NCBI RefSeq assembly: GCF_018914005.1
Contig: NZ_JAHMHI010000001.1
Location: 124,001-188,000, forward strand
Source of the DNA: Mycoplasma zalophi
Lineage (GTDB): Bacteria; Bacillota_I; Bacilli_A; Mycoplasmatales; Metamycoplasmataceae
DNA: 64,000 nucleotides
Direction of reading: 5' to 3'
Made by a program: the position numbers and the translations under genes. The notes under the pieces are model-generated. The model saw only the letters and a program-made list of their open reading frames with translations. It had not been told where the DNA came from and ran no database searches. Of the stretch, positions 1-64,000 are shown in pieces (within the stretch, counting starts at the first letter, position 1; every line of letters starts with the position of its first letter).

Positions 1-34
1 GATAGATAAAGATGTTACTATAGAATGTATTTAG
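1..34 (+). pseudogene. 3' tail of an upstream LRR-repeat paralogue
   Basis: The first 34 bases read as the last ten codons and TAG stop of a gene whose end matches those of the two LRR genes that follow (…DKDVTIECI versus …DEDVTMEYI and …DKDVAIEYI). The 50-bp spacer after it is nearly identical to the spacer between the next two genes. The window therefore opens inside a tandem array of at least three paralogues. The rest of this copy lies outside the window, so it cannot be judged intact or broken. Confidence 0.75.
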
Positions 35-83
35 GCTTAGCAAGTTATAAATTAATGTAAAAATCTAGGAATAGAGGAAATTT

Positions 84-2036
84 ATGGACATATTTGAAAA
101 ATTAAATAAAAGTATCAAGGAAGATAATATTGATTTTGAAAGCATAGATAATAAAAACTATGATCAAGAAGGTGAAAATAAATCTAAAAGTTTAGGCATT
201 AAAAATAAAACAAATGAAATTCAAAACAAATTATTACAAGACAATGATTATGGTAAAAAACACAATAAAATCAAGTCATTTGAAAAAGTAGATTTTACAA
301 AAATTACTAAAATTAACTCTTATATGTTTAAAGCAAAAGCAATTCCTAGTACGCTAGTTTTACCAAAAGTTACTGAAATAGATGAAAAAGCATTTAATAA
401 AGTAAAAACACTAACTTCATTAAAAGCAGATAAATTAAAAACTATTGGTCAAGAAGCGTTTGCGTACACATCAATTGAGAAACTGGATTTACCAAAAGTT
501 GTTTCAATAGATCAAAAAGCATTTTATAATGTAAAAACACTAACATCATTGAAAGCAGATAAATTAAAAAGCATTAATGCTGAGGCATTTTATTCAACAT
601 CGATTGAAAAATTAGATTTACCAGAAGTTACAGAAATAGGATTTAAAGCATTTTGTAAAGTAAAAACACTAACTTCATTAAAAGCAGATAAATTAAAAAT
701 TATTGGTCAACGGGCATTTAAAGAAACATCAATTAAGAAATTAACTTTACCAGAAGTTACTGAAATATATGATGGAGCATTTGATGAAACATCAATTAAT
801 GAACTAAATTTACCAAAAGTTACTAAAATAGGTGGTGGAGCATTTTCAGATACATTAATTAAAAAACTAAATTTACCAGAAGTTACTGAAATAGGTGATT
901 TAGCATTTTATGAAGTAAAAACACTAAAATCATTAAAAGCAGATAAATTAAAAACCATTGGTAAAGCAGCATTTTATCAAACATCAATTGAAAAATTAGA
1001 TTTACCAGCAGTTACTAAAATATATGATGGAGCATTTAGAGCTGTAAAAACACTATTATCACTAAAAGCAGATAAATTAAAAATTATTGATGAATGAGCA
1101 TTTCAAGAAACATCAATTGAAAAATTAGATTTACCAGAAGTTACTGAAATAGGTAGTTGAGCATTTAAAGGGGTAAAAACACTAAAATCATTAAAAGCAG
1201 ATAAATTAAAAATTATTGATGAATGAGCATTTCAAGAAACATCAATTGAAAAATTAAATTTACCAGAAGTTACTGAAATAGGTAATTGAGCATTTTATGA
1301 AGTAAAAACACTAAAATCATTAAAAGCAGATAAATTAAAAATTATTAATTGATGAGCATTTGAAAGAACCTCAATTCAGAATTTAAATTTACCAGAAGTT
1401 ACTAAGATAGATATTGAAGCGTTTGATGAAGTAGAAACACTAACTTCATTAAAAGCAGATAAATTAAAAACCATTGGTGCTGGCGCATTTAAATGAACCT
1501 CAATTCAGAATTTAAATTTACCAGAAGTTACTGAAATGGATGATTGAGCATTTTATGAAGTAAAAACACTAACTTCATTAAAAGCAGATAAATTAAAAAC
1601 CATTGGTGCTGGAGCATTTAAATGAACCTCAATTCATAATTTAAATTTACCAGAAGTTACTGAAATAGGTAATTGAGCATTTTATGAAGTAAAAACACTA
1701 ACTTCATTAAAAACAGATAAATTAAAAAACATTGGTAGTGGAGCTTTTCAAGGAACCTCAATTCAGAATTTAAATTTACCAGAAGTTACTAAGATAGGTA
1801 ACGGAGCATTTAGTGCTGTAAAAACACTAAAATCATTAAAAGCAGATAAATTAAAAACCATTGGTAATGGGGCGTTTTATAAAACATCTATTAAACAATT
1901 ATATTTACCTGAAATTGAAAAAATTGGTAAATATGCATTTAAAAATTGTCCTAATCTAAAGATAGCAAAAGTAAAAAAAGGTGCAAAGATAGATAAAGAT
2001 GCATTTGATGAAGATGTTACTATGGAATATATTTAA
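84..2036 (+). CDS. LRR_5 (BspA-like) leucine-rich repeat protein, 650 aa
   Basis: The frame is open from an ATG preceded by GAGG to TAA at 2034, with several in-frame TGA (Trp) codons, the first at 1095. About 75 N-terminal residues are charged and Asn/Lys-rich; after them the protein is built almost wholly of roughly 25 LRR_5-type repeats. These alternate as a 43-residue double unit: one half carries LPEVTEIG..AF, the other VKTLTSLKADKLKTIG..AF. No signal peptide, lipobox or membrane segment is visible, which is odd for a family usually placed on the cell surface, so location and role (adhesion or protein binding is the usual guess) are open. The 129-bp repeats are nearly identical at DNA level and shared with the next gene, so repeat number could change by recombination. 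Confidence 0.85.
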
Positions 2037-2080
2037 TTAAGTTATAAATTAATATAAAAATCTAGGAATAGAGGAAATTT

Positions 2081-3133
2081 ATGGACATATTTGAAAAAAT
2101 AAATAAAAGTATCAAGGAAGATAATATTGATTTTGAAAGCATAGATAATAAAAACTATGATCAGCAAGGTGACAATAAATCTAAAAGCTTAGACATTAAA
2201 AATAAAACAAATGAAATTCAAAACAAATTATCACAAGATAATGATTATGGCGAAGAACATAATAAAATCAAGTCATTTGAAGAAGTAGATTTTACAAAAA
2301 TTACTAAAATTGAACCTTATATGTTCAAAGAAAAAATAACACCTAGTGTACTAGTTTTACCAAAAGTTACTGGGGTAGGTAAAGAAGCATTTTGTAATGC
2401 AAAAACACTAACTTCATTAAAAGCAGATAAATTAAAAACCATTGAAGGATTTGCGTTTGAAGAAACATCAATTAAGGAACTAACTTTACCAGAAGTTACT
2501 AAAATAGGTCTCGGAGCATTTAATGGGGTAAAAACACTAACTTCATTAAAAGCAGATAAATTACAAACCATTGACGCTCTAGCATTTAAAGGAACCTCAA
2601 TTCAGAATTTAAATTTACCAGAAGTTACTAAAATAGGTGAAGTAGCATTTTATGAAGTAGAAACACTAACATCATTAAAGGCAGATAAGTTGGAAATTAT
2701 TGGTAACGATGCATTTGCTAACACATCAATTAACGAACTACACTTACCAGAAGTTACTAAAATAGGTCTCGGAGCATTTAGTTGAGTAAAAACACTAAAA
2801 TCATTAAAAGCAGATAAATTAAAAATTATTGATTGATGAGCATTTACTAGAACATCAATTGAAAAATTAGATTTACCAGAAGTTACTGAAATAGGTAGTT
2901 GAGCATTTGAAGGGTTAAAAACACTAACTTCATTAAAAGCAGATAAATTAAAAACCATTGGTATAGGAGCATTTTTTAAAACATCTATTAAACAATTATA
3001 TTTACCTGGAATTGAAAAAATTGGTAAAGCTGCATTTAAAAACTGTTGTAATCTAAAAAAAGTAAGTCTAAAAAAAGGTGCAATCATAGAAAAAGATGCA
3101 TTTGATAAAGATGTTGCAATAGAATATATTTAG
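2081..3133 (+). CDS. LRR_5 (BspA-like) leucine-rich repeat protein, 350 aa paralogue
   Basis: A tandem paralogue of the 650-aa gene just upstream. The spacer with GAGG ribosome site is the same, and the first 55 codons are almost identical (MDIFEKINKSIKEDNIDFES). It then has about 12 LRR_5 repeats instead of about 25. TGA codons (first at 2783) read as Trp; stop TAG at 3131. No export signal is visible. The size difference with a shared 5' end and C-terminal cap (FKTSIKQLYLPGIEKIGK) is what unequal crossing-over between 129-bp units would produce. Function is not known beyond the repeat fold. Confidence 0.83.
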
Positions 3134-3311
3134 CTCAGGAAGTTATAAATTAATTTCAATTAAGAAACTAAATTTATCAAATGTTACTGAAAAGGTAACG
3201 GAGTATCTAGTTGAGTAAAAACACTAGCATCATTAAAAGTAGATAAATTAAAAACAATAAGAACTACAACATTCATTAAAACAATTATATTTACCTGGAA
3301 TTGAAAAATCG
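3134..3311 (+). pseudogene. Decayed LRR repeat fragment
   Basis: Past the stop of the 350-aa gene the sequence still matches the repeat consensus in pieces (KKLNLSNVTE, KTLASLKVDKLKTI, KQLYLPGIEK), but with frame breaks and deletions. It is the eroded end of another family member or of a longer version of the previous gene. From about 3312 to 3541 I see only AT-rich sequence without a gene. Confidence 0.7.
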
Positions 3312-3541
3312 ATAAATTTAATACCCATATGGTAAGTAATATGGTATAAATTATATATATAATATTAATAAGTGTTTTTGTAACCTCTCATACAAAATGT
3401 CCTTATTTTCTAATTTATAATTTAATTTTAAAATACATTAATTATTTATTAACAAGACAAAAAATCATAATAAAAAACGTTTATATTCATAAACGCAACA
3501 TTTTAGTATTAAGTTTTCATTTATTGAACTTATTTTTAAAT

Positions 3542-4797
3542 CTAAAATTTGTTTCCTAGAAGAAACTTATTTAATTGCAAAAATAACTTGTGAATTTGTA
3601 AAAGTTCACTAAAAATGCTTTCTATTAGCGGAATTACTTCTGCTGGATTTTTATATTCATTATTTAGAAGTTTTTGAATTTTTATAATATTGTCACTAGT
3701 GAATTTTGCATTTATATAATATAAATATGCTAAATGTCGTATATTAATATCAGTTTGATCAAATCCTTTTATAATTAATCATATTTAAATCGAAGTTAAT
3801 TGTTCACCTACTGGTGTTCTTGCTTCATAAATTTTATTGTTTGTTACAAAACAAAGTTTTCCATCAGAATCTTCTGCTAGTTCTATTTATCATTTATCAT
3901 GCACATAAACTCTGTTTCCTTTTTCATCAAATGGTGCTAGAAACTGGTTTTGATACTTAACAACACCTTTTATTATTTTTCTTTTGATTTTTAAAATCAT
4001 TTTATTTTTTAATTTAGTTTCATCATATTTTCTAAATACATTAAGTTTTTTATTTTCAGTTTTATTGAATTTATTGTTATAAAATTCAGTAATTTTATCA
4101 ATATTATTGTTTATATAACCTCAATTTATTTAATGTTATTGTTAAAGAAAAAAAGCGGAAAATTTATTTGTACAATTAAAAAAGATCTTTTACTGTGGTT
4201 TAAGAGTTGGATTTAAAGAACAAGCTAAATTAATATCTTTTTTTCAAATAAAGCTTTTGCAAATCTAGTTTCATATCCGTATCCATTGTGTATTGTTGTT
4301 TTTTTTATCTGAATAAATATTTTCAGGTAAGCAATATTTTTAAATATAATTCCCTTAATTTTTGGTAACCTAAATTTGTTTGTTTTTTTGAAACATATAA
4401 TGCAAGTAATTTACCGGTGCTTGCCTGAACTGCATAATATAAATAAATTTCCGAATCTGTATTATCTTCATTTTAAAGAGTTTTAGTGATAATTTTTTGT
4501 GAATTGTTGTTTTCAAAATTTCATTAACTCTTTGTTAATGTCAATAAAATCTTAATCATTATATTTTTGTACATTTTTGTTATATTTATTTCTATGATCT
4601 ATTTTGTATTTTAAATCATTTCCTAAACTAAGAATTATGATTTTTTGTCGTATTTTTTTTATTGTTCCTATTGAACATTCTAATTTATTTGCTAAATGGT
4701 TTTTAATTTATTTAAAATTGTTATTAATGTAATTATTAGAAAACTTTTTTGTTTTATATAAAGTTGAATCTTTATTTTTTAGATAAATAGTACTCAT
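3542..4797 (-). pseudogene. Degenerate DDE transposase, IS1202/ISNCY-like
   Basis: Read on the minus strand from an ATG at 4797 (MSTIYLKNKDSTLYK), the sequence gives a helix-turn-helix-like start (ANKLECSIGTIKKIRQK). It then gives the catalytic-core signature of this transposase group (YYAVQASTGKLLALYVSKKQ, then a GYQKLREL segment), and a C-terminal beta-rich end (KYQNQFLAPFDEKGNRVYVH) like that of the element at 8.4 kb. Many stops and frameshifts interrupt it, so it is dead. A GGACAAA motif occurs on both sides of the start, but complete terminal repeats could not be delimited. Confidence 0.6.
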
Positions 4798-4839
4798 TTT
4801 TGTCCTTTACAATATTGAATTTTACAGGACAAATTGAAT

Positions 4840-4965
4840 GAGAATATATTAGAAACAATTTGAATTACAATAGACACAAATTTAGAGTGAAAAACACCAC
4901 AGCAATATGCTATGGTGTTAACGAATTAAAAGATGTTAATATTTGTTCTGTGTGTTTAAAGTAGC
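4840..4965 (+). mobile_element. Right-end remnant of the IS3/IS150-like element
   Basis: The stretch matches the last ~120 bp of the IS elements at 6.3 and 12.6 kb: the transposase C-terminus, then AAAAACACCACAGCAATATG with its inverted partner (a strong hairpin at 4893-4920), then the eroded right terminal repeat GATGTTAATATTTGTTCTG. The body and left end are missing. It lies immediately downstream of the AlbA_2 pseudogene, which the same family of element also truncates at its other end. Confidence 0.65.
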
Positions 4966-5018
4966 ATTATTATTAACGCATTATTATTAATCATATAGTT
5001 AATTTGTCTTTGAGTTGT

Positions 5019-6262
5019 TTAATTATTTTTTATTTTTCAGTAACCATTCTTTGAACTTCCTATATATTCTAATTTATCTTCTTCTTTTAGCTTTAAAATA
5101 TCTCTTTCAATTGTTGATTTTGATACACGCAGAATATCTTGAAGGTCACTTCTTGTTATGTTTTTATTTTCTTTGATTAGTTCTAAAATTTTCTCTATTC
5201 GTTTTTGATTATTCAATTTCAAACTTTGGGCTTCATTTTGGGCTTCATAGTTTCTATTAAATAGAGTTACAATAACACCGTTGTTAGAAATATAATATTC
5301 GGGTTGTTTTGAAAAATCAGTATAGTCTTCAAATATTCTTCTTACACCTGACGCATAGTTTTCAATAACATCGATTTTATCTAATGTATTAACAATTATC
5401 TTATTCCTTTTAGCCACCATACCCACTTTAATATTTTCAAGTGTTAAACCATCTGGCAAACTACCTGGGGAGAAAATTTGAACTTTGTCATCATAAAATT
5501 CAATTTTTACATCACCACTTAATGTATAATCTCGATGACAATAACAATTTACGATAGCTTCTCTTAATGCTCTCTTAGGTATATCTAAAAATTCATCTCG
5601 TTCAGGTATTCCTGAAATGGTAATTCTTTTTCTATTGGATAAACTAGAAAAATACAGTACTTCATCTAATTGTTTCAGTATTGAGCCTGTAAATTCTTTT
5701 TTATCAAGAAACACGCTAACATTCACTCCTTGAAATACTGCAAATTTACTAATTGTTGGATTTTGATCACTCAGTAGTAAAGCTGCATTATTATATTTTC
5801 CATCTTTGTCTAATAAAGATAAAGCATATTTATCAAATTTAACTTTTTTATCTCTGAACCTCTTTTCTAAGTACTCAAAGTTAAATCATCTCTTTCAATT
5901 TTGATAGATTCAAAATCATTTGAACTATGTTGTCTTATCATTCTTTGAAATTCATCATCACTAGCGACTCTTTTTGTGCTTCCAACTCTAATGAAAACAC
6001 CTTTAGAGTTGAATCCTTCTCCATCTTTATAATAATATGGTTTGTTTTTTCCTTCTAATATTTTTATTTTAAAAGGTTCTTCATTTGGAAAAATATGAAT
6101 TAGATTTGTCACATCACCACTAAAAGCATTCACTACCCAATTAGATAAAATTTGTTCTCATTCTCGCTTTTTACTCTGTATCAGGTTGCTGTCAATTATA
6201 CCCTCATCATTAACACCTAAATGAATTTCTCCACCTTTTGTATTTAAAAAAGATACTATTTC
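5019..6262 (-). pseudogene. AlbA_2/Schlafen-type regulator, truncated and frameshifted
   Basis: The minus-strand protein has an AlbA_2-type nucleic-acid/nucleotide-binding N-terminal half (SFLNTKGGEIHLGVNDEG). It continues into an HATPase_c_4-like segment (REAIVNCYCHRDY…GDVKIEFYDDKVQIFSPG) and a C-terminal winged helix (ITRSDLQDILRVSKSTIERD), ending at TAA 5019. This is the architecture of predicted ATP-binding transcriptional regulators linked to mobile DNA and defence. The 5' end is cut off by the IS3-like element starting at 6263, and one frameshift lies near 5880 (…IERDDL, then EYLEKRFRDKK). It is therefore a broken gene. Confidence 0.75.
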
Positions 6263-6363
6263 TAAAGATGGACAAAAAAAATTAACATTTTGCGAAAATG
6301 TTAATTTTTTTATAAACTGTTTAAAATCTGTATTCTCAAAGGTATGTATAGTAAGGAGATGAA

Positions 6364-6714
6364 ATGTCAAGACATTTAAATATTGATGAATGGGATTTAG
6401 TATTTGATGCTTATCAGCAAAACGGAATGATTGGAGCATTAAGAAAAATGCATGTAATTTCACCAAAAACTAAATTTGCGAAAAGAGAAAATTTATCAGA
6501 AAGAATTAAAAAAGCAATTAAATATTATAATTTAGGAATGAAAGAAAAATTGTTAACAAAAAAAGGTGTAGATAGAAAACCTAGTTCTGGAAGACCAAAA
6601 AAAGAACCTGATTTTGATTGAGAAATTTTTGATAGAAATGATTTAATTGAAATAGCAAAAAGATATTATGAAATAACAAATCAAAAACCCGAAAAGAAAA
6701 AAACTAAAATCTAA
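6364..6714 (+). pseudogene. IS3-family OrfA (helix-turn-helix), frameshifted end
   Basis: ATG with an AAGGAG site; MSRHLNIDEWDLVFDAYQ…RIKKAIKYYNLGM is the N-terminal DNA-binding protein of IS150-type elements. The sister copy shows that the frame should go on with KKEAANLKIKSVKL, but here a small deletion near 6700 sends it into TAA at 6712. In an intact element OrfA and OrfB are joined by programmed frameshifting. Confidence 0.7.
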
Positions 6715-6759
6715 ATATTAAATCAGTTAAATTAGCATTATTTTTTAGCACTAGCATCA

Positions 6760-7460
6760 AACTATTTCAAAAAGCAAAAATAAATAGGAAAAAGTTATTC
6801 ATAATTTTAAAATTATAATTGAATAGTTTAAAGCAAATAAGGCTAGACTTATAAAAAACTTAGTATATACATTTATATAAAATATTAGATACATAAATGA
6901 TTGTACACTGGGAAGATATTTAAAGTATTTAAAACTTCAGTGTAAAGTAAGACAAAGAGAAAAACCAGAAATTAATATACAAAATGTGTAATCAATTAAT
7001 ATCGTTCAAAACGATTACAATGATAAATATAGCAGAAATATTTATTCAACTAATGTTTTAGGTGTAAATAATAGTAATGCTTATCTATTAACAATAATTA
7101 GTCGTAAAAGCAAAAAAATATAGGATATAGATTAAATAAATTAAATGATTAAATTTTGTTTTAGAAAATATTAAAGACATTGGAAAAGACAATTGCAACA
7201 ATTTTATAATTCATTCTGATCGTGGTTTTTGATAACAAATTATGAATATATTGCTGAAATCATTAGATTAGTGGGAAAGTATCACTGTCAAGAATAAAAA
7301 ATTCATTAGAGAATAGATAAATAGAATATTGGTTTAGAATAATTAAAACTGAACTATTAAACAATTTATATTATACAAAAATCACGTTTAATGAATTAAA
7401 TTAAAAAAAATAATGATTATGTTTTTTGATACAACAATGATTAAATATAATCAAATTTAG
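6760..7460 (+). pseudogene. IS3-family OrfB transposase remnant (rve core)
   Basis: Scattered segments match the DDE integrase core seen better at 13.4 kb (DNCNNFIIHSDRG, YEYIAEIIRL, ENRXIEYWF), separated by frameshifts and stops. It ends with TAG at 7458, just before the terminal hairpin. Not functional. Confidence 0.65.
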
Positions 7461-7516
7461 GTTGAAAAACACCACGGCAATATGCTATGGTGTTAGTTAA
7501 TTAAAGAGTGTTTTTT

Positions 7517-8299
7517 TTAATTATTTAAAATATTTGTTTTAAAATTTTCAAATAATGGATGTATTTCTCAATAAGTATTTAAATTTTTGAAATCATTTAT
7601 AAATAAAGTATTAATTTGATTAAATTTAATTACATGTTCTAAGATTTTAATTGCTAATTCATAAACAATTTTGTCATTAAAAATCACTTCTGATTCATCA
7701 TTTTTAGCAATTTTAATACTTGCTTTAGAGTCTTGTAATAATTTTGTATTCCATTTGCATAAAGTATTTTCGTTTTAGATTAAATTATTTTGATAAATTT
7801 TAATTAAAGTTTCATCTATTTCTGAAATTGGATAGTATTTTAAAATTTCTAGCATTTTTTTAAAACTTGACATTGTTGTAAATAAAATCCCTAAAATTTC
7901 TGCTTTAAAATTAGATTTAGTATTATTTATGATTTTAATTTTAAGATTTTTATTTCAAGAAGTATCATAATAATCATTTTTAAGTAAATTATTGATTTCT
8001 AAAATTTTAAAATCAATCTCTTTTAATTTAAAAAATTTTTTAGATTGAAAAATTAAATCATTTTTTCAGTTAATTAATTCTTCATCAAAATAACTAATAT
8101 AAAAATAATTAACTTCATCTTTTAAATAAAAATTATTAATGATTTTAAAAATATCTTCTTTAAATTGTTTTGAACATTTAATTTTATTAGTTTTAAATGC
8201 TAAAAACAATTCATTTAATTGTTCTAAAATGAATTCTTTAGAAGTTTTATTTACAAACTCTTGGTAAGTTAAATTCTTATTTTCAAACACATCTACCAT
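7517..8299 (-). pseudogene. Hypothetical 260-codon gene with one in-frame stop
   Basis: A minus-strand frame runs from ATG 8299 (MVDVFENKNLTYQEFVNKTS) to TAA 7517 with Trp-TGA codons. It is interrupted by a single TAA at 7775-7777, after codon 174. The remaining 85 codons keep the same Lys/Asn/Ile-rich composition in the same frame, so one nonsense change (or sequencing error) is the simplest reading. No domain, signal peptide or membrane helix recognised. Lies between the two IS families. Confidence 0.55.
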
Positions 8300-8338
8300 C
8301 CTTTAAACTACATTATATAACAAAATTTTTTTAAAAAC

Positions 8339-9810
8339 AATTAAAAAACAAAAGTTCCTAAGGTAAATAAAAAAACAAAAATTCCAATTTCTAATAAAGT
8401 ATTAACGTAATGAAAAAAAGTAATTACGAAATCAACAAAAAATATCAATTGGAATATATAAAAAATAATCCAAAAGTAACAGCCAGAACATTGTTGCTGA
8501 CATAACATTTCAACAAAAACAATTTATAAACTTAGAAAACAATTAACAAATGAAAGTCAAATAATAATTACGCATAAGAATTTAAAAAATCAGCATTCAA
8601 AAAAATTAGCATTAGTCAAATTGATTGAATAATTGAACACTATTACTCTATATTAACTGAAATATACAAGGATAAATATTTAGATTTTTATTTAAACTTA
8701 AGATATTTTTATCAGTACGAAATACCTGAAGATCTTAAGAAAAATATGACTTATGCTAGTATGATCAAAAACCTAAAAGCGCGCGGATTTTACACATATG
8801 GTATGAGTAAAAACGGAAGAAAAGAAGCACGCAAAAATTTAGCAAATTTATCTAAAAAAGATGAATCAAAAACAATCATGTTTATCAATAAAATTTCAAA
8901 AGAACTCGATAAAAATATTGCTTTTGTTTCAAGAAAAAATAAAGGTTCTTATTTAAATTTTGGAGAGATAGTTGAAATTGATGCAACCGAACATTGATGA
9001 AATTGCAATAGTAAGTTTAATATATATGTTGCTGTTGACCGAGCGACAGGAATTATATTAGCTTTACATGCAGAAAAAGAAGAAACAAATCAAGGGTACA
9101 TGATTTTGCTTGAAGATTTATTTTCAAAATGAGGTTTTCCAGTCTTAATAAGAACTAATAAAAGAAGAACTTTTTATGGAAATGAAGCAAAAAACACACC
9201 TTTGTAGAAGAACATGAGTAAAAAGAAGATAAAAGTGGAATCTTCAAGTGTTGCTATATTTAAACCTCTAGTTGAAAGAACCAATGACTCAATTCAACGA
9301 TTTTTCCCTATTCATTTTAAAAATTTAGGTATTAAAACAGCGGCAGATTTTAACAAAAATAAAGAAGTTTTAATCAATGACTTTCATCAATGAAACAATA
9401 AATTTTATGCCCATAAGCAAAACATTTTCAGAACATGTGACACTTCCAAAAATGAACATAAGGTTTATCTGGAAATTAAAAGAAAAGCTTATGCTTCAAC
9501 ATTTCAGTATCAAAACCAGTATTATGTTGCAGTGAACGAAAAAGGACAAAAATTAAAGATCTGACCTGATGATGATGCACGAATAATGATAGATAGTAAA
9601 GGCGAAATCAAAATAAGTATCAACAACATTATCTTTAGTACTTTAATTCTAAAAGGTGATGAATTAAATGATTTTCAAAAATTTTGTTTGCAATACAAAA
9701 TATCATCAACTGAGATCTTTTCCAAACCTATGTATAAACTTTTTAAAAACAGCAGAATATTTGCAAATAATCTATATAACGTTATACATAAATTAGAAGA
9801 AAAAATATAA
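8339..9810 (+). mobile_element. IS1202/ISNCY-like insertion element, fullest copy
   Basis: The left end carries two copies of the family terminal motif (AAAAAACAAAAGTTCC and AAAAAACAAAAATTCC, 22 bp apart) also seen at 11.8 kb and 18.0 kb, followed by the single long transposase frame. I could not find the matching right terminal repeat after the transposase stop at 9810, so that end is provisional. Confidence 0.6.
8410..9810 (+). pseudogene. IS1202-like DDE transposase, inactivated
   Basis: The frame starts MKKSNYEINKKYQLEYIK with an N-terminal helix-turn-helix (STKTIYKLRKQL). It continues into the catalytic domain: EIDATEHWW (first Asp), a DRATGIILALHAEKEETNQG segment, and PLVERTNDSIQ (Glu). 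The second catalytic position, usually IRTDKRRTFYG, reads IRTNKRRTFYG, so Asp is replaced by Asn. There is also a frameshift near 8508 and an in-frame TAG near 9205. The C-terminal beta domain (YQNQYYVAVNEKGQKLKIW) is intact. Overall it is a dead transposase. Confidence 0.72.
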
Positions 9811-9992
9811 TTTGAATCCGCTAATGCAACACACTTACGAAGTGAGCATTGAAATTTATAAGGAAATGCAAAAAATTTTCGAAGAAATAAAAAGAATGGT
9901 TTCATTTAATTACCATTCTTAATTGTTTTTGTAATAATGGGCTGAATTAAAAGGAGTCAACCCAATTAATCATATCAAATATATTAACCAAA

Positions 9993-10021
9993 TAAAAAAC
10001 AACATAACAATGATGTTATGT
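9993..10021 (-). terminator. Intrinsic terminator of the small RNA
   Basis: The minus strand reads ACATAACA, a 4-nt loop, then TGTTATGT followed by TGTTTTTT: an 8-bp perfect stem plus U-run. A diverged copy of the same sequence lies at 10164-10189. Confidence 0.65.
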
Positions 10022-10121
10022 CTGAAAAGCATATTTTTTCACGTATTATTTCGTCCTCAATATATTCCACTTCTAAGTATCTAAACGGAAAATCCCCTTA
10101 GCGTTACAAATATATCACTGC
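9993..10121 (-). ncRNA. Candidate stand-alone small RNA, about 130 nt
   Basis: On the minus strand a promoter (TTGTAA, 17-bp spacer, TATAAT) is followed by about 130 nt without a credible gene, ending in a clear intrinsic terminator. The transcript folds: GAUAUAUU near the start can pair with AAUAUAUU about 55 nt on, enclosing CUAAG/CUUAG. Its GC content is above its surroundings. An 18-codon ORF (MMLQWYICNAKG…) overlaps the 5' end but has no ribosome site. I do not recognise the RNA class. Confidence 0.45.
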
Positions 10122-10127
10122 AACATC

Positions 10128-10156
10128 ATTATACACCCAAGTCTTAATTTTTACAA
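10128..10156 (-). promoter_or_regulatory. Promoter of the small RNA
   Basis: Minus strand: -35 TTGTAA (10156-10151), 17-bp spacer, consensus -10 TATAAT (10133-10128). This is among the best sigma-A-type promoters in the accessory region, and no protein gene follows it. Confidence 0.5.
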
Positions 10157-10163
10157 ACAAAAT

Positions 10164-10189
10164 AAAAAAGCGACATAACAAAGTGTGTC
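10164..10189 (-). terminator. Terminator of the 243-aa gene
   Basis: On the minus strand GACACACTTTGTTATGTC forms an imperfect stem followed by GCTTTTTT. It lies 80 nt after the stop of the 10270-11001 gene and resembles the terminator at 9993-10021 in sequence. Confidence 0.45.
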
Positions 10190-10269
10190 TGAACAAAATT
10201 TTTCTCCTGTTTAAATTTTGTGTTTGTTTTTGTAATTTAAAAAATGAAATAGTATTTTTTATTTAATTT

Positions 10270-11001
10270 TTAATACAAAGTTTTTAATACCGGCTTTACA
10301 TTCCTAATTTTGAGTATAGTATATTCTTTGATATTGTTTTTTGATTTAATTATTATTGAAGTTGGTATATATGTATTATACTGATAATTATCAGAAGTTA
10401 TATCTCTTAATACCATTATCGGAATAAAACCATTTGTATTGTTTTCTCAAGATAACGAAAATGTTTTTTGATTATTATTGTTAGTTTTATTACTTCAAAA
10501 ATAAAAACTATCACTTTCATTATAAATTAATTCAATAAATTGAACAAAAAACTCAATTCTAGAAATTAAAAAGGTAAAAAAATTATTAGGAGAATATTTA
10601 TCTTTAAGTTTAACTTTTTCTCCTAATTTTTTTTCTGAATTAATAGTTTTCTCTGAAATTATTTTTCAATTATTAATTAGTAATCTTTCTAAATAAGATA
10701 AAGGATCATTATTATTTATTATTTTATTTATAAAGGTTTTTATGTATTTATAATCATTGGTTTTAGTCTTTTTTTCTAGCTTTTGTCAATAGTGAAGTCC
10801 TAAAATATGTTTTATATTTTTATTTTTTATTTGTATTAAATAGTCTCTGCCTTCTGAATTTTTAATATTTTCCATAAAAATATTTAATTTATTTTCAAAA
10901 TGAATTTCTTTGTTTTCTTTGTTTTGCTGATAAAAAATTTTATCTAATATATTTTTCAAATTTAAAAAAATGCATTTAAGTTTTTCGTTATTGATGTTCA
11001 T
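10270..11001 (-). CDS. Hypothetical protein, 243 aa; possible PBECR-type nuclease
   Basis: An intact minus-strand frame (ATG 11001, TAA 10270) with four TGA-Trp codons; it is missed entirely if TGA is read as stop. The protein is soluble, with no signal or membrane segment. A central IKNKNIKHILGLHYW, later ISRIEFFVQFIELI, and a C-terminal strand-rich part with NTYIPTSIIIK recall, by eye only, the layout of phage-associated BECR-fold (PBECR4-like) nuclease domains. That is tentative: no alignment was possible and catalytic residues are not assigned. The ribosome site is weak (AGGA, 5-nt spacing) and follows directly on a terminator and structured RNA. The gene is alone in its unit, and its intactness inside a wrecked region suggests it is recent or maintained. 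Confidence 0.75.
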
Positions 11002-11011
11002 AAAATCCTAT

Positions 11012-11051
11012 AAAAAAATGATGGGTTATATAGCTAACAACAGCCCCCATC
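11012..11051 (-). terminator. Intrinsic terminator immediately upstream of the 243-aa ORF
   Basis: Minus strand: GATGGG (11051-11046) pairs with CCCATC (11025-11020), with an inner GCT/AGC helix, then ATTTTTTT. The U-run abuts the ribosome-binding site of the ORF starting at 11001, so expression needs read-through or antitermination. Confidence 0.7.
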
Positions 11052-11118
11052 CTATAACAAATTTAGCAACCTTATTTTATTAGTGTGTGGCAATGCTCGC
11101 AGGTCGGTTGTTCCACCT
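11012..11118 (-). ncRNA. Structured leader RNA ending in a terminator before the 243-aa ORF
   Basis: Minus strand, just after a TGA+TATATT extended -10 (11128-11120). The ~105-nt RNA is clearly richer in G+C than its surroundings. Its first ~40 nt can fold as GUGG…CCAC or AGGU…ACCU, and it ends in a strong terminator whose U-run stops 10 nt before the ORF start. It is either a small RNA or a cis-acting attenuator/antitoxin-type leader. A 17-codon ORF (MCDIFRWNNRPASIATH) overlaps its 5' side without a ribosome site. Confidence 0.5.
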
Positions 11119-11197
11119 AAATATATCACACATATAAGTATGATATCATATTTTTGATATTTTTAAAAAATTTATCATCTTAAAATAATTTTAATAT

Positions 11198-11872
11198 GAA
11201 ATAAAAAACAAAAGTTCCACTTTTTTGAATTCAATAAATGAGAACTTTTGTTTTTTATTTTGTAATCTCTCCAAGTTTAAATAAACACTTTTTTTTGAAA
11301 CAAAAGCAATATTTTTATCGAGTTCCTTTGAAATTTTATTAATGACATGGTGGTTTTTGATTCATCTTTTTTGAATAAATTTGCTAAATTTTTGCGCGCT
11401 TCTTTTCTTCCATTTTTATTCATAATCCGCGTGCTTTTAGGTTTTTGATCACACTAGCATAAGCCATATTTTTTTGATCTTCAGGTATTTCATACTGATA
11501 AAAATATCTTAAGTTTAAATAAAAATCTAAATATTTATCCTTGTATATTTCAGTTAATATAGAGTAATAGTGTTCAATTATTCAATCAATTTGACTAATG
11601 CTAATTTTTCTTGAATGCTGATTTTTTAAATTCTTATGCGTAATTATTATTTGACTTTTATTTGTCAGTTGTTTTCTAAGTTTATAAATCGTTTTTGTTG
11701 AAATGTTATGTCAGCGACAATGTTCTGACTGTTGCTTTTGGATTATTTTTTATATATTCCAATTGATATTTTTTGTTGATTTCGTAATTACTTTTTTTCA
11801 TTATGTTAATACTTTGTTAGAAATTAGAACTTGTGTTTTTTATTTACCCTAGGAACTTTTGTTTTTTATTTC
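11198..11872 (-). mobile_element. Internally deleted IS1202-like element with both terminal repeats
   Basis: 675 bp bounded by perfect 21-bp inverted repeats beginning GAAATAAAAAACAAAAGTTC (11198-11218 and 11852-11872) and flanked by ATAT on both sides, a likely 4-bp target duplication. Inside, on the minus strand, is only the N-terminal ~180 codons of the transposase (with frame breaks), cut at TTTAAACTTGGAGAGAT. After that a second inverted terminal motif forms a 19-bp hairpin with the outer end. It would need a transposase supplied in trans. Confidence 0.7.
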
Positions 11873-11951
11873 ATATAATATTTATTGTCTATGTTTATTC
11901 TAAAGTGTATTTTTAGTTTAATGATATAATAATTTAAAAAGGAATCTACTT

Positions 11952-12596
11952 ATGACTATAAAAAACCACATTATATATCAATATCAAGAATATAAAGTAT
12001 CAACTAAATTATATAAATTTAGTTTCTGATCATTAATTTTATATATTTTATTTTTAATATTTTTAATATTATTTGCAAGTTGTATTTTTGTAGGATATAA
12101 CTTTAAAAATCCTGCTTCAATAACAATTTTAACAATTTCATCTATTTTATATATTAGTGCATATATTTTACAAATTTTATCTTTATTTAAAATAAATAAT
12201 TCTAAATTAAAAAAATATCAAAAACAAACTTTAAAACTGTTTTTAGGTTTAGGGTTAGTATTTTTTGTAATTGCAATATTAGGACTTGTTTATGTCTTAA
12301 AATATAAAAAAGAATATATCCATCAAAATAAAGATTTAATTTTAGCTAAAATATCTCAAGATGATAGTTTAAAACTAACCCCTAAACAAATTAACAAAGA
12401 AAACAAACATAATTCCACATATCAACTTCATGAAGTTGATTCTATATTAAATGGTTTTGTTTATAAAGATAAATTAACTAGATTTATTGAAAATTTATCT
12501 TTAAAACACCCAGATATTTCCAAAAAAGATCTTGAAGCAAAAGTTGCTGAATTTACTAGAAATTATAATCTAGAAAATAATACTGGTTTTGAATAA
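11952..12596 (+). CDS. Hypothetical membrane protein, 214 aa
   Basis: ATG 11952 after AAGGA; one TGA (Trp26); TAA at 12594. Three hydrophobic segments are visible: about residues 26-48 (SLILYILFLIFLILFASCIF), 58-80 and 96-116. They are followed by a ~95-residue charged C-terminal tail. No family recognised; a small membrane protein with a cytoplasmic or external tail. Intact, with the body of its terminator apparently split by an insertion element just downstream. Confidence 0.8.
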
Positions 12597-12614
12597 TAAA
12601 AAACCACAACAAAT

Positions 12615-13926
12615 TAAAGATGGACAAAAAAATTAACATTCGCGAAATGTTAATTTTTTTACAAACTGTTTAAAATCTGTATTCTCAAAGGTATGTATAG
12701 TAAGGAGGCGAAATGTCAAGAAATTTAAATATTGATGAATGGGATTTAGTATTTGATGCTTATTGGCAAAATGGAGTGATTGGAGAATTAAGAAAAATGC
12801 AAGCAATTTAACCCAAAACTAAATTTACGAAAAGAAAAAATTTATCATCAAGAATTAAAAAAAACAATTAAATATTATAATTTAGAATTGAAAGAAAAAA
12901 TGTTAACAAAAAAGGTGAAGATAGAAAACCTGGTTCTGGAAGAGCAAAAAAAGAACCTGATTTTGATTAAGAAATTTTTGATAGAAATGATTTAATTGAA
13001 ATAGCAAAAAGATATTATGAAATAACAAATCAAAAACCTAAAAAAGACAAGAAAAAAGAAGCTGCAAATCTTAAGATTAAATCAGTTAAATTAGCATTAT
13101 TTTTTAATCTCAGTAGACAAACTATTTCAAAGAGCAAAATTTCACAAAAAAAGAAAAAGTTATTCCTTATTCTAAAATTATAATTGAAGCATTTAAGGCA
13201 AACAAGGCTAGATTTGGAAGAAAAAAACTTAGTATATATATTTATATTAAATATAAAATATATATAAATGATCGTACATTGGGAAGATATTTAAAGTATT
13301 TAAAACTTCAATGTAAAGTAAGACAAAAGCGAAGAAAACCAGAAATTAAAGATACAAAATGTGTAATTGATAATATCGTTCAAGGGGATTACAATGACAA
13401 ATATAGCAGAATATTTATGCAACTGATGTTTCATACATAAATGCACCCAAAGATGTAAATGGTAGTCATGTTTATCTATCAGCAATAATTAGTCATAAAA
13501 GCAAAAAAATTATAGGATATAGACTAAATAAATCAAATGATTTAACTTAGTTTTAGAAAATATTAAAGACATTGGAAAAGACAATTGTAACAATTTTATA
13601 ATTCATTCAGATCACGGTTTTCAATATACAAATTATGAATATATTTCTGAAATCATTAGACTTGGTGGGAAAGTATCACTATCAAGAATTGGAAATTCAT
13701 TAGACAATAGAGAAATAGAATATTGATTTGGAATAATAAAAACTGAATTATTAAACGATTTAGATTATAAAAAAATCACGTTTAATGAATTAAATCAAAA
13801 AATTAATGATTATGTTTTTTTGATACAACAATGATTGAATACAATCAAATTTAGGTTGAAAAACACCACAGCAATATGCTGTGGTGTTAGCTAATTAAAA
13901 ATGTTAATATTTATTGTCCATGTTTA
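12615..13926 (+). mobile_element. IS3-family (IS150-like) element with both ends
   Basis: 1,312 bp between TAAAGATGGACAAAAAAATT (left) and the inverted right end (complement TAAACATGGACAATAAATAT). After the left repeat comes an AACATTCGCGAAATGTT hairpin, then AAGGAGG and orfA; before the right repeat is the ACACCACAGCA/TGCTGTGGTGT hairpin (13866-13890). No clear target duplication. A match to the right end also survives at 11880-11896, just outside the deleted IS1202-like copy. Confidence 0.75.
12713..13854 (+). pseudogene. IS3-family OrfA/OrfB transposase, several breaks
   Basis: OrfA starts at ATG 12713 behind AAGGAGG (MSRNLNIDEWDLVFDAYW) but stops at TAA after codon 32, a C-to-A change relative to the copy at 6.4 kb. 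OrfB is the better-preserved rve/DDE core: TDVSYINAPKDVNGSHVYLS, IIHSDHGFQYTN, and SLSRIGNSLDNREIEYWFGI, giving D, D and E in the right order and ending in TAG 13852. Small frameshifts remain (near 13415 and 13540), so the element is inactive as sequenced. Confidence 0.72.
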
Positions 13927-13962
13927 CATAGTGGTTTTTTATTTTAGTTTGTAATTTGTAAT

Positions 13963-14508
13963 TTAATTTACAAAACTATCAGTTAATTTCAATAAATAAT
14001 CTATCATTTCAATTCAATAATGTGGTTGAGAATTTAAATAACAAATAATAAATAGTCATAGTTTTAAAATTAAATATATTTTTCAATTTGCTAAATTTAA
14101 TAATTTTTGTTTTCATAATTTTAAATTATTTCAAGTATTTATTTCAAGTTCTACTAAAATCATTTTAAGTAAATAATCAAGCATTTTAATACTAATTAAA
14201 TTATTAAAATAATTTTCTTTGATTTGTTCTATATTTGTATTTTTAAAAGTTATTTTTAAATATTGTTTGATAATATCATCTAAAGAATTAAATTTAAATT
14301 GTTTGTTTCTAAATTCTAAATTAATTTTTGCGCTCTCTTGTTTTATGAAATTAATATTAATTAAAATTTCTTCATCATTTGTTTTTGATACTGATTTGAG
14401 ATGTTTTTGTTTAATGAAATCAACATATTTTCATAAAGTTTTATAATAAAGTTTTTTGTTTTCATATCCTATTTCTTTTAATAATAGATCATCATTATTA
14501 ATTTTCAT
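13963..14508 (-). CDS. Hypothetical protein, 181 aa, possibly 5'-truncated
   Basis: The minus-strand frame from ATG 14508 (MKINNDDLLLKEIGYENKKL) to TAA 13963 is open, with many TGA-Trp codons near the C-terminus. Upstream codons (LLNYLENIYTINHKINISKL) continue the protein in the same frame until stops near 14575. An ATG at about 14610 (METPKNSCSNKN) would join after a 1-nt shift, so the true gene may be longer and frameshifted. Lys/Asn/Leu-rich, soluble apart from a C-terminal hydrophobic patch; no family recognised. Confidence 0.5.
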
Positions 14509-14689
14509 TAATAGTTTTGAAATATTAATTTTGTGATTTATAGTATAAATATTTTCTAAATAATTTAATAGTTTTTATTACTACATGAGTTTTTTGGTGT
14601 TTCCATTGATTAATAATTAATATATTATAAGGTATAATTAAACCTTAAAAATGGGTATTTTTTATAAAGATATTTTAAAATTGGTATAA

Positions 14690-15999
14690 TTGAATAAAAG
14701 AAAAATTATGAAAACTGATTATGACTTATTAAAATTAATAAATAAATATGATATAGCATCTTTAAAAGCAAATCATTTAGATTTACATTCAGCAAAAATA
14801 CCTTCTATTGATATTTATATGCAAAATAAATATAGTGTTTTTAGATTAGAAACTCAAGAAGAAATTAAAAATAACTTTTTTTGAGTAAATGAATTATTAA
14901 AAAAATATGATTCTGAAGTAATTTGAGAACATATTTTTAAATATTTAGAAATTGCTCATATTGATAATATGCAATATCAAATTAATGATATTTATGATTT
15001 TTTTAAAAAAAGACCTATTTTAATTGAAAATATTTTTTAGAACTTAGTTTAAATTATCATTTTGAAGAATTTATTGATTCTGAAACTTTTTTAGATACTT
15101 TAATAACTAAATTAATTAATTGATATTTATTATATAGACCTTTTAGAATATATTTTAAATTCCCAGATGCAAAAAAAATCATTGAAGATATTATCATTTC
15201 TAAACTAAAAAATGCAATTATGTATTTTCAGCCTAAAGATGAAATTATGTATTTTCAGTTTAAAGGTGGCGGTTCTAATTGAATTAGGGAGTTAAAAAGA
15301 AATTATTTTGATTTTATTATCATTAAAGACAAACACTTTGAAGATTCAATTTACAGAAAACAAGTTATTAAAAAAAATATTACCTTAGATTTTTATAAAA
15401 ATCTATTAAAAAATGCATATAAAAAATCAAGAGTAAAATGATTAATTAAAAGCATTAAACGATATAAAATAAATTCCAACAATCAATTAAAAAAAATAGA
15501 TGAAATAACTAAAAAAAACTTGATTAGAATTTGTTTGAAATTAATTAGTTATTATCTTCACCCTACTTTAGATTTAGTTTTTAATATTTCATTATTTAAT
15601 TCATCAGCTGAATTAAAAAAACAACCTAAACTCTTTAAAAATACTATTAATACCCTAGTTTTTGATATAAAACACCCTAAAGATCACTTCTATATTGATA
15701 AAAAAATTGACTGTTATATTTTAGATTTAAATTTATTAAAAGATTTAATTGAAAAGCAACTAAATTATGATGAAATATCCAAAATCCACTAAAAAATCTT
15801 TAAGAAGACTTTGATTTTAATAAAATATATAGCAAATGATAAATTATCTTTATTTAAATCTCAAAATTTAATTATTAAAGAATATTCTTTATATTATTTA
15901 AATTTACCAAAACCATTACAGTTTTATTATTTTCAAAGGATTTTTCTAAGTAATTTAAATTATTATCTAAATAATAATATGGTGCTTTTAGAGATTTAG
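14690..15999 (+). pseudogene. Hypothetical ~435-codon gene with frameshift and stop
   Basis: Starts at TTG 14690 or, more likely, ATG 14708 (MKTDYDLLKLINKYDIASLK); no good ribosome site for either. The first frame ends at TAG 15038 in a T6 run. Shifting one base there restores a long frame (LELSLNYHFEEFIDSETFLD…) to TAA 15790, and the same frame continues after that stop to 15999. The protein is Lys/Ile/Leu-rich and not recognised. The T6 break could be decay, error or slippage. From 16000 to 16305 I see no gene. Confidence 0.5.
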
Positions 16000-16305
16000 A
16001 TTCTAAGATTTAATTAAGATTAAGTTATTATAACTAATAATATTTAACATAGATTTATTCATTTAATTCTGAATTTTTAAGTTCAATTTCAGTTAGTTTT
16101 TTAATTTTTTGGTGAATCCAATTTTATAAATAATTACTAAAAATTTAAAGTAAATCAAAACCAAATAAAGTTCAATAAATTACTTTACTTTTTAAATTAA
16201 AACTAATATAGTGATATGTAATAGGATTGTAAATAAACAAAAACCCTAAAAAAGTTACTAATATTATTACAATACATCTTAATTGAAAAAAATATAATTA
16301 AGTAT

Positions 16306-17425
16306 TTAATAGTTATTATTTAAAATTCAACTTATTGTTTCTTGTAATACCATTTTAATTGGTTTTTCAGTTTCTCTAACTATAGCAGAATTTTGACTTA
16401 ATTCTGAATTATATTGAGTTTTAAAAATTTTGGTTTTAATTTATGAAAAGTGTTACTTTAACTTCATTTTCTGAGTTTCAAAACACATCTTCATGTAATT
16501 TTTGTTTTGTTAATTTATTGTAAATATCAAAATATAATTTAGCAGTTGATTTTGTTTGTTTATATCTATTTGGAACAGCTTCATCACTTTCAATAACAAC
16601 TGCACATTCAACATCTAAATCAAAATATTCATTAATTATTCCTGATTTTATAGTTAAATATCTATAATCTTCTTTATTAATTGATGTTCTTCAAATTTAG
16701 ATTCATTTAAAGATGTAAATTTAAGATCAAATAAACTAAATAAATCTTTTAAAAAAACTGGATTTTGTTTTAAATAATTTACAAAATTATATGGTGAAAT
16801 ATAAAGATAATTATTTAATTTAACTAGTTCTATAGCATTTGGATCATTATAAGTTTTGTAAATTCTACTAAAATTATAAAGATCAATACTTTTTAATAAA
16901 AAATCTTGTTGTTTTTTAGTAAATGGTTTTTTAGATTAATTTGTTTAGATATTTTATTTTCTTTTTTATCTTTTGAATAATTTCATAATCTAAAACTAAT
17001 GTTTTAGCATATATACTGAACTTTCATTTTCTTTACTTATAATTTGTTTATTTAATAAATTAACTTCTAAATTAGCATTTTCATTAAATATTTTAATATC
17101 TGCTAATTTAATATTACCAAAATTACTAAAAGTTAAATCTTCTGGCAATTTAAACCCTATTTTTACAGATGCTTTTTCTAAATCAAGAGCTTCAATTACT
17201 TTTGGTTTAGATTCTGCATTATCAGAACTTTGATTTGTATTTTCTTTTTTAATTGTATCTTTTTTTGTTTCTTCTTTATTATCATTTTGTTTAGTTTTAT
17301 CTGTTTCAGTTTTAATATTATCATCTTTAACTTCAATTTTAGCACAAGATACAGATGATAAAATACTTACTCAACTTACCATTAATAAAGAAGTTAATAA
17401 AAATATTTTTTAGTTTTTTTATAAT
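16306..17425 (-). pseudogene. Lipoprotein gene remnant
   Basis: Minus strand. A signal peptide with lipobox (LLTSLLMVSWVSILSSVSC) is followed by a Lys/Glu/Asn-rich linker (KTETDKTKQNDNKEETKKD). Several hundred codons typical of mycoplasma surface lipoproteins come next, ending at TAA 16306. The start region is out of frame with the signal peptide, and at least three further frameshifts occur (for example after SSVYMLKH and near 16440). A dead surface lipoprotein. Confidence 0.65.
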
Positions 17426-17507
17426 GTATAACTTCTTTTTATTTATAAACTTTTTGTATATTTTTATACTTTATACATGAATAATATCATAATATATTAT
17501 TATTTAA

Positions 17508-17912
17508 TTATTTACCATTTAAACTTATATCATTGTAATAATAATTAGTTAAAATCATATCTTTAAGATATTGTTCAGAAACTCTATAATTTTTAAAATC
17601 TTGGTGTTTTTTTAATCATCTATTTTTTTCGATTTCTTTTAAAGATTCAAAATTAGATTCAATTATTGATTTTTTTGAAATTTGATTTGATATAACTTCT
17701 TTTTCATTATTCAAATTCTTGGTTATATCATTTCAATCATCATTTTTTTCCTTAATGATATCAATAACAAAACCAACAAACATTTTAAGAATCATCAATA
17801 AAGCAATTAATAAAGGGATAATAATTGGACTTAGAAGTACTATTTTTTCTAAAGTAGTTAGATGTGGGAATAAATATGATAATAAATGTCAGAATAAATA
17901 TTTGAATCACAT
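17508..17912 (-). CDS. Hypothetical membrane protein, 134 aa
   Basis: Intact minus-strand frame from ATG 17912, with an excellent AAGGAG site, to TAA 17508; it opens MW and has four TGA-Trp codons. One strong hydrophobic segment (about residues 24-50, IVLLSPIIIPLLIALLMILK) precedes a charged, helical C-terminal part (NDITKNLNNEKEVISNQISK). It looks like a single-pass membrane protein with a cytoplasmic coil. No family recognised. The codons and ribosome site argue that it is real even though both neighbours are dead. Confidence 0.72.
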
Positions 17913-17976
17913 AATATCTCCTTAATGATATTTAATTACCTTAATTATAACAAATAATTTATAAAAATATTTTTAT

Positions 17977-18598
17977 GAAATAAAAAACAAAAGTTCCAAT
18001 TTCTAATAAAGCATTAACGTTATGAAAAAAGCAATTACGAAATCAACAAAAGATATCAATTGGAATATATAAAAAATAATCGAAAAGCAACAACCAGAAC
18101 ATTGTCGCTAGCATTAAATATTTCAACAAAAACGATTTATAAACTTAGAAAACAACTGACAAATGAAAGTCAAATAATAATTATGCATAAGAATTTAAAA
18201 AATCAGCATTCAAGAAAAATTAGCATTAGTCAAATTGATTGAATAATTAAACACTATTACTCTATATTTAGCTGAAATATAAGGATAAATGTTTAATTTT
18301 GCCTAAACTGAAGATATTTTTATCAGTATGAAATACCTGAAGATCAAAAAAATATGACCCATGCTAGTATGATCAAAAACCTAAAAACACGCGGATTTTA
18401 GACATATGGTATGAGTTAAAAATGGTAGAAAAGAAGCACACAAAAATTTAACAAATTTATCTAAAAAGATAAATCAAAAACCATAATGTTTATCAATAAA
18501 ATTTCAACAGAGCTCGATAAAAATATTGCTTTTGTGTCAAAAAAAAGGTGTTTATTTAAACTTGGAGAGATCACAAAATAAAAAAGATTTTTAAATTG
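17977..18598 (+). mobile_element. IS1202-like element, left-end fragment
   Basis: The left terminal repeat GAAATAAAAAACAAAAGTTC is at 17977. The transposase N-terminus follows in pieces (EYIKNNRKATTRTLSLALNI, STKTIYKLRKQLTNES, QHSRKISISQIDWII), then increasingly eroded sequence to TTTAAACTTGGAGAGATCAC. The internal break point TTTAAACTTGGAGAGAT is shared with the deleted copy at 11.2-11.9 kb, so both descend from one deleted form. Confidence 0.65.
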
Positions 18599-18612
18599 AA
18601 TGTAGGTTATTT

Positions 18613-19227
18613 ATGAGTGTATGAAGTGAATTAAAGATAATGGAGAATGAATGCGACTATAAGAGCATCAAAGATTTTTATAACAATTTAAATTTTGAAA
18701 ATAAATACAACCAGAAAAAATATGACAAGCAAAATTTAGATCACATTAGAAAATTCATAAAAAGTGGAAAACTTGTTATTTCTGAAAGTTGAAAAAATAA
18801 ATTATCTGGAGATCTTGTTTTATTAAAAATTTTTATAACAATTAGAATCTACAGAAATTCAAATATTAATCTTTCTAAAAATGATTTAATTAGCGAACTT
18901 GGATTTAAGAAATCTACTGTTAATTTAGCGATTAAAAAAATGGTAGATTTAAATATCTTAGATGAAGCATTTTTAAAAGAAAAAAATCTTCTAAAATTGA
19001 AAAAAATTAATCTTAGAAAAAAGGGTGAAATTTATGTAGTTATCAAGGGTGGTAATGCAATGAAAATTTTACTTTTATTAGGATTAAAATCTGCATGATG
19101 ATTTACGATTGAAAAATTTAAATCTAAAGCTCTTTTTGGTAAAAAATTCTCTTCACATAAATTAAGTCAAAAAATAGTTTTACAGAATAATTTTAAAAGT
19201 GAAAGATATTTAATTCTGAAATTTTAA
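18613..19227 (+). CDS. Hypothetical 204-aa protein with helix-turn-helix
   Basis: ATG 18613 to TAA 19225, with four TGA-Trp codons; no strong ribosome site, and an internal ATG at 18640 is an alternative start. Residues ~95-125 (LSKNDLISELGFKKSTVNLA…KMVDLNILDEAF) look like a winged helix-turn-helix of MarR/replication-initiator type. The C-terminal part is basic with a WWF motif. No close family recognised; DNA binding is inferred from the helix-turn-helix only. It lies between an IS fragment and a tRNA-like sequence. Confidence 0.7.
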
Positions 19228-19253
19228 TTAGGTAAAAAATGAGTCATGTATAT

Positions 19254-19325
19254 GGACATGTAGTTTAATGCAAAACGTGCTTTGTTTACAACGCAATTCT
19301 GGTTCAAATCCAGATAAGTCCTCCA
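19254..19325 (+). tRNA. tRNA-like sequence, probable tRNA pseudogene
   Basis: 72 nt with a 7-bp acceptor GGACATG/TAAGTCC (one A-A mismatch), a D arm GTTT/AAAC, and a perfect T arm TCTGG-TTCAAAT-CCAGA. It ends in discriminator T plus encoded CCA. The anticodon arm does not fold normally: TGCTT/ACGCA has a mismatch and an 8-nt loop containing TTTAC, and only two bases are left for the variable loop. No anticodon is assigned. Confidence 0.4.
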
Positions 19326-19379
19326 ATTATATAAAGGTATAAACATGATTCTAATTAAAAACAATGTTAAATATTTTTA

Positions 19380-19407
19380 AAAAAAATGAAAAACTACTTG
19401 CTTTAGT
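19380..19407 (-). terminator. Possible terminator of the zinc-ribbon pseudogene
   Basis: Minus strand: ACTA-AAGCAAG-TAGT followed by TTTTTCATTTTTTTT. Short stem but a long U-run, 55 nt beyond the stop at 19462. Confidence 0.4.
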
Positions 19408-19461
19408 GGTGCTTTTAACTTTGGAATTTTTGAAAAAATCATGAATTTTTTGCAAGATGTA

Positions 19462-20200
19462 TTATTCTTCTGTTGTGGCCTCTCTAAACACAACTAAAGA
19501 AAAATCATTGGTTCTTATTCGTAAAACATTTTTATAAGATTCAATGTAACCTAATACTACAAAGTCATAAATTTTATCTTTATTTTTATATCTGAAAATA
19601 CTTGTTTGTTCCTTTCATTGATTCACTGCTTTTACTTTTATAAGTAAACTAAAACAAATTCCATTTTGAGTTTGGATTTCTTTGTTTTTTAATTTTACTT
19701 TTCTGTAAAAAATAAATAATTCATTTTCATCTGATTTGTTCAGGGGATTATTTATAGACCTTCTTTAAAATAATGTTCCAAAATTGTTTGTATATATTTT
19801 TTTTGTATTTGTATAATTGTTATTATGAGTAATTGTTATTTCATTCAATTCTTCTTTTTTTATAGGTTTTGATAATAAATTTAATACTGATTGAAGTCTA
19901 TCGCTTATTTGGTCTTTTGTGAATAATTTTTGAATATATTTTTTTGTATTTTGAGATTCATAATTATATAAAAATGTGCAACTATATACATGAATTGATG
20001 GTGGATATTTTGATAAAAAAGCTCATCTTTTTTTTAGTTTCATGAGTAAATCTTAATTTAACCTCTTTACATTCGGGGCAAAAAATTTTATCATAATATT
20101 TTATAATATTGTTCGAGTGTTTACATTCATTTTCAATAACAAACAAATTATAAATCATACCATCACCACTATAATAAAAACTTTCAAAAGTTCTATTCAT
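19462..20200 (-). pseudogene. Hypothetical zinc-ribbon protein, frameshift and stop
   Basis: Minus strand from ATG 20200 (MNRTFESFYYSGDGMIYNLF). A CKH…FCPECKEVKL motif suggests a zinc ribbon near residue 27-50. In an A8 run (20028-20035) the open frame must shift by one base to continue as RWAFLSKYPPSIHVYSC…; as written it ends at 19982. A further in-frame TAA is at 19765-19767 (…NNFGTLF, stop, RRSINNPLNKS…), and the last segment ends at TAA 19462. Family not recognised. Two lesions make it probably dead, though the A8 run could also slip. Confidence 0.55.
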
Positions 20201-20293
20201 ATTTTACACCTCATTAAATTATAAAGTTTATATTACTTTTAAAGTGATATACTACCATAACGATTTGATTTATATTTCTCTTTTGTTTTTTAT

Positions 20294-20450
20294 CTAGATC
20301 TCAACAATAATATTTATTTTTTCTTCATTGTATATTAAAAACTGTATTAATGCTGTTTTAAAATCCGTTCGATCAATAATTTTGCAATATTTAACTTTTT
20401 GTTGTTCAAATGTAAAATGTTTTGACACAAAAATAATACTTCTTTATTTT
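20294..20450 (-). pseudogene. Short orphan 3' gene fragment
   Basis: Minus strand: about 50 codons of plausible protein (SIIFVSKHFTFEQQKVKYCK…) end at TAG 20294 without a start codon or ribosome site. It looks like the tail of a gene whose 5' part was lost next to tyrS. No family assigned. Confidence 0.3.
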
Positions 20451-20487
20451 GAAGTGTCAATTTTTTTACCTAACTTACTTGTGCATT

Positions 20488-21720
20488 TTAAATATTATTT
20501 TTAATAATAATAAATTCTTTTTTACCCTTTTTTAAAATAGCATATTTATTATCAAAATTATTAAATGTAATTTTTTGATTCTCATCTTCTATTTGGTTTG
20601 AATCAATGCTTAGAGCTTTATTATTTAAAAATTCTCTAAATTCTCTTCTACTGCTTAATATTTTATTTTCAACTATAAAATCAATAATAGATTCATTTTT
20701 ATATTCAAATGTTCTTAAAAAACCTTGTAATAAGTTAATATCTTCTAATGTTAAATCTAAAATATTATTTTTAAATAATTTATCAGAAATTTCAACACAT
20801 TTTTGAGCTGTTTCTTTTCCGTGAATAATAGCTGTAGTTTCAAAAGCAAGAGTTTTTTGAGCTAATCTTAACTTGGGATTTTTAGTATGTTCATATATGA
20901 TGTTTTTTATTTCAGAAGTTTCTAAAAAAGTAAGTCAATTCAATAATTTTTCAACATCATTATCACTTTGATTTAATAAATATTGATAAACATTATAAGG
21001 GCTGGTTAATTCTTTATCTAATCATAAACTACCACCACCAGAACTTTTTCCTATTTTATTACCATTAGCATCTGTTAAAAGATTACTAGTAATTGCCAAT
21101 GCTAAATGATCATCTCCATGAAAATTTTTAATAAATTCTAATCCTGTTGTTATATTTCCTCATTGGTCACTTCCACCCATTTGTATGCAAACATTTTCAT
21201 TTTCATATAAATATTTAAAATCTCAACCTTGAATTAATTGATAGGAAAATTCAGTAAATGTCATACCATGTGCTAATCTTTGCTTAACAGAATCTTTTGC
21301 TAACATATAATTTATATTAATTTTTGTTCCAACAAGTTTTAAAAAGTCAGCTATGTGCATATTTTTATAAAACTCTAAATTATCAATAACTTCAAGCCCA
21401 AAACTTTCAAGTTGTTTAATTATATGATTTTTGTTATCTAAAAGTGTCTTGGCATCTAAAAATTTTCTTTCACTATCTCTAAAACTTGGATCACCAATCA
21501 TTCCAGTAATTCCACCAACTAAAGCAATTGCTCTATAACCTTGCTTTTTAAATCTCATTAAATTAATGATATGAATAAAATTACCTAAATGTAAGCTTTT
21601 AGCAGTAGGATCAAAACCAGTATAAATTGCATGATTTGTGTTGATTTTGTTTAATTTCTCAGTATTTGAAATATCTTTTAGTATTTTTCTTTCAATTAAA
21701 TCATCAATAACTTTTTTCAT
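20488..21720 (-). CDS. tyrS: Tyrosine--tRNA ligase
   Basis: TyrRS (410 aa, normal length) charges tRNA-Tyr in the cytosol with tyrosine and ATP. It is a class I synthetase: HIGH motif as HLGN (residues 44-47), after the tyrosine-pocket segment IYTGFDPTAKSLHLG. The KMSKS motif is KIGKS followed by SGGGSLWLDKEL, and a C-terminal S4-like RNA-binding domain follows. ATG 21720 has an AAAGGAG site; TAA at 20488. Monocistronic, with AT-rich promoter sequence between it and the terminator at 21789. Confidence 0.96.
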
Positions 21721-21788
21721 AAAACTCCTTTAATATAATAATTTTATATTAAATTTATACATTTTTATTTAGATAATATAAATAAAAA

Positions 21789-21812
21789 AATATTAACTCT
21801 AAGGTTAATATT
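21789..21812 (-). terminator. Terminator of the parE-parC operon
   Basis: Minus strand: AATATTAAC, a 6-nt loop, GTTAATATT, then TTTTT. This perfect 9-bp stem lies 28 nt after the stop of the 38-aa gene. Confidence 0.7.
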
Positions 21813-21839
21813 AAATTATTTAATAAATGTTTAATTATC

Positions 21840-21956
21840 TTAGTTAGAAGATGCTAATTTTTGTGCTCTTCTTAAGTCACGTGCTTGTTCTTTTGCTAAT
21901 TTTTTAGCTCTTTTTTCTGCACGAACTTTATTTCTTAGTCTAATTTCTTTACGCAT
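21840..21956 (-). CDS. Small, very basic 38-aa protein
   Basis: ATG 21956 has a perfect AGGAGG site; the frame ends TAA 21840. The sequence MRKEIRLRNKVRAEKRAKKL continues with Lys/Arg/Ala-rich helix to …QKLASSN, with at least 15 basic residues in 38. This suggests one long amphipathic helix binding nucleic acid or the ribosome. I cannot match it to S21, L34 or another known small ribosomal protein. It is the last gene of the parE-parC unit, 48 nt after parC and before a strong terminator, so it is very likely translated. Confidence 0.75.
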   Translation of the reverse strand: MRKEIRLRNKVRAEKRAKKLAKEQARDLRRAQKLASSN

Positions 21957-22004
21957 ATTAAGCCTCCTAAAATGTTATAAATAATATTATAAATGATAAA
22001 GCAA

Positions 22005-24632
22005 TTATTTTGCTTTTTTAAGAGCAGAATTGATTAATTCATCTACATCTAATCATTCAGCTCTTTTGATTGTTTCTTCGCTATTTTGTTTTGGTTTTTG
22101 TTCTAAAAGAACAGGTTTTTCTATTTCTTTTGGTATTTCTTTTTTTGGTTTTTCTAATTGAATATTTTCGGTGTCATTATATAAAAAATCTTTTGAATTA
22201 GAATCTATGTTTTTATTATAAATAAATCTACCTAAATTATTGATACTTATTTTTGGATTGCTAAAGTTTTCTTGTACATTAGAAGTTGAAATATTATTTG
22301 TATTATAAACATTAATTTTATTTTCATTATCTAAGTAATAAAATTCTAAGTTTTTTTGGAATTTTAAAGCATCTATTACTGAAAATGGTACTGTTTTTAA
22401 AGGTCAATACAACACTTTTGCGACATTTTGTCTTTTTACTTCTTTAATGTTTTTAGCAGCAATTCTTTTAAATTGTCCACGATTATTTGCAAGAATTAAT
22501 TCATCTTCATCACTTAATAATTCAATTTTGTTAACTGAATTTTCAAATAATTTCACAGCAGTAATTCCGCTTGCTTTTAAAGAATAAATTGGTATTTGAG
22601 TTTCATCAAAAAAATGATATAAACCATCATTCAAAATAAAAATAACTTTTTTATCATTTGTTGATATTTTAACATCAATAATTTCATCATTTGATTTTAT
22701 TTTCATGCAATTGAATTTTCGTGCAGTTGTTTGCGAAAATTCTGCTAACTTAACTTTTTTAGCGGCACCTCGTTTAGAAACTGCTAAAAATAATAAATTA
22801 AGTGATAAATCTTCAATGTTAAATACACTTATAATTTTTTCATTATCAGATAATTTTACATAATCACTTATATGATAACCTAAATCTTTTCAACCTGAAT
22901 CTTTTAATGTAAATGCATCTAAAATAAAATAATTACCTTGTGATGTAAAACACAGTAATTTTGAGTGCGAATTAATGTTTGAAATATACTGAATTACATC
23001 ATTTTCTTTAATACCAAATGTGCTAATTTCGTTAGCTGAATATATTTTCTGTGAAATTTTTTTAATGTATCCATCAACTGTTACATAACATCAAAAATCT
23101 TCACTTTTTACTAAATCTTTTTCATTTATATTAATTTCAATATTTTCAGCAGAAATTTCACTGCGTCTTTTGATTCCATATGTTTGTTTTATATTAACTA
23201 AAAGATCAATTAAATATTTTTTAAAGTCTTCTTCATTGTTTAATAAATTAGAAATTCTAGAAATTTCTGATTCTAATCTAATTTTTTCTTCTAAATATTG
23301 TTGTTGATCCATTTTTGATAATCTATATAAACGTAATTCAGCAATTGCAGTCGCTTGAATTTCTGTAAAATCAAAAATTTTGATTAAATTTTCAATAACA
23401 CCTTTTTTAGAATTATCTGAATTTTTAATTACTTCAATAACTTGATCAGATATTTCAGATACTTTAATAAATCCCAAAATAATTTCTAATCTTTTTGATA
23501 ATTTTTCAAAATCATATTGAAGACTTAATTGTTCACAATTTTTTAAATGTTCGATATAAATTTCTAAAAGTTCTTTAATTCCTAATAATTTAGGTGCATT
23601 ATCTGAAATAGCAACCATATTGTAGTTATAATAAACTTTTAAATCTGTTTTTTGGTATAAAAAATCTAAAATAGCTTTTGCATTTGTGTCTTTTTCTAGT
23701 TCAATATAAATACAAATACCTTCACGATTAGATTGATCTCTTACTTCTTTAATACCATTAATAGTTTTATTAATAATTAAATTTTGAATTTGTTTAACTA
23801 GTTCGATTTTTATAACACCATAAGGAATTTCTTTAACTTCAAGGCCGATTATTCCATTATTTTTATTAGTATCAAAATTTATTTTTGAATAAATTGAAAT
23901 TTTACCTTTTCCAGTTTCAAAAGCTTCTTTAAAACCATCAATGTCACTTATTGTAGCACCAGTAGGAAAATCAGGACCTTTAATAATTTTTTGTAATTTT
24001 TGTAAGGTAATTTCTGGGTTTTTAATAATTTCAATACTTGCATCTAAAAGCTCATTTAAATTATGTGGTGGAATATCAGTTGCATAACCTTCTGCAATAC
24101 CTTTTGCACCATTTGCAAGCAGATTAGGAAATAATGCAGGTAATACAGTGGGTTCATACTCAGAATCATCAAAATTTGGAACAAAAGAAACAATTTTTTT
24201 ATCGATATTTCCTAAAAGTAAACTAGAAATTTTTTCTAATCTTGTTTCAGTATAACGCATAGCTGCAGCTGGATCATCGTCAATAGATCCTTTGTTTCCA
24301 TGCATTTCAACAACAGGAAGAGCCATTTTTCATTCCTGTGACATTCTTATTAGTGCTTCATAAATACTACTATCACCATGGGGATGATACTTACCAATTA
24401 CTTCCCCGACAACTCTTGCAGATTTTTTAAAAGGTTTATCATGAGTTAAATTCATTTGGAACATACTAAATAAAATTCTTCTTTGAACAGGTTTTAAACC
24501 ATCACGAGCATCAGGAATTGCTCTTTGTTGGATGATATATTTTGAATATCTGCTAAAACCTTGTGACATAATTGTATCTAGGGATTGATTTATTATTTTT
24601 TCAATAATTTCATTATTTTTAATTTTAGCCAT
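22005..24632 (-). CDS. parC: DNA topoisomerase IV subunit A
   Basis: ParC (875 aa) is the breakage-reunion subunit of topoisomerase IV and unlinks daughter chromosomes together with ParE. The catalytic Tyr is in [12 protein letters not shown] (Tyr127). The ParC-type [12 protein letters not shown], rather than the GyrA form GNFGS, separates it from gyrase. The quinolone-determining region is [13 protein letters not shown] with Ser88 and Glu92 (E. coli Ser80/Glu84) unchanged. The beta-pinwheel C-domain is followed by an ~80-residue low-complexity tail (…[20 protein letters not shown]). It starts 8 nt after parE; several TGA codons are Trp (first at 24330). Confidence 0.95.
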
Positions 24633-24640
24633 GTTATTCC

Positions 24641-26554
<1,914 letters not shown>

Positions 26555-26642
26555 TTAATTATATAGCAATTTTAAAATTATCAAAATAGCTTACAATTAT
26601 TGATGATTTTTTACATATTTGACTATAAAATCAAAATAAATA

Positions 26643-26678
26643 AAAAATCCACCCATAATTATAAATAAGAGTAGATTT
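26643..26678 (-). terminator. Terminator of the 843-aa lipoprotein gene
   Basis: Minus strand: AAATCTACTC, a 15-nt loop, GGTGGATTTTTT; 10 paired bases with G-U pairs, then a U-run. It lies between the lipoprotein stop and parE. Confidence 0.6.
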
Positions 26679-26721
26679 GTTTTTTAGTTAATTATTTTTA
26701 AATTAATATCGTAAATAAATA

Positions 26722-29253
26722 TTAATTAGATGCATCACTTGCTGAACCAACAAGAGTACCAGAAGATATAGATCATATAGATTTTTGACTTTTTTCTATA
26801 ATTCCTGTATAAAATTTAAAAATATTTTTTGTTAATTCTTTTAATTGATTTTTTTGTTCTAAATTTAAATTAGTGTTATTCAATATGTCATCAATATTGG
26901 ATTCTAAGTTTTTTTCATGTCTTGATGTTGAAAATAATATATTTCATCCACCTCGTAAAAGCAATCATCTTCTACCTAAATCACTATTTTCTATATTAGT
27001 TCCATTTTTTGATAAATGAGAATTTTGGAAAAGAGAAAAATTTTGTTTTTTACCAAAAAATATAATTTTTCAATCTGTTGCATCATATTTTAAATCATCA
27101 ATCACTTTATTTGCTTGATCATCAATTGCACTCAAAATCTTTTCAATTATTTCATCTAAATTTTTAACTAATTCAAACTTTTGATCGTTTTTTAAAGCGT
27201 CTAAAGCAAGTTTATTTTCAGTTCTTAATTTGGTAAATATTTCACCTATGTGTTCAAAATAATCCACTGTTAACTTACCAAAATTACTTAAATTATCATG
27301 ACTTAATATTGAATACAATGTTTTAAAGAATCCACCTTCGGGATTAACTATATTTTTTCTTGTTGCAGTTAAAAATACATTTTCATAGGTTTTTGTTGAA
27401 ATTTTCAATGATGTTAATAAATCATTGTATAGAGTTTTTAGTTCATTGTTGTATCCATAAATTTTATTATATTCTTGTAAAATTGAACTTGCCATTTCAT
27501 CCATTTTATTGTACAATTCATAAGCTAACTCTTTATGTAACCCAGCTTCTACTTTTTCTTTAGCTTTTTGTAATTTTGCTTTTTTAGTAGTATCTGTATG
27601 ATTTACATCAAAAGTATTTATAATTTCTTCTTTACTATTTTCAAAAAATTCTTCAAATTCTTTGTCAAATTTTGCCTTTATTTCTTTTTTGTCATTATTT
27701 AATGAATTTTTATTTTGTAATCCTGATATGGTAATAGTTTGATTAAATACTAAATCACTAAATTGGGGTTTTAAACTAATAATATCAGCATTAAATGTTA
27801 TTGTTCCAGCATCTACATTTTTTCAATTTTCATCTGTTTTTATATTATCTAATTTAAAATTGATTGCTTCATATGTAGTTTTTAAATCATCTATATTTAA
27901 TTCTTCTATATATGTTTTAGATAGTGGTGTTCCATCATTTTTGAAATAATTATTTTTATCTTCTGAAATTGAAGTTAATCTTTGTTTTTCTTCATTTATT
28001 TCTTTTTGACGTGTTGTTAAAAAACCTGAAATAATTTCAGTAATAGGTTTTGTTATAATATTTTCTTTTAATGACTCATTGAATTTTTGTAGTTTGTATT
28101 CAATATTTATTGTTCCTAAGTCATTATTTTTAGTAATTTGTTTAGCAATAATTTCTACATTTTCCGCAAGATTATTAACTAATATTTGATCATCATTTAC
28201 ATCACTTGGAAGTGTATTTTCTTTATTTTGTGCATCTTTTAATGTGTGCAATTTACCTAATGAATTTAAATATTTTAATGTTTGTTGTCTTTCATCTTCA
28301 TTATTTGTTAAAAAGTTATTGATAATAAGTTCTTTGGGTTCTGTTTGAATATTTGAATTTTCTTTAGATTGAATTTTAAAATTAATAGTTAATTCACCAG
28401 TTTCATCGTTTGTTGTTAATGAGTTGATAATAACGTTATATTTTTCATTATCTATAACTTTAAAATCTGATTCTTTATTTATTTTTGATGGCTTTGTTTC
28501 TTGTTTATTAATATCATCTTTTAATTCTAACTTGTTAATTTTACTAAATTCAGAATTTAAGTTATTTAGAATATATTTATCCGTTGTTAAAAAGTTATTA
28601 AGAGTAACTTTTCTTTCATTTGAAACAATAGAATCTTTAAATTTACTTTTTAATTTTAAAGTTATATCAATATTGCCTTCATTATCTTTAGCTTCTATAT
28701 TGACAAAATCCAGTAAATAATTTTCGCTATTGTAGTTTTTTATTTGAAAATTTGTTGTATTAGTAGTAATTTGTGAAGGTAAAAATTGTTTTAATTCTTC
28801 TGCTACATCAATTGAAAGATTATTTATTTCTTGATTAATATCTTTTGATATAGTTTTAAAACCTGTAATAGTTTTTGTTATAACATTTGAATTTTGTCAA
28901 ATGTTTTGATTATCTTTTTGTCTTACATAATATTTAATAGTTAATGAACCATTTTCATCATTTGAAATCATATTTTGAATTTGAAAAATAATTTGATTAT
29001 TATCTTTGTTTTTTAAAGTAATGTTAGTATAGTTTATATCAGATGCAAAAACATCATTTATGTTATTAATATTTAAAGAAATATCTTTGCTTTTTAAATA
29101 AGTATCTAAAGGTGATTCTTTCTTTTCTTGTTCATTTTCTTTTAGGGCATTTGGATTAACAATATTTGGTTGAGCGCATGAGTATAATGCAATCGGACTA
29201 AGAGTTAAAATACTCATTGTAGCAGTGCATAAAATAATTTTTTTCTTTTTCAT
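26722..29253 (-). CDS. Large surface lipoprotein with type-17 associated domains, 843 aa
   Basis: The N-terminus MKKKKIILCTATMSILTLSP…ALYSC is a lipoprotein signal peptide with lipobox LYSC, so the mature protein is lipid-anchored on the outer face. Several repeats of the mycoplasma lipoprotein-associated type (PF04200-like) follow, with the pattern INSLTTNDETGELTINFKI…IINNFLT. Examples fall near residues 95-130, 190-225 and 260-300. The C-terminal half is helical and different (KIYGYNNELKTLYNDLLTSL), ending SGTLVGSASDASN. Family role unknown, probably an immunodominant surface antigen. Its start lies 10 nt behind a terminator. Confidence 0.85.
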
Positions 29254-29262
29254 AGTTTTCCT

Positions 29263-29305
29263 TTAAAAAAATTAGAAGCAACCTTATATAGGTATTGCTC
29301 CTAAT
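29263..29305 (-). terminator. Terminator just upstream of the lipoprotein start codon
   Basis: Minus strand: ATTAGGAGCAATACC, a 7-nt loop, GGTTGCTTCTAAT, then TTTTTTT. The long stem ends the 29314-30291 gene, and its U-run merges with the AAAGGA site of the next gene (ATG 29253). Confidence 0.75.
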
Positions 29306-29313
29306 ATCTACAA

Positions 29314-30291
29314 TTATTTAATAATAGTGTTAATAATTTCTACTAATTCTTTTGTTTTCTCTTTTAATAATGTTTCACTTTGTAATGCAATATTAAATAA
29401 TGTTTCAAATTTAGGGTAAAGAATACCTTTAATTGTGTTGTAATCTTCTTCGTTTGTTAGTAATTCGTGAGCTTTAACTCTTGAATCTTCTTTAAATTTA
29501 TCTAAAACAGTTTTAAATTTAGCAACTTGTGCTTCAATTCCTTCAGATGCTAAATTATCAAAACTTATGTTTTGAATTTCTGTTATTAATGTTTTAATTT
29601 CAGTGTTATAAAATTCGTTCATTTTTTCTATAAAAGTATCAAGTACAGCAATATTTTTTGTACTTTCATTTTCTTTTAGTGAATTAAATACTGATTTTTC
29701 TATTCCCTTTATGTTATTTAAGTTTCCATCTAATACTGTTACTAGTGAAAATTTTAAATTATTTAGTGTTTCAACATTTAATTTTCCTTTAACAAATGCA
29801 AGACCATCATTAATTTCTTGATCGTTATTTACTGCAACAATTAGTGAATCTAAAATATCTTTTAATTTTTTATTCAAAATACTTGAAGCTTGTGAATACA
29901 TATTTGTAATTTGGATTAATTGTTCTTCAGAAACTACATCTTTAAGTGTAGTTTGAACTTTTTCAATATTTTTGTTTAAATTATCCAAAATTGAATTTGA
30001 TAATGTTTCAACTTTGCTTTTAATAGCTGTGTTTTTTGTTGTGTCATTTAGTGATTTTAATTGTTTTCATTCATTTTTAATATTATTATTAAATTCTGCT
30101 TTAACTTCTGGTAATGTTTTTTTAGTAATATTTAATTCAATATTAATTTCTTTTTTAGGTGTAATTTTTTGTTCAGGTTCATCTTTTTTAGATGAAATAA
30201 GTGAAGTAGTTATAGCAATAGGTGCAATAATTAATCCTAGACTAATTGCAACTCCAATAATATTTGCTAGTGGTTTATTTTTTGATTTCAT
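29314..30291 (-). CDS. Membrane-anchored helical surface protein, 325 aa
   Basis: I chose ATG 30291 (MKSKNKPLANIIGVAISL) because GGAG lies at the right distance; ATG 30303 would add MEKK. An N-terminal hydrophobic segment (residues 6-30) without lipobox cysteine is a signal anchor or cleavable signal. The rest is a long helical, Asn/Lys/Glu-rich region (VEIINTIIK at the end), probably extracellular coiled coil. No family recognised. It precedes the large lipoprotein in the same direction but is separated from it by a terminator. Confidence 0.78.
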
Positions 30292-30408
30292 TTTTTTCTC
30301 CATAATGTTTTATTCTTGTAAATAATGGAAAAATTATATTACTTTTTAATAAAAAGATTTAATATATTCGCATATTATTGATTTTTGCATAAAATAATTC
30401 CCAAAAAT

Positions 30409-30443
30409 AAAATGAAATCTGTTATTTAAACAAATTTCATTTT
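30409..30443 (-). terminator. Terminator of the rpoBC operon
   Basis: Minus strand: AAAATGAAAT … ATTTCATTTTATTTTTGG; a perfect 10-bp stem with a 15-nt loop, directly after the rpoC stop. Confidence 0.65.
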
Positions 30444-30451
30444 CTTATTAA

Positions 30452-34822
<4,371 letters not shown>

Positions 34823-34823
34823 A

Positions 34824-37800
34824 TTAATTATCTCCTTTTGCTTCTTGATTGTTTTGTGTTTTTTCAGTTCTTTCGTGAACTTCTAGTTTTATTCCTAATC
34901 CTCTTAATTCATAAGCAAGAACGCTAAATGATTCAGGCATTCCAGGTGTAGGAATTTTTGTTCCAGTTGCTAGCGCGTTATATAACATATTACGTCCAAT
35001 TATATTATCGGATTTATATGTTAATAATTCTTGAAGGACATTTGTTGCACCATAAGATTCAATAGCTCATGTTTCCATTTCCCCAAATCTTTGTCCCCCG
35101 TTTTGACTTTTTCCTCCTAGAGGTTGTTGAGTAATTAGTGAATAAGGTCCGACACTACGTGCATGCATTTTGTCATCAACCATGTGGTAAAGTTTTAGAT
35201 AATACATAACTCCCACTGAAATTGGATTGTCAAATGGTTCACCTGTTTTTCCACTATATACTGTCATTTTTCCTGATGGATCAATTCCTGCTTCTTTTTG
35301 AATTTCTTGAATTTGTTTATAACTAATTCCATCAAATACTGGAGAAACAAATTTACAATTTAATTTTCTAGCAGCAAGTCCTAGGTGCAATTCAAGCACT
35401 TGACCTATGTTCATACGAGATGGTACCCCTTGTGGATTTAATAAAATATCTAATGGTGTTCCATCTGCTAAATATGGCATATCTTCTTCAGGTAAAATGA
35501 TTGAAACAACCCCTTTGTTACCATGACGCCCAGCCATTTTATCCCCAACTTTGATTTTACGTTTTTGAGCAATTGAAACTTTAACAATCATTTCAATTCC
35601 ATCTTCTAAATTAGTATCATCTGTATCTCTTCTTAAAACGTCAACAGCAACAACAGTTCCTCCGTGCCCATGTTTAACTTTTAAAGAAGTATCTTTATGA
35701 GTTGAAGTTTTTTGACCGAAAATAGCAGCCATTAATTTTTCTTCAGGTGATGGGTTTTCTTCAGCTTTTGGACTAATTCTTCCAACTAAAATATCACCAG
35801 GTCCTACTTCTGAACCAATAATAACTATTCCATCTTCACCAAGGAAACGTTTTGAACGATTTGAAGCATTAGGGATATCACTTGTTAAAATATCATCTCC
35901 TGCTTTTGAACGACGGAATTGAATAGTTTGTTCTTCAATATGAATTGATGTATAAACATCTTCTTTAACTAGTTTTTCATTTAAGATAACAGCATCTTCA
36001 TAGTTGTATCCAAATCATGTACTAAATCCAACTAATACGTTTTTACCTAAAGCAAGCTCACCATTTTCCATACTTGGTCCATCGGTTAATAAATCTCCTG
36101 CTTTAATTTCTTGTCCAACTTTTACAAGTGGTTTTTGATGAATAACTGTTCCTTGATTTGAACGTTCAAAAGTTCTTAAGAAATAAATTGAAGGTTTCTT
36201 TTCGTCGTCGCTTTGAATTCTAATTTCATTTGCATCTACATAAGTTACGATTCCATCTTTTGTTGCTCTAACGTTTGAAGCACTAAATCTTGCAATGTCA
36301 GCTTCAACTCCAGTCGCAACTAATGGTGCTTCTGGTTTAATTAAAGGAACTGCTTGACGTTGCATGTTTGAACCCATAAGAGCACGGTTAGCGTCATCGT
36401 TTTCTAAAAATGGAATTGCAGATGCTGAAATTGATGTCATTTGTCTACTTGTGACCCCAATATAATCAATTTCTTTTTTATCTAATTCAATATATTCATT
36501 ATTTTTTCTACTCATTACTCTTTCATCTAATATTTCACCTGTTTCTTCATCAATGTTTATTGATGATTGAGCAAAAGTAAAATTGATTTCTTCTATAGCT
36601 GTTAAATATCTAATATCATTAAAATCAACTACTCCATCATTTACTTTGAAATATGGAGTTTGGATAAATCCATAATCATCTATTTTGGCATATGATGCCA
36701 TATTTAAAATAAGTCCAATGTTTGGTCCTTCGGGTGTTTCAATTGGACATATACGTCCATAATGAGTTGAGTGAACGTCACGAACTTCGAATTGAGCAGT
36801 ATCACGGTTAAGTCCTCTAGGTCCTAAACTTGTTACACGTCTTTTGTTTGAAATTTCTCCTAGCGGATTTACTTGATCCATAAATTGTGATAATTTTGAT
36901 GAATTGAAAAATGTTTTCATTTGATTATAAATTGGTTTATTATTAGTTACATTACGTGCTGTAATTTTTTCTAAATCTTTACCAGCAATTTTCTCTTTAG
37001 TATTTTTTTCTAATTTTAATAAACCAATTCTTAATTGATTTTGTAATAATTCACCTATTGTAACAATACGTTTGTTAATTAGTGAATCTGGATCATCATC
37101 ATTTCCAATTCCATGTAATAAATTAAAGTAGTAATTTACAGCTGCAACTAAATCTGGAATAATTAAGTGTTTTTGAGTCGCATTTGGATCATTTCCAATT
37201 ACTAATAGTGGTTCTTGTCCATTTTCCATTTCTTTTAATGTTGGTCAAATTCTAACCATTGCAACATTCATTCTTTGTGCCAATTCCATAGCTCCTGAAA
37301 GTTCTAATTGATTTGCATAAACTAATTCAGAAACATTTGGAATTCTTGTTAAACTAATTTCTCCGTTTTTAAATTGTTCATTTATATCAAGAGCCATTTG
37401 TGGAGTTATAAATGTTCCCGCTTTATAAAGAACTTCGATTTCTCCATCTTCATTAGCTGCAGAATGAATATCCTCTGCTAAATATGTATTTGAAATACGA
37501 TCAATAACATTTAACTTACGATTTAAAGTAAAACGTCCAGTTCTTGTTAAATCATAACGTTTTTCATTAAATAGTATATTAGGAAGTAAGTTTCTACAAC
37601 TTTCTTCAGTTAAACGATCCCCACGACGAATTAAACGATAAATTAATTCACGTGCAAGTCTTTGATTAATTTCCATATCAGGATCTTTAACTTTATCGCG
37701 ACGGAAAGTTTCTAATAAAACATCACTGTTTCCAAAAAGTTCTATTGCAGTTTCTTCGCTAATACCTAAAGCTTTTAAAAATGTACTTAAATAAACACCT

Positions 37801-38411
37801 TTATTTTTATCGATTTTTATTTTTACACTATCAACACTTGTTCCTGTTACTTTATGACTTATTTCAATTCATGAACCGATTTGAGGAATAATTTCTAATT
37901 TGTTGAATAGGTCATTAGCTTGTTTATTTCTAACTCCCAATCCATAATATGCCCCAGTTGAACGAATTAATTGACTAACAATAACTTTTTCAGAACCGTT
38001 TATAACAAATGTACCTCCATTTGTCATAATAGGAATTTCACCAAAAACAACTTCGTAGTCTTTAATTTCCCCTGTGTTAATGTTATGCTGTCTTAATTTA
38101 GCTTTTAATTTACCTGTGTAACTTGATCCTTTTTGTTTAGCAATTTTTATACTTTCAAATTCTGTTCTACTTGGTTGTTCAAATGTAACTGAATTTGGTA
38201 TGTATTCTATTCTGACTTTTGAAGGTGCTTCAATTGGGTAAATTGATTGTAATTCTTCTTCAATTGTTTTTGTAAAAAATTCATGAATTGATTTTCTTTG
38301 CATATCTAGAAAATCAGGTGTTTCAAAAACTTTTGGTGATTTAGAATAATCACGTCTTTGTGTGATTGGTCCGAAGTAACGTTCAGTATATTTTTGTTTT
38401 AGTTGTTCCAT
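34824..38411 (-). CDS. rpoB: DNA-directed RNA polymerase subunit beta
   Basis: Beta (1,195 aa) forms with beta' the polymerase core. Clear landmarks are the rifampicin cluster [19 protein letters not shown], the following [20 protein letters not shown] and [13 protein letters not shown], the [13 protein letters not shown] loop near the active site, and the C-terminal [18 protein letters not shown]. Position 526 (E. coli numbering) is Asn instead of His, and 531 is Thr instead of Ser. ATG 38411 has an AAGGGTGA site; about 90 nt upstream lie a palindrome and the rplL terminator, so rpoBC may have separate control from rplJL. Confidence 0.97.
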
Positions 38412-38469
38412 ATGTCACCCTTTTTTGCATTTTATTTAATATTTTGTGTGTAAAATATTCAGTTTTAAG

Positions 38470-38495
38470 ATTAGAATATATTAATATATTCTAAT
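38470..38495. repeat. Perfect 26-bp palindrome upstream of rpoB
   Basis: Two inverted half-sites ATTAGAATATATT meet without a loop. The palindrome lies between the rplL terminator and the rpoB start, 59 nt before the latter. The sequence can be read as an operator over promoter-like TATATT/TATTCT boxes or as an RNA hairpin; it lacks a U-run, so it is not a terminator. Confidence 0.6.
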
Positions 38496-38504
38496 TGTCA
38501 TATA

Positions 38505-38532
38505 AATAACAAAAATGGCAAAATTGCCATTT
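38505..38532 (-). terminator. Terminator or attenuator after rplL
   Basis: Minus strand: AAATGGCAA TT TTGCCATTT TTGTTATTT; a perfect 9-bp stem 15 nt after the rplL stop. In bacteria a partial terminator at this place lowers rpoBC expression relative to rplJL. Confidence 0.7.
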
Positions 38533-38547
38533 CTTATTTATTTGTTA

Positions 38548-38919
38548 TTAGTCAATAACAACTTCTGCTCCAACAGCAGATAATTTAGCTTTAATGTCTT
38601 CAGCTTCGTCTTTTTTAACGTTTTCTTTAATAACTGCTGGTGCGCTTTCAACAAGTTTTTTAGCATCCATTAGTCCTAAACCTGTTAATTCTTTAACAGC
38701 TTTAATAACGTTAACTTTTTGATCTCCTGCTGATTTTAATGTTACGTTAAATTCTGTTTTTTCTTCTGCTGCTGCTCCAGCTGCTGGTGCTGCTGCAACT
38801 GCAACTGCTGATGGATCGATTCCAAATTCTTCTTTTAATCCTTCAACAAGTTCCATAACTTCTTTAATATTCATTTCTTTTAATGCAGAAACAAATTCTT
38901 CTTTTGTTAATTTAGCCAT
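38548..38919 (-). CDS. rplL: 50S ribosomal protein L7/L12
   Basis: L7/L12 (123 aa) forms the ribosomal stalk that recruits translation factors. The N-terminal dimer domain is [20 protein letters not shown], the Ala-rich hinge [17 protein letters not shown], and the C-terminal factor-binding domain has the expected [20 protein letters not shown] chose ATG 38919, with AAGGAAAT ahead, over an upstream in-frame ATG that would add 17 unusual residues. Directly follows rplJ. Confidence 0.97.
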
Positions 38920-38944
38920 AATAATTTCCTTATAATTTTGTATT

Positions 38945-39442
38945 TTATTCTTGAATTTTATTTTCATCAACTAACATTTTCATTCCTAGACCTAATTGTC
39001 TTATTGGTGTTAGTAATGAGTTTCCTAATATCATTAATGCTTCTTCGTATGATGGAAGTGTTGCTACAACAGCTACTTCTTGAGCATCAATAACACGATT
39101 TTCATAAATTCCAGCAACAATTTCTAATGCTTGGAATTTTTTAGCAAAATTTGCAATAACTTTAGCAGCACTAATATCATCATCATTTCCAAACACGTAG
39201 ATATTTGCACCAACTAAATAATCGTTTAGAGCTTCGTAATTTAATTTACTAGTTGCTTGTTTAACAAGTCTATTTTTGTAAACTTTTAAACTTACACCAT
39301 GAGCTTTTGCTTCTTTTCTAAGTTCTTGTAGGTTTTCGACGGTTAAACCTTGATATTTAGCTACTACAAGTGATTTAGATTGTTCAATTGCTCTAGTAAT
39401 TTCATCAACTACTAAAACTTTAGCTTGTCTTAAATCGCTCAT
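38945..39442 (-). CDS. rplJ: 50S ribosomal protein L10
   Basis: L10 (165 aa) anchors the L7/L12 dimers on 23S r[23 protein letters not shown] and the conserved [20 protein letters not shown] identify it. ATG 39442 has an AAAGGAG site; a longer upstream frame lacks one. First gene of the rplJ-rplL-rpoB-rpoC cluster, with rplL starting 25 nt after its stop. Confidence 0.96.
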
Positions 39443-39547
39443 TATTTCTCCTTTTATTTTTATTGGACACAATACATTTAGATTTATACTTGGTAACAAA
39501 TTAAGCTTTTAGCAGTTACTGTCTTCATATATTGCTTTTATATTCTA
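39443..39547 (-). promoter_or_regulatory. rplJ promoter and L10 leader
   Basis: Minus strand: an extended -10, TGGTAGAAT (TAGAAT at 39547-39542), lies about 100 nt before rplJ. The leader between them contains pairing segments (AAGCTTAA, GTAACTGCT/GGTAACAAA side arms). In Firmicutes this leader binds the L10-L12 complex for autoregulation. That role is inferred here from position only. Confidence 0.5.
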
Positions 39548-39653
39548 CCACAAATTTAGTGATTTTATGTAGAAAATGATTATTATTTTTAAACTCAAAT
39601 TTTTTATAGCACAAAAATCTATTTAAATTTATTTTTTTATTTAAAATTAATTT

Positions 39654-40379
39654 ATGAAAAAAGATATTTCAAAAGACAAAATTCAAGTAATTTTAGATGA
39701 TTCTACATATTTAATAACATTAAAAAAAGCTAGAGGAAAATTTAGTAATTTAAAAATTAAAGATGATGAAATTATTTTATCACTTGCTAAAGATGATAAT
39801 ATAGTAGATCTTGAAACTTTTATTAAAAAAGGTCTAAGAAATATTTTAAGACATATAAGTACAAACTTATTGTATGAAAGAACAAAAATCGATTTTGAAA
39901 ATGGTACTTTTTATCTTTATGGTTTTAAAAGAAAGTTTTTAGTTGAAAAAAATAAGTTAACAATTTATTCACTATTCGAAACATTTCAATATGATTTAAT
40001 ACAAAATACAAAAGCAGAAATAAAACAAATTATCGAAAATTTTTTTGAATTGCAATTATCAAAAACAATTCGTATGCTACACAAAAATTATTTAGATTTA
40101 GTTAATGTTCAAGATAAATACAAAGGATTTACAATTAAAAAAGTAACTTCATACTGAGGAAAGTGCAAATTTGATGGTAATTTAACTTACAATCTTTATT
40201 TAATTTGTTTTCCTTTTGAAACAATTGAAGGTGTCATTGTTCATGAATTAAGTCATTTAATACATTTTAATCATTCAGAAAAATTTTATAATTTAGTTAA
40301 CAAAATCTATCCAAATTACAAAAATAGTCAAAAATATTTAGAGCAGAAAAGAGTAAAAAAAATATGGAAAAAACAATAA
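39654..40379 (+). CDS. YgjP-like (M48/SprT-type) metal-dependent hydrolase, 241 aa
   Basis: The C-terminal half has the zincin motif VIVHELSHLIHFNHSEKFYN (His-Glu-x-x-His plus a third ligand), preceded by SYWGKCKFDGNLTYN, the usual W-G-x-C segment of YgjP-like (DUF45) proteins. The N-terminal half is a beta-rich domain. Zinc binding is safe to infer; the substrate is unknown. ATG 39654 begins just downstream of AT-rich promoter sequence divergent from rplJ. Its last 16 nt overlap the next gene, implying translational coupling. Confidence 0.85.
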
Positions 40380-41035
40380 AAACAGGTTTAATAATTTCAA
40401 TGGTTTTATTATTAATTATTTTAGTTGCGGTCATTTATAAGGTGATTGTTTATAAAATAAATGTAAAAAATAAAAAAGGTAGAGGTAAAAAATTTGAACA
40501 AGAATTTTCTTTAGATATTGCCAAATGAGCACAAGAAAACAATTTCTTTTACATTGAACCTTCTTTATATAAAAACAACAATAAACTGTTTGAAGTAGAT
40601 GGAATAATAGTAAATGAAAAAGGAATTTTTGTAATCGAAACTAAAAGTATAACAGGAAATATTGAAGGAGATTACAATGATAAAACATGATACAAAGTAT
40701 TTAAAAACACAAAATACGAAATTCCGAATGTAATTTCTCAAAATGTTAGACATATCAAACATATTGAAGAAATTTTTAGTAATTTAGAAATTAATTTATA
40801 TTCAATATTAGTATTTGAAGATTTTAATAAAACTATAAAAATTATTAATAATCCTGAGTGAAATTTAATTACAAAAGATACAATTTTTACTAGTGATTTA
40901 ATGAAATTTATACAAAATACTGATTCGACACTCAACCAACACACAGTAAACACTGTTTACAACACACTGTCTTCACTTAGAACAAATTCAACAAAAGACA
41001 AGGTAAAATTTAAATCTTATCGCTATAAATTTTAG
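40364..41035 (+). CDS. Membrane-anchored NERD-domain protein, 223 aa
   Basis: One N-terminal membrane helix (residues 7-27, TGLIISMVLLLIILVAVIYK) is followed by a NERD (nuclease-related) domain: KGRGKKFEQEFSL, then EVDGIIVNEKGIFVIETKSI with the restriction-like D…ExK residues. The D-x(n)-E-x-K pattern suggests nuclease activity, but family members are little characterised. The start overlaps the YgjP-like gene by 16 nt. Three TGA codons are Trp. Likely on the cytoplasmic face of the membrane. Confidence 0.85.
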
Positions 41036-41147
41036 ATTTTGAGTGTGAATTTGTGTATTTTTTCAATAAATGCAATGTGTTTGAAGAAAATTGTGATATA
41101 GTAATTACATATGATTGGAATTTGACATTAGAAAACTAAGGAGAAAT

Positions 41148-41645
41148 ATGAGAAAATTTTACATAATAGAAAAAACAGATGATGAAAATAAAAAAATATG
41201 ACAATTAAAAGAAGCTAAAATTGACGAATACTTAACTTTTTATTCATTTAACGAAAGTTTAGAAAAATTTATGGATTTAGCTAAAGATGACGAATCATCA
41301 AGAGTTTGATTCCACCAAAATGGAGCATTTAGAGGAAGTATGAGTTTTGAAAAAGCTCACACAGCGCTTGAATTATTAAACGAAGAAAAAATTGAATCAG
41401 AAAGCGCAACAGACTATCTAGTTTCAAAAAGTTTAATTGAATCATCTTCAACGAAAAAAGAAGAAAAAACAGAACAACAAGATACACAAGAAATTACAAA
41501 TGAAACCAAAACATATCCAACAATTATTACATCAGTGGAAGAAAAGGGATCAAAATGATTCTGAGTATTAATTTGAATATTAGTTGTTTTAATTCTAGTA
41601 TGCATTGGATTGACATCATTTGGAATTTACAAACTATACAACTAA
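41148..41645 (+). CDS. Tail-anchored hypothetical protein, 165 aa
   Basis: ATG 41148 behind AAGGAG. The N-terminal domain (RKFYIIEKTDDENKKIWQLK … SRVWFHQNGAFRGSMSFEKA) is followed by an acidic, Thr/Glu-rich linker. A C-terminal membrane helix (WFWVLIWILVVLILVCIGLT) ends five residues before the stop region. The topology (cytosolic body, C-terminal anchor) is clear; function unknown. Ends in a strong terminator. Confidence 0.8.
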
Positions 41646-41652
41646 AAACATA

Positions 41653-41679
41653 AAAATTAAAACTGGTTGTTTTAATTTT
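41653..41679 (+). terminator. Terminator of the tail-anchored protein gene
   Basis: AAAATTAAAAC, loop TGGTT, GTTTTAATTTT, T-run; an 11-bp perfect stem 8 nt after the stop. Confidence 0.7.
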
Positions 41680-41705
41680 TTATTTACCTTTTTTAATTAA
41701 ATTAG

Positions 41706-41711
41706 TATAAT
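41706..41711 (+). promoter_or_regulatory. -10 box of the rarA-pheS-pheT operon
   Basis: TATAAT preceded by TTAG, 27 nt before the rarA start and just after the previous terminator. The -35 region (TTTACC, 17 bp upstream) is weak. Confidence 0.45.
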
Positions 41712-41737
41712 TTAATTATTAAATTTAAAGGAAATAA

Positions 41738-42949
41738 ATGAATTTAGCAACTTTACTTAGACCAAAAAAAATTGATGATCTCTTATTAGATAAAGAATTT
41801 AAAGAATTATTTAATAAAATCATTGAATATAAAGACTTTAGATCATTGATTTTTTACGGTTCACCTGGTACTGGAAAAACTACACTAGCTTTTATTTTGG
41901 CAAATGAATTAAGTTTAAATAGTAATTTTGATTATTTTAATGCAGCAACTGACAATAAAAATAAGTTAATTGAATTAATTGAAAAAAATAAAATCATTAT
42001 CATCGATGAAATTCACAGATTAAATAAAGATAAACAAGATATTTTACTTCCTTATGTTGAAAATGGTTTAATTACAATTTATGCAACAACAACTGAAAAT
42101 CCATTTTTTAAAATTAATCCCGCACTCAGAAGTAGAACAAATATTTTTGAACTCAAAAAACCAACAATTGAAAATATGTCAAACTATTTGGAATATCTAA
42201 ATAATAAATTTAAATTAATAAATATTAAAGATAAAAAAATATATGATTTTTTAGCCGCATCATCAGCTGCTGATTTCCGAATTGCAATAAATAATTTAGA
42301 TTTGTTAAATAAATTGTATTCGGATCAAGATATAGACTTAGAAAAAATTAAAAAAATACTACCAAGTGTAAATTTAATTATTGATAAAGATGGTGATGAA
42401 CATTATAATTTACTTAGTGCTTTTCATAAATCATTAAGAGGAAGTGATGCCGATGCCGCATTATATTATGGTTATTTATTGTTTAGAGCACAACAGTATG
42501 ATGCACTTTTTAGAAGAATGTTGTGTGCTTCATATGAAGACATCGGATTAGCAAATCCTATTGTTGCAACTCAAACACTTAATGCAATAGAAAGTTTTGA
42601 ACGATTAGGTTTTGCTGAAGGATATTTACCAATTGCATTTGCGATTTTAAATATTGCTTTAAGTCCCAAATCAAATAGTACTTATTTAGCTTTTAACAAC
42701 GTTAAAAATTTTATTGAAAATGGTAATGTTTATGATGTCCCTGTTTTCTTAAAAGATGCACACTATAAATCAGCTAAAAAACTCAATCGAGGTGTTGATT
42801 ATAAATACCCACATGATTTTAAAAATAGTTATTATGATATTTCATATTTACCACAAGAAATTACCAATACAAAATTTTATAGTCCTAAAAATCAAGGATA
42901 TGAAGAAAAAATTAAAATTTATTGACAACATATAAAAAATAAGGAGTAA
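41738..42949 (+). CDS. rarA: Replication-associated recombination protein A (AAA+ ATPase)
   Basis: RarA/MgsA (403 aa) is a clamp-loader-like AAA+ ATPase acting at stalled replication forks. Walker A is GSPGTGKT (41-48), Walker B IIIIDEIHRL, sensor 1 TTENPFFKIN, followed by the arginine-finger region PALRSRTNIFELK. The C-terminal tetramerisation domain is typical (HKSLRGSDADAALYYGYLLF, CASYEDIGLANP). One TGA-Trp at 42923. Its last codons contain the GGAG ribosome site of pheS, which starts 2 nt after the stop. Confidence 0.94.
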
Positions 42950-42951
42950 AA

Positions 42952-43896
42952 ATGATTTTTGATTTAGAAAAAATTCAAACACTAGAAGATCTTAAAAAAA
43001 TTAAAGCAGAATTTAATTCACCTAATGGCGAACTAGCGACACTAACAAAACAAATTAAAGAAGTACCAAGTGAACAAAAAGCAGAAATTGGTAAAAAAAT
43101 TCAAAAACTTCGTGAACAAGCAAATGATTTTTTTGAATTAGCAAAACAAAAAATTGAAAATTTAGAAATTCAAAAATCACTTGAAAATGAATGAGTAGAT
43201 ATTTCAGAACCTACATACAAGCAAGGTGGAATTCATCCTACTAATTTAGTGATTCAAAGAATGAAAGATTGATTTAATTTAAATGGATATTTTGAAATTA
43301 AAGAAACAGAAATAGAAAATGATGAATACAATTTTGAACGTCTAAATATTCCAAAGAACCACCCTGCTCGTGACATGCAAGATTCTTTATATATCGATGA
43401 AGAAACGCTAATGAGAACTCATAACACAGGAATTAGTGCAAGAGCATTAGAAAAAAATAAAAATCAAGCATTTAGTCAATATGCAATTGGAAAAGTTTAT
43501 CGTAATGATGAAGAAGATATGACTCACAGTCATCAATTCACTCAACTTGATTTTGTTTCAGTAGGTTATACAAATTTCGGTAATTTAATGTGAACTTTAA
43601 AAAGTTTATTAAGTTATGTTTTAGAAGAAGAAGTAGAAATTAGACTAAGACCATCATATTTCCCATTTACTGAACCAAGTGTTGAAGTTGATGTCTTTTA
43701 TAAGGGTAATTGAATTGAAATTCTTGGAGCAGGAATGCTACATAACAAAGTTTTAAAATTAGCAGGATATACAAATGATATGAATGGTTTTGCAGCAGGA
43801 TTAGGAATTGAAAGAATTACTATGATTAAATATCAAATCACTGATATACGAGAACTATATATAAATGACAATAGATTTTTAAAACAATTTAAGTAG
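42952..43896 (+). CDS. pheS: Phenylalanine--tRNA ligase alpha subunit
   Basis: Alpha subunit (314 aa) of the (alpha-beta)2 enzyme; it carries the class II catalytic core. The N-terminal coiled coil binds tRNA. The catalytic segments are [56 protein letters not shown] (motif 2) and [16 protein letters not shown] (motif 3). Short by about a dozen residues compared with E. coli. Sits between rarA and pheT in one operon, with 8 nt to pheT. Confidence 0.96.
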
Positions 43897-43904
43897 GAGG
43901 AAAA

Positions 43905-46076
43905 ATGTTATTTTCATACACAAAATTAAAAAAATTAGCTAATTTATCAGATGATATTTCCGTTGAAGAAGTTGTTGGTGCAATTAATTCAATTGGTTTT
44001 GAAGTTGAAGAATATAAACCTTTTACAGACTTAGAGGGTTTAAAATTTGGTCATGTTTTAAAAACCTACAAAAATCCTAATGCAGATTTATTAACTGTTT
44101 GTGAAATAGACTTTGAAGATAAAATAAGAATTATTCAAACTAATGCCCAAAACGTAAAAGAAAATGACTATTTAATGGCATTTGTACCAGGTTCAAGATC
44201 AAAAAAAATAACTTTTGCACCGCGTGAAATGAAGGGTATAGTTTCTGAAGGGATGCTAGCTGGATTAGAAGAAATAGGTTTTGATATTGATGTTTTGCCT
44301 GCTAAATGAAACGATGGAATTTTTACTTTCCAAGAAAAAGTAGATTTAAGTTTAGATCCAATTAGTTATTTTGAACTACAAGATTACATTATAGATATAA
44401 GCATTCTTTCAAACAGAGCAGATGCAAACAGTTATTATGTAATGGCTCGGGAATTAGCGGCTTATTTTAAAACAAATATTAATTTCCCAAAAAACGATAT
44501 AAAACGTTATAAAACTGAATTTAAAGTTGAAAACTTACAAGAAACTGATCACTTTACTTTATTTGAAACAACTCAAGATAACATTAAAATAACATTACAA
44601 GACGAAGTATTTTTATTAAAACACGGTATAAAAATATTTTCAAATGCTGTAAATTTAAGTAATTTAATTCTTTTATACACAGGAGTTCCTAGTCACTCAT
44701 ATGATTTAAATAAACTTGAAAGTAAATCAATTAGTGTACAAAAATACACAGGTGAAGTTGAAGTTTTAGGGAAAAACAAAATTGAATTAGAAAATGTATT
44801 AGTTGTTAAAGATCAAAATAAACCAATTTCAGTAGCTGCTACAATCGGTCTTGAAAATACAAGTTGTGATAATAAAACAAAAAATGTTTTATTTGAAATT
44901 GCAAGTTTTAGCACAAAAGAAATTAGACATTCAAAAAAACAAGTAAAATTAGAAACCCTTTCAGCTAATAGAGCATCTAAAAAAATAAATAATGGATTAA
45001 TTCATCTTGCTCATGATTTTGCTGCAACACATTTAAATGAAGCTAGTCAAATTGTTAATTTAGAAAAAATAGAAACTACACATTTTAAATTAGATGAAAC
45101 TTTTTTAAATAACTTTGCTGGCTTTGAATTAACAAAAACCTCAAAATATCAAGAAGTATTAAAACAATTAGAAATTCTTGGTTTTGAAATTAAAGATAAT
45201 ACGGTTTTTGTTCCTGATTATCGTTTTGATGTTGAAACTATACAAGATTTTAGTGAAGAAGTATTTAGATTTTATGGTTATGAAAACTTTAAAATGATTG
45301 AACCAACAATAATTAAAACAAAAAACAACATTTTTAAAGATTATGAAACAATTCTAGCAAAAATGGGATATCAAAACGTTAGAACATTTACCCTAACAAA
45401 CAAAGAAAAAAATATTTTTGATCCTTTTGAATTTAATAATGTAATTAAACTACAAACTTTTGCATCATTAGATCATAGTGAAGTTAGAAATTCATTTATT
45501 TACTCACTATATGACGTTTTAAATTACAATGCAAAAAGAAACATCAATAAACTTTCAATTTTTGAAATTGGAATGATAAATAAAACAAATAATGTTTTGG
45601 CACTTGCTTCAAATATAAAAGATTTTAATGCTATAAAACAAGATATAACTGAATTATTAGATATTGAACTAACATACAAAAGATCTGATTATTCACTATT
45701 TCATCCTAATTTAAGTGCTTGAATATATCATAAAGATAAAAAAATAGGTTACATAGCAAAAACACATCCATCAACATTAAATTCCGATGCTTATTATGTG
45801 GAAATTTTATTAAATGAAGATATCGATACAAGTAAAGTATTTAAAAAATACAAAAATGACCCACTAAAACAAAGAGATTTTACATTTAGTTTAAAACCTC
45901 AACAAGATATTGAATTTATTTTAGATAAATTAAAAAATCTAAAAGGAATTTATGAAATAAAAGTGGTTGATTCATTTAAAAAAGACCAAAACACAACAAA
46001 CATAACACTAAGTATTTTAGTAGAGGATTGAGCTATTAAAAAACTTGAACAAACAATTAAACAAATAAATGTATAA
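43905..46076 (+). CDS. pheT: Phenylalanine--tRNA ligase beta subunit
   Basis: Beta subunit (723 aa, compact as in other mycoplasmas). An N-terminal tRNA-binding (EMAP-like) domain (LKFGHVLKTYKNPNADLLTV, GMLAGLEEIGFD) is followed by B5-type and class II-like domains (ELTKTSKYQEVLKQLEILGF, DYRFDVETIQDFSEEVFRFY). The C-terminal anticodon-binding FDX-ACB domain starts at KQRDFTFSLKPQQ. The editing B3/B4 region around residues 200-330 looks poorly conserved, which would fit the reduced proofreading known in some mycoplasma PheRS; that is an inference. AGGAGG site; perfect terminator after it. Confidence 0.95.
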
Positions 46077-46103
46077 AAAAGTGTTTACAAAAACACTTTT
46101 TTT
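46075..46103 (+). terminator. Terminator of rarA-pheS-pheT
   Basis: AAAAAAGTGTTT, loop ACAA, AAACACTTTTTTT: a perfect 12-bp stem overlapping the pheT stop codon. Confidence 0.85.
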
Positions 46104-46105
46104 AT

Positions 46106-46137
46106 ATACAAAAACTTCAGTGTTTAGACTGAAGTTT
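46106..46137 (-). terminator. Terminator of the convergent lipoprotein gene
   Basis: Minus strand: AAACTTCAGT, loop, ACTGAAGTTTTTG; a perfect 10-bp stem 11 nt after the lipoprotein stop. Confidence 0.7.
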
Positions 46138-46148
46138 GACTATTAATA

Positions 46149-47399
46149 TTAGTTATTTGATTCTGTGCTTGTTACAACTTCAATTAAATCTTTAGGTATA
46201 ATGTAATATTTTACAGATCCTAAATTATTCTTTGTTGTAAATTCACCTATATATTTTGCACCTGTTAGTTCTTTATCATTTCAGTAGACTTTTTTTGTTG
46301 TTGCATCATATTTTAAATGAGCATCAGCAGAAACGAAGTTAGATTTTAAATTATCTTTATCATTTACTACATTTGCTTCAAATAATAATTTTGATTCATT
46401 ATTTGCAGAATATAAATCAGTGTTATTTTTTGCATTTGCTTCATCTTTTGTCATATGTTTAACGATTGAACTTTCTTCAAGTGTTAATTGTAAAGCATTA
46501 TTTTCTAGTGTTTGTACTTCTTTTATTAAATAAGTTAATTGTAATTTATCTGAACTAATAGCTTTGTTTTTAAAATAAATTCCCTTTTTGTTTGTTTTAG
46601 TAACTTCTGGAGTAGTAGGTGTAGTTGTTAAATCATTGTAATTACCTAACTCAATTATGTAAATATTAATTGAAATAACTTTATCTTCTCCTGCTTTTAA
46701 TAATCTAAATGATAAAACAACTTTTCCTTCAGCAGTTTTTTGTAATGATAAAGAGTTATCTTCAGTGGTTGTTGAAATTAATTCAATATTTTCTGGTCAA
46801 TTAACATTGTTTAACTCAATATCATTTGAATGGTTTGCATTATCTGTTAATAATGTTTTACTTGTTTTATCAAATGAAATATTTTTATTTGAATCAATAG
46901 CTTCTTTGATATTTCTTTTACTTGCAGCATCTATTTTTGTTTTAATGCTTCCTTTTATTGAATTAACAAATTCATCTAACGCTTTTTGTTTTTGTTCAGA
47001 CGTTTTTTCTTTATGCATTGGATTTGCTGGATTAGAGTTGTTATTATCGTTAGTATTTGAATTATCTGAATTAACTTTCAATGAATCTTTAGCTTCTTTT
47101 AAACCATTTAAAATCATTTCGATTGCTTTTTCAACATCAGTTTGTGTTGATGTTTCATTTAAAGCTAATCTTGATGCTTCTTCTAATACTTTTCTTAATT
47201 TTTCTTTAGCTTGTTGTTGATTTGGTTCTTTTAAAGTATTTGAATACTCCACAGCTTCATCAAATGTTTCTTTGTATTTATTAAGGTTATTTTGTTTATA
47301 TGAACATGATGCTGATATAGCTGGTATTGATACTAATGATGCAGCAGCTAAAACTGTTACTAATGATAAAAATATTTTTTTAGATTTTTTTGTTTTCAT
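46149..47399 (-). CDS. Surface lipoprotein, 416 aa
   Basis: Signal peptide MKTKKSKKIFLSLVTVLAAA…SIPAISASC with the lipidated Cys at about residue 32. A helical N-terminal region follows (KYKETFDEAVEYSNTLKEPN…KAIEMILNGLKEAKDSLK), resembling small helical-bundle (FIVAR-like) modules of surface proteins. Then come an Asn-rich linker (NSDNSNTNDNNNSNPANP) and a C-terminal beta-rich domain. Two TGA-Trp codons. Function unknown; likely exposed antigen. Confidence 0.85.
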
Positions 47400-47552
47400 A
47401 TTGTTTCCTTAGGATATTCAAAATATAATTAAATAATGAATTTTTATAATAATATTATAAATAATACTATAAAATCATGTTTTTTTTAAATAAAGATAAT
47501 TTTTAGGGTAAAAAATACGTATTTTTGCGATAATTTCATTTTTTTATAACAA

Positions 47553-47572
47553 AAAGTGCCAAGTGGCACTTT
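47553..47572 (-). terminator. Terminator of the ktrB-lipase operon
   Basis: Minus strand: AAAGTGCC ACTT GGCACTTT followed by TTG; GC-containing perfect 8-bp stem four bases after the lipase stop. Confidence 0.75.
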
Positions 47573-47575
47573 CTT

Positions 47576-50500
47576 TTAATATTTACCTTTTTTAATTTTT
47601 GGAACGATTTGTCAATTAGGACTTCATCATGAACCATTATTTTTTCATTCTGCAAAACCACTGATTACATTTAGTGAAGTTTCACCTGCTGCGTTCATGA
47701 ATTTTCCTCAACTACCTTCACGAATAGTTCATAGAACATATTCTTTTTTGGTTAAGTTCTTACCATTATTAATTTTTGTTCCAAATTTTACATAAGGGCT
47801 ATATTTCTTTTTATTTGGATCATTATCAGGGAATTCAGATGTAGTTAAAATATAAATAATGTCATCAGGTCTATAATTTTGCTCGTTTGCATAATAATCT
47901 TTTTCAAACGCATTTGCTTTTAGATAATGAGCATAAACATTTAACTCATTACGTATAGGTCAAATATCACGTGGACTTTCAAAACTTGCTTTTAAAGTTT
48001 TGTTTAAACGTTTTAGACCTAAAACATTATCTTCTAACAGAATTCATAAAATTGGTGGATTACCTGTTGAACCAAATCATCATCTAATGAATTTTTGTTC
48101 TCTTTCACTATCAGTTGTTTCTCTAAAATACATTTGGAACACAGCATAGTTTACTGTTGTATAAACTCTATATAAAGCTTTATATGCAAAGTTTTGTCTT
48201 CTTTTACTGTAACCTGCTGCATTTTCTGGAAGTTTTTGTTGTCAATAAACTTTAGAAATTGTTTTATAAACTTTATCTAAAATATCTAATGCTGTTTTAT
48301 TAGATGAAACCATATAATCAGGATTTTCATCTGAAGGTGCTGGAGCAGCTTTTGGTTTAATTGCAGTTAATTTTCCGATGGCTTCTCAAACAGAATTTCC
48401 GACCATATCGTCAAGATTCTTTTTATTTGTTCGTTTAGATTTATCTGGATCTGTATTTAGATTTCTTAATCCGTTGTATAGTAATGAATTTTCAAAATTA
48501 GATTTTTCAAAGAATAAATTAATTAGTTTTGTAAATTCTAATGAAGTAATTGCATGTTGAGCATCATCACCAACAAAATCTAAAATAACACCAATATCAC
48601 CTTCTCCAATTGCACTCATTACTTTTGCAAAAGCATCTGAAATTCATTTAGTTGGTTGCTCTATTTTAAACTCTAAAGCTTTTTTAGATAGTCATCAGAA
48701 TGAACGAAGTAATATTTTTTTATTAAATCAATCGTTATTTAATAATTTAGGTACTAATTTTTGCAATACATCGCTTAAAAGTTTGACATCTTGATCATTT
48801 GTATTTTCTACTTTCATGAACTTAAATATTAATTTAGTTACATTATCAGCATTTTCTTTTTTATTAAAGAATTCAGTTAAAGTGTCTTTTAGAAGTTTTA
48901 TAATTGCATCTTTTTCATGTTCAATTATTAATGATATTAAATTAGGTAGTGTTGAATCTTTACCATCATTGTATTCTTTTCATTTTTTTACATCAGTTTT
49001 TAGAACATCATTTGCTATTTTATTTGTAAATGTTTCAATAGATTTATATGATACTAATTCACGAAGTAATTTTTGAATTTCTTCTTTATTTATGTTTGGA
49101 TTAGAAGTAATAATTGAACTTAAATCAATATTAACTACAACATCTTTAATTATTTTATGAACAGCTTTTTGAATAATTTTTAATTTTTGCTCACCGTGTT
49201 TTGCACCGTCTAATGAATTATTAAATGACATAAATATTTTTAGAATTAAATCTTCAATATTTCTGTATTTTTGATTATTTTGTGAATCTGAAGGAGTATT
49301 TGTTGAACTAGAATCTGTATTATTTGAATTTTCTGATGATGTTTTGTTTTGGATATTTAAAATTAATTTCTTAATAAATTTATATAAGTTAAATATTTTT
49401 TCAGATTGTTGTTGGTTTATTTCATTAGTATCAGAAATCAAATCTTTATCTTCAATTAATATATTAATAAAATCTCTACCAAATTCTTTTGTTAATATAG
49501 TATTTCAATGTGTATTCTTTAATATTTTTTCTAATAATGATGGAAGTAAATTAGCATTAAACTTATTATTTACAAGGAAGTCTAAATCAACTACTTGATC
49601 TAAAATACTATTAAATAAAGTTTTAAAGTAATCTTTATTTGTTAATGTATCAATTGCTTTTGATACAACTGAAATAAATGAAATTGCTTCTTCGCTAGTT
49701 TCAGTATATTCAAGGTTATATGTTTTATTTAAGTAATTAAATATATCTTTTGCAATAAAGTTTTCGTTATTATTTTCAGAAACTCCAAATGATAATATCT
49801 CAATTAATGATGCTTTTAATTCATTTAAATTAGATTTAATAATTGCTTTTATAACATCATTTAAATTATTCGCATTTTGGATATTTGAATCGCTTACATG
49901 TAAATAATGTTTAACTATTTTTGAAACAGCATCTTCTAATTGAGTGCTATTTCCAATTGAATGAAGTACATTATTAATTGTTTCAATTTTAAATATTCCA
50001 TTAATGTTAAATTCTTGAGCATCAAATTTTGTTAATTCATATTTTAGTATTTTTGAAATAGTTTGTGAAACTCTTGAAGAAACATCTTCATTATCTAATG
50101 AACCATTTAAAGTTTTTAAAATCTTGGTAATAAAATCAAATAATGAATTTTCACTAGTTTGTTGAGAATTCTCTTCATTACTTGAATTTTCTGAAGTATT
50201 TGCTTCAGTATCTGTTGTTTTTGAAGGGAAATTAATATTTGATCTTAATACTTTATATAACTCAACAAAATCATTTACAGCAGAATTTTCATTAAATAAA
50301 TTATTTAATAATGAAGCTGCATTTTCTTTTGTTACTAAAGAAAGAATGGTTTCAAAATTAAATTTCTTAGCAATTGTATCTTTAATTAATTCTGAATCAA
50401 TTTGACCATCTTTAATGAAGTTAATTTCTTTTAAAGCATCAATTAAATGACCTAGAATGTCTTTATATGACTCATTTTCTTTTATAAATTTAAATATTCT

Positions 50501-53500
50501 TGTAGAGATATTTTTTATTGTTTGTTTGTTTTTTGAAGCTAATTTTTTAATTAATTGTTTGTCTATTGCATTTATTATAAATTCATCTAATAAATCTTTA
50601 TCAGTATTAATTAATTCATTAATAAATTCTTTTATATTATCTAAAATACCATTTTTAGCATTAGATAGATATTGTTTTATTATCTCGTTTATATCATTTG
50701 CAGAACTTAAATCATATGTTTTATCTAAATACTTAATTAATATAGTATCTAGCATTGTATCTAAAGAAGTATAATCAACGACTTTTGTTAATAAATTCTT
50801 TAATTTTTCAGCATTTTCATCACCATTAACAACTTTAGAAAAATCTGCTTCAGTTATTTCTACTTTTGCTATTTCTTTTAATAATTTCTTGATATTTTGT
50901 TTTAGAGTTTCATTATTATTTCCCTCTAAAATACCATTTGCAGATTTTAAAATTTTTGTAATTAAATCAAAGTTGACTGAATTTTGTGTACTTGTTGAGT
51001 CACTTTCAGTACTTTCTTCTGAATTTTCCTTAGTTAATTTTGAAAAATCATTAAATCTAAATCATTTATAAACTTTAATAATTTCTTTAATGTTTTTATC
51101 TAAGTTATCTTGAGTTAATAAATTATTTAAAATATGTTGAATATTTGTGTTTGAAAATAGAGATTTTAAATTAGTTTCATCTTGTAACTTAGTAGAAATA
51201 GAATTTAAAATTTCTTTATTAAATTGATTATTTGTATCAAATATATCATTTGAACTTAAAACTTCTTTTAAGATATTAAATAATTTATTTACAAATGTAG
51301 TTCTATTAATTTCTTTTGTAGCAAGTTCAATAATATTTTGTAAAGCTAATTTAATTTCTTGTGGAATTTCTTTTTCTAATTTAGTTTCAATAATATTAAT
51401 AATTAATGCACTTAAATTATGATCTTGTTGATTTAATTTAATAATTTCATAAATTGTTTTTTCTGCATCACCTGAAATATTATTTATATTATTTTTTACT
51501 AACTTATTAACTAATTTATAAATATCTTGTGAGTCATTATATTCTTGTGATGTGAAGAAATTACTTAAAACTTTATTTGTAAGTTGTTTAAATTCATTTA
51601 AGTTTAAGGTAGATAAAATAATAGTTTTTAAAATGTCTTGTGAATTACTGCTTAAAATATCAATATTTGATAAGTTTAATTGTTTTTTAACATATTCTTT
51701 AGCAATAAATAACACAACTTCATTTATATTATTTATGTTTTGATTATTAGTTTGATCTAAAGAACCAGAAGCAAGTTTTGCAACGTTAAATACTCAACTA
51801 ATAATTTTTGTTTGATTATTTTCCTTGGTTTCATTAGTTGTTTCTGAGTTAGTATCACTTGTTGTTTCACTTGAATTTGTTGTTCATTTTGAATTAATAA
51901 TTGCTTGCAATACATTTATTATTTTTTCTTTATTTTCATCTGTGAATAGTTTTGAAATAAATGCTTTAAATGAATTTTTTGTTAATAGTTTTTGAATTAT
52001 TGTTTCAGAAGTAAATAGTTCTTTTAGAGAATTGATTATGTCAGGATTTAAGGTTTTATCTTCTAATAAAATGTCTTTATTTTCTAAAGTATCTTTTATG
52101 TTAGAAAATGCTTTATCTAAAACATCACTTTCTGTAGCAAATGAAATGATAGAGTTAATTATTTCTTTTAAATTATTTTCTGTTTGAGTATCAAAATCAA
52201 TATTTAAAGATTTTTCGATAATTTGAATTGCAATTTCTTTTAAATTTGCTTTAATATTTTCATCTTTTAATGCTGCTTTAGAAATTTTTATTAATTCGTC
52301 TTTAAATGTTTGTAAATTATTTTTAACAAGAGCATTAACTATTTTTGGAATAGAATCTAAACTTTCATATTGATTGTTTGTAAAGTAATTTTCAAACAAT
52401 TTAGCAAGTAAATCTTTGGTTTCTTTTAATTTTAGAACTTTTGCAACAATTTCTTTTGTTTTTTGTTTTGATTGATCATTTAAAATTTTGATTTTATCTA
52501 AATTTAATTTACTATCTACTAAATCTTTTGCAATTAAAGTTATTAATTCAGAAACATTATTTATAACATTATCTTTTTTATTATCTTGAGTATAAATGTT
52601 TGAAGCATTTTGTAGAACTTTTAATAATAATTGTTCAAAGTTAATTTTTTCAGTCTGATTATCTGTATTTTCTTCGTTTGTATTTGAAGAAGAATCAGTA
52701 GTTTCTTTTTGTGATAATGAAACAAAGAAATTAACAACTTTTAATATATCTTGATTGATATTTTCATCAAAGAAGGTTTCTAAAAATTGTTTTATATTTT
52801 CTTTTGATAAAAGATTATTTATAGTTTCTTGTTTGGTTAATAATTTAATTAATTCATTGACTAAATTTGAATTTAATTTAACATTTTTATCTAATAAGTC
52901 ATTATTTTGAACAAATGATAAAATTGTTGTTTTAAGTGCATTTAAAACTTCATCTTTTGAAACAAAAGCATATAGTTTATTAAATACTTTTTTAGCTGAT
53001 TCTTTTACATCGTCATCAAGAGTATTATTTGATTTTGCTTCAATAACATTTATTAAAATTGAAGTTAATTTGTTAGAATTTTCAGTATTTGTTAATACAT
53101 TTTTAATTATTTTATTAATGTTTTCAATTGAAGTTTCTGCATTGTTTTTAACTATATGATTAATAAATTCACTAATGTTTGAAACATTTGTGTATTTATT
53201 TGTTGTCATGTAATCAGTTAAAATGTTTTTTAATAATTTAGAAAATTCTTCATCATTTGAAATTGAAACTAAAATATCTTTAACATTATCTTGATTTTGT
53301 TTTGTTAAAATATCTGTCAACTTAGATATATCAACACTTTGTTTTAGATATCTTTGTACAAATTTAACTGCAACTTTTGTAATATTTTCAACAACGTTAG
53401 AATCAGCTGGATTATCTAAAACATTACTAAATGCTTTTAGAATGTCTAAAACATAATCAGGTATTGTTGGTGATTTTGTTTCATTGGTTTCAGTTACTGA

Positions 53501-56500
53501 ATTTGTTTCTTTGTCTTGAGATTTTATTCATTTTGCTTTGATGAAAAAGTCTATAATTTCAACTATTTTATCGCTTCTATCTTCATTAAAAATTGCAACT
53601 AGAATTGGTTTGATATTTTGTTTATTTGCAAAACTAATAAGTTTATCTTTATTTGTAAATGTTGATTTTAAAATTTCAACTATTTTATCATTGAAAATTA
53701 GTCCTGATTTTAGAACATCGTTTTCAGAAATTATTGATTTTAATTCTTTAATCAATTCATCTAAAATAGGCATGTTATCAATATTATTTAATATCGCAAC
53801 ATAAATTTCTTTTAAATTAGTTTTAGTTGTTTGATCTACTTTAGTTTCTAATTTGCTATTTAAAAGATTTATTAAAATTTCAAATAAATCATTTTGATTT
53901 TGATTTTCTTTTAATACTTTAATTATTAATTTTTTAATATTGTTTGCTATTTTGTCGAAATTATTTTTTGCAACATTATTTATAAATGTTTCTATATTTT
54001 CAGTGTTTTGATATGTATTTGTTGTTAAAAATTCTTCGGCAATTGTTTTTAAAATTTCAGTAACATTTTCATCTTTTAATGAACTATTAATAATTTGGTT
54101 GATAAATGATTTGTTTTGATCACTTAAAAATGAAATATTATCTAAATTTAACTTATTGTTAATAAATTTGCTTGCTATCGTTTGAATTGTTGAAACAATA
54201 TTATCAATTACTTGACTATCATTTGTTTTTGATAATGTGTTTGTAAATTTATTGATAAATGTTCAAATATCAAATTTATTATTTTTTGAATTATTTTCAG
54301 TAGATTCATTATTTTCAGAATTTTCAGTGCTTGAAGTTGATTTTTTCAAGATTCCATCTAATAATGCTTCAACAACTACTTTAAGATTTTCTTTATTTTG
54401 TTCACTAAATATATTAGTTAAAATTCATTTTGCATTTTTAGTTGTAATTATTTCATTTATATTGAATTTAGCTAAGAAATTATTATCAAATAATGAAGAT
54501 AGATCAGTTGGATCATCTAGTGTAATTGCATTTAGTGTATCAATAAATTTATTTAAAACAACATCAATTAATTCTGAATTTTCTACGTTAGAAATAATAT
54601 TTTTAAATATAGATTTGAAGTTATTTTCAATTGAAGTAAAATTATCAATTTTGTTAAGTTGCATAAATACAATATCTGCTAAAAATTCTTGTAATTTTTC
54701 TTCTTTTGATAATCATTTTATGTATTCTGAAACTGTATTTTTATTTAGTTTAATAACTTGTTTAAACAGTTCAAAAATATTTTTAACTTCAGAAATTTCT
54801 TGTTTATTATTAACAAAAATACTATCAATTAATGATTTTATAAATTCTGTTGTTTTTGAATTTTGTAATAACTCATCTACAAAATAATCAACAAATGAAT
54901 TTCATGAATCTTGTGATATATTTAAAGTATTTTTTGTTTCAGGATAAATATTTTTTAAAGTTGTTTTTAAAAAGTTGTGTGATTTTTTATTTTCTAATAT
55001 GAAAACAAGAATTTCTTTAATATTTTTTGAAATTTCTTGAGCTGATGAAGAATTGTTAATTTTTTTAACAAGTTTAGGAACTATTCTGTAAATAATTTTA
55101 TCAATACCTTTTAAATTATTTGTATTAGTTTGAGTATTATTTTCAGTGTTTTCTGTATTTTCTTGAGGATTATTTGATGTGGTTTGTTTGTCTAGTTTAT
55201 CAAAAATTTGTTGTTTGTTATTATTTATTATTTCCAATAAATTCTTTATATCTTCTTCATCTAATAAATCAACGAATTGTTCAATATTTATTTCTTTTAA
55301 TAATTCAAATATTTTATCAATTTGTAAATCGCCTTTAAAGTTAATGTTTAAAACAACATCATCTGATAAAACAACAATTTTAGCAACTGCATTAGTTAAT
55401 TCTTCTGATATTGTATTTATAAATTTTTCGTTATTTAAATTATTTAATATTTTTTCTAATGTGTTTGTTAATGTTTGAGCTTGTGTATCAGTTATTTGTA
55501 TGTATGGTTTTAAATATTCTTTAATAATTTGACTAACAACAACTAAAGCAGAATGTTTGTATTCTTGATTAGTAAATATTTCATTTAAAATAACTTTTGA
55601 TAAATTAGATACCTTACTTACTAAATTTTTAATTACATATTCTTTAAATCATTCTGAAGGACTATTTTTTGAAGTTTCAATAGATTGATCACTAAAAATT
55701 GTGTCAAATATAGATTTAACAGTTGTTTTTGATCAATTTGATAAGTTTGCTAAAATAATATCTTTTGATTGTGAAATGAAATTATTGAAATTATCAACTG
55801 TATTTTGATCTCAGTTTTTATCAGAAATATCAATCTTTTTAAATAATTGATCAACGGTTTTATTTAAATCTATTTTTTCAAAAACAAAATTAATGAAATT
55901 ATCATTTGTAAAAATTGGTTTTAGCGCAATAAGTCATTTATCAATTCCTACATGAACTACATTATTTGAATCTTTTGCAACTATTACTGAAAGAATATTA
56001 TTAATTATATTTATTTGTGAAACATCAAAATAATTTTTTAATTGTTCAACTAAAATACTGTAAATTGATTCAAAAGTATTTGCACTAGAAAAATCTATAT
56101 TTTCAAATAAATCAAGTAGGTCACTTAGTAATTTAGAATCACTAATATTTTCTAAAACTTTTGAAATATTTTCATTTAATAAAGTTAATTGTTCATTTGA
56201 AATTTGTAATTGAGAGTATTCTTTTAAAATACTTGTAAGAATTTTAATTGCAAGATCTTTTGAATTACCGTTTTTTACAATTACTTTTATAAATTTATTA
56301 ACTAATTTTTTAGGTTCTAAAATTTTAATATTTTTAATAGTATTTATTAAAATTTCATTTAAATCTTTGCCTTTTAATTTATCTAAATTATCTATTATGT
56401 TACTAAATGATGAAATAATTTGTGTTTTTAATTCATCATCAGCAAAAAGATCATTAACTAAACTTTTAAATCATAATGTTAAAGCATTTTTAAGTCCATT

Positions 56501-59185
56501 TTCAGCTGATAAATCAATATTTAATTTTTCAGTTATATTTAAAAAATCAATTTGTTCATAAAGTCTATTTATTATGTTTCCTTCTGAATAAATTGCAATA
56601 AATTGATTTATTAAATTATTATTTAGTATATTTGATTCTAATAAGTATTTAACAAATAATTTTAAGTTATCTTTTACTTTTTGGTTGTTATTAATATTGT
56701 CATTGTTTATGACATTTAAAAATATTGTTTTTAATTTTTCAAAGTTAAATGTTGAATTACTTTGTACAAAATCACTAATATTAATATTTTCTAAATAATT
56801 TTTATCTGCTACAGATTGAATTAAAACTCTCATTCCTTCAACATATTTTTCATCATCTAAATTATCTGAAAGTAAGGAAATTACAATTTCCCCGTTTTCA
56901 TTTCCTGGATATGAATCTAAAATAGTAGAAGTTAAAGATAAGGTGATAATTGAATCAATATTTATATTTGGTTTATTAATATTTTTAAATACTAAATCAA
57001 CAAATTTACTAATTACATTTTCAAAAAATGGTTTGTTTTTGAAATTATTAATTAGTTTTTCTAAGAAATATTGAACTTTTTGTCTATCGATATCACTTAA
57101 TTTTTTTGTGGTTCTATCTTCAATTTTATCTAATAATATATTTGTAATTAAATTAATTGATTCAGTGTTGTTTGTAATTGAGTTAATAATTATATTTACT
57201 ATTTCATTTATTTTAAGACTATTTGATTCATAAACTTTAGCTAAAAAATCAACTAAATTTGGTGAATCTTCAAAATATCTTGGATAATTATCAACTATTT
57301 CTGAAACAATTTCTTTTAATTTATCAACTATATCAGAAACAATATTTTGATTACTATATATTATTTTTGCAAAAGCTTTAGAAGATTGACCTAAAGCTGG
57401 TATAAAGTTTTTTTCATTAACAAAATCAGTTAGTAATGACAAAATAATTTGTTTTAAGGTTTGATTTTTATCATTTTGTTTAAAGAAATCACTTAAAACA
57501 AATTTTCTAAGTGAATCATAAATAATTTTCTGGTCAAAAACCGTATCAGTAATAATTTTTTCTATTTCACTTGATTCAATATATTCTGATGGTTTTGAAT
57601 CAATTAAAGCTTCTACTTTACGTTTAATTTGGTTAAATATTTTTCCAAAAATTCCTGTGTTTATAAATTCAATAACAACATGTTTTAAAAATCCATCTTC
57701 TGCATTCTGTTTTATGATATTGTCAATCATTTTTTCAAAATTAGGGAAATTTTCTAACTTAAATCCAATATTACTTAAAGCATTTTTAATATATGTTTTA
57801 ACTTGATCTGAGTTAAAAATTAAATCATCTTTTGCTAAATAATTTTCTAATATGGTTTCAATATCAATGTTAGGATTTAATGCAATGAATTTCATTATGT
57901 TTTGATTTATAGTATTATTTTCAAAATCATATGAAACGTCAAAAGTATTATTATTTAATGCATATACCCCATAAATTAAAAGTTTAATTTCGTTGTTTGT
58001 GTAATCTTTGAAATTAATAACTTGTTTATGTGCATCTTGATCACTTTTTTCAAATTCAGTTATTTCTTTTTGTTCGTTATTTTCACGGTTTGGATTATAA
58101 GACATTTTTAAAAAGATATCTTGAGCCATTTTCTTATAACCTAAAATATCAGGATGAATATCAAAAATATTACTTGCTAATTCTTTTGATTCTGCTTTTC
58201 ATAATTCTTTATTAAATGAATTTATGTAATTTATATTATTTTCTAAAGCAATATCTTTTAAAACATTATTTAGTGAATTTATTACAAAATCAGAAAAATT
58301 CTCTTGAACTTTTGCGTATTTTTTGTCAATCATGTTTGCGATTCTAACAAAAGGCATTGGATATGAAATTATATTTATATTTAATTCAGGGTTAATTTCA
58401 CGAAGTTTTGTTAGAAGTTTTGAATATTTTTTGGTAATATCTTCTTTAAATTTTGCAGATTCTTTGATAAATTTATCATATTTATTTTGAATATCTGCAT
58501 CACTTATTTCAGAATCATTCATACTTAAAACACTTATTAAATCAAATAAATCAACATATGAAAGATAATCATTAGCACCAAGACTTATAGTTAAAAGATT
58601 AGCATTTTTTATTTCAGATGCTAATTTACCAACTTCATTATTTGTAACTTGAAAATCATTAAATAAATATTCTAATCTGTTTTCAGCATACATCTTAATT
58701 GGATTTTTAGGTGATTTATCAATTGATAAATCAAATGCTAAACGATTTTGAATTACATGAAAATCACTTGAATTTTTATCATAAGATAAAGGGTCAAGTA
58801 AATATAATCAATCATCAACAGTTGTTCCTGTTAAACCAAAATTTGTATAACTTGCTAATTTTGTATTTCTGTCATTTGTCATTTTAATTGCATTAGCAAG
58901 ATATGATGGATAACTTAATCCTTCAATTTTATTAGTTTCTACATTTAAGTAACCACCTTGATCGTATCCAAACTTAGCATTAAATCCAGCTGCTATACTA
59001 TCCCCGATAGCAACATAATGAATATCACCTTCCAAAGTAGAAACATCACTTTTTTGATTTTTTTCTACTTTAGGATTTATTTGTTGTTGTGTGGGTTTAG
59101 TTAAAATTATTGACAACGGAGTAACAATTGAAGTTGCTGCTACAATTGATAAAAATGCTAATGTTATTTTTGCAGATTTTTTCAT
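47576..59185 (-). CDS. Giant SGNH/GDSL lipase-type surface protein, 3,869 aa
   Basis: One frame runs unbroken from ATG 59185 to TAA 47576 if TGA is Trp; I checked the gaps between the longer pieces for TAA/TAG and found none. An N-terminal signal/anchor (residues 7-29, no lipobox) precedes a ~370-residue SGNH hydrolase domain. Its marks are YVAIGDSIAAGF (nucleophile Ser63), FGLTGTTVDDW, ISLGANDYLS and the catalytic D-x-x-H in FDIHPDILGYKKMAQ. Then follow about 3,200 residues of diverged, helical, Leu/Ile/Asn/Lys-rich repeats with low-complexity Ser/Thr/Glu/Asn linkers. The end is an aromatic-rich ~270-residue domain (…WWSPNWQIVPKIKKGKY). It resembles the very large immunogenic lipases of the M. 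bovis group (MilA-type). Follows ktrB by 11 nt. Confidence 0.88.
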
Positions 59186-59196
59186 AATTACCTCTT

Positions 59197-60771
59197 TTAT
59201 CCTAATGGAACATCTTCATAAATATAGTGATAATTAGATACATAAGATTTTTGATTTCCTCAAACCAAAATTGTTGAGGTTATACCTAATTGTCCTATAA
59301 ACATATAAACAATTAAAAATAATTTTGATGTTAAATTAAGTTTTTCAGTTATCCCAGTACTTAATCCAGCACTACCGAAAGCAGAACAGACTTCAAAAAA
59401 CACTGAAACTATTGTGTATTGTTTCTGATTATTTAAACTTGCAAATTGTGTTATGTCTGATAAATTAAATGAAACAATAAAAGTACCAATTAAAACTAAA
59501 ACAAGTCCTATAGTTAAAATATTAATAGCTTTAATCAACGTTTCTTTACCTATTTGTCTATGAAAACTATTAATTGTATTTCTACCTCTAATTGTATTAA
59601 AAACACTTAAGAAAATGATTGCAACAGTAATATTTCTAATCCCTCCCGCTGTTGAAACAGGTGCAAAACCAATAAACATTAAAATTGCATGTAAAAGTGT
59701 TGTTTGTGTTGAAAAATGATAGTAATCAATTGTAGAAAATCCAGCACTTCTTGTACTTATGGTATTAAAAATAATTGCAAAACTCTTATTAAAATTGCTT
59801 CCATACTCAGCCTGTTTTCAAAATCCTGTTGGATTTTTATTAATTATTTCAAATAAAAAAGTTAATAAAATTCCAATTGTTGTAACTAAAAAATAGGTTG
59901 TTAAATTTAATTTTGTAAATAACGTAAATTCGTAGCGTTGTTTTTTTATTCTCGCTTGAATTTTTTTATAAAAATCATATATAGTAGGGTATCCTACACC
60001 ACCTACAATTATTAAAATAATAATTCAAACTTGTAATATATAAGCATGATTATAAGCACTAATTGAATTTGGTCCAATAATATCAAAACCAGCATTATTA
60101 ATAGCACTAATACTTTCAAAAGTAGCATATCTTAATGAAAGTAAAATGTTATGATGAGGATTATATTTTTCTTTTATGTAAGGATTAAAAATTTCTACAT
60201 CTCCGATATTTGCTTTGCTATTATCAAAAAAACCATCATTACTAAAATAAAAATAAAATGTCATAAAAACAATACTACTAAATAAAACAACAAATAATGT
60301 AGTTAAAGATACTTTAATAACTTTTTGTGTATCACCCACAACAGTAGAGCCGCGTTCAACTTGAATTAAATCACGCTTAAAATGACTTGTTTTAGTTTTA
60401 AACATCCAGCCAAATAATATTCTAAAAATGTAAAGTTTTAGTGTAAAAAAACCAAAACCCCCAATTAAAATTCCTATTGCAATAACAGCTTGACCAAATT
60501 CATTGAATCCTTCACTTATATTTATATTACTTAATCCTGTATCACTAAAAGCACTAGCAGCAATAAATAAGGCATCACCATAATTAAAATCAGGCTTTTC
60601 AATAAGCATGTTTTTGTGGCTAATAGGTCAATATAAAAATAAAGATAAAATAATTGTAATAATTAAATAAACTAAGAAGATATATTTTATCTTTCCTGTT
60701 TGTTTAAAATAATAAAATATATTTTTGCCGTTTATATTTCATTTTCTTAGACGGCGTCTTGTATTTTTCAT
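59197..60771 (-). CDS. ktrB: Potassium uptake channel subunit KtrB/TrkH family
   Basis: A 524-aa membrane protein forming the K+ pore. The four P-loops with their filter glycines are visible in order: AFSDTGLSN, INNAGFDIIG, TRSAGFSTID and AFGSAGLSTG. About eight further hydrophobic helices surround them. It works with the cytosolic regulator KtrA, encoded divergently just upstream. ATG 60771; the stop is 11 nt before the giant lipase, whose ribosome site (AGAGG) lies in the gap, so the two are probably one operon. Confidence 0.93.
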
Positions 60772-60891
60772 AGTGTTAATTTTACATTAATAATAAAATT
60801 TTTTGCGATATTTATTTATAAATTTATAATTTATACATTTTTTAAAACCAAGCCAAATAAACACTAAAATTATTATTTTTAATCGACTTTA

Positions 60892-60920
60892 TTGCAAAAA
60901 AGATAGTAAAATACTAATAT
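60892..60920 (+). promoter_or_regulatory. ktrA promoter
   Basis: -35 TTGCAA (60892-60897), 17-bp spacer, -10 TAATAT (60915-60920); 27 nt before the ktrA ATG. The 176-bp interval shared with divergent ktrB could allow joint control. Confidence 0.55.
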
Positions 60921-60947
60921 ATTACAGTTTTTTAAGAGGTAATTAAA

Positions 60948-61631
60948 ATGAAAAAACAAAAGAAAGTTTCTGAAATTTGTATCATAGGAATGGGAAGATA
61001 CGGTCAAAGTGTTGTTAATAATTTGCTAAAAAAATCAGCTGACATCAGTTTAACTTTAATAGATAAAGATGAAAAAAATCTAGCAAGTTATAAAAATGAA
61101 GTTTCAAAAATTTATGTTGCTGATGGTGCGGATCCTAAAGTTCTTAAATCATTAGGAATAATAGACAGTGACGCAATTGTTGTTGCAACTGGAGATAATG
61201 TAGAAATAGTTGCTTCATTGCAAGAAATTGGTGTAAAAAATATCATAGGAAGAGCAAACAGCGAAAGACATGCTAGAGTTTTAAGACAAATAGGAGTAAA
61301 TCAAATTATTAGTCCTGAACAAGAAGCAGGGATTAAGACAGCAATAATCGTTGCAAATCAATCTTTTTTAAGATACTCTCAAGATCTAGAAGATATTGGA
61401 GAAGATTTTGTAATTGGGACATGTTATATTAAAAACGAAGAAATTTTTGATAAGCAAATTAAAGATTTAGATTTAAGAAAAAGAAACGCCAACATCGTTT
61501 TAATTCAAAGACAAAACACAAGTTTTTTACCAGATGGTAATTTTAGAATTCAAAAAGATGATTTAATTACTGCTATTGCTAAAGTTGAAGATTTAAATAG
61601 CGTTTTTGACTGATTTTCAGAATACGAATAA
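60948..61631 (+). CDS. ktrA: Potassium uptake regulatory subunit KtrA (RCK domain)
   Basis: A 227-aa cytosolic protein. The RCK_N Rossmann domain has GMGRYG (residues 14-19) and the acidic end of beta-2 (LIDKDEKN), expected to bind ATP/ADP or NAD. The C-terminal RCK_C domain starts near residue 135. The octameric ring gates KtrB in response to nucleotide. AAGAGG site; one TGA-Trp near the end; terminator follows. Confidence 0.93.
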
Positions 61632-61650
61632 TTGTTTTTGTATAATAATT

Positions 61651-61678
61651 AAAATATCCTTACAAAATAGGGTATTTT
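61651..61678 (+). terminator. Terminator of ktrA
   Basis: AAAATATCC … GGGTATTTTTTT: 9-bp stem with one G-U, 10-nt loop, then a T-run. Confidence 0.65.
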
Positions 61679-61743
61679 TTGTATTTAAAAGCATTTTAAA
61701 AATTTAAAAATTATTCAGCAATTATTTTTTTAAATTTTAAGTG

Positions 61744-61773
61744 TTGTTTTGTTATAAAATTATTAAATATAAT
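61744..61773 (+). promoter_or_regulatory. pyrG promoter
   Basis: -35 TTGTTT (61744-61749), 18-bp spacer, consensus -10 TATAAT (61768-61773); 33 nt before the pyrG start. Confidence 0.5.
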
Positions 61774-61805
61774 TTAATATTTTAAATTAGATGGTTGGGG
61801 GAAAA

Positions 61806-63413
61806 ATGAAAACAAATTATATTTTTGTAACTGGTGGTGTAATCAGTGGTATTGGAAAAGGAATAAATGCAGCAAGTATAGGAAGATTGTTGAAGGCACG
61901 TGGATTTAATGTATTTTCAATGAAGTTAGACCCATACTTAAATGTTGATCCTGGTGTTTTAAGTCCATTTGAACATGGAGAAGTTTATGTAACTGAAGAT
62001 GGTGGAGAAACTGACTTAGATTTAGGACATTATGAAAGATTTATTGGTGAAAATTTAAGTAAATTATCATCAGTTACAAGTGGAAAAATATTCCAAAAAT
62101 TACTTCACAAAGAACGTGATGGAAAATTTGAAGGAAAAACAGTTCAAATAGTACCTCATTTTACAGATGAAATTGAAAAAATAATTTTGGATATTGAAAA
62201 AAATAAAAATCCTGACTTTGCAATTATAGAAATTGGTGGAACTGTTGGTGATTTAGAAAGTAATTCATTTTTCTATGCACTTGCACAAATAAGATATAAA
62301 ATGCGTGATAGAGTATTTTTTGTTCATACATCATATGTTCCGTTTTTAGAAGCAAGTGGAGATTTTAAATCAAAACCTACTCAGCATTCAATTAGTTTAT
62401 TAAGAGAATTAGGGATAAATCCTAATCTTGTGTTTTTAAGAAGCCACAAAACTCCAAGTGATTATGTTGTACAAAAAGTTGCAAAATATACTTTTTTAAA
62501 TGAAGAGAACATCATTCCAGTTCCTGATTTTAAACAAGTTTATAAAATGCCTTTATATTTAGAAAAACACAAGGTAAGCCAAATAATTTTAAAGTATTTC
62601 AATATTAAAAACAAAAAACCAGATCTTAAAAATTGAAAACATTTTGTTTCATTGATTGACAAAAAATATGAAACAAAATTAAATATAGCAATGGTGGGAA
62701 AATACACAACATTTGAAGATGCATACAAATCAATTATTGAAGCTTTAAAAATATCAAGTGCTTATTCAAATGTAAATATTGCACTTAAATGAATTGAATC
62801 TGAAAAAATTAAAGATGATGAAGATGCAAAACAAAGTCTTGAAAATATTGATGGTGTAATTATTTTACCTGGATTTGGTTCAAGAGGTATTGAAGGAAAA
62901 ATTAAAATCGCAAACTATACAAGACAAAATTTAATTCCAACATTAGGGATTTGTCTTGGTATGCAAATTATGTCAATTAATCAAGCAAGATTAAAAGGCA
63001 TAAAAAATGCAACAAGTTATGAATTTAAAACAGATAATAAAGATGAAGTTTATGTTTTAGATTACATAAGAGGAAAAGATTCAAGCGATGCAATTGGTGG
63101 TACTTTAAGATTAGGTGCTAGTGATACAAAAATTAAAAAAGACACATTAGCATTTAGTATTTACCAAAAAGAAATTGTTAGTGAAAGACATAGGCATCGT
63201 TATGAAATAGTTGAAGATTATCGCAACATATTAGAAGATGGAGATTTTATTTTTTCAGGTGAAGAACCTAATACTCATTTAGCTGAAATTTGTGAATTAA
63301 AATCTCATCCATTTTACATCGGTACTCAATACCACCCTGAGTTTAATGCAAGACCATTAAATCCACATCCATTATTTAGCAGTTTTATAGAAGCAATTAA
63401 AAAGGAAAAATAA
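61806..63413 (+). CDS. pyrG: CTP synthase
   Basis: Converts UTP to CTP with ATP and glutamine; 535 aa, usual length. The synthase domain begins NYIFVTGGVISGIGKGINAA, with the substrate-site MKLDPYLNVDPG and FEHGEVYVTEDGGE. The glutamine amidotransferase domain has LPGFGSRGIEGKI, catalytic Cys383 in TLGICLGMQ, and the His/Glu pair in TQYHPEF. I chose ATG 61806 because GGGGGA lies just before it; ATG 61791 would add five residues. ileS starts 1 nt after the stop, so they are coupled. Confidence 0.96.
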
Positions 63414-63414
63414 A

Positions 63415-64000
63415 ATGACAATAGATTATAAAAATACATTATTAATGCCAAATACTGACTTTTCAATGAAAGCTGATTTAGCAAATAAAGAAATTGAATA
63501 TCACAAAAATTGACAAGAAATTAACCTATATAAACAAATCTTAAAAAACAATGAAAATAATCAAAGTTTTATATTGCATGATGGACCCCCATATGCAAAC
63601 GGAAGTATTCATGTTGGTCATGCTTTAAACAAAATTTTAAAAGATATCATTATAAGACAAAAATCAATGCTTGGTTTTTATACTCCGTTTGTTGCTGGTT
63701 GAGATACTCACGGTTTACCAATTGAACACAAAATGTTACAAATCGCAAAGAAAAACCAACATGATTTTAAAGTTGTTGAATTAAGAGAGGCTTGTGCTAA
63801 TTATGCATTAAGTCAAGTTGAATTACAAAAAGAAGAATTTAAAAAATTATCACTTTTAACAGATTTTAGTGACATCTATGTGACATTAGATAAAAAAATG
63901 GAAGCTAACCAACTAAGACTTTTAAAAGAGATGATAAAAAAAGGTTTAATTTACAAAGACTTTAAACCAATTTACTGATCACCATCATCACAATCAGCAC
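63415..64000 (+). CDS. ileS: Isoleucine--tRNA ligase, 5' part
   Basis: The N-terminal 195 residues of a class I synthetase, cut by the window end. [20 protein letters not shown], the [20 protein letters not shown] block with HIGH motif HVGH (66-69), and [16 protein letters not shown] identify IleRS. Two TGA-Trp codons in conserved places. Starts 1 nt behind pyrG. Confidence 0.95.

What the first reader, a model, noticed from the sequence alone, without database searches (positions are those of the whole stretch)
10270..11128. Structured RNA plus terminator immediately before an intact orphan ORF: candidate RNA-controlled toxin-like unit
In an island of broken genes, one 243-aa frame is intact. 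Directly before it is a promoter-like extended -10, a ~105-nt foldable RNA of unusually high G+C, and a strong terminator whose U-run ends at the ribosome site. This promoter / RNA / terminator / ORF order is that of type III toxin-antitoxin loci (RNA antitoxin) and also of attenuators. The protein has, by eye only, a weak resemblance to BECR-fold (PBECR) nuclease toxins. The RNA lacks the tandem repeats of classical type III antitoxins, so it would be a variant or something else.
Basis: partly seen in the sequence, partly recalled or inferred. Interest (0 to 1): 0.68.

Follow-up and report, generated by a model that had tools for sequence, protein, structure and literature searches.

The report
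RNA-controlled BECR-nuclease toxin-like pair
A mycoplasma carries a small gene that looks like an RNA-cutting toxin, directly behind a short, intricately folded RNA that is conserved wherever relatives of the gene occur; the two look like a toxin and its RNA antidote, a pairing that also seems to exist on enterococcal plasmids and phages.

Summary
Window 10270-11001(-) is an intact 243-aa ORF (code 4), preceded by an extended -10, a ~120-nt RNA and a terminator whose U-run abuts the ribosome site. Single-sequence folding is not better than chance, but comparison is decisive. The RNA recurs in 15 of 320 genomes of the order. Nineteen aligned copies show a covarying hairpin, an H-type pseudoknot, and a loop-loop kissing interaction between that hairpin and the terminator hairpin (15 of 19 perfect, four pairs changed on both sides). 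All ten genomes with the protein have the RNA beside it. In one case the RNA lies downstream with its own promoter, and many copies stand alone, so the RNA probably acts in trans and is not only an attenuator. The protein passes no curated family cut-off but is remotely related to PBECR4, a predicted BECR-fold RNase (profile E 2.7e-5; invariant H and T/S). Most sampled Pfam PBECR4 genes on plasmids and phages also sit behind a promoter/RNA/terminator; several RNAs have two ~53-nt tandem repeats, three match the Rfam drum RNA. Best reading: a type-III-like toxin-antitoxin module with a PBECR4-like toxin. Toxicity, RNA binding and neutralisation are untested. New variant of a known kind.

The parts
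11140..11148 (-). extended -10 promoter element (TGaTATCAT)
   Evidence: sequence; T, A and A of the hexamer are nearly invariant in 19 aligned leaders
11012..11134 (-). structured RNA, from probable transcription start to end of the terminator U-run (start approximate)
   Evidence: near-identical in M. maculosa; 30 matches at E<=2e-5 in 15 of 320 genomes
11127..11132 (-). helix D, 5' strand (UGUGUG), pairs with 11084-11089
   Evidence: over the family, pairing with the own 3' strand exceeds 2000 permutations
11101..11118 (-). hairpin A (AGGUGG-AACAAC-CGACCU)
   Evidence: 5 of 6 pairs changed on both sides among homologues
11107..11112 (-). loop of hairpin A (AACAAC), kissing-loop partner 1
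   Evidence: 15 of 19 RNAs perfectly complementary to the terminator loop
11089..11097 (-). helix B, 5' strand (AGCA-UU-GCC)
   Evidence: 82.5% of cells paired with 11065-11071; no double changes counted
11084..11089 (-). helix D, 3' strand (CACACA), inside the loop of helix B; makes an H-type pseudoknot
11072..11083 (-). conserved A/U-rich pseudoknot loop (CUAAUAAAAUAA)
   Evidence: among the most invariant columns in A5
11065..11071 (-). helix B, 3' strand (GGUUGCU)
11020..11051 (-). intrinsic terminator hairpin, followed by U-run 11018-11012
   Evidence: pairs with double changes
11036..11041 (-). terminator loop (GUUGUU), kissing-loop partner 2
11006..11009 (-). Shine-Dalgarno AGGA
   Evidence: sequence
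10270..11001 (-). 243-aa PBECR4-like protein (P0001), predicted toxin; invariant H65 and T210/S215 as candidate active-site residues
   Evidence: active-site pattern of PBECR from PMC5512222

Best explanation
The locus is a type-III-like toxin-antitoxin module. One promoter at about 11145 drives a ~120-nt RNA that mostly ends at its own terminator. Occasional read-through yields mRNA for the 243-aa PBECR4-like endoribonuclease. The terminated RNA folds as an H-type pseudoknot (helices D and B, A/U-rich crossing loop), with a hairpin in the first loop that kisses the terminator loop. In this compact form it binds the protein and blocks its active site. Loss of RNA synthesis or stability, for example during phage infection or loss of a mobile element, would free the RNase. 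Shown: gene layout, conservation and covariation of the RNA, linkage to the protein, remote relation to PBECR4, RNA-terminator leaders of Pfam PBECR4 genes. Inferred: toxicity, RNase activity, RNA binding and neutralisation, biological role.
For: RNA nearly identical to that of M. maculosa although the proteins are only 42-48% identical. RNA in 15 of 320 genomes at E<=2e-5. All ten genomes with a clear homologue have the RNA beside it: G000, G143, G116, G162, G148, G117, G138, G175, G163, G155. Kissing loop 95.5% paired, 4 of 6 pairs with double changes, 0 of 500 shuffles for percent paired, and sliding the partner destroys it; distant homologues keep it with other letters (CAUAAC/GUUAUG, CAUACC/GGUAUG, AUAUUAC/GUAAUAU). 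Helix D: 0 of 2000 permutations as good. In G163 contig 28 the RNA follows the ORF and both have their own -10. Several homologues are frame-broken while the RNA is intact. Profile relation to PBECR4 E 2.7e-5, score 38.8 against at most 16.6 in 60 column shuffles; the G138 member alone gives E 3.2e-6. In 8 of 12 scanned PBECR4 loci a terminator ends within 45 nt of the start codon; near-identical ~53-nt tandem repeats lie before it in L098, L108, L110, L111 and a weaker pair in L105; drum RNA precedes PBECR4 in L099, L101, L102. Experimental precedent for the layout: AbiF-RCd22, RNA neutralises in cis and trans (PMC12373285).
Against: No test of toxicity, RNA binding or expression. The protein passes no Pfam, NCBIfam, PHROG or PADLOC threshold. 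AlphaFold models are poor (pLDDT 55 and 65) and Foldseek found no PDB match. Six of 20 neighbouring genes also have a terminator within 45 nt upstream, so a terminator alone is weak evidence. Three PBECR4 genes (L104, L107, L109) lack an evident RNA. The window RNA has no repeats.
Confidence: 0.7

Rival explanations
1. Cis-acting attenuator or riboswitch: the leader only decides whether RNA polymerase reads through into the ORF, sensing a ligand or stress, and the RNA has no function of its own.
For: The terminator lies between promoter and ORF and its hairpin is part of the conserved fold.
Against: RNA downstream of the ORF with its own promoter in G163 contig 28; many copies with promoter and terminator but no ORF behind, such as the tandem pairs in G155. 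No conserved antiterminator was noticed, though none was searched for systematically.
Confidence: 0.12
2. The RNA is a cofactor or guide rather than an inhibitor: protein and RNA form a defence ribonucleoprotein that is activated by phage nucleic acid, and orphan RNAs widen its range.
For: AbiF, with the same layout, is linked to the origin of RNA-guided Cas13 in work discussed in PMC12373285; RNA arrays and orphan copies exist.
Against: No variable spacer-like stretch: the variable loops stay complementary to each other within the RNA; frame-broken protein genes with intact RNA fit an antidote better.
Confidence: 0.1
3. Independent mobile small RNA that happens to sit beside the ORF.
For: RNA occurs without the protein in G143, G162, G164, G115, G153, G155 and at a second place in the own genome.
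Against: The protein was never found without the RNA in ten genomes; distant homologues have correspondingly diverged RNAs.
Confidence: 0.06

Closest known systems
Type III toxin-antitoxin systems (ToxIN/AbiQ, CptIN, TenpIN)
   Same: Promoter, RNA, Rho-independent terminator, toxin ORF; pseudoknotted RNA with A-rich loop (features as in PMC5086642); mobile-element setting.
   Different: Toxin is PBECR4-like, with no detected similarity to ToxN/CptN/TenpN; window RNA is a single non-repeated unit with an added kissing loop to the terminator; neutralisation untested.
AbiF-RCd22 of Clostridioides difficile (abiF RNA, RF03085)
   Same: Same gene order, ~100-130-nt RNA ending at a terminator before a toxin ORF (PMC12373285); AbiF pieces are neighbours in M. 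maculosa.
   Different: AbiF is a HEPN RNase; no abiF RNA match in the window.
PBECR4 (PF18813), phage Barnase-EndoU-ColicinE5/D-RelE-like nuclease 4
   Same: Profile similarity, N-terminal helix, HL-x-G motif with H, C-terminal T/S; solo gene on mobile elements.
   Different: Below Pfam's cut-off. A regulating RNA for PBECR domains is not mentioned in the source paper (no occurrence of 'noncoding RNA').
drum RNA (RF02958)
   Same: Structured RNA with terminator directly upstream of PBECR4 genes in L099, L101, L102.
   Different: Different RNA; not found in the window.
DUF3800-I RNA (RF02969)
   Same: Small terminator-ended RNA in the same genomes, about 0.8 kb from the second RNA copy in the own genome.
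   Different: Different sequence and fold.

Membership tests
Type III toxin-antitoxin | RNA gene upstream of the toxin ORF, one promoter, terminator between | tested here: met
   the exception is G163 contig 28 with RNA downstream
Type III toxin-antitoxin | pseudoknotted antitoxin RNA | tested here: met
   helices D and B cross, plus kissing loop, by comparative evidence; helix B itself lacks counted double changes
Type III toxin-antitoxin | tandem repeats in the antitoxin RNA | tested here: not met
   absent in the window and mycoplasma RNAs (single unit); present before PBECR4 genes L098, L108, L110, L111, L105
Type III toxin-antitoxin | toxin is an endoribonuclease | not testable with these tools
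   remote PBECR4 relation only
Type III toxin-antitoxin | RNA binds and neutralises the toxin | not testable with these tools
   needs the co-expression test described under next steps
ToxN/CptN/TenpN/AbiQ toxins | sequence similarity to these toxins | tested here: inconclusive
   no hit in Pfam, NCBIfam, PADLOC or PDB sequences; fold comparison limited by model quality
PBECR4 (PF18813) | score over Pfam's gathering cut-off | tested here: not met
   no match over cut-off for the protein or its genome
PBECR4 (PF18813) | profile-profile similarity | tested here: met
   E 2.7e-5, 0 of 60 column shuffles reach the score
[quoted passage not shown]
   invariant H65, T210, S215; helices then C-terminal strands in a pLDDT 65 model; BrnT, a RelE-like toxin, among weak VIA matches, Z 2.8, not above noise
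abiF RNA / AbiF | abiF RNA motif RF03085 and Abi_2 protein | tested here: not met

The most novel reading that the evidence does not exclude
PBECR4 and PBECR4-like proteins are a further broad class of type-III-like toxins, on plasmids, phages and mycoplasma chromosomes, each held by an RNA antitoxin; the same nuclease family pairs with at least three unrelated RNA designs (kissing-loop pseudoknot, two tandem ~53-nt repeats, drum RNA), which would also explain what drum RNA is for.
Probability: 0.5. Interest if true: 0.85.

Novelty: new variant of a known kind. Interest (0 to 1): 0.72.

Why it matters
If right, it gives a function and a partner to a Pfam family annotated only as a predicted nuclease and common on enterococcal plasmids (92 plasmid records match one member), gives a function to an orphan Rfam RNA, and adds an RNA antitoxin with a covariation-supported kissing loop that can be tested by simple co-expression. 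It would widen type III systems beyond ToxIN, CptIN and TenpIN and would bear on plasmid maintenance and phage defence.

Tried and rejected
Single-sequence folding: no signal. Rfam on the leader: only chance matches. Direct family searches of the protein: nothing. phmmer in 97 relatives: only itself. PF18813 in 97 relatives: two sub-threshold hits, not pursued. Viral contigs: no relative. First idea that hairpin A's CAACC pairs with GGUUG downstream: dropped, since G155 and G143c variants break it. Weak RNA hits outside the family (G218, G243, G312, G169) show no recognisable leader by eye and are treated as chance. A class-wide protein profile search gave only weak matches, mostly to parts of long ORFs. 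One search found no drum RNA in 59 genomes of the order but its controls were silent too, so it shows nothing. One search failed on a wrong strand and was repeated.

Full report
1. Observation. The window is from a mollicute genome (836 kb, read with code 4). On the minus strand a 243-aa ORF runs from 11001 to 10270. Before it lie an extended -10 (11148-11140), an RNA of about 120 nt, a terminator with T7, and a Shine-Dalgarno AGGA at 11009-11006. G+C of the RNA is 40% against 24%. Minimum free energy does not exceed shuffles. No Rfam match.

2. A first relative. Family searches of the protein gave nothing. tblastn against plasmids gave one match, on Mycoplasmopsis maculosa 'plasmid 2' (NZ_LR215038.1), 42% identical in the local match and 48% in a global alignment. 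Its leader is nearly the same RNA, letter for letter. An RNA more conserved than the protein beside it was the turning point.

3. RNA family. A covariance model from these two sequences found good matches in about a dozen genomes, nearly all of one other genus of the same family, up to nine in one genome. A second model from 19 copies gave 30 matches at E<=2e-5 in 15 of 320 genomes, among them a second copy in the window's own genome. Homologous proteins were sought with a profile: ten genomes with clear matches, all with the RNA adjacent. Three distant homologues (G138, G175, G163 contig 28) have RNAs of different sequence but the same architecture.

4. RNA structure. On alignment A5 I tested named helices. 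Hairpin A: five of six pairs have changes on both sides. Terminator inner stem: all three pairs. Kissing loop between hairpin A (AACAAC in the window) and the terminator loop (GUUGUU): 95.5% of cells paired, four of six pairs with double changes, 0 of 500 shuffles as high for percent paired and covariation score, while sliding the partner drops pairing to 7-67%. The loop versions are AACAAC, AAUAAC, CACAAC, CAUAAC and CAUACC, each with its complement. A further copy in G157 (L097) has AUAUUAC/GUAAUAU. One copy (G310, L084) keeps only part. Taken one sequence at a time the complementarity is only modestly unlikely (about 2-4% in shuffles); the force is in its preservation through changes. Helix D joins the 5' end (UGUGUG) with CACACA inside the loop of helix B: own pairing exceeds 2000 permutations of 5' regions, with cases such as CUCACAUU/AAUGUGAG (G143c) and CACACUAAAAU/AUUUUAGUGUG (G164). 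D and B cross, so the RNA is an H-type pseudoknot with hairpin A in the first loop and a conserved A/U-rich crossing loop. Helix B is well paired but almost invariant in the close family; compensatory versions are seen only by eye in the distant ones (GCCA/UGGU, GCCG/CGGU, CCCUA/UAGGG).

5. Trans or cis. In G163 contig 28 the RNA lies behind the ORF with its own TATAAT, and the ORF has its own -10 next to its ATG. Stand-alone copies with promoter and terminator are frequent. Some homologues of the protein are broken while the RNA is intact. These facts fit a trans-acting antidote. They do not exclude that termination also limits expression, as shown for AbiF-RCd22 (PMC12373285).

6. Protein. 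Seven homologues share N40, L55, I56, H65, G68, Y71, N111, I201, T210 and S215. Profile comparison with ten PBECR4 proteins (A11) gives E 2.7e-5 over 69 columns; 60 column-shuffled versions reach at most 16.6 against 38.8; reversed gives 8.2; the G138 member alone gives E 3.2e-6. [quoted passage not shown] AlphaFold models are weak, so the fold is not shown.

7. PBECR4 genes themselves. Three chromosomal PBECR4 genes all have promoter, RNA and terminator before the start codon. Of twelve loci scanned by script, eight were found to have a terminator ending 17-32 nt before the start or close to it (one more at 58 nt), against 6 of 20 neighbouring genes within 45 nt, so this alone is only suggestive. 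Stronger: tandem repeats of 52-57 nt in L098, L108, L110 and L111 (82-96% identical), a weaker pair in L105, all beyond 100 shuffles (L103 is borderline), and matches to the Rfam drum RNA in L099, L101 and L102. Hosts range from Enterococcus, Macrococcoides and Butyrivibrio plasmids to an Avibacterium plasmid and phages. L104, L107 and L109 show no evident RNA. I know of no report of RNA control of PBECR4; the paper library has no hit for PBECR4 and PMC5512222 does not mention a noncoding RNA, but most subscription papers and preprints are not held.

8. Verdict. It works like a type III toxin-antitoxin module as far as anatomy can show; membership is open because repeats are absent in the mycoplasma RNA and neutralisation is untested. 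The protein is PBECR4-like, not a PF18813 member by cut-off.

Noticed in passing
L099:2029-2134(-), L101:1335-1431, L102:1338-1435: Rfam drum RNA (RF02958) directly upstream of PBECR4 genes; a possible function for an orphan RNA family.
   Followed up: partly
L098, L108, L110, L111, L105 upstream of PBECR4: Two tandem ~50-57-nt repeats before the terminator; L110 is on a vanA plasmid of Enterococcus faecium.
   Followed up: partly
L043:2249-2365(+) and L043:1316-1431(-): Second copy of the RNA in the window's own genome, about 0.8 kb from a DUF3800-I RNA on the other strand.
   Followed up: partly
L004:4178-4315, 4535-4640, 4660-4790: Three more terminator-ended small RNA-like stretches between AbiF pieces and the PBECR4-like gene in M. 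maculosa; possibly other antitoxin RNAs (by eye).
   Followed up: no
L048-L051 (G155 contig 1): Tandem pairs of two RNA versions repeated at four places, beside repeated lipoprotein-type genes, without an adjacent toxin gene.
   Followed up: no
window 84-3133: Two adjacent BspA-type leucine-rich-repeat proteins (PF13306 confirmed for the first).
   Followed up: no
window 8746-9810: Transposase with weak rve match, split between two frames.
   Followed up: no
L105:1098-1185, 2175-2260, 2615-2700: Three RatA RNA antitoxin matches near a PBECR4-like gene in an Enterococcus phage record.
   Followed up: no
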